Shown here piece after piece: positions 1 through 64,000 of a stretch of 64,000 bases of DNA. Numbering within the stretch: position 1 is the first letter of the stretch; every line of letters begins with the position of its first letter. Made by a program: the position numbers and the translations under genes. The DNA is from Allomuricauda sp. CP2A. Lineage in GTDB: Bacteria > Bacteroidota > Bacteroidia > Flavobacteriales > Flavobacteriaceae. Below the pieces are notes generated by a model that was not told where the DNA came from, did not search any database, and worked only from the letters and a program-made list of their open reading frames with translations. The stretch covers positions 1-64,000 of the forward strand of contig NZ_LXTT01000100.1 of NCBI RefSeq assembly GCF_001683915.1, read 5' to 3'.

Positions 1-42
1 AACAGGTCGAGACTGTTAAAAATATAGGCCTTTTTAAACATT

Positions 43-50
43 TATCTTTG
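43..50 (+). promoter_or_regulatory. Putative -7 promoter box of the ilv operon
   Basis: TATCTTTG fits the Bacteroidota -7 consensus TAnnTTTG and lies 49 bases before the ilvD start. No good -33 TTTG box is seen at the expected distance, so this is a tentative assignment. Confidence 0.4.
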
Positions 51-99
51 AATGACAGATTAAATTCAACGGAATTCTGTATTTGAATGAAATTTTACA

Positions 100-1776
100 A
101 TGGAATTGAACAAGTTTAGCAAAAATGTGACCCAAGACCCAACCCAGCCTGCTGCACAAGCAATGTTGCACGCCTTGGGATTAACCGATGAAGATTTAAA
201 GAAGCCTTTTGTAGGAATAGCAAGTACAGGATATGAGGGAAACCCTTGTAATATGCACCTGAATGATCTGGCACTTGAAGTGAAAAAAGGGGTGCAATCG
301 ACCAATTTGGTCGGCCTTATTTTTAATACCATCGGGGTAAGTGACGGTATTTCAATGGGAACACAGGGTATGCGTTATTCCCTACCTTCAAGAGATATTA
401 TTGCTGACTCAATTGAGACAGTGGTACAGGCCATGAATTATGATGGTTTGGTAACCGTTGTGGGCTGCGATAAAAATATGCCAGGAGCTTTGATGGCGCA
501 ATTAAGGTTAAACCGCCCATCTATTCTGGTATATGGCGGAACTATTGCTCCAGGCTGCCATAACAATAAAAAGTTGGATGTTGTCTCAGCTTTTGAAGCA
601 TGGGGGAGCAAAGTGGCTGGAACCATAGACGAAACTGAGTACAGGAATGTTATCCACAAAGCATGCCCTGGAGCAGGAGCTTGCGGCGGTATGTATACGG
701 CCAACACCATGGCATCTGCCATTGAAGCTATGGGAATGTCGTTGCCGTTTAACTCGTCCATCCCTGCGGTGAATGCCAAAAAAGGAGCGGATTGTGAGGC
801 TGCTGGGGAGGCTATGCTGCATTTATTGCGAGAGGACATCAAACCGAGGGACATTGTCACCAAAAAAGCATTGGAAAATGCATTTAGGTTGGTCACTGTT
901 CTTGGAGGTTCCACCAATGCGGTACTGCACTTTATGGCGATTGCCCATGCCGCGGAGGTTGATTTTACTTTGGAAGATATTATTCAGATTAGTGAGAACA
1001 CCCCTTTGTTGGCCGATTTAAAACCTAGTGGGAAGTATCTTATGGAAGACCTTCACAAAGTAGGTGGGGTACCAGCGGTTTTAAAATATATGTTGAAGGA
1101 AGGCATGTTGCATGGCGATTGCCTCACAGTTACCGGAAAAACATTGGCCGAGAACCTGTTGGATGCCCCAGATTTGGCAGAAGGTCAGGACATTATCAGA
1201 AAGAAAGACCAACCTATCAAAGAAACAGGACATATCCGAATTCTTTATGGCAACTTGGCCACGGAAGGTGCCGTGGCAAAAATAACTGGGAAGGAAGGAC
1301 TTGAATTTACCGGGACCGCCCGCGTTTTTGATAGCGAGACCGAAGTGAACGAAGGCATTCACACTGGAAAAGTCCAAAAAGGAGATGTGGTGGTCATTCG
1401 GTATGAAGGACCAAAAGGTGCTCCGGGAATGCCAGAAATGTTGAAACCCACATCCGCCATTATGGGTGCTGGTTTGGGGAAAGATGTTGCCTTGATCACA
1501 GATGGACGGTTCTCTGGAGGTTCCCACGGTTTTGTGGTGGGCCACGTTTCACCCGAGGCCCAAGTTGGTGGAGGAATAGCACTGGTAAAAGATGGTGATG
1601 AGATTACCATCGATGCAGTGAACAACACCATAAACATCAACATTTCAGACGAAGAACTGGAACAACGAAGAAAAGAATGGAAGCAGCCTGAACTCAAGAT
1701 AAAATCAGGAAGTCTATATAAATACGCAAAAACAGTTTCATCAGCATCCAAAGGCTGTGTTACCGATTTGATATAA
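100..1776 (+). CDS. ilvD: Dihydroxy-acid dehydratase IlvD
   Basis: This 558-residue protein dehydrates 2,3-dihydroxy-isovalerate and 2,3-dihydroxy-3-methylvalerate to the 2-oxoacid precursors of valine and isoleucine in the cytoplasm. The length is normal for the IlvD/Edd family. Three cysteines that ligate the iron-sulfur cluster in this family are visible: C50 in GNPCNMH, C123 in GCDKNMPG and C195 in [12 protein letters not shown]. The C-terminal GRFSGG motif is also present. It is the first gene of ilvD-ilvB-ilvN-ilvC-ilvA, with 49 bases to the next start. The ATG at 100 gives the family-typical N-terminus. The assignment is secure. Confidence 0.97.
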
Positions 1777-1825
1777 AAAAAGTAAAGTTCCACCTAAGGA
1801 ACAAGGGTATATTCCCTAAAAAAAT

Positions 1826-3565
1826 ATGCTTATGGAGACATTGAAAGCACAAAAAAAAGACAAAAAGAAAAGCACTTCGATTCGCATCACCGGTGCTGAG
1901 GCCATAATACATTGTTTGTTGGCGGAAGGGGTCGATTTGATCTATGGTTATCCCGGAGGGGCCATCATGCCTGTGTATGATGAATTGTACAAGTTTCAGG
2001 ACAAGTTGACCCACATTCTTACGCGTCATGAGCAGGGAGCCACCCATGCTGCCCAAGGCTATGCAAGGGTAAGTGGAAGAGTGGGGGTGGCCATGGCCAC
2101 ATCGGGTCCTGGTGCCACCAATTTGGTGACCGGTTTGGCCGATGCCCAGATAGATTCAACTCCCTTGGTTTGCATCACCGGACAGGTAGCAAGACATTTA
2201 TTGGGTTCCGATGCTTTTCAAGAAACGGATATTGTGGGAATTTCAACCCCGGTAACCAAATGGAACTACCAAATCACCCGCGCTGAGGAAATCCCTGAAA
2301 TCATGGCAAAGGCATTCTATATAGCCAAGTCAGGGCGTCCTGGGGCCGTATTGGTGGACATCACCAAAAATGCCCAGTTTGATGAATTGGATTTCGAATA
2401 CGAAAAATGCACTGGGGTCAGAAGTTATAAAGCCGCTCCAGATCCAGATTTGAAAGCCATTGAAAAGGCGGCAGAATTGATAAACAATGCCAAAAAGCCC
2501 TATATCGTTTTTGGGCAAGGGGTTATTTTGGGTGAAGCCGAGGAACAACTGAAAGCTTTGGTGGAAAAAGCAGGAATCCCAGCAGCATGGACCATTTTGG
2601 GACTTTCCGCCATGGATACAGACCACCCATTGAACGTAGGTATGGTAGGGATGCATGGAAACTATGGGCCCAATGTCCTTACCAATGAGTGCGATGTCCT
2701 TATCGCCATCGGTATGCGTTTTGATGATCGGGTGACCGGAAATTTGGAAACCTATGCCAAGCAGGCCAAGATCATTCATTTTGAGATAGACCCTGCGGAA
2801 GTCAACAAAAATGTAAAGGTGGATGTTGCTGTTTTGGGCAATGCCAAACAAACCTTGGATTTGTTGCTGCCTTTGGTCAATAAGAATGAACACAAGGAGT
2901 GGAGAGCCGAGTTCGAGAAAAAGCACCAAATAGAATTGGAAACCGTGATCGAAAAGGATATTCATCCTACCAAGCCAGGGCTTACCATGGGTGAGGTGAT
3001 AGAACAGATCAATATGGCTTCTGGGCAAAAGGCGGTTATTGTATCGGATGTGGGCCAGCATCAAATGATGGCCTGTCGGTATGCAAAATTCAAACAGTCC
3101 AAGAGCAATATTACCTCTGGTGGTCTCGGCACCATGGGATTTGCCCTTCCTGCGGCCATAGGGGCCAAAATGGGGGCCATGGATCGTGAAGTGGTCGCCA
3201 TCATTGGAGATGGCGGTTACCAAATGACCATTCAGGAGCTTGGGGTTATCTTCCAACATAATGTACCCGTGAAAATTGTGGTGCTCAATAACGATCACTT
3301 GGGTATGGTACGCCAATGGCAAGAATTGTTCTTTGAAAGAAGATACGCTTCAACGGTTATGACCAACCCAGATTTTGTGAAAATTGCTGAAGGCTACCAT
3401 ATTAAATCCAAAAGAGTGGTGGAGCGATCAGAATTAAAGGATGCCGTGGAGGAAATGATGGCTTCCAAAGACCCTTATTTCTTGGAGGTCCGGGTAGAAA
3501 AGGAAGATAATGTATTCCCAATGGTGCCCACCGGGGCTTCCATTTCAGACATCAGATTAAAATAA
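1826..3565 (+). CDS. ilvB: Acetolactate synthase, large catalytic subunit
   Basis: This 579-residue TPP- and FAD-dependent enzyme condenses pyruvate with pyruvate or 2-oxobutyrate, the first common step to valine/leucine and isoleucine. The N-terminal pyrimidine-binding domain contains YGYPGGAIMP and the catalytic glutamate E69 in HEQGATHAA. The C-terminal domain carries the TPP motif beginning IGDGGYQM and ending NNDHLGM. The lysine-rich stretch KKDKKK before residue 16 is not part of the conserved fold. A second ATG two codons downstream (1832) is an equally possible start. It is followed by its regulatory subunit after 43 bases, so the two are probably made together. Confidence 0.97.
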   Translation: MLMETLKAQKKDKKKSTSIRITGAEAIIHCLLAEGVDLIYGYPGGAIMPVYDELYKFQDKLTHILTRHEQGATHAAQGYARVSGRVGVAMATSGPGATNLVTGLADAQIDSTPLVCITGQVARHLLGSDAFQETDIVGISTPVTKWNYQITRAEEIPEIMAKAFYIAKSGRPGAVLVDITKNAQFDELDFEYEKCTGVRSYKAAPDPDLKAIEKAAELINNAKKPYIVFGQGVILGEAEEQLKALVEKAGIPAAWTILGLSAMDTDHPLNVGMVGMHGNYGPNVLTNECDVLIAIGMRFDDRVTGNLETYAKQAKIIHFEIDPAEVNKNVKVDVAVLGNAKQTLDLLLPLVNKNEHKEWRAEFEKKHQIELETVIEKDIHPTKPGLTMGEVIEQINMASGQKAVIVSDVGQHQMMACRYAKFKQSKSNITSGGLGTMGFALPAAIGAKMGAMDREVVAIIGDGGYQMTIQELGVIFQHNVPVKIVVLNNDHLGMVRQWQELFFERRYASTVMTNPDFVKIAEGYHIKSKRVVERSELKDAVEEMMASKDPYFLEVRVEKEDNVFPMVPTGASISDIRLK

Positions 3566-3608
3566 CAAGGATTGATTCGCACGCAGTTGCAGTTAAAATA
3601 AAATAAGC

Positions 3609-4136
3609 ATGGAAAATCAATGGTATACCATTTCGGTGTATTCCGAAAATCATGTGGGATTGCTTAATAGAATATCAGGAATATTCTTAAAGCGACACAT
3701 TAATATAGAAAGTTTAAATGTTTCAAAATCAGAGATTGAAGGTGTTTCAAAATTTACTATTGTAATTTACTCCACCGAAGATTGGGCCATAAAAATTGTC
3801 AACCAAATTGAGAAGCAAGTAGAGGTCATTAAGGCCTATTACCATACCGATGATGAAACCATTTATCAAGAGTCAGCCTTGTTCAAGATTGCTTCCCATC
3901 TGTTGTTTGATGAGCGCCAAATCCAAAACATCATCAAAGAACATCATTCGCAAATTGTCACGGTGAGCAGGGAATTTTTTGTGTTGGCCAAAACAGGCCG
4001 CAGGCATGAGATTGACGAAATGCACGAGGCCCTGGAGCCCTATGGCATTATGCAATTTGTGCGTACCGGTAGAATAGCCGTCAGTAAGGCCGCCATGCCC
4101 ATCACCAACCTATTGGCAGAATTTCAAAATCAATAA
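3609..4136 (+). CDS. ilvN: Acetolactate synthase, small regulatory subunit
   Basis: This 175-residue partner of IlvB has an N-terminal ACT domain (about residues 5-75, beginning YTISVYSENHVGLLNRISGIF) of the kind that binds valine in feedback inhibition. A second, C-terminal ACT-like half follows (ESALFKIAS onward, including VTVSREFFVLAKTG). The length matches the longer bacterial IlvH/IlvN type. It sits between ilvB and ilvC with 22 bases to ilvC. Feedback by valine is known for the family and is inferred here. Confidence 0.95.
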   Translation: MENQWYTISVYSENHVGLLNRISGIFLKRHINIESLNVSKSEIEGVSKFTIVIYSTEDWAIKIVNQIEKQVEVIKAYYHTDDETIYQESALFKIASHLLFDERQIQNIIKEHHSQIVTVSREFFVLAKTGRRHEIDEMHEALEPYGIMQFVRTGRIAVSKAAMPITNLLAEFQNQ

Positions 4137-4158
4137 ATAGCAAAATCAGATACTAAAA

Positions 4159-5634
4159 ATGACAAATTACTTCAACACACTATCGCTTCGCGAGCAATTG
4201 ACCCAATTGGGAAAATGTAGGTTTATGGACCCCAGTGAGTTTGCTGATGGTGTTACCGCCCTAAAAGGCAAGAAAATTGTAATTGTGGGCTGTGGAGCCC
4301 AAGGATTGAACCAAGGTTTGAACATGAGGGATTCCGGACTGGATATTTCCTATGCACTACGTGCGGCCGCCATAAAAGAACAGAGGCAATCCTATAAAAA
4401 TGCCAAAGAGAACAATTTTACTGTAGGTACTTACGAGGAGTTGATACCTACTGCCGATTTGGTCATTAACCTAACGCCGGACAAGCAGCACACCAATGTG
4501 GTAAGCACGGTAATGCCCTTGATGAAAAAAGGCGCTACGTTGTCCTATTCCCATGGATTCAACATTGTTGAAGAAGGCATGCAGGTACGTGAGGACCTTA
4601 CCGTAATCATGGTGGCCCCCAAAAGTCCAGGTTCAGAAGTGCGTGAGGAGTACAAAAGAGGATTCGGTGTGCCAACCTTGATCGCTGTGCACCCTGAAAA
4701 TGACCCCGAAGGAAAAGGTCTGGAGCAAGCTAAAGCCTATGCCGCAGGGACAGGAGGGGATAAGGCCGGTGTTTTGGAGTCTTCCTTTGTAGCTGAAGTA
4801 AAGTCGGATTTAATGGGAGAACAGACCATTCTTTGCGGTTTGTTGCAAACAGGATCTATCCTTTCGTTCAACAAAATGATTGAAAAGGGAGTGGATGCTG
4901 CGTATGCTTCCAAATTGATTCAGTACGGATGGGAAACCATCACCGAAGGATTAAAACAAGGGGGTATCACCAATATGATGGACCGTTTGTCCAATCCTGC
5001 CAAGATCAAAGCTTTTGATTTGGCCGAAGAATTGAAGGAAATTATGCGTCCCTTGTTCCAAAAGCACATGGACGACATCATGAGCGGTCATTTCTCCAAA
5101 ACCATGATGGAAGATTGGAACAATGGGGATAAAAACCTTTTGGATTGGCGTGCTGCCACTGGAGAAACTGATTTTGAAAAAACTCCAGCAGGCGATATGC
5201 CCATTTCTGAACAAGAATACTACGACCATGGCGTGTTGATGGTCGCTTTTGTGAAATCTGGGGTGGAATTGGCTTATGAAACCATGACCGAATCTGGAAT
5301 TATTGGTGATTCTGCTTATTATGAGTCGCTTCATGAAACACCATTGATTGCCAATACCATCGCAAGAAAGAAATTGTTTGAGATGAACCGAGTGATTTCC
5401 GATACCGCTGAGTATGGTTGCTACTTGTTTGACCATGCTTGTAAGCCTTTGTTGACCGATTTCATGAAGAAAATTGAAACAGATGTCATTGGAAAACACT
5501 ACGGCGAAGGAAAAGATACTGGTGTGGACAACGTTAAGCTTATCGCTGTAAACAAGGCCATCCGTGAGCATGATGTTGAAATCGTTGGGGCTAGATTGCG
5601 TGCTTCAATGACCGCCATGAAACCCATCGGATAA
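4159..5634 (+). CDS. ilvC: Ketol-acid reductoisomerase, class II (long form)
   Basis: This 491-residue NADPH-dependent enzyme isomerises and reduces acetolactate or acetohydroxybutyrate. It is the long class II form and reads very close to E. coli IlvC along its whole length. Examples are the nucleotide loop [17 protein letters not shown], the motifs [14 protein letters not shown] and [19 protein letters not shown], and the duplicated C-terminal helical domain. Short class I enzymes (about 330 residues) are excluded by length. It lies 22 bases after ilvN and 14 bases before ilvA. Confidence 0.97.
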
Positions 5635-5648
5635 AACCTATTGGCCCC

Positions 5649-6914
5649 ATGAACAAAACGGTGGACACCTATTTTCCACAAATAGCGGATATTTATCAAG
5701 CGGCGAAGACGATTCGGCAGGTTGCTGAAGAAACGCCTTTGCAGCAAAGTATCCGCTATTCCAAAAAGTATGGGGCCAATATCCTTTTAAAGCGGGAGGA
5801 TTTACATCGCGTCCGAAGCTACAAGATTCGCGGTGCGTACAATAAAATCAGTTCACTGACCCAAGATGAACTCAAAAGGGGAGTGGTCTGTGCCAGTGCA
5901 GGGAACCATGCCCAGGGTGTGGCCTTTGCCTGTAGTCATTTGCATGTGGAAGGAACCATTTACATGCCCGTGGTCACCCCAAAACAGAAAATCGACCAGA
6001 CCAAAATGTTTGGTGGGGATTGGGTAAAAGTGGTTTTGGAAGGCGATACGTTTGATGATTCCAATAAAGCGGCCCAGCGGTTCTGCAATCAAGAAGGCAA
6101 GATCTTTGTACACCCTTTTGATGATGAAAAGATTATTGAGGGTCAGGCTACCGTTGGATTGGAAATCTTGCAACAATCCCATGAGCCAATCGATTACGTT
6201 TTTGCTGCCGTTGGTGGTGGCGGACTCGCTTCCGGTTTGTGCGGCACATTTCAGGCACTTTCTCCTCAAACCAGGATTATCGGTGTGGAACCTGAGGGGG
6301 CACCTTCCCTAAAGAAATCGATAGAAAAGGGTGAATTGGTCGAGCTTCAGAACATCGATAAGTTCATCGACGGCGCTGCGGTGCAAAAAATAGGGCAATT
6401 GACGTTTCCCATTTGTCGAGATTATCTGTATCAAGTATCTACCGTTCCCGAAGGGAAAGTATGCCAAACCATATTGGATCTCTATAATCGGGATGCGATT
6501 GTGGTGGAACCCGCTGGAGCATTGACCATTGCAGCTCTTGATGATTATGCGGACGAAATCAAGGGAAAGAATGTGGTCTGCATCATTAGTGGGAGCAACA
6601 ACGACATCACCCGTACCGCCGAAATCAAGGAACGAGCCCTGCTCTATGCCAATCTGAAACACTATTTTATTGTTCGCTTTCCACAGCGCCCTGGTGCCTT
6701 AAAAGAATTTGTGGCCGATATATTGGGTCCTGACGATGATATCACCCATTTTGAATACTCCAAAAAATCAAGTCGGGAAAATGCCCCTGCTGTTGTGGGG
6801 ATTGAATTGAAATCCTCCGCTGATTTGGAACCTTTGATTCAACGGATGAAGGCCAACAACTTTTTTGGCGACTACCTTAACGATAAACCGGACCTTTTTC
6901 AATACCTCGTGTGA
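5649..6914 (+). CDS. ilvA: Threonine dehydratase (threonine ammonia-lyase), biosynthetic
   Basis: This 421-residue PLP enzyme deaminates threonine to 2-oxobutyrate, the committed step to isoleucine. The PLP lysine is K59 in RSYKIRGAYN. The phosphate-binding glycine loop is GGGGLASG, near residue 190. A single ACT-like regulatory domain starts around residue 335 (HYFIVRFPQRPGALKEF), so this is the shorter type with one regulatory domain rather than the two-ACT form of E. coli. It is the last ilv gene. A 134-base gap then separates it from the GapN-like gene. Isoleucine feedback is expected from the family. Confidence 0.95.
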   Translation: MNKTVDTYFPQIADIYQAAKTIRQVAEETPLQQSIRYSKKYGANILLKREDLHRVRSYKIRGAYNKISSLTQDELKRGVVCASAGNHAQGVAFACSHLHVEGTIYMPVVTPKQKIDQTKMFGGDWVKVVLEGDTFDDSNKAAQRFCNQEGKIFVHPFDDEKIIEGQATVGLEILQQSHEPIDYVFAAVGGGGLASGLCGTFQALSPQTRIIGVEPEGAPSLKKSIEKGELVELQNIDKFIDGAAVQKIGQLTFPICRDYLYQVSTVPEGKVCQTILDLYNRDAIVVEPAGALTIAALDDYADEIKGKNVVCIISGSNNDITRTAEIKERALLYANLKHYFIVRFPQRPGALKEFVADILGPDDDITHFEYSKKSSRENAPAVVGIELKSSADLEPLIQRMKANNFFGDYLNDKPDLFQYLV

Positions 6915-6988
6915 TTGTTATAACAAATTTTTAATGGTTTGCGATTTTAAGACGGTGCAAATGAGGTCGTTTTCAGCGGTTTTTATGT

Positions 6989-6996
6989 TAGCTTTG
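6989..6996 (+). promoter_or_regulatory. Putative -7 promoter box of the GapN-like gene
   Basis: TAGCTTTG fits TAnnTTTG and lies about 53 bases before the start codon at 7049. A short palindrome follows at 7003-7018 (ATGAAC-GACG-GTTCAT) and could be an operator near the transcription start. Both are inferred from pattern only, but they suggest that the dehydrogenase is transcribed separately from the ilv genes. Confidence 0.4.
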
Positions 6997-7048
6997 TAGT
7001 GGATGAACGACGGTTCATTCGGATAATACTCATAAAAAACAACTACGT

Positions 7049-8641
7049 ATGCCAGCTACAGCCACAGCAATACCCGAAGCACTTCAGATAACTCAAGAAA
7101 TCCATCAAAAAACCTATTTGGTAAACGGCGAATTGCGCAAATGGGAGGGAAGCACCACTCCGGTAGTTTCCACCATTTCCTCGACTGAGGATTATGCGCC
7201 CACCACTTTGGGGAGTATCCCGGACATGGGTGAACCTGAAGCACTTGAGGCATTGGACGCCGCTTTGGGCGCTTATGACAAAGGACAAGGAGTTTGGCCC
7301 ACCATGAAGGTAAAGGACCGTATTGAATGCATGGAGACCTTTGTGAAGCGAATGGAGCAAAAACGGGAAGAGGTGGTGAAGTTGCTCATGTGGGAGATCG
7401 GTAAGTCTGAACCGGATTCGTACAAAGAGTTTGATCGCACCGTTGAGTATATTTACGATACCATAGAGGATTATAAACAGTTGGATAGGGATTCGGCCAA
7501 GTTTCAAAAACATGATGGGGTGTACGCCCATATCAGAAGAGGTCCTTTGGGCGTTGTACTTTGTTTGGGGCCATATAATTACCCACTCAATGAAACCTTT
7601 GCGTTGTTGATCCCGGCGATTATCATGGGGAATACCACCATATTCAAACCCGCTAAACACGGTGTGCTATTGATCACCCCACTTTTGGAGGCATTTAAAA
7701 GCAGTTTCCCAAAAGGGGTGGTGAACATTCTCTTTGGAAGGGGTAGGGCTGTGGCCGCGCCGATCATGAAAACGGGAAAAGTGGATGTTTTGGCCTTGAT
7801 TGGCAACAGTAAATCGGCCAATGCATTGCAAGAGCAGCACCCTAAGAGCAACCGACTTCGCCTGGTATTGGGGTTGGAAGCCAAAAATCCCGCCATTATT
7901 CTTCCCGATGCGGATTTGGACCTCACTATCAACGAATGTATTTCCGGCACGCTGTCCTTCAATGGACAACGTTGTACCGCACTTAAGGTAGTATACGTCC
8001 ATGAGGATATCAAGGATGAGTTTTTGAAGAAGTTTTCGGAGAAAGTGGATGCCCTTAAATTTGGAAATCCATGGGATAAAGGAGTAAACCTGACCCCACT
8101 GCCCGAACCTGGAAAACCTGCCTATATCCAAGAATTGATTGATGATGCCCAAACCAAAGGGGCCAAAATAAAGAACAAAAAAGGAGGCAAGCACTTTGAC
8201 AACTACATTTGGCCAGCCGTTTTGTATCCGGTGACCAAGGATATGCGGGTATATGAAGAAGAGCAATTTGGTCCGGTAATTCCCGTTTTGTCCTTTAAAG
8301 ACATTGAGGAGCCGTTGAACGATATGGCCGAATCCAATTATGGGCAACAGGTAAGTCTTTTCGGAAAGGATGTCTATACCTTATCGCCGCTGATTGACAC
8401 CTTGGCCAACTTGGTATGTCGTGTGAATTTGAACAGTTCCTGCCAACGAGGCCCAGATGTGTATCCGTTTACAGGCCGAAAAGATTCCGCGCAATCCACT
8501 TTAAGTGTCCATGATGCCCTGCGTTCGTTCTCTATCCGAACATTTGTGGCCTTTAAGGACAATGAATTGAATACCAATACCATTGAACAATTGATGGAAG
8601 CCAAAGTGAGCAATTTCTTGAGCACGGATTATATTTTGTAG
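7049..8641 (+). CDS. gapN: NADP-dependent aldehyde dehydrogenase, GapN type
   Basis: This 530-residue member of the aldehyde dehydrogenase superfamily probably oxidises glyceraldehyde-3-phosphate directly to 3-phosphoglycerate with NADP (non-phosphorylating GAPDH). The catalytic glutamate lies in [10 protein letters not shown] (about residue 274) and the catalytic cysteine in [10 protein letters not shown] (about residue 308). That Q-R-C-T-A pattern is typical of GapN enzymes rather than of general aldehyde dehydrogenases. [10 protein letters not shown] and FKPAKHG are the usual Rossmann and cofactor motifs. The gene follows ilvA by 134 bases, has its own -7 box and ends before a strong terminator. 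A link to amino acid synthesis would be through NADPH supply, which is inference. The last codons are echoed in a downstream repeat at 9021. Confidence 0.85.
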
Positions 8642-8733
8642 CAACAGAAGATTTCTCACATGCGTTTGAAATGACACATACTAATAAGAGAACTGTGTCA
8701 TTTTGATTGGGTCCCGATAGTTTTTAGGGATGA
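8611..8733 (+). repeat. Repeat copy A, overlapping the end of gapN
   Basis: This segment runs from the last codons of gapN to the small palindrome GTCCCGATAG...AGGGATGA. It is matched by copy B at 9021-9140. Shared landmarks in the same order are GGATTATATTTTGTAG, TCTCACA, GTGTCATTT and the GTCCCGA...GGGATGA hairpin. The similarity is imperfect but collinear over about 120 bases. Confidence 0.75.
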
Positions 8734-8770
8734 TGGCAAACTCCAATGTAAGTCTTTACACAAAAGAGCA

Positions 8771-8797
8771 AAGCCTTGGGACTTTCCCAAGGCTTTT
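8771..8797 (+). terminator. Rho-independent terminator after gapN
   Basis: The stem AAGCCTTGGG / CCCAAGGCTT is perfect over ten pairs with loop ACTTT and is followed by TT. It lies 130 bases past the gapN stop. With A-rich flanks it may also work in the other direction. Confidence 0.85.
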
Positions 8798-9170
8798 GCG
8801 TATCAATCATAAAGAATGAAACAAAAAAAATTGCATTATTTACCGTTCCTCATTAAAAGACTGGAGTTTTTTATGGTCATAGATTTGTGTTAATTCAATG
8901 CTCCACATTATCAAAAGCGGAGGATATGTTGAAAACCAAATCTACAGGTCATTACAAGACAAAAGCATACCCAATTGACGGATGGGCCGTTTGAATTGAC
9001 TGATGGGAACCAAAGCCGGTAATTTTTTGAAAATGGATTATATTTTGTAGTAACAGGGGATGTCTCACAAGCTTCAAAACGACAAACACTGATAAGAATA
9101 CCGTGTCATTTCAAGTGAGTCCCGACAGTTTTCGGGATGACAACATATCTCAGACGATGAAAAACCAAAA
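8798..9170. other. Intergenic spacer between converging ilv/gapN and leu operons
   Basis: No credible gene is seen here. Between the gapN terminator and the leu terminator the spacer holds about 220 bases of unremarkable AT-rich sequence and then repeat copy B (9021-9140). No tRNA or ORF with recognisable protein features was found on either strand. Confidence 0.7.
9021..9140 (+). repeat. Repeat copy B, carrying a copy of the gapN 3' end
   Basis: This second copy lies 410 bases after copy A and contains GGATTATATTTTGTAG, the exact last codons and stop of gapN. The same downstream landmarks follow, ending in the hairpin GTCCCGACAGTTTTCGGGATGA (TCCCGA/TCGGGA stem). Divergence between the copies suggests an old duplication or independent decay. 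Confidence 0.75.
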
Positions 9171-9171
9171 A

Positions 9172-9194
9172 AAAGCCCCGAACTATGGGGCTTT
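9172..9194 (-). terminator. Rho-independent terminator of the leu operon
   Basis: Read on the minus strand the stem is AAAGCCCC / GGGGCTTT with a seven-base loop and a following T-run. It lies 23 bases past the leuB stop, as expected for the end of leuCDAB. Confidence 0.88.
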
Positions 9195-9216
9195 CTTTTT
9201 GGTCTATGAAGGTTGA

Positions 9217-10275
9217 TTAAATATTCTTCGCGAGCCAATCACCAACCTCACTGGTTTTGTAGGCTTTACCACCTTCGGCAAGGTCTTCAGTGACCACACC
9301 TTCGGCCAAGGATTTGTTGACCACTGTGCGAATGGCTTCAGCTTCGTCTTGTAATCCAAAGGCCGTTTCAAACATCATTGCAGCAGATAAAACTGTGGCC
9401 AACGGGTTGGCAATGTCTTTTCCGGCAGCTTGTGGGTAGGAACCGTGAATGGGTTCAAACAAAGAGGTCTTTTCGCCCAAAGATGCTGAGGGCATCAATC
9501 CCATGGAACCGGAGATTACCGATGCTTCATCGGTCAAAATATCACCAAAAAGGTTTTCGGTGATCAACACATCGTAGGAATTGGGCCATTGTACCAAACG
9601 CATGGCCACGGCATCCACAAACTCATAAGATACTTCCACTTCTGGATATTCCTTTTCCAGTTTCTGGACCGTTTCACGCCATAGGCGAGAGGTTTCCAAA
9701 ACATTGGCTTTGTCCACGCAGCAAAGCTTTTTAGAGCGTTGTAGGGCCATTTCAAAGCCTTTACGGGCCAAACGTTCCACTTCGGCACGCGTATAGGTAC
9801 AGGTGTCATACGCTGTGTTGTCATTATCCTCACGGCCTCGTTTCCCAAAATAGATGCCTCCGGTAAGTTCCCGCAGGAACACCAAATCGGTGCCTTCAAT
9901 GCGTTCCTTTTTTAATGGTGATTTGTCAATCAAAGACGGAAAGGTAAAGGTGGGGCGGACATTGGCAAAAAGTCCCAATTTTTGGCGCATTTTCAATAAA
10001 CCTTGCTCCGGGCGTACCTTAGCAGAAGGGTCATTGTCAAAACGGGGGTGACCTATCGCACCAAACAAAACGGCATCAGCGGCAACGCAGATCTCATGGG
10101 TTTCATCAGGATACGGCTCCCCAACAGCGTCAATGGCAGCGGCTCCTGTCAAAGCAGGTGTCCACGATATTTCATGTCCGAATTTTGCGGCAACTGCATC
10201 GGATACTTTTACGGCTTGGTCTATGACTTCAGGGCCGATTCCATCGCCGGCCAAAAGGGCTATCTTCAAATTCAT
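9217..10275 (-). CDS. leuB: 3-isopropylmalate dehydrogenase
   Basis: This 352-residue NAD-dependent beta-decarboxylating dehydrogenase converts 3-isopropylmalate to 2-oxoisocaproate in leucine synthesis. Family marks are LLAGDGIGPEV at the N-terminus, the catalytic loop LTGGIYFGKRG and the metal-binding NLFGDILTDEASVISGSMGLMPSAS region (about residues 240-265). It is the last gene of leuC-leuD-leuA-leuB. A 130-base spacer separates it from leuA, and a terminator follows its stop. Confidence 0.97.
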   Translation of the reverse strand: MNLKIALLAGDGIGPEVIDQAVKVSDAVAAKFGHEISWTPALTGAAAIDAVGEPYPDETHEICVAADAVLFGAIGHPRFDNDPSAKVRPEQGLLKMRQKLGLFANVRPTFTFPSLIDKSPLKKERIEGTDLVFLRELTGGIYFGKRGREDNDNTAYDTCTYTRAEVERLARKGFEMALQRSKKLCCVDKANVLETSRLWRETVQKLEKEYPEVEVSYEFVDAVAMRLVQWPNSYDVLITENLFGDILTDEASVISGSMGLMPSASLGEKTSLFEPIHGSYPQAAGKDIANPLATVLSAAMMFETAFGLQDEAEAIRTVVNKSLAEGVVTEDLAEGGKAYKTSEVGDWLAKNI

Positions 10276-10405
10276 TTATCTGTGGTTATTGTGTTATTTG
10301 GTTACTGGGTTATTGCAATCAGTCTTTTGTCTTTGCTCTTTTTTTCTTTTTCTATTGTGGTTGATTGGTTATTATTCTTTTTCCATTTGTGACTTTCGGC
10401 TTCAA
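10276..10405. other. leuA-leuB spacer, T-rich, no gene seen
   Basis: This 130-base spacer contains several imperfect TGGTTATT units (for example at 10282-10315) and long T-runs on the plus strand. I see no gene or stable hairpin. It may carry an internal promoter or processing site, but the sequence does not show this. Confidence 0.5.
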
Positions 10406-11923
10406 TTATACTAGGTTGAGCATTTTTTCGGTGGCTTTTATGGCAGATACCGTTTGGTCTGAGTCCAATCCACGGGTGGTGAAATCCTTTTCCTTGGTTT
10501 GCCAAGTGATTATGGTTTCGCAAAGGGCGTCCGAGTTGCTTCCCGGCGGGATTCGCACGGCGTAGTCCACCAATTTAGGCAATTCCCGATTCTCCTTTTT
10601 GTACACTTTTTTCAATGCATTGATAAAAGCATCAAACTGTCCATCACCTTGGGCATTTTCCTCATACGTCTTGCCATCAATTTCAATGGAAAGGGTGGTA
10701 GAGGGCTTTAATCCCTTGGAATGGGTAAGCACGTAGGATTTTACAAATACCTTTTGTTGATGTAGGTTGCTGTCCAATACATCGGAAATGATATAGGGCA
10801 GGTCCTCTTTGGTGACCCGCTCCTTTTTATCCCCCAGCTCGATGATGCGCTCAGTGACTTTTTTAAGCTCATCGTCGTCCAAGGTCAATCCCAACTCTTG
10901 AAGATTCTTTTGGATATTGGCTTTTCCCGATGTTTTTCCTAGAGCGTATTTTCGTTTTCTCCCGAATCTTTCTGGTAATAGATCATTAAAGTAAAGATTC
11001 TTTTTGCTATCGCCATCCGCATGTATGCCAGCGGTTTGCGTAAAAACATTATCACCAACAATGGGTTTGTTGTCTGGAATGCTGAAACCTGTAAAGGCAG
11101 ATACCAATTTACTCACTTTATAAAGTGAGGATTCCTTTACCCCAATGGAAACTTCAGGCAAAAAATCGTTGATGACAGCCACTACACTGGCCAATGGAGC
11201 ATTACCAGCACGTTCGCCCATGCCATTTACGGTAAGGTGCAAACCATGGCAACCCGCCTTAACGGCTTCCATGACATTGGCCACACTGAGATCATAATCA
11301 TTATGGCCATGAAAATCGAAATGGATATCTGGGTATCGGTCTACAATCTTTTTGATGAATTCACCCGTTTCATAATGGGTCAAAACCCCAAGGGTGTCTG
11401 GCAGTAAAATGCGCTTTACGGGCTTTTTGGTCAGAAAATCCAAAAATTGAAAGACATATTCCTCGGAATTTCGCATTCCATTGCTCCAATCTTCTAGATA
11501 TACATTGGTTTCAATTCCCAATTCTTGGCCTTTGACCACCACATTTTCAATATCCTTAAAATGTTGCTCGGGTGTTTTCTTGAGTTGATGGGTCAAGTGG
11601 TTCAACGATCCCTTGGTTAAAAGATTTTGAACTTTGGCACCCGCTTCCTGCATCCATTTTAAGGAAACCCCATTATCCACAAAGGTGAGCACTTCCACTT
11701 TTGAAAGATATCCTTCCGCGGCGGCCCATTCCGTGATATTTTGCACAGCTTTGAGCTCGCCTTCAGAAACCCGTGCGGAGGCCACCTCAATGCGATCCAC
11801 TTTCAGCTCTTCCAACAGCAATTTTGCCAAGGTGAGTTTTTCTGAAGCGGAGAAGGAAACCCCAGAGGTTTGTTCACCATCCCGTAGGGTGGTGTCCATA
11901 ATTTCAATGGTGCGTGCTTTCAT
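10406..11923 (-). CDS. leuA: 2-isopropylmalate synthase family protein
   Basis: This 505-residue enzyme of the DRE-TIM metallolyase family probably condenses acetyl-CoA with 2-oxoisovalerate. The N-terminal TIM barrel begins IMDTTLRDGEQT, has the metal and active-site motif DFHGHNDYDLSVAN (about residue 205) and GMGERAGNAPLAS. The C-terminal third is the LeuA allosteric domain that binds leucine. The sequence departs from E. coli LeuA (DGEQTSGVSFS in place of DGEQSPG), so citramalate or homocitrate synthase activity cannot be excluded. Its place inside leuCDAB, with ilvA also present, makes isopropylmalate synthase the best call. leuD ends 31 bases upstream. Confidence 0.88.
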   Translation of the reverse strand: MKARTIEIMDTTLRDGEQTSGVSFSASEKLTLAKLLLEELKVDRIEVASARVSEGELKAVQNITEWAAAEGYLSKVEVLTFVDNGVSLKWMQEAGAKVQNLLTKGSLNHLTHQLKKTPEQHFKDIENVVVKGQELGIETNVYLEDWSNGMRNSEEYVFQFLDFLTKKPVKRILLPDTLGVLTHYETGEFIKKIVDRYPDIHFDFHGHNDYDLSVANVMEAVKAGCHGLHLTVNGMGERAGNAPLASVVAVINDFLPEVSIGVKESSLYKVSKLVSAFTGFSIPDNKPIVGDNVFTQTAGIHADGDSKKNLYFNDLLPERFGRKRKYALGKTSGKANIQKNLQELGLTLDDDELKKVTERIIELGDKKERVTKEDLPYIISDVLDSNLHQQKVFVKSYVLTHSKGLKPSTTLSIEIDGKTYEENAQGDGQFDAFINALKKVYKKENRELPKLVDYAVRIPPGSNSDALCETIITWQTKEKDFTTRGLDSDQTVSAIKATEKMLNLV

Positions 11924-11954
11924 TTTTTAGTGCCGTAGTGTTCCGACTTATGGG

Positions 11955-12551
11955 TTATAGAGGCGTGTTTTCGGCGTATTTCTCAATATCATCCTGAATG
12001 TTCAACAAGTAATCAATGTCATCAAAACCATTGAGCATGTTCTGTTTTTTGTATTCATTGATTTCAAAGCTCTCGCTTTCCCCTGTTGCCAAAATGGTGA
12101 TGGTTTCATCGGGCAGGTTGATTTCCAATTCGGTTTTGGGGTCGGCCTCGATAGCTGTAAAAATCTTGTCCAAGAATGCTGGACTCACTTGTACCGGAAG
12201 TACGCCAATGTTTAAGCAGTTTCCCCTAAAAATATCGGCAAAAAAACTGGATACCACACATCTGAAACCGTAGTCATAAACGGCCCATGCGGCATGTTCC
12301 CTTGAAGAACCGGAACCAAAGTTTTTACCTCCGACCAAAATTTTTCCACTGTAAATGGGGTTGTTGAGCACAAAGTGCTCTTTTGGGGTTCCATCGGAAT
12401 TGTATCTCCAATCCCTAAAGAGGTTGTCCCCAAACCCTTTACGCTCGGTAGCTTTTAGGAATCTTGCGGGGATGATCTGGTCGGTATCCACATTCTCGAT
12501 GGGCAATGGTACCGCTGAACTTGTTAATATGTTGAATTTATCGTAAGCCAT
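11955..12551 (-). CDS. leuD: 3-isopropylmalate dehydratase, small subunit
   Basis: This 198-residue swivel subunit pairs with LeuC to isomerise 2- to 3-isopropylmalate. Family marks are NVDTDQIIPARFLK near residue 20 and the substrate loop GGKNFGSGSSREHA near residue 75. It follows leuC after an 82-base spacer with short repeats and precedes leuA by 31 bases. Confidence 0.96.
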   Translation of the reverse strand: MAYDKFNILTSSAVPLPIENVDTDQIIPARFLKATERKGFGDNLFRDWRYNSDGTPKEHFVLNNPIYSGKILVGGKNFGSGSSREHAAWAVYDYGFRCVVSSFFADIFRGNCLNIGVLPVQVSPAFLDKIFTAIEADPKTELEINLPDETITILATGESESFEINEYKKQNMLNGFDDIDYLLNIQDDIEKYAENTPL

Positions 12552-12580
12552 TATTTTTTCAATTATCAGTTATCAATTTA

Positions 12581-12633
12581 CAATGAACAATAACTTAAAA
12601 CATTGCTAATTGTTCATTGGATATTGTTCATTG
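12581..12633. repeat. Short direct and inverted repeats between leuC and leuD
   Basis: The 11-base unit CAATGAACAAT occurs at 12581-12591 and, in the opposite orientation, at 12609-12619 and 12623-12633, the last copy touching the leuC stop codon. The inverted pair can form a hairpin in the leuC-leuD message. Whether it affects mRNA stability is unknown. Confidence 0.75.
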
Positions 12634-14046
12634 TTAAGCAAAAGCTTCTTCATGCATGAGTTCCCTTGGGTCGGTCACTTTTCCGGTCACGGCAGCGGCA
12701 GCAGCCACCAATGGACTTGCCAAAAGAGTACGGGCTCCAGGCCCTTGTCTTCCTTCAAAGTTTCGGTTTGAGGTACTCACGGCATATTTTCCGGCAGGGA
12801 TTTTGTCATCATTCATGGCCAAACAGGCGGAACATCCGGGTTCGCGAAGTTCAAACCCTGCATCTTCCAATATATCCAAAATGCCCTCTTCTTTGATGGC
12901 TTCTTCCACTTTGTGAGAACCGGGCACCAACCAAGCGGTAACGTTATCAGCTTTTTTTCGGCCTTTTACGATGGAAGCGAAGGCCCTGAAATCCTCAATT
13001 CTACCGTTGGTGCAACTTCCCAAGAATACAAAGTCGATAGGTTTCCCTACCATGGCCTCGCCTTCATTGTAATCCATGTACTCCAAGGATTTTTTGTAGG
13101 TAGCTACAGCACCATCGATGGTTTCTGCCAATGGAATGTTATTGCTGATCCCGATACCCATTCCTGGGTTTGTACCAAAAGTGATCATGGGCTCTATCTC
13201 GCTGGCATCAAAAGTCACTTCTTTATCAAAAACCGCATCTTCATCAGAATAAAGGGTTTTCCAATATTCCATTGCAGCATCCCAATCATTGCCTTTTGGT
13301 GTATATTCTCTTCCTTTGATGTAGTCAAACGTCTTTTCATCCGGAGCGATCATACCTCCACGGGCACCCATTTCTATACTGAGGTTACAAACCGTCATAC
13401 GACCTTCCATGGACATGTTTTTGAAGACATCCCCGGCATATTCCACAAAATATCCAGTTGCACCAGAGGTGGACAACTTGGAAATGATGAAAAGCGCTAC
13501 GTCCTTGGGCGTAACAGCTTCGCTCAATGCTCCATTTACATTGATGCGCATACTTTTGGGCTTGGGCTGCATAATGCATTGGGTGGACAGCACCATTTCC
13601 ACTTCGCTGGTACCAATTCCGAAGGCAATGGCCCCAAAAGCGCCGTGGGTAGAGGTGTGTGAATCTCCACAAACAATGGTAGCTCCGGGAACGGTGATCC
13701 CATTTTCTGGGCCGATCACGTGTACAATTCCGTTTTTCTTATGCCCAAGCCCCCAATAGGGTATGTTGTGGGCGTTGGCATTTTCCTCCAAAGCCTTTAA
13801 TTGATTTGCGGACAACGGGTCTTTTACAGGCAAGTGTTGGTTTCGGGTAGGAGTATTGTGGTCGGCAGTAGCGAAGGTACGCTCTGGATACAATACTTTT
13901 ATTCCTCTGTTCTTTAATCCCAAAAAAGCTACGGGACTTGTAACTTCATGCACCAAATGTCTATCTATGAACAGCACATCCGGACCATTTTCAATATGCT
14001 TCACCACATGGGAATCCCATACTTTGTCAAATAGTGTTTTACTCAT
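12634..14046 (-). CDS. leuC: 3-isopropylmalate dehydratase, large subunit
   Basis: This 470-residue aconitase-family subunit carries the 4Fe-4S cluster. The cluster cysteines lie in FLGSCTNGR and in the ...PGCSACLAM segment near residues 345 and 405-410. [14 protein letters not shown] and [13 protein letters not shown] are typical substrate and fold motifs. The start at 14046 ([15 protein letters not shown]) matches the family; the longer open frame upstream is not conserved-looking. It is the first gene of the leu operon, with a -7 box 28 bases upstream. Confidence 0.97.
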
Positions 14047-14073
14047 TGTCAGATTCAATAATTTGTAAGCAAA

Positions 14074-14081
14074 CAAAGTTA
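14074..14081 (-). promoter_or_regulatory. Putative -7 promoter box of the leu operon
   Basis: On the minus strand this reads TAACTTTG, a TAnnTTTG match 28 bases before the leuC start. No clear -33 box is visible. Confidence 0.45.
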
Positions 14082-14359
14082 AAATTTGATTTAAAACCTG
14101 CTTTCTTCTTGTCCATAAAATTACGATGTTCAACTTCAACTTTCATGAAATTGATGGAATGTTAACAAATGTTCACCCCACATTTTCAAATATCACTTCG
14201 GCATCATTAAAATTCATTAAGAATATAGATTAAAACATTGAAATTTAACAAGGTAGGTCGTTTTTTAACATTGTTGTAACGTTACCAAAACCTCAAGCTG
14301 CATACTTTAGGTGGATTCTACACAATAACTCATTCATTAATTAAATCAAACAACGAACA
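14082..14359. other. Spacer between divergent leuC and the DUF2911 gene
   Basis: This AT-rich spacer must hold the promoter of the rightward gene at 14360. I see no gene, and no hairpin or attenuator-like leader peptide with leucine codons on the minus strand. TGTAACGTTACC at 14275-14285 is a short palindrome (GTAACGTTAC) of unknown role. Confidence 0.5.
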
Positions 14360-15472
14360 ATGAAGAAATTTTACTCGGCCTTGTCGGCCACAATGATCAC
14401 AGCGGTACTTTTTATGACAAGTACGGCAACGGCGCAATTGGACTTTCTGCCTCGGGGCAGCCAGATGGCAAAAGTGTCCCAACGTATTGGTACCACAGAT
14501 GTCTCTATTATCTATTCAAGACCCAGTGTAAATGATAGGGAAATATGGGGCGTCTTGGTTCCGTATGGCATGAACAATCTCGGATTTGGAACGGCCACCG
14601 AATCGCCATGGAGAGCAGGAGCCAATGAAAACACGGTGTTCAAGACCACACATGACCTTACCATTGGCGGAAAGACCCTTCCTGCCGGAAAGTATGGATT
14701 GCACATGATTGTCAATGAAGACAATACGGCCACAATCATATTTTCCAATAACCATGAAGCTTGGGGCAGCTATTTTTACGACCCTTCCGAGGATGCCCTT
14801 CGGGTGGATGTGGAGACCAAGGAAATTCCGCATGTTGAGCTACTCACGTATACTTTTGACGAAGTTGGGCCAAATTCGGCAACTGTGTCATTAAGCTGGG
14901 AGAAAAAGCAAATTCCATTTACCATTGAAACGGATGTCACGGGCAACGTTATGGCTGAAATCCGTCAGCAACTGCAAACTTCCCCCGGATTTAACCGACA
15001 AACCTGGGAGCAGGCCGCTGGGTATGCGCTGAACAATGGGGGCGATTTGGATGAAGCACTGGGCTGGGTCAATGCCGCCATTGAGGGGCAGTTTTTCAGT
15101 CAGAAGAATTTCAATAACCTAAGTTTGAAATCCCAGATTTTAGAGCGACAAGGAAAAACAGCCGAAGCCAAAGCGGTTATGGATGAAGCCATGCCTTTGG
15201 GAACTATTTTAGAGATTCACAGTTACGGCAGACAATTAATTGCCCAAAACAGAAGCGAAGAAGCACTGGAAGTTTTTAAGTGGAATGCCAAAAACCACAA
15301 AAATACTTGGCCGGTGGATTATGGTCTGGCACGAGGGTATTCCGCAGTTGGCAACTACAAAACGGCACTAAAACACCTTAAAATTGCCGAGGGCAGGGCT
15401 CCGGATGAACTGAATAAAAATGCCATTGTGGCCAATATCACCAAACTGGAAGAAGGAACGGATATCAATTAG
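14360..15472 (+). CDS. Secreted DUF2911 protein with C-terminal TPR-like repeats
   Basis: This 370-residue protein has a clear signal peptide (MKKFYSALSATMITAVLFM...ATAQ, cleavage near residue 26). Residues about 30-175 form a DUF2911 domain (SQRIGTTDVSIIYSRPSV, EIWGVLVPYG, WRAGANENT, LPAGKYGLHM), a family of unknown function common in Bacteroidota. Residues about 210-365 look helical and TPR-like (QAAGYALNNGGDLDEALGWVNAAI; SEEALEVFKWNAKNHKNTW; YKTALKHLKIAE). It is a single-gene unit ending in a terminator. The role is unknown; a periplasmic or envelope location is inferred from the signal peptide. Confidence 0.85.
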   Translation: MKKFYSALSATMITAVLFMTSTATAQLDFLPRGSQMAKVSQRIGTTDVSIIYSRPSVNDREIWGVLVPYGMNNLGFGTATESPWRAGANENTVFKTTHDLTIGGKTLPAGKYGLHMIVNEDNTATIIFSNNHEAWGSYFYDPSEDALRVDVETKEIPHVELLTYTFDEVGPNSATVSLSWEKKQIPFTIETDVTGNVMAEIRQQLQTSPGFNRQTWEQAAGYALNNGGDLDEALGWVNAAIEGQFFSQKNFNNLSLKSQILERQGKTAEAKAVMDEAMPLGTILEIHSYGRQLIAQNRSEEALEVFKWNAKNHKNTWPVDYGLARGYSAVGNYKTALKHLKIAEGRAPDELNKNAIVANITKLEEGTDIN

Positions 15473-15496
15473 AAAGTTATAGCGAAGTAGAAGCAT

Positions 15497-15521
15497 AAGC
15501 CCGGCGAAAGCTGGGCTTTTT
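15497..15521 (+). terminator. Terminator after the DUF2911 gene
   Basis: The stem AAGCCCGGC / GCTGGGCTT (one G-U pair) has a GAAA tetraloop and is followed by T-residues. It overlaps the stop codon of the converging recG gene. Confidence 0.85.
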
Positions 15522-17658
15522 AGCTGATATAATTCCAAATCGTCTTGTTTTGCATCATTTTGGTATAGGCTCTAAGAATCGGGGCATTTTCTGGTTTTTC
15601 TAGCCTTGGGTCATCCTTCAGCAATTGGATGGCATGGTACCGGGCCGTTTTTAAGATTTGGTTGTCCTTTACAATATCGGCAATCTTTAAGGTGAGCAAA
15701 CCGCTTTGTTGGGTGCCCATTAGATCCCCGGGGCCACGGAGTTTTAAATCCACTTCGGCAATTTCAAAGCCATCATTGGTGCGCACCATGGTCTGCAGCC
15801 GGGTTTTGGCATCTTCGGATAGTTTGTGGCCCGTCATCAGAATACAAAAACTCTGCTCCGCACCACGACCCACGCGACCACGAAGCTGGTGCAGTTGCGA
15901 AAGCCCAAACCGCTCGGCACTTTCAATGATCATCACTGAGGCATTGGGCACATTCACCCCGACCTCAATGACTGTGGTAGCCACCATAATCTGGGTCTCA
16001 CCTTTCACAAAACGCTCCATTTCATAATCCTTATCAGCAGGTTTCATTTTGCCATGGACAATGGATATTTGATATTCGGGCATGGGAAATTCTCGGGCAA
16101 TGCTTTCATAGCCGTCCATCAAATCCTTGTAATCCAACGCTTCGGATTCTTGAATCAATGGATAGACGATGTAGACCTGTCGCCCTTTTTTGATTTCATC
16201 TTTGATGAACTTGAACACTTTTAACCGATTACTGTCATACCGATGAACGGTCTTCACGGGTTTCCGTCCCGGAGGAAGCTCATCAATGACCGAGACATCC
16301 AAATCGCCATACAAGCTCATGGCCAAGGTTCTGGGAATCGGCGTGGCCGTCATGACCAAAATATGGGGAGGCGCCCCCCTGGTTCCCCCATTTGGGGTTT
16401 GGGGCGGGCTTCCTTTATGCCAAAGCTTGGAGCGTTGCGCCACCCCAAACCGATGTTGCTCATCCACAATGGCCAACCCCAAATTTTTAAACTGCACCTT
16501 GTCTTCCAGAACAGCGTGGGTGCCTACCAAAATGTTGAGATTCCCATTTTCCAATTGGTTGTGTAAAAGGGTTCGTTCCGATTTTTTTGTGGAACCCGTC
16601 AACAAGGCAATTTTTACGTCCATTTTGCCCAGCAATTCTTTCAAACCATTGTAGTGTTGAGTGGCCAAAATTTCTGTAGGCGCCATCAAACAGGCCTGAA
16701 AGCCATTGTCCATGGCCAGCAACATGCACATTAAGGCCACGATGGTCTTTCCGGAACCCACATCCCCCTGAAGCAAACGGTTCATTTGGGCGTTGCTGCC
16801 CAAATCGCCCCGAATTTCCTTGATGACCCGTTTTTGGGCATCGGTCAGTTCAAAAGGCAGATGATTTCCGAAGAAAGAAGTGAAATTTTCCCCAACGTTT
16901 TCAAAAGGCAGTCCTTTTATTTTGTGTTTACGTATCAGTTTTTTGGAAATCAGTTGGAGCTGCACATAAAACAGTTCTTCAAATTTCAACCGGAATTGGG
17001 CCTTGGCCAATAGTTCCTGATTTTTGGGAAAGTGGATATTAAAAAGCGCCTCACTTTTGGATATCAGTCGCAGTTCTTCCATTATGGGTTGGGACAACGA
17101 TTCCGGAAACTGCCCTTTGGACTCCATGAACAATTGCTGCATCATCTTTCCCACCACCCGATTGGTGATTCCCTTTGCGCTCAACTTTTCCGTGGAGGGA
17201 TAAATGGGCTGCATGGCCACCTTTAATCCTTTTTGATGTTCCGAGAGCAGTTCCATTTCGGGGTGGGGCATGGAAAAGGTGCTGCCGTATTTGGAAATTC
17301 GTCCAAAAACCACGTAAGGCTCATTGATTTTCAAGTTTTCCCTGATCCACTTATGGCCTCGGAACCAAACCAGCTCCATTTGCCCAGTGTCATCCACAAA
17401 AGTCGCCACCAAGCGTTTCCCCCGTTTTTGCTCCACCGTTTTTAAGTGGATGATTTTACCGACCACTTGCACATCGGCACCACTGGGTTGTAGCTGATTG
17501 ATTTTGTAATAGCTGGTGCGGTCCAAATACCGATTGGGAAACAGATGAAGCAGGTCCCTGTAGGTCTCAATCCCCAGCTCAGCCTTGAGTATATCGGCCC
17601 TGTTGGGGCCAACACCTTTTAAATAGGGTATGGGAGTTTGCAAAAAATTGGGATTCAT
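15520..17658 (-). CDS. recG: ATP-dependent DNA helicase RecG
   Basis: This 712-residue protein remodels stalled replication forks and branched DNA. It has the N-terminal wedge/OB domain (about residues 1-270), Walker A GDVGSGKT, the DEQH box in VDEQHRFGVAQR, motif III TATPIPRTLA and the C-terminal HQLRGRVGRG. The start at 17658 (MNPNFLQTPIPYLKGVG) is the family start. Residues about 416-431 (KGSPPQTPNGGTRGAPPH) form a proline/glycine insertion just before motif III. The insertion is encoded by an almost perfect palindrome at 16367-16413. It lies in a surface loop by family logic, so the enzyme is probably active. Confidence 0.95.
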   Translation of the reverse strand: MNPNFLQTPIPYLKGVGPNRADILKAELGIETYRDLLHLFPNRYLDRTSYYKINQLQPSGADVQVVGKIIHLKTVEQKRGKRLVATFVDDTGQMELVWFRGHKWIRENLKINEPYVVFGRISKYGSTFSMPHPEMELLSEHQKGLKVAMQPIYPSTEKLSAKGITNRVVGKMMQQLFMESKGQFPESLSQPIMEELRLISKSEALFNIHFPKNQELLAKAQFRLKFEELFYVQLQLISKKLIRKHKIKGLPFENVGENFTSFFGNHLPFELTDAQKRVIKEIRGDLGSNAQMNRLLQGDVGSGKTIVALMCMLLAMDNGFQACLMAPTEILATQHYNGLKELLGKMDVKIALLTGSTKKSERTLLHNQLENGNLNILVGTHAVLEDKVQFKNLGLAIVDEQHRFGVAQRSKLWHKGSPPQTPNGGTRGAPPHILVMTATPIPRTLAMSLYGDLDVSVIDELPPGRKPVKTVHRYDSNRLKVFKFIKDEIKKGRQVYIVYPLIQESEALDYKDLMDGYESIAREFPMPEYQISIVHGKMKPADKDYEMERFVKGETQIMVATTVIEVGVNVPNASVMIIESAERFGLSQLHQLRGRVGRGAEQSFCILMTGHKLSEDAKTRLQTMVRTNDGFEIAEVDLKLRGPGDLMGTQQSGLLTLKIADIVKDNQILKTARYHAIQLLKDDPRLEKPENAPILRAYTKMMQNKTIWNYIS
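16367..16413. repeat. GC-rich palindromic insertion inside recG
   Basis: Forty-seven bases form an imperfect inverted repeat. The outer arms are GGAGGCGCCCCCC and GGGGCGGGCTTCC, and the inner hairpin is CCCCCATTTGGGG. It is much more GC-rich than its surroundings and keeps the recG frame. It resembles coding palindromic elements described in other bacteria, but I cannot assign it to a named family. Confidence 0.75.
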
Positions 17659-17704
17659 CAAACTAAAATATGTAATTTGGAAGGACTTTTGATAGTATGA
17701 CGGT

Positions 17705-19792
17705 ATGAAGCGAACCCCATTTCTTGTTTTTTTTCTTCTCATGCAGTTGCTTTCCGCCCAGGTTCAGGATAAGGTAGACTTTACCCATGCCGAGGTTTTT
17801 GTCGAACCAATTCCAGAGGAAAAGAAAATAAATGGGTCGGTCACCTATCGGTTTGATGTGCTCAAAGATGTGGATTCTATCTTTTTGGATGCCCATGATA
17901 TTGATTTCTCTTCTGTTCTATTGGATAAGAAAAGTGTACCCTTTACGAGTACTGGAAGTACAATCTCCATTTCAGAAAAATTTAAAAAGGGAGACACCCA
18001 TTCCATAGAACTGCGATATACAGCCCACCCTAAGCAAACAGTTTACTTTTTGGGATGGGATGATGACACGAAAGGTGATGAGCAAATCTGGACCCAAGGC
18101 CAAGGCAAATACACCAGCCATTGGTTGCCCAGTTTTGATGATATGAACGAAAAAGTAGAGTTTGATATCAGCATAAAGACAAAAAAGAACCTCACCGTTT
18201 TTGCCAACGGAAAGCTCTTGGACAAAAAGGAGTATGTAAACAATGGGATTACTTGGCGCTACGACATGAAAGAACCCATGAGCAGTTACCTTGTAGCTTT
18301 TGCCATTGGTAATTTTGAAAAGGAGACCATGCTGTCAAGTTCTGGGGTGCCCATTGAGCTCTATTACGAACCCAAAGACAGTCTAAAAGTTGAACCCACG
18401 TATCGATACACCCAACATATTTTTGATTTTTTGGAAAAGGAGATAGGTGTTCAGTATCCCTGGCAGAACTATAAGCAAATTCCCGTACAGGATTTTTTGT
18501 ATGCCGGAATGGAAAATACCGGAGCCACCATTTTTTCCAACACCCTTGTGGTGGATTCCATTGCATTTAAGGATAAAAATTATGTCAATGTCAATGCGCA
18601 CGAGTTGGCCCACCAGTGGTTTGGGGATTTGGTCACGGAGCAGAGTGGGGAACACCATTGGTTGCACGAAGGGTTTGCCACATTCTATGCCTATTTGGCC
18701 GAAAAAGATATTTTCGGGGACGAATACTACTACTGGCACCTGTTGGAAACGGCACAGGCACTGGCCAACTTTTCAGGGGAGGGCAATGGAGAAGCCTTGA
18801 CCAATTCCAGTGCAGGAAGCCTTACTTTTTATGAGAAAGGAGCTTGGGCCTTGGTAATGCTGAAAGAAAGGGTGGGGGATGCCAATTTTAAGCAGGGCAT
18901 CAAGAATTATCTGAATACGTATGCCTATCAAAATGTCACTATTCCCGATTTTATGTGGGAAATGGAAAAAGCCTCGGGAGTGAAACTTTCAGATTTTGAA
19001 TCGGTTTGGCTGCAAGAATCGGAATTCCCTTTTGAGGAGGTGAAACGTTTCTTGATGGAGAAAAGTCCTTCCGTCAAAAGCTATTTTGAGTTACAAAACC
19101 AGATTGGGGGAGATTTGGAATCCGCAGAGACAATTTTACAAGAAAAGTGGGCCACTTTAAATTCCGAACAGTTGAAACACCATTTGGTTTTGGATTATGG
19201 AAGTAAGTTCTCCACCTCCACCATTTCCAAAATGTTGAAAACGGAAAATCTGAAAGTGCGGCAAGCACTGGCCTTGTCCACGGAAAAAATTCCCCAAGAA
19301 ATCCAGTTGGATTTTGAGACCCTTTTGGAGGATGAAAGTTATGTTACTTTGGAATCTGCTCTATATAAGCTCTGGACTGATTTTCCAGAGAGCAGACAGC
19401 AATATCTGGACGAAACAGATGGGATCATGGGATTTTCCAATAAAAATATCCGATTACTTTGGTTGACCTTGGCCTTGGTGACACCGGAATATAATGCAGA
19501 ATTAAAGCCCAGCTATTTTGAAGAACTCAGCAATTATACCAGCTCGGAATTCCATTTTGAGGTGCGGTTGCTGGCATTTCAATATCTAAAAAGTATCGGG
19601 GGTTTCAACGATGCATCATTGCGGAATTTAGTCGAGGCCTGCAGCCACCATGTTTGGCATTTTAAAAAATCATCGCGGAAAATTTTAAAGGAATTTTTAA
19701 AGAGCGAGGGCAGCATGGCACGATTAAAGGCCCTTTATCCTTTGTTAAACCAAGAAGAACAGCAATATTTGGACAAAACTTTGGGTAAATGA
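17705..19792 (+). CDS. Secreted M1-family metallopeptidase (aminopeptidase)
   Basis: This 695-residue zinc aminopeptidase has a signal peptide (MKRTPFLVFFLLMQLLSAQ). An N-terminal beta domain is followed by the substrate-binding GMENTGATIF motif. The catalytic HELAHQWFGD starts at residue 299, with the third zinc ligand in WLHEGFATF twenty residues later. A C-terminal helical domain completes an M1 layout shorter than E. coli PepN. It is probably periplasmic or surface-located and trims peptides. Its TGA stop overlaps the ATG of the patatin gene (ATGA), so the two are translationally coupled. A 46-base divergent gap separates it from recG. Confidence 0.93.
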   Translation: MKRTPFLVFFLLMQLLSAQVQDKVDFTHAEVFVEPIPEEKKINGSVTYRFDVLKDVDSIFLDAHDIDFSSVLLDKKSVPFTSTGSTISISEKFKKGDTHSIELRYTAHPKQTVYFLGWDDDTKGDEQIWTQGQGKYTSHWLPSFDDMNEKVEFDISIKTKKNLTVFANGKLLDKKEYVNNGITWRYDMKEPMSSYLVAFAIGNFEKETMLSSSGVPIELYYEPKDSLKVEPTYRYTQHIFDFLEKEIGVQYPWQNYKQIPVQDFLYAGMENTGATIFSNTLVVDSIAFKDKNYVNVNAHELAHQWFGDLVTEQSGEHHWLHEGFATFYAYLAEKDIFGDEYYYWHLLETAQALANFSGEGNGEALTNSSAGSLTFYEKGAWALVMLKERVGDANFKQGIKNYLNTYAYQNVTIPDFMWEMEKASGVKLSDFESVWLQESEFPFEEVKRFLMEKSPSVKSYFELQNQIGGDLESAETILQEKWATLNSEQLKHHLVLDYGSKFSTSTISKMLKTENLKVRQALALSTEKIPQEIQLDFETLLEDESYVTLESALYKLWTDFPESRQQYLDETDGIMGFSNKNIRLLWLTLALVTPEYNAELKPSYFEELSNYTSSEFHFEVRLLAFQYLKSIGGFNDASLRNLVEACSHHVWHFKKSSRKILKEFLKSEGSMARLKALYPLLNQEEQQYLDKTLGK

Positions 19793-20703
19793 GGGCATTG
19801 GTCATTTCAGGCGGTGGGAGCAAGGGTGCTTTTGCGGGTGGCGTTGCACAGTTTTTAATTCAGGAGGCCCGACACAAGTATGATATTTTTGTGGGCACTT
19901 CCACGGGAAGCCTTTTGATATCCCATTTGGCGCTCAACAAATTGGATAAGATCAAGGAAATTTATTCTTCGGTAAATCAAGAAAGTATTTTCAATAATTG
20001 CCCTTTTTTGATCAAGAAAAAGCACGGGGTGGAAATCATTGCCATCAATCACTGGAACGTGGTGAAGAATTTTATCCGGGGAAAAAAGACCTTTGGCGAG
20101 AGCGAGAACCTACGTAAACTCATCCGCGAATCCATAACCGTTGAGGAGTTCAATGAATTGAAGAAAAGTGATATGGATGTGGTGGTCACGGTATCCAATC
20201 TGTCTTTGAATCAAGTGGAATACAAATCCATTAACGATTGTACCTACGATGAATTTTGCGATTGGATTTGGATTTCTTCCAATTACACCCCTTTTATGAG
20301 CTTGGTCAAAAAAAACGGATGTGAATATGCCGATGGGGGATTGGGCAGTTTGGTGCCCATTGAGGAAGCCCTTAGTAGGGGAGCAACAGAAGTTGATGTA
20401 GTGGTCTTGCACACCGAGGTGAACCATTTAAACCGCATGTCGGCCAAAAACCCATTTGATTTGATTACCACCATTTTCAGTTTTATGCTAGATCGGATAG
20501 AGAACCAGAACGTCCGAATCGGTAAGTTGGTGGCCAATCAAAAAGATGCCATCATCAATTTTTACTACACACCAACCGTATTGACCACAAATTCCTTGAT
20601 ATTCAATAAGGAGCGAATGACCTTGTGGTGGAAAAGGGGCTACCTATATGCCAAGAACAAGAACGAGGAAACCAGTCCTATTGACCCGGAACGCCAAGAA
20701 TAG
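19789..20703 (+). CDS. Patatin-like phospholipase
   Basis: This 304-residue cytoplasmic-looking protein has no signal peptide. The patatin fold marks are the oxyanion glycine loop SGGGSKGAFAGG (residues 6-17), the nucleophile serine in GTSTGSLL and the catalytic aspartate in YADGGLGS (about residue 183). These support acyl hydrolase activity on lipids; the actual substrate is unknown. It overlaps the M1 peptidase stop by four bases. Confidence 0.9.
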   Translation: MRALVISGGGSKGAFAGGVAQFLIQEARHKYDIFVGTSTGSLLISHLALNKLDKIKEIYSSVNQESIFNNCPFLIKKKHGVEIIAINHWNVVKNFIRGKKTFGESENLRKLIRESITVEEFNELKKSDMDVVVTVSNLSLNQVEYKSINDCTYDEFCDWIWISSNYTPFMSLVKKNGCEYADGGLGSLVPIEEALSRGATEVDVVVLHTEVNHLNRMSAKNPFDLITTIFSFMLDRIENQNVRIGKLVANQKDAIINFYYTPTVLTTNSLIFNKERMTLWWKRGYLYAKNKNEETSPIDPERQE

Positions 20704-20710
20704 GCAGGAG

Positions 20711-21232
20711 CTAATCCCAAAGTTCGCTCACTTCCTTTTTTACAAAGGCCAGAGCCGTATTGGAAGGTGATTGTTTCTCCATGGTCTGGTTGAGGATGTC
20801 CTCCCGCAATTTGTCAGGGGAGTCCGTTTCACTCATTCCAGCCGAACGAATGATCTGTATGGTGGCATTTTTTGCAGCTTTGATGATGTTCCAACACTCT
20901 TCCGACATATAGATCTGTTGGGAAAGATTGTGTTCAAACTCCGTTTCAACTTGTTTGATGAGCAGGTTTTCGTAATCCCTTTTGTCTTTTCCCTTTGGAG
21001 CAACACGCACTACTAAGCTGTTAATGGCAATTCGCTCCAAAAAAAGAGCCATACGCTCATAGGCTTGAAGGCGTACAGGAAGCGTTTCTTTTTGGGAATC
21101 TTTGTGCAAAAGGAACCGTCTCCGACCGTCTTCGTTTCGGGTATGGAGTCTGAAAAAATAAAAGGCAATGGCCCCAGTTACAACCGCGGGCAATAAGTAC
21201 GCAAAAAGTTGAAGGATGTCATCTCCACTCAT
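20711..21232 (-). CDS. Conserved membrane-anchored hypothetical protein
   Basis: I do not recognise a characterised family. The 173-residue protein has one N-terminal membrane helix (about residues 8-27, LFAYLLPAVVTGAIAFYFF), then a basic turn (HTRNEDGRRR) and a mainly helical soluble region. That region includes LQAYERMALFLERIAINSLVVRV and LIKQVETEFEHNLSQQIYMSEECWNIIKAAKNA. The start at 21232 (MSGDDILQLF) gives the helix at the N-terminus. It is the last gene of the minus-strand run beginning at the DsrE gene, and proteins of this look seem common in flavobacteria. Confidence 0.7.
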   Translation of the reverse strand: MSGDDILQLFAYLLPAVVTGAIAFYFFRLHTRNEDGRRRFLLHKDSQKETLPVRLQAYERMALFLERIAINSLVVRVAPKGKDKRDYENLLIKQVETEFEHNLSQQIYMSEECWNIIKAAKNATIQIIRSAGMSETDSPDKLREDILNQTMEKQSPSNTALAFVKKEVSELWD

Positions 21233-21308
21233 AGGATAGTTTGGTTTTTTATTGATTTTACACAACAAGAACGCACCAGACCTCTAAAAAGTATTTCATC
21301 CTGCAATC

Positions 21309-22082
21309 TTATTGGGCAGCCTTGGCACTTTCCTTGGCCTTGGCATAAAATCCCTTGTAATCCGGTTGCAATTTAATGTTGATGCCCTCTTTAAAGTTTC
21401 CATCCCTGGCCGAGATCAAAATGCGGTCACTGGAAACTCCTAAGTTGCCCACCAATTCTTTGGACACAGAAGCAACTTGATCAAAAGTTGGGCTGAATTC
21501 CCCCGTAATGTTCAACCCTTCCACCTCAGTTTTGAAATTGGGGTTGGCCAAAATAACTTTGGAAACATTGGTCAACCATGCTTTTCCTTCTTCTGTCAGT
21601 TCTGAAGAAGTATCTGAGCCAAACAGGTTATCAAGACTACTGGAAATCACAACAGTGCCTTCGGCCACACTTACATTGGCATTTTCGCCCAAGGTTTGCT
21701 TAATGCGGGTCAAGGAAACAATGGCCGTGGAATCGTTCGCTGAAATCATGTTATTGATGCCGCTCAATTGTTTCTCCTTACGCGCAAGGGCCGCCATGGC
21801 TCTGTCCACATTATTGGAACTCTGTTTGGACAATTCTGAGAAACTGCTCAGGTTGCCCAACAGGGTAGCATTTGCATCGCGCAAGCCGGCATTTTCAACC
21901 TCTAACGTTTCTGCCTTGGCATTGCTGGAAGAAATTTCACGTTTAGCTTTGGCGAGCTCTTGTTCAACCTCAGAAAGCTTTGATTTTAAATCATCAATTT
22001 CTGCAATGAGGTCACTTTTTCTTTGAGCAAACGCCGTGGCGGTTAGAACAAGAAATAGAATAATGGGTAACTTTTTTTTCAT
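21309..22082 (-). CDS. Secreted coiled-coil protein, degenerate OmpA-like paralogue
   Basis: This 257-residue protein has a signal peptide (MKKKLPIILFLVLTATAFAQ) and a coiled coil over about residues 22-110. A C-terminal domain follows that aligns with the OmpA-type protein at 32036-32908. Matching stretches include NDSTAIVSLTRIKQTLG against RDSVNLALVQSLKGVLG, and VSVAEGTVVISSSLDNLF against ISVEKGVVFVSISDKLLF. The peptidoglycan-binding signature is lost: VEGHTDN is replaced by VEGLNITGE, and the LSAKRA helix by VASVSKEL. It probably keeps the fold without binding the cell wall. The gene is 46 bases after the GltS-like gene. Confidence 0.8.
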   Translation of the reverse strand: MKKKLPIILFLVLTATAFAQRKSDLIAEIDDLKSKLSEVEQELAKAKREISSSNAKAETLEVENAGLRDANATLLGNLSSFSELSKQSSNNVDRAMAALARKEKQLSGINNMISANDSTAIVSLTRIKQTLGENANVSVAEGTVVISSSLDNLFGSDTSSELTEEGKAWLTNVSKVILANPNFKTEVEGLNITGEFSPTFDQVASVSKELVGNLGVSSDRILISARDGNFKEGINIKLQPDYKGFYAKAKESAKAAQ

Positions 22083-22128
22083 AAGTAGTATTATTTTCTT
22101 TGGTCGTCAATTTCTATTTGGGGCTAAA

Positions 22129-23703
22129 TTATAATGTTTTTTCCAAACTGGGCTTACCACCCAAGAAGGAACAATCATAAAGTTCCTGCATGGAAGAAAA
22201 GGCAACTTGGTCTTTTTTGTAGCTGTACACCGCCTCCAAATCGCTGCTAAGATAATCATCATCTACGTTCACTTGGATATCACTCATCTTAAATTGACAG
22301 GGATGTTCATAACCAGCGGCATGGGTGATTTCCAAAAATTCTTTCCGAAAAGTCTTAAAATATTGGGCCAATCGGTCGGATTTTAAAGGTACATTGATAC
22401 CATTCTGCAACCATTTGTTTTGGGTGGCCACGCCAGAGGGGCATCGGTTGGTATGGCATATCTGTGCCTGAATGCATCCAATGCTCATCATGGCTTCCCG
22501 GGCCACATTTATACAATCCACGCCCATGGAAAAGGCCATTGCCGCCTTGGCGGGAAATCCCAATTTTCCGCTGCCAATAAAGACAATGCGTTCTGTTAGT
22601 CCCATGTCCTTAAATATTTTATAAACCGATGAAAAGGCATAGGTCCATGGCAAAGAAACATGATCGGCAAAACTGGGAGGTGCTGCCCCGGTACCACCTT
22701 CACCGCCATCAATGGTGATAAAATCCGGCCCTTTTCCTGTTTTTTTCATAAGATTGGCCAATTCTTCCCATTGCTCCAACTTTCCGACTGCCCCTTTGAT
22801 GCCAACGGGCAAGCCAGTTTCTTCGGCAATGGCTTCTATCAACTCCAAAAGCTCGGCAATGGAGCTGAACGCCTTGTGCGTGGCAGGGGAAAGGACATCT
22901 TTTCCTACCTCAACCCCCCTGATTTCTGCTAGCTCATGGGTGATTTTGGCTCCGGGCAACACCCCGCCTTTGCCGGGTTTGGCCCCTTGGGAAAGTTTTA
23001 TTTCCACAGCTTTGATACATGGATTTTCATCCACAAGGATTTTCATCTTTTCCATGGAAAAATTTCCATCTCGTGTACGCACCCCAAAATATCCAGTACC
23101 AAAATGAAAAATAACATCGCCACCTTGCTTGTGATAGGGGGAAAGACCGCCTTCACCCGTATTATGATAGGCACCACACTTTTTTACGCCATTGTTCAGG
23201 GATTCCACTGCAGCAGCGGAAAGGGAACCAAAACTCATCGCCGATACATTGATTATCGATGCTGGGCGATACGGCTTTTTACGTTTGTTGTATGCCCCAA
23301 TGACTTTGGCGCAGGGAATAAAATAGGGATCTTTGATATTCGGATGCCTTTCGGGCAGTTGATATGCGATCATGGCGTTTTTCACAAATATGTGTTGGTG
23401 CGCATAAATGTCCCTTTCGGTCCCAAAGCCCTCATAATTGTTTTCTTTTTTGGCCGAAGCATAGATCCAACTACGCTCAATGCGGTTGAACGGGAGCTCT
23501 TCACGGTTGTTGGCCACAAAATATTGGCGCATTTCGGGCCCAATACTCTCCAACCAGTACCGCAAATGCCCCACGACGGGAAAATTATGGCTTATGGTAT
23601 GAGCCCTTTGGAAAAAGATATCCCGAATGGCCACCAATAACAGAAAAATCAGTATCCATGCCCACCATGCAATACTGCCCAAAAAGTCCAGTAGGGAATC
23701 CAT
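22129..23703 (-). CDS. FMN-binding glutamate synthase family protein
   Basis: This 524-residue protein has one N-terminal membrane helix (about residues 12-27) followed by the FMN-binding synthase domain of glutamate synthase. Family marks are SMSFGSLSAAAVESL, GGLSPYH, the EIKLSQGAKPGKGG loop, FITIDGGEGGTGAAPP and a cysteine cluster AQICHTNRCPSGVATQ like the 3Fe-4S site of GltB. The glutaminase domain and the NADPH subunit are absent, so this is a stand-alone form with unknown donor and substrate. Its start is one base from the stop of the M20 gene, so the two are in one operon. Confidence 0.88.
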   Translation of the reverse strand: MDSLLDFLGSIAWWAWILIFLLLVAIRDIFFQRAHTISHNFPVVGHLRYWLESIGPEMRQYFVANNREELPFNRIERSWIYASAKKENNYEGFGTERDIYAHQHIFVKNAMIAYQLPERHPNIKDPYFIPCAKVIGAYNKRKKPYRPASIINVSAMSFGSLSAAAVESLNNGVKKCGAYHNTGEGGLSPYHKQGGDVIFHFGTGYFGVRTRDGNFSMEKMKILVDENPCIKAVEIKLSQGAKPGKGGVLPGAKITHELAEIRGVEVGKDVLSPATHKAFSSIAELLELIEAIAEETGLPVGIKGAVGKLEQWEELANLMKKTGKGPDFITIDGGEGGTGAAPPSFADHVSLPWTYAFSSVYKIFKDMGLTERIVFIGSGKLGFPAKAAMAFSMGVDCINVAREAMMSIGCIQAQICHTNRCPSGVATQNKWLQNGINVPLKSDRLAQYFKTFRKEFLEITHAAGYEHPCQFKMSDIQVNVDDDYLSSDLEAVYSYKKDQVAFSSMQELYDCSFLGGKPSLEKTL

Positions 23704-23704
23704 T

Positions 23705-24979
23705 TTACATGTTCAAATAGTCAAGGGTCAATTGGGTCATCGCCTTTACACCCAACAAAAGCCCACTGTCATCAATTTTAAAGTCTGGGGTGTGGTGCGG
23801 AAAGGATTCCGTGGTTCCGGGCGACATTCCCCCCAAAATAAAGAAGAGACCGGGCACTTTTTCTTGAAAATAGCTGAAATCCTCAGCGCCGGTAATGGCT
23901 TTATGGACGGAAATGTTGTCCTTCCCAGCCGCTTTTTCCAAACTGGGGACCATTTTAGCCGTCAAGTCCAAATCATTGAAAGTAATGGCAGTGGAAGTGG
24001 TGATTTCAATATCGGCGTCACCACCATAGGCTTTGGCAATAGCGGGAACCATTTCCATCATACGTTTGTTGATGTGTTTTTGCATGTCGTAATCCAAGGT
24101 TCTGATGGTCCCGATCAATTCCGCACTTTCTGGAATGATGTTGAAGCGAACCCCACTGGTGACTTTACCAACTGAAATTACAGCGGCTTCATTCGTCAGG
24201 TCAGTTTCCCGGCTGATAATGGTCTGGAGCCCGTCAATAATTTTGGCACTGATCAAAATAGGGTCAACCCCGCCCCAAGGTTGTGAACCATGGGTCTGTT
24301 TTCCCTTTACATTTATCACAAAACGCTGAGCGGATGCCAAGGCACCGCCTGGTTTATATTTGATGGTGTTGATAGGTGTTTGTGAGTTGATATGAAGCCC
24401 AAAAATGGCATCCACATCCGGCTTGGTGAGCACGCCTTCCTTCACCATCAATTTGGCACCGCCTTCTTCTCCCGGAGGTGCTCCCTCCTCAGCAGGTTGG
24501 AAAATGAACTTTACCGTTCCTTTGATCTTATCCTTGTTTTTTGAAAGCACTTCGGCGACACCCATTAAAATGGCAGTGTGGGTATCATGTCCACAGGCAT
24601 GCATCACTCCGACTTCTTTACCCAAGAATTCTGAGGTTACTGTTGATTTGAAGGGTAAATCATTGCGCTCGGTTACGGGGAGTGCATCAATATCTGCGCG
24701 TAGGGCTACCACTTTTCCGGGTTTATTGCCCTTCAGAAGGCCAACGACACCTGTATGGGCCACGCCTGTTTGGACTTCAATCCCCAAGGATTTTAGATGA
24801 TTTGCAATCTTTTCTGCCGTTTTGAACTCCCGGTTACTGAGCTCGGGATGTTCGTGGATGTCACGCCGCCATTCGATTACTTTTGATTCAATTGCTGCGA
24901 TATCTTTGCCTACGCCATAATCTTGGGCATAGATTGACGCACTTGCTGTTAGTAGTGTTAAGGCTATAATTTTCTTCAT
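23705..24979 (-). CDS. Secreted M20-family amidohydrolase
   Basis: This 424-residue metal-dependent peptidase/aminoacylase-like enzyme has a signal peptide (MKKIIALTLLTASASIYAQ). Metal-binding marks are HACGHDTHTAIL (about residues 108-120) and FQPAEEGAPPGEEGG (about residue 145), with the dimerisation domain in the middle and a final histidine in SFPHHTPDF. The family (IAA-amino acid hydrolase / N-acyl amino acid amidohydrolase) releases amino acids from N-acyl conjugates. The substrate here is not known. It lies 13 bases after the DsrE gene and one base before the GltS-like gene. Confidence 0.9.
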   Translation of the reverse strand: MKKIIALTLLTASASIYAQDYGVGKDIAAIESKVIEWRRDIHEHPELSNREFKTAEKIANHLKSLGIEVQTGVAHTGVVGLLKGNKPGKVVALRADIDALPVTERNDLPFKSTVTSEFLGKEVGVMHACGHDTHTAILMGVAEVLSKNKDKIKGTVKFIFQPAEEGAPPGEEGGAKLMVKEGVLTKPDVDAIFGLHINSQTPINTIKYKPGGALASAQRFVINVKGKQTHGSQPWGGVDPILISAKIIDGLQTIISRETDLTNEAAVISVGKVTSGVRFNIIPESAELIGTIRTLDYDMQKHINKRMMEMVPAIAKAYGGDADIEITTSTAITFNDLDLTAKMVPSLEKAAGKDNISVHKAITGAEDFSYFQEKVPGLFFILGGMSPGTTESFPHHTPDFKIDDSGLLLGVKAMTQLTLDYLNM

Positions 24980-24992
24980 AATGTAGAGTTAG

Positions 24993-25532
24993 TTATAATT
25001 TCATAAGACGGTATCCGTCGTTTTGCAATTGAATCAGTGCCGTCATGGCCGAAAGGGCAATTTTTTCCCCTGGAATAAGGTCTTCCTTCGGAACATGACG
25101 GGATTTTGAGGACTGGCCACAAAGGATGACTTCAACCCCGGCATCCATAAGACTTTGTAGCATGTTGGCATTGGGATTGTCCACTCCAAATCGTTTTTTG
25201 TGTGCTTCATTGGTCACAATATTGGTTGTGGCCGTACCGTGTATGATCAGGGCCGCCTTCAATTGGGAGGCAGGTACGCCGTTTTGGGCATGCATGTTCA
25301 AAAAACGGGCAGCAGTCTCTATACTTTTATTGATTTCTTCATGGGAATCCGGACCTGTGGCCACATCAAAAACGACTTTGAACTCCTCATTGACATTGGT
25401 TTTGTAATCTGGGTTCTCAACCACGAAGACTTCACCGTAGTTTTCTATGATGGGGCCTGCTTTTTTCTCTTGGGACACTGCAAAAAGACTGAAGAGTGCA
25501 CAAAACAAAATGGGGAAACGGTACATTTTCAT
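24993..25532 (-). CDS. Secreted DsrE-family protein
   Basis: The protein is about 179 residues with a signal peptide (MKMYRFPILFCALFSLFAVSQ). Its DsrE-like fold is shown by FKVVFDVATGPDSHEEINKSIETAARFLNMHAQNG, KAALIIHGTATTNIV and DAGVEVILCGQSSKSRHV. The single cysteine in the ILCGQS segment is where sulfur-relay DsrE proteins carry their active cysteine, but secretion makes a different role likely. ATG at 25532 is preferred over an upstream TTG. It is the first gene of the operon running to 20711. Confidence 0.85.
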   Translation of the reverse strand: MKMYRFPILFCALFSLFAVSQEKKAGPIIENYGEVFVVENPDYKTNVNEEFKVVFDVATGPDSHEEINKSIETAARFLNMHAQNGVPASQLKAALIIHGTATTNIVTNEAHKKRFGVDNPNANMLQSLMDAGVEVILCGQSSKSRHVPKEDLIPGEKIALSAMTALIQLQNDGYRLMKL

Positions 25533-25668
25533 CAGCAAAGAGGGTTATGGTGTTAAATATATTGATTTCAGATTAAAACACCTCCGTGTTTATAAATATT
25601 GAAAGCTTGATTTTAGCATAAGGCCATTATTGGCTAATTTCACACTTACTTTTTAAAAATCCGAGCCT

Positions 25669-28002
25669 TTGAGTACTTTTTTGGATGAATTGAACGATGC
25701 GCAACGGGCCCCTGTATTGCACAAGGATGGGCCTTTGATGGTTATTGCTGGTGCCGGTTCCGGGAAGACCCGGGTTTTGACGTATCGTATTGCCCATTTG
25801 ATGAACCAGGGTGTGGACTCCTTCAATATCTTGGCGTTGACCTTTACCAACAAAGCGGCCCGTGAGATGAAAAAGCGTATTGCCTCCATTGTTGGGGATT
25901 CCGAAGCAAAGAATCTTTGGATGGGTACCTTTCACTCCGTTTTTGCCAGATTGTTGCGGTATGATGGCGATAAATTGGGGTATCCCAGCAACTTTACCAT
26001 TTACGATACCCAAGATTCACAACGTCTCATTGCTTCCATCATCAAGGAAATGGGATTGGACAAGGATATTTACAAGTACAAGCAGATCCAAAACCGGATT
26101 TCATCCTACAAAAACAGTCTGATCACCGTTAAGGCCTATTTTCAGAACCCAGAATTGGTGGAAGCGGACGCCATGGCCAAGCGACCTAGATTGGGAGAGA
26201 TTTACAAAAATTATGTGGATCGCTGCTTTAAGGCCGGAGCCATGGATTTTGACGACCTTTTGTTGCGCACCAATGAGCTGTTGACCCGTTTTCCTGAGGT
26301 TTTGATGAAATATCAGGACAGGTTCCGGTATATTTTGGTGGATGAGTATCAAGATACCAACCACTCGCAGTATCTCATTGTAAAAGCACTGTCTGACCGA
26401 TACCAGAATATCTGTGTGGTTGGGGACGACGCCCAAAGTATTTATTCGTTCCGAGGGGCGAACATCAGCAATATCCTCAATTTTCAACGGGATTATGATG
26501 ATGTGGCCGTGTACCGACTGGAACAGAATTACCGTTCCACCAAAAATATTGTCAATGCGGCCAATTCCATCATTGCAAAGAACCGCGACCAGTTGGAGAA
26601 AGTGGTCTGGACCTCCAATGATGAAGGCCACAAAATAAGAGTACACCGCAGTGTTACGGACGCCGAAGAAGGCAGATACGTGGCGGGCTCCATTTTTGAA
26701 ATGAAAATGCAAGAGCAGCTTCAAAATGGGGATTTTGCAGTGTTGTACCGCACCAACTCACAATCACGATCCATTGAAGATGCCCTTCGAAAGCGCGATA
26801 TCCCGTATCGGATTTATGGGGGACTTTCCTTTTATCAACGTAAGGAGATTAAAGACGTCTTGGCCTATTTGCGTTTGATTATCAACCCAAAGGATGAGGA
26901 GGCATTGAAACGTGTCATCAACTTTCCGGCACGGGGCATTGGACAGACGACCATTGATAGACTCATTGTAGCGGCGAATCATTATGATCGCTCCATTTAT
27001 GAGGTCATGGAGCATTTGGATAAGCTCAATCTGAACATCAATGCAGGTACCAAGCGCAAGTTGGGTGATTTTGTGACCATGATCAAGAGTTTTCAGATCA
27101 TGAACGAAGGCACCGATGCATTCACCTTGGCCGAACATGTGGCCAAAAAAACGGGGCTGTTGTTGGAGTTCAAAAAAGATGGCACCCCAGAGGGTATTGC
27201 CCGAATGCAAAATATTGAGGAACTCTTGAACGGAATCAAGGATTTTGTGGAAGGGCAAAAAGAGCTGGCAGAGGCCACAGGCAGCTTGACCGAGTTTCTG
27301 GAAGATGTGGCCCTGGCCACGGATATGGACAAGGACGTTGGAGACGATGACCGCGTTGCCCTGATGACCATTCACTTGGCCAAAGGGTTGGAATTTCCCT
27401 ATGTGTTTGTGGTGGGGATGGAAGAAGATCTGTTTCCATCAGCCATGAGCATGAGCACCCGAAGTGAGATCGAAGAAGAACGCCGATTGTTCTACGTGGC
27501 CTTGACCCGGGCCGAAAAACAGGCTACGCTTACCTATACGCAAAACCGTTACAGATGGGGTAAACTCTTTGATGCGGATCCCAGTCGGTTTTTGGAGGAA
27601 ATAGATCAACAATATGTGGAAAACCTAACTCCTGTAAACGATGGATATCGGTATAAATCCATGATCGATGCCGATATTTTTGGGGAAGTGGACAAGAGCA
27701 GGTTACGGCAGGTGAAACCAAAAAGCGGAACTCCGCCCAGTACCCACAGGCCCAACGAACAGCAGTTACGAAAACTCAGGAAATTAAAACCCGAACTCTC
27801 ATCCTCCACAACAAACAACAATGCCATTGATCCCAATCTGGCCGAAGGTACTTTGGTGAACCATACCCGTTTTGGCAGGGGCAAGGTGCTCAAGATTGAA
27901 GGTTTGGGGAATGACAAAAAAGCTGAGATTCAATTTGAGCAAGGCGGCATGAAAAAATTATTGCTCCGTTTTGCCAAGTTGGAGGTCATCGATAATATAT
28001 AA
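25669..28002 (+). CDS. pcrA: UvrD/PcrA-type superfamily 1 DNA helicase
   Basis: This 777-residue 3'-5' helicase acts in repair and replication-fork maintenance. Walker A is GAGSGKTRV (residues 28-36). Other SF1A motifs are LTFTNKAAREMKKRI, VDEYQDTNHSQ, VGDDAQSIYSFRGA, RLEQNYRST, TIHLAKGLEFPYVFVVGMEE and VALTRAEK. The last about 50 residues (EGTLVNHTRFGRGKVLKIEG...) form the Tudor-like tail that contacts RNA polymerase in PcrA. The start is probably TTG at 25669: the frame is closed by TAA at 25654 and no ATG precedes the conserved STFLDELNDAQR. Confidence 0.94.
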   Translation: MSTFLDELNDAQRAPVLHKDGPLMVIAGAGSGKTRVLTYRIAHLMNQGVDSFNILALTFTNKAAREMKKRIASIVGDSEAKNLWMGTFHSVFARLLRYDGDKLGYPSNFTIYDTQDSQRLIASIIKEMGLDKDIYKYKQIQNRISSYKNSLITVKAYFQNPELVEADAMAKRPRLGEIYKNYVDRCFKAGAMDFDDLLLRTNELLTRFPEVLMKYQDRFRYILVDEYQDTNHSQYLIVKALSDRYQNICVVGDDAQSIYSFRGANISNILNFQRDYDDVAVYRLEQNYRSTKNIVNAANSIIAKNRDQLEKVVWTSNDEGHKIRVHRSVTDAEEGRYVAGSIFEMKMQEQLQNGDFAVLYRTNSQSRSIEDALRKRDIPYRIYGGLSFYQRKEIKDVLAYLRLIINPKDEEALKRVINFPARGIGQTTIDRLIVAANHYDRSIYEVMEHLDKLNLNINAGTKRKLGDFVTMIKSFQIMNEGTDAFTLAEHVAKKTGLLLEFKKDGTPEGIARMQNIEELLNGIKDFVEGQKELAEATGSLTEFLEDVALATDMDKDVGDDDRVALMTIHLAKGLEFPYVFVVGMEEDLFPSAMSMSTRSEIEEERRLFYVALTRAEKQATLTYTQNRYRWGKLFDADPSRFLEEIDQQYVENLTPVNDGYRYKSMIDADIFGEVDKSRLRQVKPKSGTPPSTHRPNEQQLRKLRKLKPELSSSTTNNNAIDPNLAEGTLVNHTRFGRGKVLKIEGLGNDKKAEIQFEQGGMKKLLLRFAKLEVIDNI

Positions 28003-28149
28003 ATGAATTTTAGGGGCCACGGAATGCATTCCTTTAACTTAATCCACTTTGGATCAAGGATGATAAAATAGTTGACCAAGAGGGCAGGAGGGCGAAAAAA
28101 TGTTTAAATTCAAGACCACATCTGTTTTGAATACCACACCAAACGCTCT

Positions 28150-30390
28150 ATGAAAAAATTATTTTCCGACTCCTTTTTTTTGGCCACTGCATTAATCGTC
28201 GTGGTTCTATTTGGTATAGCAGGCTATCATTTTGAACTGGGTCTACCACCTTTGGTGGGTATGTTGCTTGCCATTTTGATCGGCATTATTCTCCTCATCG
28301 GCTTAAAGCTCATTGCTTCATTGGCCAAACCGTTGTTCAAAAAGATTTCGTTTGGCTTCCTGACCACATTTTTAAGTGGATTGCTGGCGTTGGTCATTTT
28401 AAAAATGTTCGCATTCCGTTGGCCTTCATTGTTGTTCTATATATTGGTCTTATGGGGTTTTCTGTGTTGTGTGCTCTTAGTTTTGGGGTTGAAAAAGGTT
28501 AAAGGCGGAAAGAATAACAAATCTGGATGGGTGATGGTCACCACCTCACTGGTTATAGTGGCACTGGGCCTTTATGGTTTCAACAGTTTGGATGGCGACC
28601 CGTATATCAAGGACAAAACACAGCCGAAGAACAACACAAACAGCGCCATGCTTTCGGAAATGGGCGTACAGGATCCATCCCAAAAAGGTCCGTTTGAGGT
28701 GGAAACTTTTACATATGGCAGTGGAACAGACGCAAAACGACCTGAATATGCTGAAGCGGTCCAGATTAAGACCCCCACTGTAAATGCTTCCCGATTGTTG
28801 CCGGAATGGAAGGGCAAAAAAAAGAAGTGGCGCGAAAAATTTTGGGGCTTTGGGGTGGAAAATTTTCCGTTGAATGGCAGGGTCTACATGCCCAAGGGGG
28901 ATGGGCCTTTCCCGTTGGTGCTTATAGTGCATGGAAACCATAGCATGGTCGATTATTCCGATGCGGGATATGCCTATCTCGGGGAACTATTGGCCAGCAG
29001 GGGTTCCATTGCCGTGTCGGTGGATCAAAATTTTATTAACGCACATTGGTCTGGAGATTTTAGGGGGAAAGAAATGCCGACAAGGGGTTGGCTTTTGTTG
29101 AAACACTTGGAACAATGGAAAAAGTGGAACAGCGGAGAGGAGCCCGATTTAGCCGGTAAGGTAGACATGGGCAACATTGTTCTGGTAGGCCATTCCAGGG
29201 GAGGTGAGGCTGTTTCCATTGCAGCTGCTTTTAACGAGCTGGAACGATTTCCAGATAATGCCCAGGAAACCTTTGATTTTGGTTTCGGCATTAAAGGCAT
29301 CATAACGGTTGCGCCTACGGATTATCGGTATGAGCGGGAAATCACGCTTAAAAATATCAATTACCTATCCTTGCAAGGTGCCTACGATTCTGACGAGGTG
29401 AGCTTTTGGGGGATGCGCCCCTACCGCAGATTGCATTTTACGGATGATTTTAAAGGATTTAAGGCGGGGGTGTATATGAACCACGCCAATCACGGTCAGT
29501 TTAATTCCAGTTGGGGACGTTCCGATTTTGGAGCACCCTTGAAATGGTTGTTGAACCTAAAACCTTTGGTTTCCGGGGAAGAACAGCGACAAATGGCAAA
29601 GGTTTACATCAGTGCTTTTGTGGAGACCGTGTTAAAAGGAAAGAATGCGTATCGTACCGTTTTTAAAAGTGCGGATGGTATCAAGGATTGGTTGCCCAAT
29701 GAGATGTATTTGAGCCAATATGCGGATGCTTCCAAAAAAACACTACTGGATTTTGAGGATGATTTGGATGTGACCTCTGGTAAAGAAAATGTTCAAATAC
29801 GTGCAGAAAACTTCAAGATATGGCGGGAAGAAGGGTTAAAGTCACGGGATGATGGGAAGCAGGAAAACAATGCGCTGGTTTTGGGGTGGAAATATGGAAA
29901 ACAGTCAAAAAAGGATTCCTTGCCGCAATACCATATCAATTTACAGAAAGAATTGAAAGATTTTAGTGCTGTAGACACCTTGGCATTATCCGTTGGTGTG
30001 GGAGATATTTCCGAATTGGACCTTACAGAAAAGGAGAATGATCTTTCAGATTCTGGGTTCAACTTCAGCATCGTCCTAAAAGATAGTTTGGGCAACAAGG
30101 CTTCCGTTGATTTGGCCAGCACAAATAGTTTACCGGTTCCCATAAAGACCAAATTCACCAAATTTCAATTTTTGGACAGGGAAATGATGGGAAAGGATTG
30201 GGAGGTTCAATTGAAGAGCTGTTACATGCCCATTTCATTGTTTTCAAGCAAAAATGACAGCTTGGACTTAAGTAAGTTGTACACCATCAGTTTGGTATTT
30301 GATAAAGATTCCCTGGGTGTAGTGGTGCTGGATGATATTGGTTTTTATGGGGATGGAAAATTACCGGAAAAACCGCCCATTTTGGATTAA
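28150..30390 (+). CDS. Membrane-anchored alpha/beta hydrolase
   Basis: This 746-residue protein has about five N-terminal membrane helices (within residues 8-150). A long extracytoplasmic hydrolase domain follows. PLVLIVHGNHSM provides the oxyanion region, GHSRGGEAVS (about residue 350) carries the nucleophile serine, and NHANHGQFNSSWG probably supplies the histidine. Residues about 540-746 form a separate beta-rich domain. The layout resembles secreted cutinase- or acetylxylan-esterase-like hydrolases with an added membrane module; the substrate is unknown. It is flanked by a 147-base gap upstream and a converging lipoprotein gene only three bases downstream. Confidence 0.8.
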   Translation: MKKLFSDSFFLATALIVVVLFGIAGYHFELGLPPLVGMLLAILIGIILLIGLKLIASLAKPLFKKISFGFLTTFLSGLLALVILKMFAFRWPSLLFYILVLWGFLCCVLLVLGLKKVKGGKNNKSGWVMVTTSLVIVALGLYGFNSLDGDPYIKDKTQPKNNTNSAMLSEMGVQDPSQKGPFEVETFTYGSGTDAKRPEYAEAVQIKTPTVNASRLLPEWKGKKKKWREKFWGFGVENFPLNGRVYMPKGDGPFPLVLIVHGNHSMVDYSDAGYAYLGELLASRGSIAVSVDQNFINAHWSGDFRGKEMPTRGWLLLKHLEQWKKWNSGEEPDLAGKVDMGNIVLVGHSRGGEAVSIAAAFNELERFPDNAQETFDFGFGIKGIITVAPTDYRYEREITLKNINYLSLQGAYDSDEVSFWGMRPYRRLHFTDDFKGFKAGVYMNHANHGQFNSSWGRSDFGAPLKWLLNLKPLVSGEEQRQMAKVYISAFVETVLKGKNAYRTVFKSADGIKDWLPNEMYLSQYADASKKTLLDFEDDLDVTSGKENVQIRAENFKIWREEGLKSRDDGKQENNALVLGWKYGKQSKKDSLPQYHINLQKELKDFSAVDTLALSVGVGDISELDLTEKENDLSDSGFNFSIVLKDSLGNKASVDLASTNSLPVPIKTKFTKFQFLDREMMGKDWEVQLKSCYMPISLFSSKNDSLDLSKLYTISLVFDKDSLGVVVLDDIGFYGDGKLPEKPPILD

Positions 30391-30393
30391 AAA

Positions 30394-31134
30394 TCATTCA
30401 AAAATATATTCCCCATCCTCAGAAGTCAAGGGTTGCTGGGCAATAGCGGCATACATGGTTTTGGGAAGGGATTTACCATTTTCAATTGCCAAACATGCTT
30501 CAAGGTTTTGTTCATTGCAGCGAATTGCAATGGAACTTTCGCCATTTGGAAAGATATAGGACTCTTCAATTCCATCCTTTCGAATGACATAGGCACTCAA
30601 TTGATATTGGTGTGCAATGGTGGAGGTATTCTTTAATCCACCAAGGATATAGGTGGGCACTCCTGAACCGTCATGGATCACATCCAATTGATCATAAATG
30701 GATGGGTCGCCATACAGGGATGAGGGGGCAAATCTGTCCGCTCTAACATAAAAAGCTATGTTTTTGATTGGAAACTCCTTTTTTCGTGTGGCCCAAGAGA
30801 ACACTCCAAATTTTTCATCGTCCGAAAGAATAAAAGAAAAATCATGCTTTTTGGTAGGGAAGTAGGTTTGTATTTCCTTCAAAAGTTGAGGGCTTTTTAT
30901 GTTGCGCTCAATGGTTTGCCTAATGTTTTCATTGATGGTCACTACGGATTCTTGGAAATCACTGTCGGTAGTTTTTTTATTTTGCAATGATGCAAATAAA
31001 CCATCCAAATGGTCAACAAGGGCTTTGCCACTATCTAATCTTTGATGTTGTTTTTTTGTTTCCTGTAAAGTGCAGTTCAGTAGAATAGGAAGCAACAACA
31101 GTATGGCGATGCTTCGTGGGCGATTTAGTTTCAT
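30394..31134 (-). CDS. Hypothetical lipoprotein
   Basis: I do not recognise a family. The protein is 246 residues from the start at 31134, chosen because it gives a lipoprotein signal (MKLNRPRSIAILLLLPILLNC, lipobox cysteine at residue 21). A helical region containing LVDHLDGLFASLQNKK is followed by a mixed domain ending in YIFPNGESSIAIRCNEQNLEACLAI. It converges with the hydrolase gene and appears to be transcribed alone. Confidence 0.65.
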   Translation of the reverse strand: MKLNRPRSIAILLLLPILLNCTLQETKKQHQRLDSGKALVDHLDGLFASLQNKKTTDSDFQESVVTINENIRQTIERNIKSPQLLKEIQTYFPTKKHDFSFILSDDEKFGVFSWATRKKEFPIKNIAFYVRADRFAPSSLYGDPSIYDQLDVIHDGSGVPTYILGGLKNTSTIAHQYQLSAYVIRKDGIEESYIFPNGESSIAIRCNEQNLEACLAIENGKSLPKTMYAAIAQQPLTSEDGEYIFE

Positions 31135-31357
31135 TTTGTCTTTAAATAAGGTCATATGCAAAGTTGTGTTTTTTGGTTCAAGTGGAATGCTACAAATGCA
31201 TGGATGCCCTTCCTGAATTGACGTGTTCCATGTTTGGCACAAGATGTATACCTGGTGAATGGTTGTTTCTGCAAGACAGTTTTAACACTTTCTGTTGACT
31301 TATATCATGCAATGTGCCCCTAAACTTCTTTACTTTGTATGGTATAGGTAAAATGGT

Positions 31358-31978
31358 ATGGCGGAGTTCATAAAACTTTATGAGGAGAACCCAAATCCGA
31401 GGCAGATTGAAAAGATTGGCAATGTGCTTCGGAAAGGAGGTCTTGTCATATATCCTACGGATACAGTATACGGTTTGGGGTGCGATATTACCAACTCCAA
31501 GGCATTGCAACGCATTGCCCGGATAAAGGGAGTGAAGTTGGAAAAGGCCAATTGGTCTTTTGTCTGTGCCGATTTGAGCAACTTGTCGGACTATGTACGG
31601 CAGATAGATTCGTCCACTTTTAAGATCTTAAAACGGACGTTGCCGGGGCCGTACACATTCATTTTGCCGGGGAACAACAATCTGCCAAAAGATTTTAAGA
31701 AGAAAAAGACCGTGGGGATACGGGTACCGGACAATAACATTGCCAGGGCCTTGGTCACGGAATTGGGCAACCCCATTGTATCCACTTCCATTCATGATGA
31801 AGATGATATTTTGGAATATACCACGGATCCTGAACTTATTTTTGAGAAATGGCAAAATCTGGTGGATGTTGTGATTGATGGCGGATATGGGGACAATGTA
31901 GCTTCTACCGTAATTGACCTTTCGGAAGGTGTTCCGAAGGTGGTTAGGGAAGGAAAGGGAAGTTTGGACATATTGTAG
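31358..31978 (+). CDS. L-threonylcarbamoyladenylate synthase (Sua5/YciO/YrdC family)
   Basis: This 206-residue protein probably makes threonylcarbamoyl-AMP for the t6A modification of tRNAs reading ANN codons. Fold marks are GGLVIYPTDTVYGLGCDI near residue 30, KGVKLEKANWSFVCADLSNLSDYV, LPGPYTFILPG and the T-V-G-I-R-VPDN stretch. The sequence has KRTLPGPYTF, closer to the YciO branch than to E. coli TsaC, so the exact activity is a little uncertain. It ends eight bases before a strong bidirectional terminator. Confidence 0.85.
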   Translation: MAEFIKLYEENPNPRQIEKIGNVLRKGGLVIYPTDTVYGLGCDITNSKALQRIARIKGVKLEKANWSFVCADLSNLSDYVRQIDSSTFKILKRTLPGPYTFILPGNNNLPKDFKKKKTVGIRVPDNNIARALVTELGNPIVSTSIHDEDDILEYTTDPELIFEKWQNLVDVVIDGGYGDNVASTVIDLSEGVPKVVREGKGSLDIL

Positions 31979-31985
31979 CATAAAA

Positions 31986-32011
31986 AAAAGCGGCCTTTTC
32001 GGGCCGCTTTT
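31986..32011. terminator. Bidirectional terminator between convergent genes
   Basis: The stem AAAAGCGGCC / GGCCGCTTTT is perfect over ten pairs with a six-base loop. It has A-runs before and T-runs after, so it can serve the rightward YrdC-family gene and the leftward OmpA gene. Confidence 0.92.
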
Positions 32012-32035
32012 ACTTTTTTTGGGTTCAGGAAAATA

Positions 32036-32908
32036 TTACATGCCTGTACCACCAATGGCTGGATCTTTCATGCCTTCTTCGATCATATTGTAGAACTGAT
32101 CGATTTTTGGAAGTACCACAATACGGGTCCTTCTGTTTTTGGCTCTGTCCGCAGAAGTATCATTGCTAACAAGCGGTACGTAGTAGCTACGTCCGGCAGC
32201 TGTCATTCTAGCAGGATCTACACCAAAATCGTTCTGAAGAATTCGAACAACGGATGTTGCTCTTTTGGCACTCAAATCCCAGTTGTCCAATAGAACTCCG
32301 CTACGGTAGGGTACGTTGTCGGTATGACCTTCAACCATAAATTCAAAATCAGGTTTGTTGTTCACCACTTTGGCCACTTTGCCCAATACTTCCTTAGCTG
32401 CATTGGTTACATTGTAGCTTCCGCTTCTAAACAATAGCTTGTCGGAAATGGATACGAATACCACACCTTTTTCAACGCTGATTTCAATATCTTCATCATC
32501 CAAGTTGCCCAGTACGCCTTTCAAGCTCTGTACCAAGGCAAGGTTTACAGAATCCCTACGGGTTACGGCATTTTGTAATTTTCTGATGGTAAGGTCTTTT
32601 TCTTGAAGGCTCTCAAGGGATTTTTCAAGGTTTTCAGCACCTTTTGTGGTAAGTGTGGTCAAATTGCCCATATTATTGATGAGCTCTTGGTTGTTCGCTT
32701 TCAAAAATGCGTTTTGATCTTCGAGGGTTTTCAACCTTGAGCTAGCAGTAGCTTTTTCCTCCAAACAGTCATTTAGTTTAACTGTAGCAGAATTCAATAA
32801 ATCTTGGGTTTCTTTATGTTTTGCTTCAAGATCAGCGTATTTTTTTTGAGATACGCATGATGATAATAAAACGGCCATGGCCAGTGTTCCTAGAAAAACT
32901 TTTTTCAT
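32036..32908 (-). CDS. OmpA-family peptidoglycan-associated lipoprotein
   Basis: This 290-residue protein has a lipoprotein signal (MKKVFLGTLAMAVLLSSC, cysteine 18). A coiled coil follows (about residues 20-125) and then a complete OmpA C-terminal domain. That domain has the cell-wall signature MVEGHTDNVPYRSG, the helix NWDLSAKRATSVVRIL and the terminal AKNRRTRIVVLPK. It should link the outer membrane to peptidoglycan. A TAATTTTG-type box occurs about 56-63 bases upstream. A degenerate paralogue lies at 21309-22082. Confidence 0.93.
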   Translation of the reverse strand: MKKVFLGTLAMAVLLSSCVSQKKYADLEAKHKETQDLLNSATVKLNDCLEEKATASSRLKTLEDQNAFLKANNQELINNMGNLTTLTTKGAENLEKSLESLQEKDLTIRKLQNAVTRRDSVNLALVQSLKGVLGNLDDEDIEISVEKGVVFVSISDKLLFRSGSYNVTNAAKEVLGKVAKVVNNKPDFEFMVEGHTDNVPYRSGVLLDNWDLSAKRATSVVRILQNDFGVDPARMTAAGRSYYVPLVSNDTSADRAKNRRTRIVVLPKIDQFYNMIEEGMKDPAIGGTGM

Positions 32909-32963
32909 AGTTCAGAGTATAATTTAAGGATTGTTAGATATATCAATGTTAAAATTTGTTGAC

Positions 32964-32971
32964 CAAAATTA
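32964..32971 (-). promoter_or_regulatory. Putative -7 promoter box of the OmpA-family gene
   Basis: On the minus strand this reads TAATTTTG, a TAnnTTTG match 56 bases before the OmpA start. No clear -33 box was found. Confidence 0.35.
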
Positions 32972-33004
32972 GACAAAAAGCAAAGTTTCTATATTTCGGC
33001 ACAG

Positions 33005-34006
33005 TTAATCTTTTACTAAAATGTTAAAATTCTTCACTTGATTTACGAAATGGGACCAGACTATGGATGTCGTGGTATAGTACTTTAATATAAAATTAGC
33101 TTTTTCCCTTTTCTTGTAAAGTCCCTTAAAGTTACCATAAAAACTGATATGTGCACGCAGAATGGCCCAACAATGTTCAAACTTCAATTGAAAAATAAAG
33201 CGGAGGGCGGCAATACCGTCCAGTAACAATCGAAAAAAGATTATGGGAAATGCCTTTTTGGTGGGTAAATTCTTGGTGATGGAATACAATGAGTTCCTAA
33301 AATTCAAGAAAGTTTTCTTTGGATTCATGTTGCTCAGGGTTGAGCCTCCCAGGTGATACACATGGCTTTTTCCCACATAAAGGACCTTGTGCCCGGCATT
33401 TTTTGCCCTCCAGCAAAGATCCACTTCCTCTTGGTGGGCAAAATAATCCTCATCAAACCCCCCGAGAGATTTAAAGACATCGCTCTTAATGAACATACAC
33501 GCCCCCGTGGCCCAGAAAATTTCCGTGATGTCATCATATTGCCCCTCATCCTTTTCCAAGGCCTGGAATATTCTGCCCCTACAAAAAGGATAGCCCAACA
33601 TATCAATGAAACCACCTGCGGCTCCGGCATATTCAAAATATTCCGGGTTCTTGAGGTCCAATATTTTAGGCTGGATGATGGCAGCTTCGGGAAAAGTGTT
33701 GAAAGCCTCACGAATGGGTTCCAACCAATTTGGGGAGACCTCCACATCTGAGTTCAACAAGCAGAAAATATCGGCTTCAATATGTTTTAATCCATCATTG
33801 TAGCCTTTGGCAAAACCGCCATTTTCAGCATTTTGGACAATTCCGATTGTGGGATATTCCTTTTCCAAAAAGGCAACGGAACCATCCGAACTGGCATTGT
33901 CCACCACATAAATATCCGCTCCTGCGGAGTGGGACATGACCGAGGGAAGGAATTTCTTGAGCAGGGATTCCCCGTTCCAATTGAGTATGACTACGGCGAT
34001 TTTCAA
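33005..34006 (-). CDS. Family 2 glycosyltransferase
   Basis: This 333-residue GT-A fold enzyme transfers a sugar from a nucleotide donor, probably to a cell-surface glycan. The N-terminus VVILNWNGESLLKKFLPSV, the acidic metal site in CLLNSDVEVSP and the acceptor segment GGFDEDYFAHQEEVDLCWRAKNAG place it with the rhamnosyltransferase-like (WbbL) subgroup. The C-terminal about 80 residues are hydrophobic and basic, suggesting membrane association. It follows the HsdR-N gene by 12 bases. Confidence 0.88.
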   Translation of the reverse strand: MKIAVVILNWNGESLLKKFLPSVMSHSAGADIYVVDNASSDGSVAFLEKEYPTIGIVQNAENGGFAKGYNDGLKHIEADIFCLLNSDVEVSPNWLEPIREAFNTFPEAAIIQPKILDLKNPEYFEYAGAAGGFIDMLGYPFCRGRIFQALEKDEGQYDDITEIFWATGACMFIKSDVFKSLGGFDEDYFAHQEEVDLCWRAKNAGHKVLYVGKSHVYHLGGSTLSNMNPKKTFLNFRNSLYSITKNLPTKKAFPIIFFRLLLDGIAALRFIFQLKFEHCWAILRAHISFYGNFKGLYKKREKANFILKYYTTTSIVWSHFVNQVKNFNILVKD

Positions 34007-34018
34007 AACGAGGGCAAA

Positions 34019-34465
34019 TTAACGGCTAAAATCAGGAATATCCTTCAAAAACGTATATTTTTCATTCTCATGGTCCATTTGGCAATAGTAATGCTCCAAG
34101 CCATTGGTCACCATTAAATAATTGGATTGCAGTTGGTAATTGTAGCGGGCAATCTGATCAAAAGTCGATTGATCTATTTTTACCTCAGGCGCTTTGCATT
34201 CCACCAAAAGAAAAATAGTGCCATCCGGATTGAAAATCACGATATCATATCTTTTCTTCATTCGGTTCACCATCAATTGCTTTTCCACATTGATCAGGCT
34301 CTTCGGGTAATTTCTTGTGAAGACCAGAAAATGCAACACATGCTGGCGCACCCACTCCTCGGGTTGCAACAAAACAAATTTTTTGCGGATGCCATCAAAA
34401 ATGTAGCGTCTATTTTGGCTATTTTTGATTCGGAACGAATACGAGGGAAAGTTCAAAGGTTGCAT
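34019..34465 (-). CDS. Stand-alone HsdR N-terminal-like nuclease domain protein
   Basis: This 148-residue protein starts at 34465 (MQPLNFPSYSFRIKNSQNRR). It resembles the N-terminal nuclease domain of type I restriction subunit HsdR, with a PD-(D/E)XK-type site in YDIVIFNPDGTIFLLVECKAPEV (D about 89, E-C-K about 102). No helicase domain, HsdM or HsdS is nearby. Its fixed place divergent from holA with only 28 bases between suggests a housekeeping rather than a restriction role, but that is inference. Confidence 0.75.
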   Translation of the reverse strand: MQPLNFPSYSFRIKNSQNRRYIFDGIRKKFVLLQPEEWVRQHVLHFLVFTRNYPKSLINVEKQLMVNRMKKRYDIVIFNPDGTIFLLVECKAPEVKIDQSTFDQIARYNYQLQSNYLMVTNGLEHYYCQMDHENEKYTFLKDIPDFSR

Positions 34466-34493
34466 TGGACAAAATTGATGAATTTTTTTGGGA

Positions 34494-35495
34494 ATGGACA
34501 AGGTAAAGGAAATAGTTGCGGAAATTGATGCGGGAAAACCGAAGCCCATATATTTTTTAATGGGAGAGGAACCATATTATATTGATAAAATATCAAAATA
34601 TATTGCAGATAATGTGCTCACTGAAGATGAAAAAGGATTTAACCAGATGGTCCTTTATGGTCGTGACACGGCTGTGGATGAAGTGATCGCAAACGCCAAA
34701 CGGTTTCCCATGATGGCCGAACACCAAGTAATCATTGTGAAGGAGGCTCAAGACCTATCCCGAACCATTGAGAACTTGACGGCTTATGTTGAGCACCCGC
34801 AGCCCACAACGGTGTTGGTGATCTGCTATAAGTACAAGAAACTGGACAAGCGTAAAAAGCTGTACAAAGCAGTTCAGAAGAATGGAGAGCTTTTTGAAAG
34901 TAAGAAACTCTACGAAAATCAGGTGGCTGAATGGATACGAAGGACACTGGGCAGCAAAAACTATAAGATTTCCCCCAAAGCCTGTATGTTGCTTGTGGAA
35001 TTTTTGGGAACCGATTTGGGAAAAATCAACAATGAACTTACCAAACTGACCTTGGTGGTGCCTTCTTCCACTGAAATTACTCCAGAGTTGATTGAGCAGC
35101 ATATTGGCATCAGCAAGGATTTCAACAATTTTGAGTTGAAAAAAGCGATTGGGGAAAGAAATGTGGGCAAGGCTTCACGAATCATCGATTATTTTGCCCA
35201 AAATCCCAAGGATAACCCTTTTGTGGTGACAGTGACATTGTTGAATACCTTCTTTACACAATTATTGCAATACCATGGGTTAAAGGACCATTCTCCGGGG
35301 AATGTGGCGAAAGTTTTGGGAGTCAACCCTTATTTTGTAAAGGAATACACGGTTGCCGCCAGAAACTATCCCATGAAGCGAGTGAGCGGGATCATTTCAA
35401 GTTTACGGGAGTTGGATTTGAAAAGTAAAGGGGTTGGGGCCAACAATCTGGCCCAGTCAGAACTGCTCAAAGAATTGCTCACCGAAATAATCTAG
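34494..35495 (+). CDS. holA: DNA polymerase III subunit delta
   Basis: This 333-residue clamp-loader subunit opens the sliding clamp. It has the family N-terminus KPKPIYFLMGEEPYYIDKISKYI, the DLSRTIENLTAYVEHPQPTTVLVI region, FLGTDLGKINNELTKL and a C-terminal helical collar. ATG at 34494 is preferred over the TTG two codons earlier. It converges with the DoxX gene with two bases between. Confidence 0.92.
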   Translation: MDKVKEIVAEIDAGKPKPIYFLMGEEPYYIDKISKYIADNVLTEDEKGFNQMVLYGRDTAVDEVIANAKRFPMMAEHQVIIVKEAQDLSRTIENLTAYVEHPQPTTVLVICYKYKKLDKRKKLYKAVQKNGELFESKKLYENQVAEWIRRTLGSKNYKISPKACMLLVEFLGTDLGKINNELTKLTLVVPSSTEITPELIEQHIGISKDFNNFELKKAIGERNVGKASRIIDYFAQNPKDNPFVVTVTLLNTFFTQLLQYHGLKDHSPGNVAKVLGVNPYFVKEYTVAARNYPMKRVSGIISSLRELDLKSKGVGANNLAQSELLKELLTEII

Positions 35496-35497
35496 CT

Positions 35498-35875
35498 TTA
35501 TCTTTTGTCCACACTGTATTTGCCGGGACCCAACAAGAAAACCACCAAGAAAACCACGAAAAAAAGCAAAGCTTTTTCCTTTGTACCAAATGGATCGGCA
35601 GCATGAATTACAAAAGCAGCCACGAACATGGCGAATGCCGTTGGAATTGCCGCCCACCTTGTTTTAAACCCAATGATCATTAAAAGGGGGCAAAAAAATT
35701 CGGCAATAACAGTTAAAAATAGGGTAGGGGCCTCACCAATACCAAAAGGATTGGCAAACTCTGTATTTCCGTTGATTAGGTTGAGAAGTTTGGGATATCC
35801 ATGGGTGATCATAAACACGGAAGGCACTATCCGAAGTATGGCCAATCCCAAGTGGACTAGGGCATTATTTTTCAT
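35498..35875 (-). CDS. DoxX-family membrane protein
   Basis: This 125-residue protein has four membrane helices of the DoxX/SURF4 type. It includes the typical HGYPKLLNLINGN, PFGIGEAPTLFLTVIAEFFCPLLMIIG and a final hydrophobic helix. Family members are linked to redox or stress functions, but no specific role can be read from this sequence. It stands alone, upstream of the fused E1 gene by about 100 bases in the opposite sense of flow. Confidence 0.82.
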   Translation of the reverse strand: MKNNALVHLGLAILRIVPSVFMITHGYPKLLNLINGNTEFANPFGIGEAPTLFLTVIAEFFCPLLMIIGFKTRWAAIPTAFAMFVAAFVIHAADPFGTKEKALLFFVVFLVVFLLGPGKYSVDKR

Positions 35876-35979
35876 TTAGGGGAATTTTTAATTCACGTGA
35901 AAGTATGAATTATGTTGTAATCAACGCAAACTAAATTGACGAAATATAGGTCTCAATTGATATTTTCGATGAAATTCAA

Positions 35980-38391
35980 TTACCTAAGTGCAGGATAGGA
36001 ATTTGGGTCGGCCTCATGCATGATTTCGTACACTTTTTCAAAAATATCCTCGGCATTGGGTTTGGAAAAATAATCCCCATCTGAAGAATAGGCAGGCCTG
36101 TGTGCTTTTGCGGTAAGGGTTTGCGGGGCACTGTCCAGGTAACGGTACCCTTTTTGGTTCTCAAGGATTTCCTGTAATAGGTACGCAGAACAACCTCCAG
36201 GAACATCTTCGTCCACGATCAAGAGTCTATTGGTCTTCTTTAGGCTTTTTACCACATCATGATTCAAATCAAAAGGTAAAAGGGACTGCGTATCAATAAC
36301 CTCGGCATCAATACCTACTTCCAAAAGATCTTTGGCGACTTTTTCAACAATCCTGAGGGTGGACCCATAGGAAAGAATGGTAATGTCTGTACCCTCTTTT
36401 AGGGTTTCTACCTTCCCAATAGGCGTGCAGAACTCTCCAAGATTGGTGGGTTTTTTCTCTTTGAGACGATATCCATTGAGACTTTCAATAACTAAAGCCG
36501 GTTCGTCACTTTTCATCAACGTATTGTAAAAACCAGCCGCTTGTGTCATATTTCTGGGGACCAAGATGTACATGCCCCTCAGTAGACTTATCAGCCCAGC
36601 CATGGGGGACCCGGAATGCCAAATACCTTCCAAGCGATGGCCCCTTGTACGAACAATAAGGGGAGCTTTTTGCTTGCCAACGGTCCGGTACATGAGGGAG
36701 GCCAAATCGTCACTCAAGGTTTGAATGGTATAGAGGATATAATCCAAATATTGGATTTCCGCAATGGGACGCAGACCTCTTAGCGCAAGTCCAATGCCTT
36801 GCCCAATGATCGTGGTTTCCCTAATCCCCGTATCGGCGACACGCAGCTCACCGTATTTTTTCTGTAGCCCTTCCAGGCCTTGGTTTACGTCGCCAATATT
36901 CCCTGTATCCTCTCCAAAAATCAAAGTCTCGGGATATTTGGAGAAAAGTGCATCAAAATTATCTCGGAGAATAATCCGACCATCCACTTCTTCCAGACCT
37001 TCTGTGTACGAAGGGGCAACCGTTGCAACTTTTGTGGCCCTGGAGGGCAGTTCGCTGTACAAGTGCGAACTGTATTTGGGTTGTGTAGTAGCCAAGAAAT
37101 TATCGATCCATTGTTGAAGCTGCTTTTTTTCTGGGGTGGACTCACCCAAAAGATAACGCAGTGCACTTCTGGATTTGGAGGCCAAATCCTTTTTTAAGGG
37201 CTCCTCAAGTGCAATAAGATCATTTTTGATTTTTGTAATGAACGAGCGATTGGGACTTTGGCTCGCAACACTATCCAAAAGTTGTACGAGCTGCTTTTTT
37301 GCTTGAAGATGGGGTTTTAAGAACTCGGTCCAAGCTTCCTTTTTGGCAGAACGTACTTTATGCTTGATCTCGCGCTCCAATTTTTTTAGCTCCTCCTCGG
37401 TACTGATGCCGTTTTCAAGAATCCATTCCCTGAACCGTTTGTTGCAATCGTTTTCCCGTTCCCATTCCAAACGCTCGGGCGATTTATATCGTTCGTGGGA
37501 ACCAGAGGTTGAATGTCCTTGTGGTTGGGTGAGTTCGGTAACGTGGATCAGTACGGGGACATGGTTTTCCCGGGCAATGTCGGAAGCATTTTCAAACGCA
37601 TGGATGAGGCCTGTATAATCCCATCCATTGATGGTTAAAATCTCAAAGCCTTCTTTATCATCATCACGCTGAAATCCTTTTAAGGCTTCTGAAATATTCC
37701 CTTTGGTGGTATGAAATTTGGAAGGTACCGAAATCCCATAATCATCATCCCAAATGCAAATGACCATGGGAACTTGCATCACGCCAGCGGCGTTGAGGGC
37801 CTCAAAAAAGTGACCTTCGCTGGTGCTGGCATTCCCAATGGTGCCCCAGGCCACTTCATTTCCATTATTGGAGAAGTTGGTCTGATCTATACCCTCTACG
37901 TTCCTATATATTTTTGAAGCTTGGGCCAACCCTACCAGTCGTGGCATTTGTCCGGCGGTACAGGAAATATCGGCACTACTGTTCTTCTGTTGGGTAAGGT
38001 CTTTCCAAGAACCATCCTCATTTAAACTGTGGGTTACAAAATGACCTCCCATCTGCCTTCCGGCACTCATGGGTTCCTTTTCCAAATCGGTGGTGGCGTA
38101 CAGGCCGTGGAAGAACTCCTTGGGATTAAGATAACCGAGGGCCATCATAAAGGTTTGATCGCGGTAGTAGCCACTTCTGAAATCCCCATCTTGGAAAGCT
38201 CTGGCCATGGCCAACTGCGGAAGCTCCTTTCCATCTCCAAAAATCCCAAACTTGGCTTTTCCCGAGAGAACCTCACGTCTTCCCATCACACTACATTCCC
38301 GGCTAGTGATCGCAGTCTCATAATCCTGAAGAATCTGCGATTGAAAATCTGCAAAGGAAATATCGTTGCTTGTACTCGGGTCAGGTTTCAT
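35980..38391 (-). CDS. 2-oxoacid dehydrogenase E1, fused alpha and beta subunits
   Basis: This 803-residue TPP enzyme is the first component of a 2-oxoacid dehydrogenase complex, probably acting on branched-chain 2-oxoacids. The alpha half (about residues 20-370) has the TPP loop from GTIGNASTSEGHFFEAL to DDDYGISVP. The beta half (about 460-803) has LIFGEDTGNIGDVNQGL, VADTGIRETTIIGQGIGLAL and VDEDVPGGCSAYLLQEI. The fusion is typical of Bacteroidota. No E2 or E3 gene is in the window, so the partner complex is encoded elsewhere. Pyruvate as substrate is less likely but not excluded. Confidence 0.9.
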   Translation of the reverse strand: MKPDPSTSNDISFADFQSQILQDYETAITSRECSVMGRREVLSGKAKFGIFGDGKELPQLAMARAFQDGDFRSGYYRDQTFMMALGYLNPKEFFHGLYATTDLEKEPMSAGRQMGGHFVTHSLNEDGSWKDLTQQKNSSADISCTAGQMPRLVGLAQASKIYRNVEGIDQTNFSNNGNEVAWGTIGNASTSEGHFFEALNAAGVMQVPMVICIWDDDYGISVPSKFHTTKGNISEALKGFQRDDDKEGFEILTINGWDYTGLIHAFENASDIARENHVPVLIHVTELTQPQGHSTSGSHERYKSPERLEWERENDCNKRFREWILENGISTEEELKKLEREIKHKVRSAKKEAWTEFLKPHLQAKKQLVQLLDSVASQSPNRSFITKIKNDLIALEEPLKKDLASKSRSALRYLLGESTPEKKQLQQWIDNFLATTQPKYSSHLYSELPSRATKVATVAPSYTEGLEEVDGRIILRDNFDALFSKYPETLIFGEDTGNIGDVNQGLEGLQKKYGELRVADTGIRETTIIGQGIGLALRGLRPIAEIQYLDYILYTIQTLSDDLASLMYRTVGKQKAPLIVRTRGHRLEGIWHSGSPMAGLISLLRGMYILVPRNMTQAAGFYNTLMKSDEPALVIESLNGYRLKEKKPTNLGEFCTPIGKVETLKEGTDITILSYGSTLRIVEKVAKDLLEVGIDAEVIDTQSLLPFDLNHDVVKSLKKTNRLLIVDEDVPGGCSAYLLQEILENQKGYRYLDSAPQTLTAKAHRPAYSSDGDYFSKPNAEDIFEKVYEIMHEADPNSYPALR

Positions 38392-38553
38392 GTAGGCTAT
38401 TCTGGATTTCTGCGAAATTACTAAAATACATTCAAATTAGCAATATGAATCCCTGTTAATAAATTAACAATATGATAAAAAAATGAATCTCAAAAAACGA
38501 TTTTTGTAAAATATCAACCTATAAACGTCATTCTGTTGAGAATATGTCAATGC

Positions 38554-41382
38554 TTAGAGCCATTTTCGAGTAAACAAGCCTACAAGCGTTTTAGGGCTCA
38601 GGGTAACCACAAAGCGTATGTGCTGTGCGTAGTTGTCTTGGGCAATTTCCCATCCATTGTTGGAATAAACAGGGAAATAAAGTTCAAAATAGTCGGTTAC
38701 CAAATTCAAACGAATTCCGGAATCATACACAAAGCGGGTATCCGCTCCTTTGCTTTTCATAAATCCTAGATCGCCATAGGCTTCCACCCATCTCCAGATA
38801 TTGGTGCTGGCATTGGTGGTGACAATCCAGTCATTGGCGAATGGATTTTCCAGTTTGGATTTGAATCCTCCTTCGGCAATGATGATTTGCTGGCTGTAAA
38901 TCCCGGAACTTTCCGATCGTCCCAAATAGGCCAAATCAAACATATAATCCGTAGGCCTATCCAACGCAAAACTGAAAAAATCCGATTCGGTTTTGTTCCG
39001 CAGGAACTTTCCGGCAAAAAACCTGAAATTCAACTGTCGGTTGCTTTGAAACAACTTTCTGTATTCCATTTCAAAGACAAGTTTGGTAAAATCACTGGAG
39101 TGTTGGGCATCCAAAAACCAGGAACGGTAGTTTAAAATGTTGTTGTCCACATCAGTAAAGCGCACATTCATCACCCCATAATCAGGGTCCGTGTCTATTT
39201 CGTCTGCGATATTTGTATCGATGCTCCTAAATACATTTCTGTAGCGAAAAAGAAGTGCTTGTCTTCGATTGGACAGCAAATCATTGGGCCTCCAACCAAA
39301 ACTAACGGCCGGGGTAAGGGTTGAAAAGCGGGAATTTACCTGAAAATGGGAGGTAGACCCGGAAATGGAGTAGTTGGACACATACAGCCCCGTTTTATTA
39401 TGGTATTTTCTATAACTGAAGCTTGCCTTTCCTACCATGGTACGTTCCAAAAAGGAATACGTGGGTGAAATATCATATTGGAACGGCCTTTCCAAAAAGG
39501 TCTTGTTATAGAGTCGCATGCCGGGAGTGATCCCATCGTAAATGTTGAAATTGGCAATGGGCACATAAAAAACCTGATTGTAATAGGGGTCTTCCGTATC
39601 CTTGAAAAACTGAAATTTCAACTTTTTGTTACTTGAGAAGAAACCATTAAGGGTCTTCCAGTTGTTACGTTGGTTGAACTCAGGAATTTTTTGGTCATAA
39701 TTGAGCACCATCCGGTCTTCGCCATTCCTGGGAACGGTCACTGTTTTGGAGGTGTCAATATTGGTAAACCAGTACTGTGAGACCACCGAATCATTCTGAA
39801 GACCAAAGAGTGAAATGGGGACATTGGTGCCCCGCTTATTTTTTATGGTCAAGGAAATGGAATCCTCGGTTTTCTCTATCTTATTGATTGTGAAATCAAT
39901 TTTCTTGTCCGTGGCCACATATTCTTCAAAAAACCAATGGATGTCCTTATTTGAAAACCGTTCAATGGTTTTTCTAAAGTCCAAAGCAGTCACCTTTGGC
40001 TTTAGACGAAAGTTTTTATAAAAAGCCGTAATGCTACTATCTATCTTTTTCTCCCCGAGATATTCTGAGAGATAGGACATGCCAAGACCTGCCTTATAGC
40101 CATTGGCGATCTTTTCGTTGAACTTTATCAGGGAATCGTTACGGGTGTTCAGGGCTTGGTCGATATTCTTACGGGCCGGCAACATGCTCAACAAAGTGTA
40201 TTGTTCATTAAATTCCATCTGCGCCAAGTGGAACCCTTTAATGCCCCAAATCTTGGAAAGTTTTCCGGCCAACTTCTGATCAGGATAATGGTCCTCCACA
40301 AATTTGATCATAAGATAATACCCAATGGCATCGTTCACCCAGCGTTCTGTTCGGGGGTTCAGGAATAGGGTTTCCTGCAAATAACTGCGAATGGCAGTTT
40401 TTAAGAACTTCATCTCAAACTGGAACTGCTCTTCATAGGGGCGTATAAATGAAGGCAGCTGGTTTACGCCGTACAAGGGAGACCGGCTATAATCAAATTC
40501 ACTGACCAATAAATTTTCGTGGGGGTATTCACCCAAATTTTCCTGTAAAAAATGGACAATTTTACTGACGGAGATGCCCTGATAGATTTCATCGTACTTG
40601 TTGGAGTCCAAATCAGTGGTCACCGTCACGTTTTCAATGCGGTGTTTGGTGAACCTATCTATGGTGGATAGAATGATCTCGCAACTTTTTCTATCTGTTC
40701 CGCTGAGCTGAATGAATTGCCCGCCAGGAAATTTACTTGCACTGGATCCATTAAAATTGGTTGCCAGGTGCAATCGCTCTGGATAGGTAAGGTTTATAGT
40801 GGTTTCTGTAACGCCCGTGTACAGGTCGTCCAAATTCATATTGTCGTAGAGCTTCCATTCACCATTGTATACAGCAGGAGTGAGATACCAGTTTTTTAGA
40901 TTGTACCCAAAGCCCGGCGTATAACCATAGGACGTAAATTTTGTATCGGGCAATTGTACGTGATATGTAAAGAACAATTGAATGGAGTCGTTGGGCTGAA
41001 GTACCTCATTCAAGGTGACTGAAATAATGTCCCGATTGCCCAAACGCTCCCAATCCAATCCTACATAATCTTCCGCTACTACGGTCCTAATATCAGTAAA
41101 ACCCCGTTCCCGTTCCTTGGCCAAATGTAGGCTACGGTTGAATTCTTCCGCGAAGCGTTTGGCCAATGCCGTATTCTTGTTGGAATAGGCATGGTTCCAG
41201 TCGTTAAAGTACAATACCGAAAGCCCTTCACTGGATTGGTTTACATAGGTGATCTTCTGTGTGATTTTAATTTCCCTGTCATCCAATTCTGCCGTCAGCT
41301 CATTTTTGTGTTGTCCCCACGATGAGGCACAAAACATGAACAATAGCAATGATATTCCAAATGAGGTGTGGGGGATGTTCAA
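38554..41382 (-). CDS. M1-like pseudopeptidase fused to an outer-membrane beta-barrel
   Basis: This 942-residue protein has a signal peptide (MNIPHTSFGISLLLFMFCASSWGQ). Residues about 25-520 follow an M1 aminopeptidase layout, but the zinc site is gone. Where the active M1 enzyme at 17705 has HELAH, this protein has KTAIR (about residues 328-332). Where that enzyme has WLHEGF, this one has WVNDAI (W348). No HExxH occurs anywhere. From about residue 640 to the end, alternating beta strands and aromatic residues suggest an outer-membrane barrel. It is the last gene after uvrA and the LOG gene, with ten bases between. A surface binding or transport role is inferred. Confidence 0.75.
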   Translation of the reverse strand: MNIPHTSFGISLLLFMFCASSWGQHKNELTAELDDREIKITQKITYVNQSSEGLSVLYFNDWNHAYSNKNTALAKRFAEEFNRSLHLAKERERGFTDIRTVVAEDYVGLDWERLGNRDIISVTLNEVLQPNDSIQLFFTYHVQLPDTKFTSYGYTPGFGYNLKNWYLTPAVYNGEWKLYDNMNLDDLYTGVTETTINLTYPERLHLATNFNGSSASKFPGGQFIQLSGTDRKSCEIILSTIDRFTKHRIENVTVTTDLDSNKYDEIYQGISVSKIVHFLQENLGEYPHENLLVSEFDYSRSPLYGVNQLPSFIRPYEEQFQFEMKFLKTAIRSYLQETLFLNPRTERWVNDAIGYYLMIKFVEDHYPDQKLAGKLSKIWGIKGFHLAQMEFNEQYTLLSMLPARKNIDQALNTRNDSLIKFNEKIANGYKAGLGMSYLSEYLGEKKIDSSITAFYKNFRLKPKVTALDFRKTIERFSNKDIHWFFEEYVATDKKIDFTINKIEKTEDSISLTIKNKRGTNVPISLFGLQNDSVVSQYWFTNIDTSKTVTVPRNGEDRMVLNYDQKIPEFNQRNNWKTLNGFFSSNKKLKFQFFKDTEDPYYNQVFYVPIANFNIYDGITPGMRLYNKTFLERPFQYDISPTYSFLERTMVGKASFSYRKYHNKTGLYVSNYSISGSTSHFQVNSRFSTLTPAVSFGWRPNDLLSNRRQALLFRYRNVFRSIDTNIADEIDTDPDYGVMNVRFTDVDNNILNYRSWFLDAQHSSDFTKLVFEMEYRKLFQSNRQLNFRFFAGKFLRNKTESDFFSFALDRPTDYMFDLAYLGRSESSGIYSQQIIIAEGGFKSKLENPFANDWIVTTNASTNIWRWVEAYGDLGFMKSKGADTRFVYDSGIRLNLVTDYFELYFPVYSNNGWEIAQDNYAQHIRFVVTLSPKTLVGLFTRKWL

Positions 41383-41392
41383 TGGGCTAGAT

Positions 41393-42085
41393 TTAGAAAT
41401 TTGGACTTAGGTCACGTTCTTTGTAGAAAGAATCCAAGATTTCCACGACCTCATCTTCTGTGTCCACCAATTTGATCAGATCCAAGTCCCTGGGGCTAAT
41501 GTTGCCAGCTTCCAACAGGGTAGTTTTAATCCAATCCATAAGGCCTTTCCAAAACGTGGAGCCCACCAAAATAATGGGAAATGTATGTATTTTATGGGTT
41601 TGGATAAGGGTAAGGGCTTCAAAAAACTCGTCCAATGTGCCAAAGCCCCCTGGCATAACCACAAATCCTTGGGAGTACTTTACAAACATGACTTTTCGAA
41701 CAAAGAAATAATCAAAATCCAAGCTTTTATCTTCATCTATAAAAGGATTGTCGTGCTGTTCAAACGGTAGGTCAATGTTCAGTCCCACCGAAGTTCCCCC
41801 AGCCAAATGGGCCCCTTTGTTTCCGGCTTCCATAATTCCTGGACCACCTCCGGTAATGATTCCATAACCGGCCTCGGCCACTTTTTGGGCCACTTTAACG
41901 GATAGGTCGTAGTAATGTTCCCCTTCCTTTACCCTGGCCGAACCAAATATGGAAACACATGGGCCAATGGCACTCATTTTTTCAAATCCGTAGACAAATT
42001 CACCCATAATCTTGAATATGGCCCATGAATCGTTTGTCTTTATCTCATTCCACCCTTTGGTGTGCTGTTCTTTTCGCATTTGCAT
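41393..42085 (-). CDS. LOG-family Rossmann-fold protein
   Basis: The protein is about 230 residues in the TIGR00730/LOG family, which includes cytokinin riboside 5'-monophosphate phosphoribohydrolases and general nucleotide 5'-monophosphate nucleosidases. The two signature motifs are GIITGGGPGIMEAGNKGA and MPGGFGTLDEFFEALTLIQ. The start at 42085 (or 42079) gives the family N-terminus; the longer frame overlaps uvrA. It lies 13 bases after uvrA. True substrate unknown. Confidence 0.9.
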   Translation of the reverse strand: MQMRKEQHTKGWNEIKTNDSWAIFKIMGEFVYGFEKMSAIGPCVSIFGSARVKEGEHYYDLSVKVAQKVAEAGYGIITGGGPGIMEAGNKGAHLAGGTSVGLNIDLPFEQHDNPFIDEDKSLDFDYFFVRKVMFVKYSQGFVVMPGGFGTLDEFFEALTLIQTHKIHTFPIILVGSTFWKGLMDWIKTTLLEAGNISPRDLDLIKLVDTEDEVVEILDSFYKERDLSPNF

Positions 42086-42098
42086 AATTGTATATAAT

Positions 42099-44960
42099 TT
42101 AAACGGCCCTAGCGATGCTTTGTTTGGAATTCTCAAGTTCCTTCCTCAAAAACTTTGCCGTGTAGCTTTTTTTGTCCTTTGAAACTTCTTCGGGCGTACC
42201 TTTTGCAACGACCATTCCGCCCCCGCGCCCCCCTTCGTAACCTATATCGATGATATGATCCATCATTTTGATCACATCCATGTTGTGTTCTATGACCAAA
42301 ATGGTGTTTCCTTTATCCACAAGTTGGTTCAACACTTCCATGAGCACACGGATATCTTCAAAATGCAATCCGGTTGTAGGTTCGTCGAGGATGTAAAACG
42401 TGTTTCCGGTATCGCGCTTGGAAAGCTCTGTGGCCAACTTTACCCGTTGCGCTTCACCACCGGAGAGGGTAGTGGACTGTTGCCCCAAAGATATATAACC
42501 CAATCCTACATCTTTTATTGTCTTTAACTTACGGTGTATTTTGGGGATGTTTTCAAAAAAGTCAGCGGCCTCATTGATGGTCATATCCAATACATCGGCA
42601 ATGGATTTTCCTTTATACCGGATTTCCAAGGTCTCCCTATTGAAACGTTTGCCGTTGCAGGTTTCACATTCCACATACACATCGGGCAAGAAGTTCATTT
42701 CAATCACTTTTAACCCACCTCCCTGACAGGTTTCACATCGACCTCCGGCCACATTAAAACTGAAACGCCCCGGTTTGTACCCTCGGATGGCAGCTTCGGT
42801 GGTCTTGGCGAACAAAGCCCTAATTTCACTGAAAACACCTGTGTAGGTAGCCGGGTTGGAGCGCGGTGTACGCCCGATGGGGGATTGGTTGATGTCGATG
42901 ACCTTATCAATATGTTGCAGCCCAGTAATTTTTTTATAGGGCATTGGCTTTTTTACGCCATTAAAATAATGCGCGTTCATGATAGGGTAGAGGGTCTCAT
43001 TGACCAAGGTGGATTTTCCACTGCCTGAAACTCCTGTGACCCCTATCAATTTCCCCAGGGGGAATTCAGCGGTAACATTTTTAAGGTTGTTTCCTGTACA
43101 GCCCGAAAGCACGATTTTTTTCCCCGTTCCTTTTCGGCGCTCCGCAGGTACCGGAATTTCCAATTCACCCGTAATGTATTGGGCGGTGAGCGTATGATGG
43201 TTCTTCAACTCTTCAGGTGTTCCTTCGGAAATAATTTCCCCGCCATGCTTTCCAGCTCTGGGGCCGATATCAATAACATGGTCAGCACTTTCAATCATAT
43301 CCCGGTCATGCTCCACCACAATGACAGAATTTCCAATATCCCGAAGGGATTCCAAGGAATGAATCAAACGTGCATTGTCCCTTTGGTGAAGACCAATGCT
43401 GGGTTCATCCAAAATATAGAGCACCCCCACTAATTGTGACCCAATCTGTGTGGCCAAACGGATACGCTGTGCCTCACCACCGGATAGCGACTTGGAACTT
43501 CGGTTCAAGGAGAGGTAGTCCAAGCCCACGTCCAACAAAAATTGAACACGGGTTCTGATTTCCTTGATAATTTCCTCAGCAATTATTTTTTGGTTACCCT
43601 CCAGGGAATTTTCTAATTGTTCGAAAAACTCGGCCAGCTCGGCAATGTCCATATGGGCCAGTTCTGCGATATTCTTTTCGCCGATTTTAAAGTAAAGCGA
43701 TTCCTTGCGCAATCTAGCCCCTTCGCAATTGGGACACTTTACCTTGTCCATGTAATCCTTGGCCCAACGCTTGATGGAACTGGAGTTGGCCTCTTCAAAC
43801 TGGGTCTTGATGAAATTGGAAATGCCCTCGTAATCAATTTTATACTGTCGTTTTACGCCCAATGTTTTGGAATCGACCTCAAAACTTTCCTTCCCACCAT
43901 TTAAAATCACCTCCATGGCCTCCGCTGGGATTTTTTCAATGGCGTCCGATAAATCAAACCCATATCGTTGGGCAATGGTTTCCAATTGCTTGAAAGCCCA
44001 CGACTTTTTGTATTCGCCCAGTGGTGCCAATCCACCTGCTTTGATGGAGAGTTTTTTATTCGGGATGATTTTGTGTTCGTTCACTTCGTGAACATGGCCC
44101 AATCCATTGCACTCGGGGCACATGCCCTTGGGTGAGTTGAACGAAAAGGTGTTGGGCTCGGGAGTGGGGTAGGAGATGCCCGTTGAGGGGCACATCAAAT
44201 CCCTGCTGAAATATCGGGGCACACTTTCACCTTCCTCCAGAACCATCAGCACATTATTGCCGCTGTACATGGCGGTATTGATGGTCTCACTGAGGCGTTT
44301 GTGAAAATCTTCGCTATCACTGACCTTCAATCGATCAATAACAATCTCGATATCGTGGGTTTTGTACCGGTCCACCTTCATGCCCTTGGTGATGTCGGTA
44401 ATCTCACCATCGACCCTCACCTTTACAAAACCTTGCTTTGCAATCTGTTCAAACAATTCACGATAATGTCCTTTTCTGGATTTGACCACGGGAGCCAAAA
44501 CGTTTATTTTTTTATCCAAATAGGAGTCTATGATCAAATTCTTGATCTGTTCATCGCTATAGCTTACCATTTTCTCACCCGTGTTGTAGCTGTAGGCGTC
44601 CCCTGCACGGGCAAAGAGTAAACGCAAAAAATCGTATACCTCGGTAATGGTGCCAACAGTAGATCGCGGCGATTTTGAGGTGGTTTTTTGTTCTATGGCG
44701 ATAACGGGGGAAAGCCCATCGATTTTATCCACATCCGGGCGTTCCAGTCCGCCCAAAAATTGCCGGGCGTAGGCGGAGAAAGTTTCTATATACCGACGCT
44801 GGCCTTCGGCATAAATGGTGTCGAAAGCCAAAGAGGATTTACCACTGCCCGAAAGTCCGGTGATCACTACGAGCTTTTCGCGGGGAATGGTAACGTCTAT
44901 ATTCTTGAGGTTATGGACCCTTGCCCCCCTAACCTCAATATGTTCTTCGTAATTGATCAT
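42099..44960 (-). CDS. uvrA: Excinuclease ABC subunit A
   Basis: This 953-residue damage sensor of nucleotide excision repair is a tandem ABC ATPase. Both Walker A motifs are visible ([16 protein letters not shown] and [16 protein letters not shown]), as are both signatures ([17 protein letters not shown] and [16 protein letters not shown]). Zinc modules are seen in [21 protein letters not shown] and the pair CETCQGGG / CETCNGKR. The start at 44960 ([18 protein letters not shown]) is the family start; the longer frame upstream includes a dispersed repeat. No binding site like the S24-type operators at 48.8 kb was seen in its upstream region. Confidence 0.97.
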
Positions 44961-45065
44961 AAATTCATAGCAAACGTCAAAAATAGCGATTTGGGATGTA
45001 AAAATGAAGGAGGTTTGGTTTTCGTTATTGTTAATTGATGGTGTATTTTTGACTGCAATATCATT

Positions 45066-45130
45066 TGTCACTTCGAGCGCAGTCGAGAAGTGCTTTAAAG
45101 TAATTGGTCTCGACTGCGCTCGACCAGACA
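45066..45130. repeat. Dispersed inverted repeat, copy 1
   Basis: Arms TGTCACTTCGAGCGCAGTCG...AGA (45066-45088) and TCTCGACTGCGCTCG...ACA (45108-45130) are inverted complements apart from a four-base block, with a 19-base loop. It lies between uvrA and the divergent gene at 45147. A second, modified copy is at 48907-49024. Confidence 0.85.
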
Positions 45131-45146
45131 GAACAAACTGAAAACT

Positions 45147-45674
45147 ATGAAATTATTGGGTATTGGCTCCCGCATTGACCATCCTGAATATGGAAAAGGG
45201 GTGGTGACCAACGTATCATCAAAACACTATTGGGTAACTTTTTTGGAAAATGGACTGGAAACCATTGATCTCGACTCCGAGTTTGAGGTCATTGAAGGGG
45301 TAGAGGACGAAGTGGACACCGTAAGCTTTTTTGAGGTGGAACGTTCCCTTGTGAAGATTTTGGAAAAATGGAGCGATACCCATGAAAAAGTGGCCCTCGC
45401 AGACAAATGGAAGGGTGGAAAATTGATTTTGGACCCCGGCGACGCCACGGCGAACAAGGAAATGCCCATTGACACCTTTTTTCATAAGATCGTGATGGTG
45501 CGGGACCGTATCCGGGTGATGGAACAAAAGATCAACAGCAGCACTAATCTGGATGACCAGGAAAAGATAGATCTACAGCAATACATTACCCGCATTTATG
45601 GCAGCTTGACCAGTTTTAATGTACTGTTTAAAAACAAAAGTGATTATTTTGTAGGGGAGCGGAGTAAAAGTTGA
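45147..45674 (+). CDS. Conserved hypothetical protein with an N-terminal Tudor/SH3-like motif
   Basis: I do not recognise a characterised function. The 175-residue protein begins GIGSRIDHPEYGKGVVTNVSSKHYWVTFLENG, which resembles the tail of the PcrA helicase in this window (NHTRFGRGKVLKIEG...AEIQFEQGG). That pattern is found in small beta-barrel domains of the Tudor/CarD kind. The rest (about 60-170) is helical. It is divergent from uvrA and converges with the restriction islet (stop codons one base apart). A DNA-repair or transcription-linked role is only a suggestion. Confidence 0.65.
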   Translation: MKLLGIGSRIDHPEYGKGVVTNVSSKHYWVTFLENGLETIDLDSEFEVIEGVEDEVDTVSFFEVERSLVKILEKWSDTHEKVALADKWKGGKLILDPGDATANKEMPIDTFFHKIVMVRDRIRVMEQKINSSTNLDDQEKIDLQQYITRIYGSLTSFNVLFKNKSDYFVGERSKS

Positions 45675-45675
45675 T

Positions 45676-46410
45676 TTAATCGAGTAAATCAATTACCTCA
45701 TTTTTCTTGTATAAATTAGGCAAAAATCTAGATTTAATTCTAAACTGACTTCTCTTTTTAATCTTGGGCTTGGTTGACAAATTTTCTAATTTAATTCCTG
45801 GGTCATAATAAATATTTCCACTAGCCATCTGTCCAAGAAAAAGTTGAAAGTCAGTCCCAGTGCCCAAAATCACATTGTTACCATATTTATATTTCCTGTC
45901 TCCTTTTGTATTTGAAAGTGATGGAACGTAACAAGCTTTGTCGTGTTTTCTGTTCCAGTGCAGAAGCATTGATGAAAAACTCCAAGAAGCTGCTTCGTTT
46001 CCTTGTTGGTCAATTAATGAAATACTCCCATTTGAATTTCTTATTTTTCCGCTTTCTTGATCAAAACCGATTAATTTCATTTCTAGTTTGGTCGTTGGAT
46101 GTAATTCTCCCGCCTTATGTACTCCTCCAAAATTCATTCGGTCGGGGCGTCCTAATTTGTCAGGATAACCATAGGTTTTTATAAAGTACTCTGTTCCTTT
46201 AGATTTATAAAGTCCATTTGTTGGTTCAGGTGTCATTAGAGTTATTACTGATGAGTTTATGTTCTCAAACTTTTTAACGCCAAACTGCTTGATCTCCCAA
46301 CCCATAAAATCAGGTTCAGAATATCCATTAGGTGCTACACCTAGTTCGGCTTCGAGCGTATAACCTCCACAATTTGATGCTCGATAAGGTAAAATGTTTT
46401 GAGCGTTACC
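45676..46410 (-). pseudogene. MvaI/BcnI-family type II restriction endonuclease, 5'-truncated
   Basis: The open frame from 46305 encodes 209 residues matching the MvaI/BcnI endonuclease family: SSVITLMTPEP, KTYGYPDKLGRPDRMNFGG, and ...DFQLFLGQMASGNIYYDPGIKLE near the end. The frame continues 35 codons upstream without a start codon, reading NCGGYTLEAELGVAPNGYSEPDF before MGWEIKQFG. The PD...E-I-K pattern (PDFMGWEIK) is the expected nuclease site, so an ATG start at 46305 would drop the catalytic aspartate. The frame is closed by TAG at 46411-46413, inside the structured element at 46402-46486. MvaI cuts CCWGG and BcnI cuts CCSGG; the target here is inferred. Activity is unlikely. Confidence 0.75.
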
Positions 46411-46486
46411 CTAAAGGGTCGGGCTATACGTTACAAGTCCTCGCTCATTCTTCGCTGTGGGCTTTTCCACTTTTATCCCTAACGCT
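46402..46486 (-). other. Structured 85-nt element between HNH and endonuclease genes
   Basis: The ends AGCGTTA and TAACGCT are a perfect inverted repeat, and an internal CCCTTTAGGG hairpin sits near the 3' end. Read on the minus strand it begins AGCGTTAGGGAT and ends CCCGACCCTTTAGGGTAACGC. The TAG stop of the HNH gene lies inside its first bases. Similar-looking sequences occur, from memory, in other flavobacterial intergenic regions; I cannot name the family. It could be a small mobile palindromic element or a structured RNA. Confidence 0.6.
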
Positions 46487-47249
46487 GAAATCTGTTTTCA
46501 TTATGGTATTTTAAGAACTCGATATCAGGTAGAAATTTTGATGGTAAAACAATATCTTTGTTTTCATATTGAAAAAAGTATTTTTCAAGAGAATCAGTTT
46601 TTTTGCTTTTTAAAAGCACATCTGAAATTTTGATTTTGTAATCAGGTGTAATCGTGATTAGACCATTTTCAAATGCTTTATCGTGCAACGCATTAATTGC
46701 AATACCATTTCTTGGGTTTAATCTATTTTGTTCGTCTTGACTCCAAGGTTTGATATGTCCAGCAACTAATAATTGACTTTGGTTAATACCAGTTATACAA
46801 CAAGTACTATTGTATGAGGCTAAAATAGAACTCCTAAAAAATGATTGATTGACTCTAACTTTTACAACTCTTTCTCTTTCCTTTCCTTTTGGTAAACTTT
46901 TAATATCGATGTTATTTAACTCTTCGATAGATTTGTTTTCAAATTTTGATAGCAACTTTTCACTTTCAAAAGGAAGTTCTTCCCAGTTATCATAAAATTC
47001 ATCCCAAATTGCTTTATCGAGATTGCTTGAATTGGAAGCGCCTTTAATTCCTCTAGCTTGTAAACTTGGGTCAAGACTTGCAAAATTCACCAATTTATAA
47101 GCTATAGAACTTGGTGTTCTTCCAATCAATTCTGCTAAATGAATAACTTGAGGGTTTGTTCGGTGTAATCTTCCGAAAGGTAATTTACAATAAAGATTTA
47201 TTGCTAAAATTAATTCATCTCTAGTCCATAGTTTTTGCCCCTTTTTCAT
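46479..47249 (-). CDS. HNH endonuclease
   Basis: This 256-residue protein has an N-terminal helix-turn-helix-like segment (WTRDELILAINLYCKLPFGRLHRTNP...AELIGRTPSSIAYKLVNF) and a C-terminal HNH_2-type nuclease. The nuclease core runs CCITGINQSQLLVAGHIKPWSQD then NPRNGIAINALHDKAFENGLITI (about residues 150-200). It ends in the usual FLPDIEFLKYHNENRF, so it is probably complete. Its start overlaps the stop of the zinc-ribbon gene (ATGA). The DNA is AT-rich compared with neighbours: a hand count of 46861-46920 gives 16 G/C in 60, against 31 in 60 at 45421-45480. Probably part of a defence or R-M cassette. Confidence 0.85.
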   Translation of the reverse strand: MKKGQKLWTRDELILAINLYCKLPFGRLHRTNPQVIHLAELIGRTPSSIAYKLVNFASLDPSLQARGIKGASNSSNLDKAIWDEFYDNWEELPFESEKLLSKFENKSIEELNNIDIKSLPKGKERERVVKVRVNQSFFRSSILASYNSTCCITGINQSQLLVAGHIKPWSQDEQNRLNPRNGIAINALHDKAFENGLITITPDYKIKISDVLLKSKKTDSLEKYFFQYENKDIVLPSKFLPDIEFLKYHNENRFQR

Positions 47250-47422
47250 TCGCCATCATTTTGAGTAACAAACTCATTTAGACAATTTTCTGATAAACAT
47301 TTATGAATTTGAGTGAGTTCAATTGTGTGAGATAAATCTAAAATGATTTCAGTTCTGCTTCCACAATCAGGACAAGTTACAGGTTGGTCATTGTATGTTA
47401 TAACTTCTCTAAAATCTATCAT
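47246..47422 (-). CDS. Small zinc-ribbon-like protein
   Basis: This 58-residue protein has four cysteines in a zinc-ribbon arrangement: VTCPDCGSRTEI and IHKCLSENCLNEF. ATG at 47422 is preferred over a TTG two codons earlier. It begins seven bases after the truncated methyltransferase and overlaps the HNH start by four bases, which suggests translational coupling with the nuclease. Function unknown; it may be an accessory factor of the HNH protein. Confidence 0.7.
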   Translation of the reverse strand: MIDFREVITYNDQPVTCPDCGSRTEIILDLSHTIELTQIHKCLSENCLNEFVTQNDGE

Positions 47423-47428
47423 ATTCAA

Positions 47429-47914
47429 TTATGCGGCAATTGAAAAAGGTTGACATGGAAAACCTCTCAGTAAAATATCGTGGTCAGGAATTTCCTTTTC
47501 TGATATTTCGGTTATATCTCCAAATGGAACTTCTCCAAAGTTGGCTTCGTAAGTTTTTTTTGCAAAAGAATCCCATTCGCTTGTGAAAACACATTTTCCT
47601 CCATTATTTTGAAATGCAAGTCGTATTCCACCAATTCCAGCAAACAGGTCAATAAACTTAAATTTTGGATTTTCTGATGGAGGAAAAGGGACATCCCATT
47701 TTATTGGTAAATAATACTGAAGATCTGGCTCTTGAGCAATCTCTAAATTTTTGTGTAATTCCGCTAAATATTTCTTTGCAGTTGGTCTATAATATTGGGA
47801 AATTCCGTTTTTATGATTTTGGAAATAGTGCGTTAAATGAGCCATTTCGTTAGTAGTTTTATTATCTACAACGATGTGCAACTTTCCTCTTATATCTGAA
47901 TATCTATTAGCCAT
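47429..47914 (-). pseudogene. Dcm-like C5-cytosine DNA methyltransferase, C-terminally truncated
   Basis: The remaining 161 residues hold an N-terminal extension, motif I (FIDLFAGIGGIRLAF) and then CVFTSEWDSFAKKTYEANFG. DILLRGFPCQPFSIA follows, with the catalytic cysteine of motif IV. The text is close to E. coli Dcm (FIDLFAGIGGIR, CVFTSEW, HDVLLAGFPCQPFS), which methylates CCWGG. The frame stops two codons after PCQPFSI, so motifs VI-X and the target-recognition domain (normally about 200 or more further residues) are missing. The protein cannot be an active methyltransferase. ATG at 47914 is used; a TTG lies four codons earlier. Confidence 0.85.
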
Positions 47915-47996
47915 AACAGTTTTCAAATATCATTAAAAATCACGTACCTAAAGTTTGACTATAAAATCATTCTCAACAATTTTGTTAACTAAAAAC

Positions 47997-48773
47997 CTAA
48001 ACCGCCTCCTTTTTCTCATTCAAATACTTCCAATACCGTTTCGGCACATGCTGCGTATGCAATTTGGGGTTGATTCGGGATTTGATGCCCGTACTCTTAA
48101 AGTAATCGTTCCACAAAGTTTGGTAATCGTACTCCTCGCTTAAAAAAGCGTCACTCTTATGGATTTTGTTGAAATGCACTTCCTTTAAATTCAGGGATAC
48201 CATTTCCACATGGTCCAAATTGTAGTAGATGCCATACTTGCGTTTTATATCATAGATTAACCACTGTTGGTCGGCATAACGATCCCGAAAATGTTTGGAG
48301 ATTAAGGGCAATACATCAAAATCGGGTTCAATGTTGGCAAAATAGACCTCATCCTTGGTCAGCTGAAACCGCACAAAGGCCTCCATACGGTGTTTTTCAC
48401 GGCCCACTTTTCGGGCCAATTGGTTAATGTGCAGCACAATCCCATCAGAATAATCCATTTGCTTTCCACTTTTGGTGGCCATCAGTTTTTGAATGTAGGT
48501 ATAAAGCATCAGTTCCACACCCTCTGTCTCGCTCAAAAAGGCAAAATAGACATTGGCAATGGCGTTGTGGCTCTTGTTTCGGATGCCGTTCCAGACCCGT
48601 TTGGCCTTTTCCACATGGGTAAAGACGGTTTCGGTCTCGGAAAACAGCCCATTTTGGCATTCGCTGTTCTTTTGGATGTCGGCCACATTGATCTTTGCAT
48701 CAAAAGCGACAAAGACGGCGGTGAGAAAGCCGTTGAAACTACCGTCATAAATCAAAGTTGTTGAAGGATTCAT
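47997..48773 (-). CDS. DUF4130 / TIGR03915 putative DNA metabolism protein
   Basis: This 258-residue protein begins LIYDGSFNGFLTAVF and ends HVPKRYWKYLNEK. In between is the DUF4130 core YFANIEPDFDVLPLISKHFRDR...QQWLIYDIKRKYGIYYN, matching the TIGR03915 family. That family is normally found beside a radical-SAM protein (TIGR03916) and is thought to act in DNA repair or base modification. No such partner is in this window. The start at 48773 fits the family; the longer frame runs back through the operators. Four palindromic operators sit 33-111 bases upstream, and a TATCTTTG box lies between the first two. Probably repressed by the divergent S24 regulator. Confidence 0.85.
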   Translation of the reverse strand: MNPSTTLIYDGSFNGFLTAVFVAFDAKINVADIQKNSECQNGLFSETETVFTHVEKAKRVWNGIRNKSHNAIANVYFAFLSETEGVELMLYTYIQKLMATKSGKQMDYSDGIVLHINQLARKVGREKHRMEAFVRFQLTKDEVYFANIEPDFDVLPLISKHFRDRYADQQWLIYDIKRKYGIYYNLDHVEMVSLNLKEVHFNKIHKSDAFLSEEYDYQTLWNDYFKSTGIKSRINPKLHTQHVPKRYWKYLNEKKEAV

Positions 48774-48805
48774 AGAGCATTTATTTTTTGATGAAGAAAC
48801 ACTAC

Positions 48806-48884
48806 TTGGAAATATTCCAATCAAAGATATGGAAATATTCCAAATAATGGAAATAATCCAAAAAAGTTTTTGGAAATAATCCAA
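48806..48884. promoter_or_regulatory. Four tandem palindromic operators in the divergent promoter region
   Basis: Four near-identical sites occur: TTGGAAATATTCCAA (48806-48820), ATGGAAATATTCCAA (48829-48843), ATGGAAATAATCCAA (48847-48861) and TTGGAAATAATCCAA (48870-48884). Centre-to-centre spacings are 23, 18 and 23 bases. They lie between DUF4130 and the S24/XRE repressor. Site 4 overlaps the likely -33 box of the repressor promoter, and sites 1 and 2 bracket a minus-strand -7 box. They are the obvious binding sites for the adjacent repressor, by inference. Confidence 0.85.
48822..48829 (-). promoter_or_regulatory. Putative -7 box of the DUF4130 gene
   Basis: On the minus strand this reads TATCTTTG (TAnnTTTG) and lies between operator sites 1 and 2, about 50 bases before the DUF4130 start. 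A -33 box at the right distance is not clear. Confidence 0.4.
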
Positions 48885-48898
48885 ATTGTATATATTTG
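48869..48898 (+). promoter_or_regulatory. Putative promoter of the S24/XRE repressor gene
   Basis: TTTG at 48869-48872 and TATATTTG at 48891-48898 are separated by 18 bases and fit the Bacteroidota -33/-7 pattern. Operator site 4 (48870-48884) overlaps it, which implies autoregulation. Transcription from here would carry the long inverted repeat at 48907-49024 in the 5' leader. Confidence 0.55.
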
Positions 48899-48906
48899 GG
48901 ATGTAT

Positions 48907-49024
48907 TGTCACCTTGAGTGCCCACCTGCCGGACGGTCAGGCAGTCGAGAGGTCTTTAATACAAATTACTAGAATTAGGTCTCGACTCCGCCTGTCTGCC
49001 GACAAAGGCAGGCTCGACCTGACA
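48907..49024. repeat. Dispersed inverted repeat, copy 2, with insertions in both arms
   Basis: This copy matches the repeat at 45066-45130. Each arm carries an extra block of about 20 bases at the mirrored position: CCACCTGCCGGACGGTCAGG in the left arm and CCTGTCTGCCGACAAAGGC...AG in the right. Each extra block is itself a small hairpin (for example CTGCC/GGCAG). The whole can fold as one long hairpin with side stems. It occupies most of the leader of the repressor gene at 49038. Confidence 0.8.
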
Positions 49025-49037
49025 TTATTCTTTTAAC

Positions 49038-49796
49038 ATGGAAAACGAACTTACCCTAAAACGGTTTATTGATATTCGAAGGGAGTTGGGCTATACCCAA
49101 ACCGAGTTTGCCCAATTGTTGGGGGTGAAGAACACCACCGCCGATATTGAACGGGGTAGGACCAAATTATCGGGAAAAGTGGTTGAGGAGCTATTGAAAC
49201 AGTTCAAAATCAATCCACTTTGGCTTTTTGGCGATAGTGATCAGAAGCACTTGGATACCTCAAAGACCAGTGTGATTCCAAAAGTGGTCACTGTGGACAG
49301 TTCCGACCAAGATAATATGGTTTTGGTGAATGCCAAAGCCGCGGCCGGGTACCCACAGAACATCGCCGATACAAGTTGGTACCAACAACTCCCTGCCTTT
49401 GATATGCCCATACCCGAGTTGCGCAATGCCACATACCGTGGTTTTCAGGTGGAGGGGGACAGTATGCTGCCCAACCTAAAACCGAATGACTGGGTTCTGG
49501 CCCGGGCCATTGAACATATCGATTATGTGAGTCCAAACAAAATGTATGTGGTAGTGCTACAGGATTCCGTAATGGTGAAAAAAATTGAAAGAAGGCCCAA
49601 TTCCAATAATATTACTTTGGTTTCCTTGAACGAAACCTATCCCCCTTATGACATCAAGCCTTTTCAAATCCAAGAAATTTGGGAGGTAAGCAGTAAACTG
49701 ACCTTCAATGTGGATGCCACTACCGAAACTGGATTGCTAAAACAATTGCAGCAATCCATGGATGAATTAAAAAAGCAGATGGGTCAAATGAAATAG
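49038..49796 (+). CDS. LexA-like XRE-family / S24 peptidase repressor
   Basis: This 252-residue protein has an N-terminal XRE helix-turn-helix (about residues 6-65, RRELGYTQTEFAQLLGVKNTTADIERGRTKLSG) and a C-terminal S24 self-cleavage domain. The likely cleavage site is A103-G104 in NAKAAAGYP, the nucleophile is S142 in VEGDSMLP and the lysine is K181 in VMVKKIERR. All parts needed for RecA-stimulated self-cleavage are present, so it is probably a DNA-damage-responsive repressor, as LexA is elsewhere. A short C-terminal helix (LKQLQQSMDELKKQMGQ) may help dimerise it. It is divergent from the DUF4130 gene, with four operators between. Confidence 0.88.
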   Translation: MENELTLKRFIDIRRELGYTQTEFAQLLGVKNTTADIERGRTKLSGKVVEELLKQFKINPLWLFGDSDQKHLDTSKTSVIPKVVTVDSSDQDNMVLVNAKAAAGYPQNIADTSWYQQLPAFDMPIPELRNATYRGFQVEGDSMLPNLKPNDWVLARAIEHIDYVSPNKMYVVVLQDSVMVKKIERRPNSNNITLVSLNETYPPYDIKPFQIQEIWEVSSKLTFNVDATTETGLLKQLQQSMDELKKQMGQMK

Positions 49797-49802
49797 GTTG
49801 GG

Positions 49803-50795
49803 TTAGAACCCATCACCGACCGTCTTGGTCTGGATTCGCATCAAAAAATCATCTGCAGTCATGTAAAGCACGGAACCATCGTCACCCCAAGCGCAATTGG
49901 CAGTAGGTTGTCCTGTTTCAATTCGTCCTAAAAATTTGCCTTCAGGGGATATGATCATAACACCACCGGGGCCTGTAGAAAAAATAGTCCCGTCTCTGGC
50001 CACTTTTATACCATCTGGCATTCCCATTAAGCCGGGTTTCATTATGGTTTTGGCGTCAAAAAACACCTTTCCTTCATCCAAGGAACCATCATCTTGAATA
50101 GTGTACGCCATAATATAGGGAGCCTTGAAGTCCGATTGCGTTACATAAAGTGTTTTTTCGTCAGGCGAAAGTGCTACGCCATTGGGGCGGTTAAGGTTGC
50201 TGACCACCATTTCCACACTTCCATCGACACCTATCTTGTAGACTCCAAAAGCATCAATTTCCCTTGATTCTGAATCCTGTTGTTTAGGAAGGCCATAAGG
50301 TGGGTCAGTAAAATAATAGGTTCCGTTGGAAGCCTGTACCACATCATTGGGACTGTTGAAGCGTTTGCCCTCCCAAGTGTCGGCCAAGGTAAATTTTCCA
50401 CCACCGACCAAGGGCATTCGGGTAATACGACGGTCTCCATGTTCGCAGGCCACCAATTCACCATCATTATTGATGATAAGTCCGTTGCTCCCGGGCTCCC
50501 GGCTGTAGGGTAGAACCCCGGTATACCCAGAAGGCTTTAAAAATTCGGTAAGCCCTTCGCCATCTTTCCATTTAAAAATGGTGTTGTTGGGCACATCGGA
50601 AAAAAGGAGAAACCCACCTTCCTTGACCCAGACGGGTCCTTCGGCCCAGGTAAAGCTTTCGGTCAAGACCTCTATTTTGGCATTTTTATCTACATAATCA
50701 TAAAAAGCGTCATCTTCTGCCACTAGTTTTCCTGTTTTTTCTTGGGCTGAGCATCCCAAAGTGATTCCTATTATAAGGAGTGATAATTTTTTCAT
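49803..50795 (-). CDS. SMP-30/gluconolactonase-family lipoprotein
   Basis: This 330-residue six-bladed propeller has a lipoprotein signal (MKKLSLLIIGITLGC, cysteine 15). Family motifs are ESFTWAEGPVWVKEGGFLLFSDVPNN, the metal-site segment NSPNDVVQASNGTYYFTDPPYGL, LNRPNGVALSPDEKTLYVTQSD and GMPDGIKVARDGTIFSTGPGG. The family hydrolyses sugar lactones or related esters; the substrate here is unknown. It is the last gene of a minus-strand run with the ATP-grasp gene (28 bases), ggt and acpH. Confidence 0.9.
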   Translation of the reverse strand: MKKLSLLIIGITLGCSAQEKTGKLVAEDDAFYDYVDKNAKIEVLTESFTWAEGPVWVKEGGFLLFSDVPNNTIFKWKDGEGLTEFLKPSGYTGVLPYSREPGSNGLIINNDGELVACEHGDRRITRMPLVGGGKFTLADTWEGKRFNSPNDVVQASNGTYYFTDPPYGLPKQQDSESREIDAFGVYKIGVDGSVEMVVSNLNRPNGVALSPDEKTLYVTQSDFKAPYIMAYTIQDDGSLDEGKVFFDAKTIMKPGLMGMPDGIKVARDGTIFSTGPGGVMIISPEGKFLGRIETGQPTANCAWGDDGSVLYMTADDFLMRIQTKTVGDGF

Positions 50796-50823
50796 TTTGA
50801 ATTATTTGCTGGCTTAAATATAA

Positions 50824-51771
50824 TCATAACTGTGAACTGAAATCTTTAGTTGAGATGGAAAAATAGGTGCTTTTAATGGATTTGGCCAAAATATCCGCCG
50901 CTTGGGGATTCAATCGAAACCAAAGTTCAGGCTCAAAAATTTCCAGTTCGGCCAAGGCCCAATTCCCATCATTGTCCTTAAAAATATCCACTCGGGCATA
51001 TATGGGAAGTTCAGGCGCGGCATGTACCACACTGGTTGCAAAATCGATTTGCTCTTGGGTGGGTTCAAACTGATGAACGATTCCGCCAAAATCATCCTGT
51101 ACCCGAAAATCTCCGGGTTTGGCAATCTTCAATACGGCGTGGGTAAATTGCCCGTTGAAGACCATCATGGATATTTCGCCTTCCTTTACAATGTTCTCCT
51201 GAAATTCCTGAAGCATCATGGCTTCTTCGGCAACCAGTTCCTGAAAAACAGCCTCATGTTTAACAACGGCTTCTTTATGGATTTTATAGGTATGTCGGGC
51301 CGCTCCAGATACGCAGGGCTTCAAAATAAATGTTGATGGACGGAACCCTAACTTTTCCACAGCATGTGCATACGCCTTTTCCAAGGTGATTTGGGTTCCC
51401 TTTTCCACATAAAAGGTCTTTGGAATGGTAACACCGGCCAATGAAAGGTCGTGCAAGTAATGTTTGTCAATATTCCAATTGATGAGTTTTTTGGAATTGA
51501 TGAACTTGGTTTCTTGCGAAGTGGCTTCCATCCATTTAGAAAATTCGGAAAAGCGGTCAAAATAATCCCAAGTGGTTCGGAACAGGGCATATTGGGTGGA
51601 TGACCAGTCAAAATTTGGGTCGTCCCACGATTTCCGAACGGTATTCAATCCCTGTTTTTGCAATGCTTCCAGAACCAATCGGTCTTCCAGAAGCACATTG
51701 GCGATATAATCACTTTGTTTTTGAGGATTGATGTACCTCGGGTCGGTAAGCACTACAACATCATAGCTCAT
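50824..51771 (-). CDS. ATP-grasp ligase-like protein
   Basis: This 315-residue protein has the ATP-grasp layout. The N-terminal Rossmann-like domain begins VVVLTDPRYINP and contains FRTTWDYFDRFSEFSKWM. The nucleotide-binding lysine is in FILKPCVSGAARHTYKI, and the acidic metal-binding end is YARVDIFKDNDGNWALAELEIFEPELWF. The RTTWDY pattern places it near the RimK/glutathione synthetase-like and DcsG-like enzymes. It should couple a carboxylate to an amine using ATP, but its substrates are unknown. It starts ten bases after ggt, so a link to gamma-glutamyl or peptide metabolism is possible. Confidence 0.82.
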   Translation of the reverse strand: MSYDVVVLTDPRYINPQKQSDYIANVLLEDRLVLEALQKQGLNTVRKSWDDPNFDWSSTQYALFRTTWDYFDRFSEFSKWMEATSQETKFINSKKLINWNIDKHYLHDLSLAGVTIPKTFYVEKGTQITLEKAYAHAVEKLGFRPSTFILKPCVSGAARHTYKIHKEAVVKHEAVFQELVAEEAMMLQEFQENIVKEGEISMMVFNGQFTHAVLKIAKPGDFRVQDDFGGIVHQFEPTQEQIDFATSVVHAAPELPIYARVDIFKDNDGNWALAELEIFEPELWFRLNPQAADILAKSIKSTYFSISTKDFSSQL

Positions 51772-51781
51772 AAAGTATTAT

Positions 51782-53464
51782 TTAAAAACCAACAGCTGTA
51801 TCATCACCCCGCTTGTCGGCGCCACCTTCCAATTTGCCATCGGGCAGTACACGGATAGCATCCACTTTTCCAATGATGGGGGTGCGTTCTTCATTGATGA
51901 TATACCCTTTGTTTTTCAATTCAGATTTGAGTTTTTCAGAAAATCCTTCAGGTTCAAAAATGACCATATCCGGTAACCATTGGTGATGGAACCGAGGTGC
52001 ATTCACCGCCTCTTGCATGCTCAAATTAAATTCGTACACATTCAAAATGGTCTGCGCTACTGCTGTGATGATGGTAGAACCACCCGGCGTGCCCACAACC
52101 ATGTACAATTTCCCATCCTTTTCCACAATAGTGGGCGTCATGCTGCTCAGCATCCGTTTTTCCGGGGCAATGCTGTTGGCTTCGGCACCCACAAGCCCAA
52201 ACATATTGGGAACACCGGGTTTTGCACTGAAATCATCCATTTCGTTGTTCAGAAAGAAACCAAGCTCGGCACAGTATAGTTTGGAACCATACCCACCATT
52301 AAGCGTGGAAGTGGCCGAAATGGCATTGCCCTCACTGTCCACAATAGAGTAGTGGGTAGTCTCAGCACTTTCCACAATTTCCACCTCACCGTGACTTACC
52401 TCGGAAGAAAGCGTGGCTTTATCAAAAGAAAAATTTGCCATTCTTTCCTGTAAGTAACCATCGTCCAATAACATATCGTAGGGGATATCCACAAAATCGG
52501 GATCGCCCAAGAAAAAGTTTCTGTCGGCGTAGGCACGACGGGACGCTTCGGTGAACAGTTGAATGGTCTTTGGAGCGTTATGCCCGAATTTGGAAATATT
52601 GTAAGGTTCCATCATCTTAAAAATCTGATTGATGGTAACCCCTCCGCTACTGGGTGGACTCATGGAAATAACCTTGATATCCTTATAATCGAAAACTATG
52701 GGGTATCTCCAAACGGCTTCATACTTGGCCAAATCCTCTTCGGTGATATAGCCTCCATTTTCTTGGACAAAAGCAGCCAATTTTTGGGCCACTTCACCTT
52801 TGTAAAAACCATCCCGGCCTTCTTCCATGATTTTTTGCAGGGTGTTGGCCAACTCGGGGTGTTTAATGGTATCGCCAACTTTAAAATGAGCCGCAAACTT
52901 GGTGCTGTCCCCATTGGCCTCAATAAATTGTTCCCTATAGCTTTCCAGCCTGTCGGCTTGTTTTTCGGTAACCACAACCCCTTTTTTGGCAAGTGCAATA
53001 ATGGGTTCCATGATTTCTTTCAACGGGAGTTTTCCGAATTTTTCATGTACTTCCAAAACACCGGCCACAGTTCCAGGCACTCCGGATGCCGTTCCGCCCG
53101 AGGTGCTCATCCCAGGAATCACCTTGCCCAAAGAATCCAAATACATGTCTTTATGGGCTGATAACGGTGCTTTTTCCCTATAATCAATACCTCCGACTTC
53201 ACCATTGTTTTTGCGGTACACCATAAATCCTCCACCGCCAATGCTACCCGCAAAAGGGTAGGTGACAACCAAGGAAAGTTCGGTGGCCACCATGGCATCA
53301 AAAGCATTACCGCCCTTTTTCATGATTTCCACACCCAATTGGGAAGATTCCTCCCGGGCCGAAACGACCATGGCCTTTTCAGTGACCAGTCCGGTTGGAG
53401 TTGCAGGTTGTTGTTTACAGTAAATGAATAAGATCAGTGGGAGCAGGAGTATCAATCTTCGCAT
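51782..53464 (-). CDS. ggt: Gamma-glutamyltransferase, lipoprotein type
   Basis: This 560-residue N-terminal-nucleophile hydrolase cleaves gamma-glutamyl bonds such as that in glutathione. The lipoprotein-like signal is MRRLILLLPLILFIYCKQQ. The large-subunit part includes MVVSAREESSQLGVEIMKKGGNAFDA and YREKAPLSAHKDMYL. Autocleavage should occur before the threonine in the segment ending ESAETTHYSIVDSEGNA, with the following TSTLNGGYGSKL typical of the small subunit. LSSMTPTIV and VGTPGGSTIITA complete the active site. Its first 13 bases overlap the end of acpH. Confidence 0.94.
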   Translation of the reverse strand: MRRLILLLPLILFIYCKQQPATPTGLVTEKAMVVSAREESSQLGVEIMKKGGNAFDAMVATELSLVVTYPFAGSIGGGGFMVYRKNNGEVGGIDYREKAPLSAHKDMYLDSLGKVIPGMSTSGGTASGVPGTVAGVLEVHEKFGKLPLKEIMEPIIALAKKGVVVTEKQADRLESYREQFIEANGDSTKFAAHFKVGDTIKHPELANTLQKIMEEGRDGFYKGEVAQKLAAFVQENGGYITEEDLAKYEAVWRYPIVFDYKDIKVISMSPPSSGGVTINQIFKMMEPYNISKFGHNAPKTIQLFTEASRRAYADRNFFLGDPDFVDIPYDMLLDDGYLQERMANFSFDKATLSSEVSHGEVEIVESAETTHYSIVDSEGNAISATSTLNGGYGSKLYCAELGFFLNNEMDDFSAKPGVPNMFGLVGAEANSIAPEKRMLSSMTPTIVEKDGKLYMVVGTPGGSTIITAVAQTILNVYEFNLSMQEAVNAPRFHHQWLPDMVIFEPEGFSEKLKSELKNKGYIINEERTPIIGKVDAIRVLPDGKLEGGADKRGDDTAVGF

Positions 53465-54045
53465 AGGGAAATAAATTTTTGCCGGGAAAAGGTAATCAAT
53501 TCTTCAAAAAAAGCGGTGAACTCATTTTCAAAATCAGTGTAGTGTTCCTCAAGGTCCATGATGGCAAAATTCATCTTGGATTTGTTCTTGGTTCTTCGGT
53601 TCATACCATTGAGCACCCGGTCAATCCCGGTGAGATTGGCATAATTGAGCAACCAATTGTCCGCAATCATATAGGGCATTAAACGTTTGGTGCCAAGCGG
53701 AAGGATTTCGTAGTTTTTTTCCAGCAGGTCATAAAAATTCCCCACATATTCGGCAAGTGGGACTTTGGAATAATCACTCCAGTTTTTGGCTAAAAAATGA
53801 TCGTAGAAAATATCCACGATCACCCTACTGTAATGGCTGTAATTCTTGTGGAGCCGTTTACTACTTTGCTTGGCAATGGGATGGGAGTCCGTAAAGGTGT
53901 CAATTTCCCGATGTAAAAGAATCCCTTTTTGGATTTTTTCAGGGTAGTGTTTGTATTTGTTTCCCCGAATCTGGTCGGCAAAAAAGTTTCCCAAAGTAAT
54001 TTCCTCGTCATCGAAGGATAGATAGATATGTGCCAAGAAGTTCAT
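53452..54045 (-). CDS. acpH: Acyl carrier protein phosphodiesterase (AcpH, DUF479)
   Basis: This 197-residue HD-like hydrolase probably removes the phosphopantetheine arm from acyl carrier protein. Family marks are MNFLAHIYLSFDDEEITLGNFFADQIRG, the histidine/aspartate segments LLHREIDTFTDSHPI and SRVIVDIFYDHFLAKNW, and MIADNWLLNYANLTGIDRVLNGMNRR. It is the first gene of the run acpH-ggt-ATP-grasp-SMP30 and overlaps ggt by 13 bases. In this position a metabolic link with ggt is not obvious. Confidence 0.88.
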   Translation of the reverse strand: MNFLAHIYLSFDDEEITLGNFFADQIRGNKYKHYPEKIQKGILLHREIDTFTDSHPIAKQSSKRLHKNYSHYSRVIVDIFYDHFLAKNWSDYSKVPLAEYVGNFYDLLEKNYEILPLGTKRLMPYMIADNWLLNYANLTGIDRVLNGMNRRTKNKSKMNFAIMDLEEHYTDFENEFTAFFEELITFSRQKFISLCED

Positions 54046-54136
54046 CGGGACTTATTCTTTTCTGTCGAAATTTACAAATTCAAAACAGGGATTAGGGAAT
54101 GCCCAGTTATATTTGCAAAAACTTTTTTAACAATTT

Positions 54137-55528
54137 ATGACACTGATCAAATCAATTTCGGGCATACGAGGCACCATAGGCGGCAAAACAGGAGACAATC
54201 TTACCCCATTGGATGCGGTTAAATTTGCTGCGGCTTATGGCACATGGTTAAAATCCTATTCCAAAAAGGACAAATTGACCGTGGTGATCGGCAGGGACGC
54301 CCGACTTTCGGGGGAGATGATCCAAAATTTGGTGGTTTCCACTTTAGTGGGACTGGGAATTGATATCGTTGATTTGGGTCTGTCCACCACACCAACCGTG
54401 GAGATTGCAGTGCCGTTGGAAAAAGCGGATGGCGGCATTATTTTAACCGCCAGCCACAATCCCAAACAGTGGAATGCCCTTAAGTTGTTGAATGAAAAGG
54501 GAGAGTTTTTGGATGCAGAGCAAGGTGCCAAGATTTTGGCCTTGGCCGAAAAAGAGGACTTTGATTTTGCCGAAGTGGATGATTTGGGGGAAGTCACCAA
54601 AAACGATTCCTATATGGATATTCATGTGGATGAAGTTTTGGAACTCTCTTTAGTGGATGCCGAGGTCATCAAAAAAGCCGGATTCAAGGTGGTAGTGGAT
54701 GGCGTAAACTCTTCCGGGGGTATTGCTATCCCGAAATTATTGGAAGAATTGGGGGTTGAAGTCGTTAAATTGTACTGTGACCCTACGGGTCATTTTCCCC
54801 ACAATCCCGAACCGTTGAAAGAGCATTTGGGAGACATCTGTAAAAAAGTTGTGGAGGAAAAAGCCGATTTTGGAATCGTGGTGGATCCAGATGTGGACCG
54901 TTTGGCCTTTATCAGCAATACTGGGGAAATGTTTGGGGAAGAATATACCCTTGTGGCCTGTGCCGATTATGTGTTGGGCAAGACCAAAGGGAATACAGTC
55001 TCCAATTTATCTTCATCCAGAGCACTCCGTGATGTCACCGAAAAACATGGTGGCACTTATGAAGCTGCCGCAGTAGGAGAGGTGAACGTGGTCGCCAAAA
55101 TGAAAGCCAACAAGGCCATTATCGGCGGTGAGGGCAATGGCGGCATCATTTATCCTGAAAGCCATTACGGGCGTGATGCCTTGGTGGGCACAGCCTTATT
55201 TTTAATGCTGATGGCCGAAAAGGGCGGCACCGTGGCTGAGCTAAGGGCCAGTTACCCGAGTTATTTTATGAGCAAAAAGAAGATTCAACTGACTCCCGAG
55301 TTGGATGTGGATGCTTTGCTGGATGCCATGCACACCAAATACAAGAACGAACAGGTTTCGACCATTGATGGCGTAAAGATTGATTTCCCTGAAAATTGGG
55401 TGCATTTGCGAAAATCAAACACGGAGCCCATCATAAGGATCTATACGGAAGCCAAGTCACAAGAAGCGGCAGACAATCTTGCGGACCGAATCATAGATGA
55501 AATCAAGGAAGTGGCAGGACTCAGTTAA
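54137..55528 (+). CDS. glmM: Phosphoglucosamine mutase
   Basis: This 463-residue enzyme of the alpha-D-phosphohexomutase family converts glucosamine-6-phosphate to glucosamine-1-phosphate for peptidoglycan and LPS. The phosphoserine loop is LTASHNPKQWNALK (about residue 100), the metal loop VVDPDVDRLAF (about 250), the sugar loop GGEGNGGIIYPE (about 335) and the phosphate loop RKSNTEPIIRIYTEA. The SHNPKQWNALK loop resembles the archaeal-type enzymes common in Bacteroidota rather than E. coli GlmM. Phosphomannomutase activity is an alternative. Its stop codon overlaps that of the converging gene. Confidence 0.9.
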   Translation: MTLIKSISGIRGTIGGKTGDNLTPLDAVKFAAAYGTWLKSYSKKDKLTVVIGRDARLSGEMIQNLVVSTLVGLGIDIVDLGLSTTPTVEIAVPLEKADGGIILTASHNPKQWNALKLLNEKGEFLDAEQGAKILALAEKEDFDFAEVDDLGEVTKNDSYMDIHVDEVLELSLVDAEVIKKAGFKVVVDGVNSSGGIAIPKLLEELGVEVVKLYCDPTGHFPHNPEPLKEHLGDICKKVVEEKADFGIVVDPDVDRLAFISNTGEMFGEEYTLVACADYVLGKTKGNTVSNLSSSRALRDVTEKHGGTYEAAAVGEVNVVAKMKANKAIIGGEGNGGIIYPESHYGRDALVGTALFLMLMAEKGGTVAELRASYPSYFMSKKKIQLTPELDVDALLDAMHTKYKNEQVSTIDGVKIDFPENWVHLRKSNTEPIIRIYTEAKSQEAADNLADRIIDEIKEVAGLS

Positions 55529-56064
55529 GATCCCTCCAATTCGTAAACAATATCCTGGGCATTAAATTCTTCATGGGAAAGGTCGATATGCTTGTCTGAA
55601 TCCAGCCATATTTTCCATGAATTGTTTTCTTTTTTGAGGCCCACGCTGAATTTGCCGTAGCCTCGCACCACAAAATTTTCGTCATCACCACGTTTAGAAC
55701 TGAAGCGGTAATATCCCGTTTGGTAGGCTAGCTCTCCACTATCGTCCATAGCGGTAGATAAAATGGCAAAAGCGATTCCGAGTTGACTGCCTTGTGCTTT
55801 CACCGATTCCACAAATTGTCCAAAGTTGGTTAGGTAACTTTCACCGGTCTCAATTTGGTTTTGGTCCTGAGTTACCCTCACAATGTCATTGGTGTGAATG
55901 GATTTTAATTTTTGGGAATCAGATTGATCATAGGCTTCCATAAAGGGAATCCAAACATCATTTTTGATGGCTTCCAAGGTTTCGTTTGAAATTTGTTTTG
56001 CAGGACGTTGTCCAAAAGTGAGCGCAAAACAGCATAGGATGAAAAGGGTAGTTAACTGTTTCAT
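55525..56064 (-). CDS. Secreted NTF2/DUF4440-like protein
   Basis: The protein is 179 residues from the start at 56064, chosen because it gives a signal peptide (MKQLTTLFILCCFALTFGQ). The rest resembles the SnoaL/NTF2 cone fold of DUF4440 proteins: VWIPFMEAYDQSDSQKLKSIHTNDIVRVTQDQNQIETGESY and YRFSSKRGDDENFVVRGYGKFSVGLKKENNSWKIWLDSDK. A role cannot be assigned. Its TAA and the glmM TAA share two bases of the palindrome TTAA. Confidence 0.75.
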   Translation of the reverse strand: MKQLTTLFILCCFALTFGQRPAKQISNETLEAIKNDVWIPFMEAYDQSDSQKLKSIHTNDIVRVTQDQNQIETGESYLTNFGQFVESVKAQGSQLGIAFAILSTAMDDSGELAYQTGYYRFSSKRGDDENFVVRGYGKFSVGLKKENNSWKIWLDSDKHIDLSHEEFNAQDIVYELEGS

Positions 56065-56181
56065 TTTTTGATTGATTGATTGATTCCAGTTCAATGTATA
56101 AAACAATCTTGAACCTTCACTGTTTTTTAAGAAAAGTATAGGATTTTTAATCAATTGGTGCCCATTCAACTCATTAACAGC

Positions 56182-57075
56182 TTATTGCTGGATAACTTTA
56201 GGAGCTTTGTCACGGTGCTTCCATCGTTTGTGGGTCCAAAAATAATATTGAGGGGCTTCATGGATGGCGGCTTCGACTTCTTGCATGAAAGCTTCGGAAA
56301 TTTTATAATCTTCAACTTCTTTTGGGTCTTCCGCCAAGATTTTGAAGGTGGCTTCGTAATATCCGCGTCCCGTTTTTTCCACTTTCAGGTAAACGGGTAT
56401 CATATCAGTATTCTTGCAGATTTCTTCTGCGCCAACATGTATGGGAACCAAAACCCCCATGAATTTGGCCCAATGCCGCGTCCTGTTCAGCATAGGGGAT
56501 TGATCACTGATGATACCAACCATGATCAATTCAGCCGCATTTTTGGCATCTGCTATAATTTTCCGGCTTTCATAGGTTTTTATCAGTGTGGTGCCATATT
56601 TGCTACGTATATCCCGAACCAGTTTGTCAAAGTATTTGTTCTGAATGGGTTGATAAATGGCGTAGGCTTTTGACTTAACTTGTGGATTCAACGAAAAAAC
56701 CCATTCCCAACTGGCATAATGGGGCATCATTATCATAACGTTTTTGCCTTCACTTTCCAGTTTTTGGATTACCTCAACATTGGTAAAAACATACCGTTTG
56801 TTCATTTGTTCATTGGTAATCCCTAGGGTCTTTGCCATCTCCAGAAATATATCGCAAAGATGTTTGTAGAACTTTTTTTCTATCTGTAAACGCTCTGTCT
56901 TTGATTTTTCAGGAAAAGCCAAGGCCAAATTTTGGCGCACCACTTTTTTGCGATAGCCAATGATGCGGTACAGCAATAGGTACACACCATCGGAAAGCAA
57001 ATAGAGAATTCTGAAAGGGAGTCTGGAAACCAGCCAGAGTAAGGGGTAAGCAAAAATAAAAACTACTAACTGCAT
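56182..57075 (-). CDS. Lipid A / lysophospholipid acyltransferase, LpxL type
   Basis: This 297-residue membrane protein has an N-terminal anchor (MQLVVFIFAYPLLWLVSRLPFRILYLLSDGVYLLLYRI). The acyltransferase site is MMPHYASWEWV (HxxxxW, where Lpx enzymes have HxxxxD/E), with GIISDQSPMLNRTRHWAKFMG and KTGRGYYEATF downstream. It should add a secondary acyl chain to lipid A or a related lipid. ATG at 57075 is preferred over an upstream TTG. Its promoter shares a palindrome with the divergent rhomboid gene. Confidence 0.88.
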   Translation of the reverse strand: MQLVVFIFAYPLLWLVSRLPFRILYLLSDGVYLLLYRIIGYRKKVVRQNLALAFPEKSKTERLQIEKKFYKHLCDIFLEMAKTLGITNEQMNKRYVFTNVEVIQKLESEGKNVMIMMPHYASWEWVFSLNPQVKSKAYAIYQPIQNKYFDKLVRDIRSKYGTTLIKTYESRKIIADAKNAAELIMVGIISDQSPMLNRTRHWAKFMGVLVPIHVGAEEICKNTDMIPVYLKVEKTGRGYYEATFKILAEDPKEVEDYKISEAFMQEVEAAIHEAPQYYFWTHKRWKHRDKAPKVIQQ

Positions 57076-57090
57076 AACGATTCTTGTGTG

Positions 57091-57108
57091 CAAATATAGC
57101 TATATTTG
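57091..57108. promoter_or_regulatory. Back-to-back -7 boxes in an 18-base perfect palindrome
   Basis: CAAATATAGCTATATTTG is a perfect palindrome. Its right half is TATATTTG on the plus strand (towards the rhomboid gene at 57128), and its left half reads TATATTTG on the minus strand (towards the acyltransferase at 57075). Each half has a TTG-like motif about 14 bases behind it, shorter than the usual spacing. It may be a divergent promoter core, an operator or both. Confidence 0.6.
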
Positions 57109-57127
57109 AATCCAAACCTGTATTACC

Positions 57128-57778
57128 ATGTTCAATTTGCATATAGCAACCATCGGCATTATGGCCGCCAATGTAATTGTGTCCTTACGCGGCTTTAGTG
57201 ATGCTAATTTTTTTGACCGATATAAGTTCAGTATTGGCGGAATACGAGCCGGACAGCGTGAGAGAACCGTAACTTCCGGCTTTTTACATGTTGATATTTC
57301 CCATTTGTTCTTCAACATGTTCACCCTATATTTTTTTGCCAATGTGGTCATCAATTGGTTTGGCCCGGGAAAGTTTTTGATCATTTACTTCATCAGTCTT
57401 ATCGCTGGAAGCCTTTTGGCCCTTTTCTTCCATAAAAATGAACCGTATTATAGTGCCGTAGGGGCAAGTGGAGCCGTTACCGGAATTTTGTATGCCGCCA
57501 TTTTGCTGAATCCCGATATGCAGTTGGGGATTATGTTCATTCCCATACCATTGCCTGCCTATGTGCTGGGGATTGCCTATTTGTTGTATTCCATCTACGG
57601 AATGAAAAGTAGATTGGGCAATATTGGGCATACGGCCCATTTTGGGGGTGCCATCGGTGGATATGCCACCACTTTGCTGTTCAAGCCAGAACTGTTTATG
57701 ACGGATACGTTTATAGTGATTCTATTGGCCGTTCCTATTATCATTTTGTTTGTTTTGGAAAAGATGGGGAAAATATAA
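57128..57778 (+). CDS. Rhomboid-family intramembrane serine protease
   Basis: This 216-residue protein has six predicted membrane helices. The catalytic serine is in GASGAVTGILYAAI (about residue 116) and the histidine in NIGHTAHFGGAIGGY (about residue 170). The loop VTSGFLHVDISHLFFNMFTLYFFAN carries the HxxxN of this family. It should cleave membrane proteins within the bilayer; substrates are unknown. It is divergent from the acyltransferase and ends before a strong terminator. Confidence 0.93.
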   Translation: MFNLHIATIGIMAANVIVSLRGFSDANFFDRYKFSIGGIRAGQRERTVTSGFLHVDISHLFFNMFTLYFFANVVINWFGPGKFLIIYFISLIAGSLLALFFHKNEPYYSAVGASGAVTGILYAAILLNPDMQLGIMFIPIPLPAYVLGIAYLLYSIYGMKSRLGNIGHTAHFGGAIGGYATTLLFKPELFMTDTFIVILLAVPIIILFVLEKMGKI

Positions 57779-57787
57779 ATCCATAGA

Positions 57788-57816
57788 AAAAGCCCAAGAA
57801 AACTCCTTGGGCTTTT
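57788..57816. terminator. Terminator between rhomboid and TlpA-like genes
   Basis: The stem AAAAGCCCAAG / CTTGGGCTTTT is perfect over eleven pairs with loop AAAACTC. It lies between two converging genes and has T-rich tails on both strands, so it probably works both ways. Confidence 0.92.
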
Positions 57817-57838
57817 GATTATCTTTTATGTCTTTCCT

Positions 57839-58954
57839 TTAATTGAGCAGCTCTGCCACTTTTTCTTCCAAAGCAGGTCCGCGCAAATCCCTAGCGACGA
57901 TCACCCCGTTTTCATCCAACAGAAATGCTGCGGGAATAGCATCAATATTGTAGAGTTCTGCGATGGGGTCTTGAAAACGCTTTAAGTTGGAAATGTGGTT
58001 CCAAGCCAGTCCATCGGCCTCAATGGCCCCTTTCCAATCTTCTTCGCGCGTATCTAAGGAAACCCCAAGAACATTGAACCCCTTATCCTTGTATTTATTA
58101 TAGACAGAAACAATGTTTGGGTTTTCCATGCGGCAAGGTTTGCACCAAGCGGCCCAAAAGTCAACCAAAGTGAGTTTACCTTTATTGGTGACCTCGCTCA
58201 AGGCCAAAGTTTCTCCATTTGGGGTGGGTGCGGAAAATTCTGGAGCCACTGCACCGATTTCAGTGGACTTCATATTGTCCAAGCGTTCTTTTATTTTTTT
58301 GGCCGGCTCCGTGGCCTTCATTTCTGGGGAAAGCCCTTCAAACAAAGCCTTGATTTCATCTTGGGGAACAGCCTTGCTGGCCATAAGATTGCCAATGATC
58401 AATACGGAAATCATGGCATTGGGATTGTTCTTTGCAAAATCTACATTGAAGTTCTTGGCTTCCTCTTGAAATTCAATAAACTCTTCCCGCAATGCATTTA
58501 CTGTGGCTGTGTCCCTTTGTTGGGCAGCAGTCCTCATATCGTTCTGCATGGACATGGCCCGTTCAGAAAACGACCTTGATTCATCCAAAAAGTCCATAAA
58601 GAATTGATTTTGTACTGTTCCTTTCAGTTTGGCATAGTTCATACTATCCTTTTGGAACTCGATATCTATCTCGCCATTTTCAAGGATAAAGGGGATATTG
58701 CCTCTATTGGATTCCATAAAAATGTAATGCAGTTTCGGTTCGGCTTGAATGCCTTTAAAGCTAAAAACCCCGTTTTCAATGGTAGTGGTATCAATATCTA
58801 CCAATTGGTTGATGGTATCGGTAGTTTTTAGATAGACCAAGGTACCATTGTCCAACTCACCCTCAACCGTACCATTCAAGGTATACCCTTCAGATTTTGA
58901 ATTACATGATGCCAAGAACACAACTCCCAGCACGATCACAAATACTTTTTTCAT
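57839..58954 (-). CDS. TlpA-like thioredoxin lipoprotein with DUF4369 domain
   Basis: This 371-residue protein has a lipoprotein signal (MKKVFVIVLGVVFLASC, cysteine 17). A DUF4369 domain covers about residues 24-120 and a linker helix about 130-225. A TlpA/ResA-like thioredoxin domain at about 235-371 has the redox motif WAAWCKPCRMENP and the cis-proline region DAIPAAFLLDENG. It should reduce disulfides in the periplasm. DUF4369 proteins of this layout are common in Bacteroidota. Confidence 0.93.
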   Translation of the reverse strand: MKKVFVIVLGVVFLASCNSKSEGYTLNGTVEGELDNGTLVYLKTTDTINQLVDIDTTTIENGVFSFKGIQAEPKLHYIFMESNRGNIPFILENGEIDIEFQKDSMNYAKLKGTVQNQFFMDFLDESRSFSERAMSMQNDMRTAAQQRDTATVNALREEFIEFQEEAKNFNVDFAKNNPNAMISVLIIGNLMASKAVPQDEIKALFEGLSPEMKATEPAKKIKERLDNMKSTEIGAVAPEFSAPTPNGETLALSEVTNKGKLTLVDFWAAWCKPCRMENPNIVSVYNKYKDKGFNVLGVSLDTREEDWKGAIEADGLAWNHISNLKRFQDPIAELYNIDAIPAAFLLDENGVIVARDLRGPALEEKVAELLN

Positions 58955-59004
58955 TTCTCGTTGTTTAAGCCGCTAAGGTATTCATTCCTTATTGCATAAA
59001 AAAA

Positions 59005-59032
59005 CCCTTGGCCTAATGAAAAACCAAGGGTG
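59005..59032 (-). terminator. Terminator after the small outer-membrane protein gene
   Basis: On the minus strand the stem ACCCTTGG / CCAAGGGT with a twelve-base loop is followed by a T-run. It lies 20 bases past the stop of the gene at 59052. Confidence 0.88.
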
Positions 59033-59051
59033 ATTATGAAAAAACTGTTTT

Positions 59052-59552
59052 TTAGAACTGATATCGAATGCCCAGGGCAATATCAAAATCAAAATCATTG
59101 TCAAATCCGTCATACCCTACCAAGCCAATTTCGGGCCTAAAATCCAAGGAAAGGAGCAGGGGGATGTCAAAATTGTATTCCACACCAATATCCCCGGCAG
59201 CAAATACAAAAAGTCCATCGTAATCATCGTCAAAGTCCGGGTCTGGGTGGTCAAAGTCAACACTTCCCAATCCGCCACCAACACCATAGAACCAGTTAAA
59301 ATTCCCATCCAGTTGATGTACCCATTGGTAGATGCCTGTGAGTTTAAAAGCATCAAAATGTCTGCTATCCCGCCAGCCAAGGTCAAATTCGGCACGGTTG
59401 TACCTGCCTATGGATTTTTGATAGGAGATTTCCGCCCCAAACCCATCACTGTCGCCAAGACGGAGACCAAGAGCATGCTCAGAAATGTCCTGTGCACTGA
59501 CGAAGGTTGTTGCAAACAAAAAAAGCGCAGCAAATAATGTGGTAATCTTCAT
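59052..59552 (-). CDS. Small outer-membrane beta-barrel protein
   Basis: The protein is 166 residues from the start at 59552, which gives a signal peptide (MKITTLFAALFLFATTFVSAQ). Alternating strands (LGLRLGDSDGFGAEISYQKSI, RAEFDLGWRD, VGGGLGSVDFDH) and the C-terminal IALGIRYQF with a final phenylalanine indicate an eight-stranded barrel. A run of acidic residues (DHPDPDFDDDYD) falls in a loop. No enzyme motif is visible; a structural or porin-like role is likely. It ends with its own terminator. Confidence 0.85.
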   Translation of the reverse strand: MKITTLFAALFLFATTFVSAQDISEHALGLRLGDSDGFGAEISYQKSIGRYNRAEFDLGWRDSRHFDAFKLTGIYQWVHQLDGNFNWFYGVGGGLGSVDFDHPDPDFDDDYDGLFVFAAGDIGVEYNFDIPLLLSLDFRPEIGLVGYDGFDNDFDFDIALGIRYQF

Positions 59553-59641
59553 AAGTTTTCTCGTTAAGTTAAAAATTAGAGATAGTTTTGTAAATCCTCT
59601 AGAGCTTATAAACTTTTTTTGAAGGTAAAAATTATTCCACA

Positions 59642-62557
59642 TTGAATAAAAATTTGTTAAAAGCCCTTGCCGAAGAGCTACAGGGAGAACTATTGATTGA
59701 TGATCTGAGCAGGGCCCTGTTTGCCACCGATGCTTCGGTGTATCGAAAAAGGCCGTTGGCCGTTGCATATCCCAAGAATGGGGATGACCTCAAGGCATTG
59801 ATACGTTTTGCAAATACAAATGCAATAGGGCTTATCCCCAGAACAGCAGGGACTTCCTTGGCCGGTCAATGTGTGGGTGATGGTATTGTGGTGGATGTTT
59901 CCAGACATTTCACCCAAATTTTGGAACTGGACAAGGATAAAAAGCTAGTAAAAGTTCAACCAGGGGTTGTCCGAGATGAGCTGAACCTGTATCTAAAACC
60001 GTTCGGTTTATTTTTTGGGCCCAACACTTCAACCTCCAACCGATGTATGATCGGGGGGATGGTGGGCAACAATTCCTCGGGGACGACGTCCATCCAATAC
60101 GGGGTTACGCGAGACAAAGTGCTTGCCATGAATTGTATTCTATCCGATGGGAGTGAAGCTTCATTCTCAGAAATCACCAAAGCTGATTTTGACGCAAAAA
60201 AGCAAGAAGGTTCCTTGGAAGGAACTATCTATTCTTCCTTGGAAAAGGAACTTTCCGATAAGGAAAACCAAAAAAATATTCTGGCCGAGTTTCCCAAACC
60301 CAGTATACACAGAAGAAATACGGGCTATGCGGTGGACGAACTTTTAAAGAACAACATTTTCGGAGACGATGAAGAGGGTTTCAACCTTTGTAAGTTGTTG
60401 GCCGGAAGCGAAGGGACCTTGGCCTTTACCACGGAAATAACCCTACAATTGGACGACCTACCGCCGCCCTTGTCCGCTATGGTGGCAACGCATTACCACA
60501 CGCTGGAAGATTGTTTGAGTGATGTGGCACCGGTGATGCAGCACAATTTGCACACCTGTGAGATGATGGACAAAGTGATTTTGGACTGCACCAAGAACAA
60601 CAGGGCGCAGCTGGCCAACCGTTTCTTTGTGGATGGTGACCCAGCTGGGATTTTAATGTTGGAAATAAAGGCCCATACCGAAAAGGATTTGCAAGAACAA
60701 TTGCAAGCCTTATTGAAAACCGTTGAGAAATCGGGATTGAGTTATGCCAGTCCGGTTTTGTGGGGCGATGACATCAACAAGGCCATTGAACTGCGAAAGG
60801 CGGGACTGGGGCTGTTGGGCAATATGGTGGGGGACCGAAAGGCCGTGGCCTGTATTGAAGATACCGCGGTGGCTTTAGAAGATTTAAAGGATTTTATTGG
60901 GGAGTTTTCCCAAATTATGAAAGGGTATGATCAGCAGGCGGTGTACTATGCCCACGCCGGGGCCGGGGAGTTGCATTTGCGCCCCATCCTCAACCTAAAA
61001 AAGTCCGAAGACGTGGTCTTGTTCCGTTCCATTACCACCGATGTGGCCAAACTCACCAAAAAATATAAAGGAAGTTTTAGTGGGGAGCACGGCGATGGTA
61101 TTGTGCGTGCCGAATTTATCCCGTTGATGATTGGTGATGCCAATTACGAGCTGTTGAAACGGGTAAAAAAGGTGTTCGACCCGAATGCTATTTTTAATCC
61201 AGGAAAAATTGTGGATGCTTTTCCCATGGATGAATCCCTCCGCTATGAAGTGGACCGCGAAGAACCCAAGGTAAAGACTTTGATGGATTTCTCGGACAGT
61301 GAGGGCATTTTAAAAGCTGCTGAAAAATGTAACGGTAGTGGCGATTGCCGAAAAAGTCACAATATGGCAGGGGGCATGTGTCCGAGCTATCATGCCACCA
61401 AAAATGAAAAAGATACCACCCGCGGTAGGGCCAATGCACTTCGGGAATTTTTGACCCAATCCGAAAAAACCAATCGTTTTGACCAAAAGGAACTCAAAGA
61501 AGTGTTTGACCTATGCTTAAGTTGTAAAGCTTGCGCTAGTGAATGTCCCAGCAATGTGGATGTGGCCACGTTAAAAGCAGAGTTCCTTTATCAGTATCAA
61601 GAATCGAACGGGTATCCATTGCGTAGCAAACTGTTTGCACACAACACCAGGTTAAATGCGTTGGGAAGCAAAATTTCTGGTTTGACCAATGCCGTTTACG
61701 GTTCCAAAAGCCTAAGTGGTTTGTTGAAGAGGACGGCGGGAGTGGCTCCGGAGCGAAGCTTTCCAAAAGTCTACAATTTCAATTTTGAGCGGCATTTGGA
61801 AAAGTTCAATCTGAAGAATACCGACATTTCCAAAAAGAAGGTGGTGCTGTATCTGGATGAGTTCACCAAATATTTGGACGTTGAGGTTGGGAAGGATGCC
61901 ATTGAGCTTTTGTGCAAGTTGGGTTATGATGTGGAACTGTTCTATGCCGAAAGTGGTAGGACCTATCTTTCCAAAGGTTTTTTGAAACAGGCCAAGAAAT
62001 TGGTGGAGAAGAACATGTCCAAACTAGAGGGTTTTCTGGATAGGAACATTCCCATTGTAGGCTTGGAGCCTTCAGCCATTCTTTCTTTCCGGGATGAGTA
62101 CCAACGCCTCCATGACAACAGGGTGCTTTTGGCGAAATTGGCTGCCCAATCCTATTTGATAGAGGAATTTTTGGCCCGTGAGATTGCCGGAGGGCACATT
62201 ACTGCAGAAAGTTTCACTGAGGACGAACGCACCATAAAAATCCACAATCATTGCCATCAAAAAGCATTGAGTGATCAAAAAGTGACCTTTGATGTGCTGA
62301 ATCTGCCCAAAAATTACAAAGTCACCATTATTGCTTCAGGTTGTTGCGGCATGGCGGGATCGTTTGGGTACGAGAAGGAACACTATGGGACCAGTATGAA
62401 GGTGGGAAGCTTAAAATTGTTCCCTGCGGTGAAGAAAAGTGATTCGGGAACGCTGATTGCGGCCAATGGAACCAGCTGTAGGCACCAGATAAAGGATGGT
62501 ACGGGCCGAGATGCCGAACATCCCGTGTCAATCTTGCGTAAAGCCTTGGTTGTCTAA
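59642..62557 (+). CDS. FAD-linked oxidase with Fe-S and CCG domains (D-lactate / 2-hydroxyacid dehydrogenase type)
   Basis: This 971-residue protein combines three modules. A flavin oxidase of the VAO family covers about residues 1-530 (IPRTAGTSLAGQCVGDGIVVD, IGGMVGNNSSGTTSIQYG, FSGEHGDGIVRAEF). Two iron-sulfur binding segments follow (CNGSGDCRKSHNMAGGMCPSY and CLSCKACASECPSN, about 560-640). A C-terminal CCG domain pair ends with HNHCHQKAL and SGCCGMAGSFGYE. The layout is that of one-chain D-lactate or 2-hydroxyglutarate dehydrogenases (YdiJ/Dld-II). The start appears to be TTG at 59642, as no in-frame ATG precedes the conserved NKNLLKALAEEL. It overlaps the converging LpxH-like gene by 30 bases. 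Confidence 0.92.
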   Translation: MNKNLLKALAEELQGELLIDDLSRALFATDASVYRKRPLAVAYPKNGDDLKALIRFANTNAIGLIPRTAGTSLAGQCVGDGIVVDVSRHFTQILELDKDKKLVKVQPGVVRDELNLYLKPFGLFFGPNTSTSNRCMIGGMVGNNSSGTTSIQYGVTRDKVLAMNCILSDGSEASFSEITKADFDAKKQEGSLEGTIYSSLEKELSDKENQKNILAEFPKPSIHRRNTGYAVDELLKNNIFGDDEEGFNLCKLLAGSEGTLAFTTEITLQLDDLPPPLSAMVATHYHTLEDCLSDVAPVMQHNLHTCEMMDKVILDCTKNNRAQLANRFFVDGDPAGILMLEIKAHTEKDLQEQLQALLKTVEKSGLSYASPVLWGDDINKAIELRKAGLGLLGNMVGDRKAVACIEDTAVALEDLKDFIGEFSQIMKGYDQQAVYYAHAGAGELHLRPILNLKKSEDVVLFRSITTDVAKLTKKYKGSFSGEHGDGIVRAEFIPLMIGDANYELLKRVKKVFDPNAIFNPGKIVDAFPMDESLRYEVDREEPKVKTLMDFSDSEGILKAAEKCNGSGDCRKSHNMAGGMCPSYHATKNEKDTTRGRANALREFLTQSEKTNRFDQKELKEVFDLCLSCKACASECPSNVDVATLKAEFLYQYQESNGYPLRSKLFAHNTRLNALGSKISGLTNAVYGSKSLSGLLKRTAGVAPERSFPKVYNFNFERHLEKFNLKNTDISKKKVVLYLDEFTKYLDVEVGKDAIELLCKLGYDVELFYAESGRTYLSKGFLKQAKKLVEKNMSKLEGFLDRNIPIVGLEPSAILSFRDEYQRLHDNRVLLAKLAAQSYLIEEFLAREIAGGHITAESFTEDERTIKIHNHCHQKALSDQKVTFDVLNLPKNYKVTIIASGCCGMAGSFGYEKEHYGTSMKVGSLKLFPAVKKSDSGTLIAANGTSCRHQIKDGTGRDAEHPVSILRKALVV

Positions 62558-63490
62558 GCTTGTTTTGTTTTTCTTTTGTTCGCTGGATTCCTTTTCTTGG
62601 GCAACATCCATATCTATATTTTCTTCATCGATTACCTTCATGTCCACCTCCTTATCGGTGATGGAAGCGATGAGCTCGTTCATGTCCATTTCCTTAAGGT
62701 CTTCATCCACAAAGAAGGGGGATAACCTGTCGTGGTTGTAGTGATAGATTCTCCAGCGCTTGAACGAGTACTCCAATGCCGTTAAATTTTCCACCCAATC
62801 CCCAGAATTGAGATAGAGGCAACTCCCATTTTTGTTTTCGTAGCGTTCTTTTTTGGGTTGATGGATGTGTCCGCAGATCACATAATCATATTCATTTTCA
62901 ATGGCAAGCTCTGCTGCGGTCTTTTCAAAATTATTGATATACTTCACCGCACTTTTCACGCTGTTTTTGATGCGCTTGGACAAGGAATATTTTTCACGCC
63001 CCAGTTTTACCAACCACCAGTTTACAAAACTGTTGATCAAGATAAGCAGGTCGTAGCCGTAGCCGCCCAGCTTGGCCAGCCATTTTGCATTCTGGATGGA
63101 GACATCAAAGACATCGCCATGGAAAATCCATGCTTTTTTTCCATCCAAATTCAGGACGAGTTTGTTCGCGATTTTAAAATTCCCCATTGAAGCATCACTG
63201 AACTTGCGGAGCATTTCATCGTGATTTCCAGTGATATAGTAAACTTCTGTGCCTTTGGAGGCCATACCAATGACCTTTCGGAGAACCTTTAAATGTGATG
63301 GAGGGAAATACCGTTTGCTAAACTGCCAAATATCAATGATATCCCCATTTAAAATGAGCTTTTTGGGCTGGATACTGTTGAGGTAGGCAATGAGTTCATC
63401 GGCATGACAGCCATAAGTGCCAAGATGGACATCTGAAATAACTGCCAGTTCTATCTTCCTTTTTTTCAAATGAATAGGGTTTGATTGCAA
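62528..63490 (-). CDS. UDP-2,3-diacylglucosamine diphosphatase-like metallophosphatase
   Basis: This 320-residue calcineurin-like phosphoesterase has metal-site motifs AVISDVHLGTYGC, LNGDIIDIWQF, YYITGNHDEMLR, WIFHGDVFD and VICGHIHQPK. The pattern and the IDIWQFSKRYFPPSH segment fit LpxH-type enzymes that remove UMP from UDP-2,3-diacylglucosamine in lipid A synthesis. The C-terminal about 60 residues are acidic and extend beyond typical LpxH, which leaves some doubt about the substrate. It overlaps the end of the FAD-linked oxidase gene by 30 bases on the opposite strand. Confidence 0.85.
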   Translation of the reverse strand: MQSNPIHLKKRKIELAVISDVHLGTYGCHADELIAYLNSIQPKKLILNGDIIDIWQFSKRYFPPSHLKVLRKVIGMASKGTEVYYITGNHDEMLRKFSDASMGNFKIANKLVLNLDGKKAWIFHGDVFDVSIQNAKWLAKLGGYGYDLLILINSFVNWWLVKLGREKYSLSKRIKNSVKSAVKYINNFEKTAAELAIENEYDYVICGHIHQPKKERYENKNGSCLYLNSGDWVENLTALEYSFKRWRIYHYNHDRLSPFFVDEDLKEMDMNELIASITDKEVDMKVIDEENIDMDVAQEKESSEQKKNKTSLDNQGFTQD

Positions 63491-63633
63491 ATTAACAGCG
63501 TAGGAATAAACTGAAAATCAATTTCAAATCAATAATTTATGAGGATATGGTTAACAAAACATCAAGACCAAGAATCCTATGTTACATTAAGATTAACTGC
63601 AAGAGTTGCTTTTTAATTAGGGTTAGAACATCT

Positions 63634-63641
63634 ACCTTTGG
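63634..63641 (+). promoter_or_regulatory. Putative -7 promoter box of aroC
   Basis: TACCTTTG fits TAnnTTTG and lies 24 bases before the aroC start. A possible TTTT/TTG box is present about 18-24 bases upstream. Confidence 0.45.
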
Positions 63642-63664
63642 GCAACCAAAAATTTTTATACCGG

Positions 63665-64000
63665 ATGGCAGGAAATTCTTTTGGGCAACTTTTTAGGTTG
63701 ACCACCTTTGGTGAATCGCATGGAAAAGCCATTGGCGGCGTTTTGGACGGCTGTCCTGCTGGAGTGGAATTGGACGTGGAAAAAATCCAATTGGAACTAA
63801 ATCGGAGAAAACCAGGCCAATCTGCCATTGTTACCCAACGAAAAGAACCCGATACCGTGGAAATCTACTCTGGAATCTTTGAAGGGAAGACCACCGGGAC
63901 CCCAATCGGTTTTGCCATTCACAATACCAACCAAAAATCCAAGGATTACTCGCACATCAAGGACTCGTACAGACCTTCCCATGCGGATTATGTGTACGAT
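63665..64000 (+). CDS. aroC: Chorismate synthase, N-terminal part (runs off the window)
   Basis: The first 112 residues are present. They match the N-terminus of chorismate synthase: [41 protein letters not shown] and [24 protein letters not shown], then [13 protein letters not shown]. The enzyme makes chorismate from EPSP with reduced FMN, the last common step of aromatic synthesis. It is cut by the end of the window at 64000; nothing suggests it is broken. Confidence 0.95.

Follow-up and report, generated by a model that had tools for sequence, protein, structure and literature searches.

What does a protein with the fold of an M1 peptidase, the catalytic residues of which are missing, do when it is joined to an outer-membrane barrel? 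The question is raised by an open reading frame at positions 38554-41382 (-) of the window, by which we mean the whole stretch of 64,000 nucleotides of Allomuricauda sp. CP2A DNA that was analyzed. The frame encodes 942 amino acids from a TTG start codon and begins 10 bases after a LOG-family gene (PF03641; 41393..42136, (-)), which lies directly upstream and is perhaps co-transcribed. A dehydrogenase E1 gene (PF00676; 35980..38391, (-)) lies downstream and is the most widely shared neighbor. An earlier note, made from the sequence alone, had proposed that an M1 domain without catalytic function is fused to a barrel of the outer membrane, and this proposal was right, as indicated by the match to the M1 fold, the replaced catalytic residues, and the model of the barrel. 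The protein had no matches in Pfam, NCBIfam, or PDB sequence searches, and the question was therefore settled through its family, its predicted structure, and its relatives.

Relatives, domain order, and catalytic residues

In a search with the single protein, matches at E 1e-100 or better, mostly full length, were present in 143 of 149 genomes from this family, one of them that of the window itself. Such breadth implies that the architecture is not a product of chance. The six genomes without a strong match (G016, G023, G055, G081, G089, and G136) are 66 to 99% complete. The closest named relatives are from Allomuricauda, Flagellimonas, Maribacter, and others, in keeping with Flavobacteriaceae as the family, and a profile search reached further families of the order, class, and phylum. 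Among the distant relatives are proteins that share the architecture but retain HExxH and DEG. Of 28 such zinc-bearing proteins, 17 belong to families elsewhere in the class or phylum, and the order itself contributes 11, spread over five families (f58, f59, f64, f67, and f68).

The domains were assigned from a full-length AlphaFold2 model built from 54 sequences (mean pLDDT 73.7) and a model of the barrel alone built from 80 sequences (pLDDT 68.3); one of the structure-prediction alignments included 53 of the 80 named loci and the other included 79 (L103 gave two motif matches). All features of the protein given below are on the (-) strand. A signal peptide was read by eye at residues 1-23 (41314..41382). 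The predicted new N-terminus, Q24, is invariant in sets of 28 and of 54 aligned proteins, in agreement with the Bacteroidetes Q-rule as given in the accessible text of PMC10653852. There follow an M1 N-terminal β domain (residues 25-256; 40615..41310), which VIA aligned to M1 enzymes from residues 20-25 onward, and a gluzincin-like helical domain that has lost its catalytic residues (residues 265-489; 39916..40590), which was delimited by the AlphaFold2 model, VIA, Foldseek, and the catalytic columns. An Ig-like β sandwich in the position of M1 domain III (residues 497-560; 39703..39894) was assigned by DSSP of the model, and many VIA alignments extend to residues 560-598. VIA thus found the β, gluzincin-like, and Ig-like domains in the M1 order (Z 21.5, rmsd 3.4, 462 aligned), and Foldseek matched the M1 part at E 5e-19. 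A Pfam M1 domain was not found in the protein itself; at a cut-off of E 5, every one of the 28 zinc-bearing relatives gave PF01433, with 2.5e-21 as the best value.

The HExxH-(18)-E zinc site and the catalytic tyrosine of active M1 enzymes are missing from the protein. The former HExxH site now reads KTAIR (residues 328-332; 40387..40401) in the alignment with relatives, the motif of the former third zinc ligand reads WVNDAI (residues 348-353; 40324..40341) where zinc-bearing relatives mostly have WMDEG, and the tyrosine is replaced by G428. The GAMEN exopeptidase motif is likewise degenerate: the protein has GVNQLPSF (residues 305-312; 40447..40470), with GVNQLP in the place of the motif, and zinc-bearing relatives mostly have GGMEYP. 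The window also encodes an active M1 protein (17705-19792, (+); PF01433, E 3e-38), in which HELAH stands at residue 299 and WLHEGF at residue 319. Their replacement by KTAIR at 328 and WVNDAI at 348, with the same spacing of 20 residues, is just as the earlier note had given it.

Absence of the zinc site across the family, which had been called for as a check, was borne out in the proteins read. HExxH occurs nowhere in 50 family proteins, this protein included, and in only one of the 80 named relatives (L146), at position 84 of the matched stretch and far from the site. Among 43 zinc-less proteins from families f1 (the window's own), f2, f56, f57, f60, and f65, the first histidine, the base glutamate, the second histidine, the third-ligand glutamate, and the tyrosine are kept in 4, 2, 3, 7, and 0 rows, respectively, compared to 28 of 28 zinc-bearing rows for each of the five. 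One zinc-less protein (L036) keeps three of the five residues, and all others keep two or fewer. L217, a family-1-like gene in a genome labeled f68 that is probably misbinned, was excluded from these counts and from the identity comparison and was retained in the trees. A displaced zinc or histidine site is unlikely, because no histidine of the protein is kept in more than 75% of 28 diverse members, and none is among the invariant or 90% columns. Four histidines (H25, H86, H247, and H679) are kept in more than 90% of 54 near relatives, but not more widely.

Resemblance of the barrel to Omp85 proteins

Outer membranes, also those around mitochondria and chloroplasts, are built and crossed by Omp85 proteins, which typically have POTRA domains. 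The reading of the C-terminal ≈300 residues as a β-barrel is upheld by the predicted structure, in which a barrel starts at residue 603 (residues 603-929; 38596..39576). Omp85 barrels have 16 strands; here 15 were assigned, spanning residues 603 to 907 and ending with one in a low-confidence stretch, and the barrel-only model adds a weak sixteenth strand of 3 residues. In the latter model, the confidence of which is modest overall, the L6 loop and the last 48 residues have pLDDT under 50, and the low confidence of these last residues makes strand 15 and the weak strand 16 unsure.

Several comparisons relate this barrel to Omp85 proteins. In Foldseek, the listed best 50 of 547 matches at E 10 or better were all SAM/Sam50, TamA, BAM/BamA, FhaC, CdiB, or TOC entries, with best E-values of 4e-6 for SAM and 6e-6 for TamA; in the SAM, BAM, and TOC entries, the chain that was matched is presumably the Omp85 subunit. 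In VIA, a SAM chain (rmsd 4.4, 262 aligned) and FhaC ranked first at Z 15.4, but other large barrels that are not of the Omp85 type (Fiu, 14.0; ScrY, 13.8; BtuB, 13.5) followed within 2 Z, so that VIA by itself is indecisive and the assignment rests jointly on Foldseek, HHalign, strand order, and the L6 loop. HHalign, a test that is independent of the model, compared 28 zinc-bearing barrels with 60 Omp85 barrels from the phylum, some of which are near-duplicates, and gave 87% (E 4e-6, 284 columns), compared to 0.1% for 30 TonB receptors and 0.2% for 19 FadL-type proteins as controls. All 72 barrels pooled gave 80.9% against Omp85. The zinc-less barrels alone gave 13.8%, compared to 0.8% against each of the two controls. 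Small Omp85 profiles, used before the wider one, had given 0.2-47%.

Strand order also places a long conserved loop of the L6 type, an Omp85 feature, between strands 11 and 12 (55 residues, 797-851; 38830..38994); its assignment rests on strand order and conservation, and it was modeled with low confidence. The (V/I/L)RG(F/Y) motif of the Omp85 L6 loop was not found; instead, the loop holds PTDYMFDLAYLGRSESSG, and its conserved arginine sits in GRSE. Neither this protein nor the 28 zinc-bearing relatives gave a match to a Pfam Omp85 domain, and no barrel family was among the 18 families found in the Pfam search of these relatives. POTRA domains were not found either: Pfam gave no match, and the model contains no helix of at least 4 residues between residues 490 and 602, where 581-601 are of low confidence. 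Since neither POTRA domains nor the (V/I/L)RG(F/Y) motif was found, we name the barrel Omp85-like, which it is by predicted structure and profile similarity, and do not count it among the canonical members.

Shift of constraint and origin of the zinc-less clade

The constraint on the two halves of the protein is inverted between clades: the peptidase is the better conserved half in zinc-bearing proteins, and the barrel is the better conserved half in zinc-less ones. Mean pairwise identity is 45% in the catalytic domain and 24% in the barrel of the zinc-bearing clade, compared to 24% and 35%, respectively, in the zinc-less clade, a contrast that alignment error in the divergent M1 part may enlarge. 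The barrel is more alike than the catalytic domain in 874 of 903 zinc-less pairs, compared to 11 of 378 zinc-bearing pairs. Moreover, 44 of the 53 invariant columns of 28 zinc-bearing proteins are in the M1 part, and all 19 invariant columns of 27 zinc-less proteins fall in residues 608-923. The shift is milder in the window's family alone, where mean identity is 34% in the catalytic domain and 40% in the barrel, and where the barrel is ahead in 150 of 171 pairs; 25 of the 37 invariant columns of 28 aligned proteins come after residue 560 and 12 are in the M1 part. This shift suggests that the barrel gained in importance over the M1 part when catalysis was lost.

All domains are under purifying selection in near relatives, with median dN/dS of 0.03-0.07 from 12-15 usable pairs of the 40 closest, the rest having been dropped for dS outside 0-1.2 or saturation. 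The median is 0.03 for both the catalytic domain (13 pairs) and the barrel (12 pairs). Judged from these substitution ratios, the dead M1 domain is not decaying.

In a tree of 72 full-length proteins, made by a quick method with no bootstrap, all zinc-less proteins fall on one side of a single branch (SH-aLRT 100), and this split holds when the zinc-site columns are removed. With other families of the class as the outgroup, the split implies a single loss inside the order. Several independent losses are not needed by the full-length trees; the barrel-only tree requires 3 changes, and a single zinc-less clade is not rejected there (p-AU 0.16). L102, L220, and L224-L228 are absent from the trees, since they had no barrel or matched weakly, were broken, or were filler; to limit size, only 19 of the family-1 rows were kept, and most were omitted.

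The gene neighborhood bears on the same event. The order uvrA-LOG-gene-E1 is present in all 67 near loci that have flanks of 5 kb or more, and among 49 wider family loci, E1 is downstream in 45 and LOG upstream in 39 (40 if shorter ORFs are allowed). The placement downstream of uvrA and LOG, which had been noticed earlier, is thus real and conserved in near relatives, and says little about function. E1 also adjoins the gene in zinc-bearing L191 (f58), again downstream, and in zinc-less L194 and L199 (f60) and L208 (f65). A PspC homolog is directly upstream in zinc-bearing members of f58, f67, and f68 (L191 and L213-L216) and in zinc-less members of f60 (L193-L195), making 8 clear cases among 53 loci, most of which have about 1 kb of flank. 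At L194, PspC is upstream and E1 downstream. L203 was not counted, as one ORF matched both the PspC and TANGO2 queries. Because E1 and PspC neighbors are common to both sides of the loss, replacement by a paralog is unlikely as its cause. PspC was not found in the flanks of the 49 family loci or of the 80 named loci, and the zinc-bearing genes L283, L284, L287, and L288, which come from elsewhere in the class and phylum, have almost no neighbors in common among those examined.

In three wider loci (L286, L289, and L290), the gene is preceded by PadR, a conserved protein of 372-393 amino acids, and an NDH2-like gene. Pfam matched PspC, LiaI-LiaF-TM, Toastrack, and PadR above the cut-offs among the L289 genes, and HAAS below. 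HAAS-PadR-PspC-Toastrack systems that lack PspA are described as envelope-stress systems in the accessible text of PMC11237479, in which the terms "peptidase" and "outer membrane" do not occur. The PadR-PspC neighborhood, which is confined to more distant relatives, is more informative than uvrA-LOG.

Proposed role and comparison with known systems

Architecture, loss of catalytic residues, orthology, and the shift of constraint are results of calculation, from which we infer a function. The explanation that we put forward, with chances that stand about even, is that an outer-membrane peptidase was remodeled into a non-catalytic, Omp85-type assembly or translocation factor. Zinc-bearing relatives of the same architecture make the protein look like an enzyme turned into a part for membrane assembly or transport. 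The N-terminal domains of Omp85 barrels are periplasmic. The M1 module comes before strand 1, in the place that POTRA domains would take in front of an Omp85-like barrel, and is thus probably periplasmic, under the barrel; the Sec-type signal, the invariant glutamine, and the C-terminal position of the barrel would place it in the same compartment.

The ancestor would have been an M1 peptidase that was anchored by its barrel and still had the whole zinc site. It may have taken part in quality control of the envelope, a role hinted at by the PadR-PspC stress operon ahead of some relatives. Zinc-bearing relatives are presumably still active as peptidases. On the line that led to the window's family and to neighboring families, the protein would have lost its zinc site and general base together with the exopeptidase motif and the catalytic tyrosine, and conservation would have moved onto the barrel as these residues went. 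In the mechanism that we propose, the former substrate cleft, or the surface of the domain, would bind part of an unfolded client and leave it uncut, in the manner of POTRA domains, and the barrel would insert the client at the outer membrane or pass it through.

Alternatively, the barrel could be a mere anchor. The pseudopeptidase would then be the working part and would bind a periplasmic partner of regulatory or structural function, with no transport or assembly taking place. Purifying selection on the dead domain in near relatives and the retention of family motifs, such as GLNQLP and W-x-D-G/A, are consistent with this alternative. However, the zinc-less clade conserves the barrel better than the M1 domain, and for an anchor one would expect drift, which is what the barrel shows in the zinc-bearing clade; this explanation is unlikely. 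Rather doubtful is a role like that of PlpD, in which an Omp85-scaffold protein would serve lipid homeostasis of the outer membrane and the pseudopeptidase would regulate access to the barrel and the adjacent membrane. The enzyme domain of PlpD is periplasmic and PlpD deletion changes lipids, according to the accessible text of PMC11116518, and the PadR-PspC genes to which some relatives are linked suggest membrane stress. By contrast, no widely shared lipid-related neighbor was present among the loci examined, and M1 enzymes act on peptides.

Export of the M1 domain through the barrel, or its display by the barrel at the cell surface as a binding device, is improbable. Fusions of enzymes to Omp85 barrels were once interpreted in this way (accessible texts of PMC4104836 and PMC11116518), but the M1 domain is N-terminal and precedes the first strand of an Omp85-like barrel, and the corresponding domain of PlpD, the precedent, is periplasmic in the latter text. 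The suggestion that the peptidase is displayed by the barrel, or plugs it, consequently finds no support, a judgment drawn from these resemblances. A still-active hydrolase with another metal site or mechanism, for which the retained fold and purifying selection could be cited, is highly improbable, given that no histidine is widely conserved in the 28 diverse members and that residues at the old site vary between rows.

We return to the proposed assembly or translocation factor. In its most specific form, put forward only tentatively, the protein would represent a new kind of Omp85-type machine, with an inactivated aminopeptidase as the client binder in place of POTRA domains; a former quality-control peptidase of the outer membrane would have come to serve assembly or translocation exclusively, and its clients might be surface lipoproteins or other proteins specific to Bacteroidota. 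A protein so nearly universal in a large family, with such a barrel and a dead peptidase where POTRA domains are usual, would be an unrecognized part of the outer membrane. Surface-protein export in this phylum is poorly understood.

No description of an M1-Omp85 fusion was found among the matches listed in the literature searched, the coverage of which leaves out most subscription papers and preprints. BamA and TamL are Omp85-type proteins, and BamA, BamG, and TamL of Bacteroidota are likewise outer-membrane proteins. The protein does not appear to be a BAM subunit, in that none of the six F. johnsoniae BAM proteins is described as having a peptidase fold in the accessible text of PMC12611786; this sets it apart by description only. 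The "Metallo" Omp85 subfamily (Heinz and Lithgow, 2014; PMC4104836) likewise combines an Omp85 barrel with an N-terminal hydrolase-like domain, but that domain is PF00149 in the accessible text of this census, and the word "peptidase" does not occur in its main text.

The closest studied case found is PlpD, a patatin-Omp85 protein of P. aeruginosa, which likewise has an enzyme-fold domain N-terminal to an Omp85-type barrel. Its patatin domain, formerly thought to be secreted, was found to be most likely periplasmic (accessible text of PMC11116518). In contrast, PlpD contains a POTRA domain and its enzyme is thought to be active in that account, whereas the protein here has an M1 fold in place of patatin, with no Pfam match, no POTRA domain found, and a dead catalytic site. 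The M1 aminopeptidases PSA, IRAP, ERAP1, and LTA4H and the two-domain M1 enzyme of D. radiodurans align with it in order through the β domain, the gluzincin-like domain, and the following β domain, and differ in that the protein here has lost its catalytic residues and has a barrel fused on. The zinc-bearing M1-barrel proteins (L085-L101, L191, L209-L216, and L218-L219) are alike in architecture and have neighbors partly in common with it, but keep HExxH and DEG intact, with constraint on the peptidase and not on the barrel. The same architecture and common neighbors under opposite constraint make the switch from enzyme to non-enzyme directly testable.

Start codon and residual zinc site

The start of the window gene was called at a TTG codon (position 41382). 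The sole in-frame ATG nearby corresponds to residue 16, and initiation there would leave the signal peptide much shortened. A partial remnant of the zinc site was seen in one zinc-less member of the window's own family (locus L036, genome G004, f1), which still has the Glu, the second His, and the third-ligand Glu at the old site and has lost the first His and the Tyr.

Split, probably misbinned, and duplicated family members

At L224 (G183, family f5), the M1-barrel gene lies in three ORFs in the assembly, encoding pieces of 383, 151, and 376 aa; this split reflects either a pseudogene or a sequencing error. A contig of G579 (L217), labelled f68, carries a family-1-type zinc-less gene in a uvrA-LOG-E1 neighbourhood. 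By contrast, the other two f68 genomes read are zinc-bearing, and the L217 contig is probably misbinned. Two full-length copies, with 47% and 42% identity to the window protein, occur in G049 on contigs C19 and C11; this was the sole genome with two such copies among the matches listed in a single-protein search of family genomes.

Restriction-type and HNH genes of the window

Near uvrA, the window encodes an MvaI/BcnI-type restriction endonuclease ORF (45676-46305, minus strand; PF15515, E 4e-34), in which profile positions 1-44 are unmatched, and an HNH_2 protein (46479-47249, minus strand). A stand-alone HSDR_N_2 domain protein of 176 aa (34019-34549, minus strand; PF13588, E 1e-42) is encoded by a gene that overlaps the beginning of the DNA polymerase III delta gene, which lies on the opposite strand. 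Homologues of this protein were found in 60 of the 67 close-relative loci with at least 5 kb of flank on each side.

PspC-type genes beside M1-barrel genes

The term "outer membrane" does not occur in the text of the PSP census, which describes HAAS-PadR-PspC-Toastrack systems as envelope-stress systems (PMC11237479). At L286, L289, L290, L193-L195, and L213-L216, the M1-barrel gene is directly preceded by a PadR-PspC-Toastrack type operon or a PspC gene, and this placement directly 5' of M1-barrel genes occurs on both the zinc-bearing and zinc-less sides.
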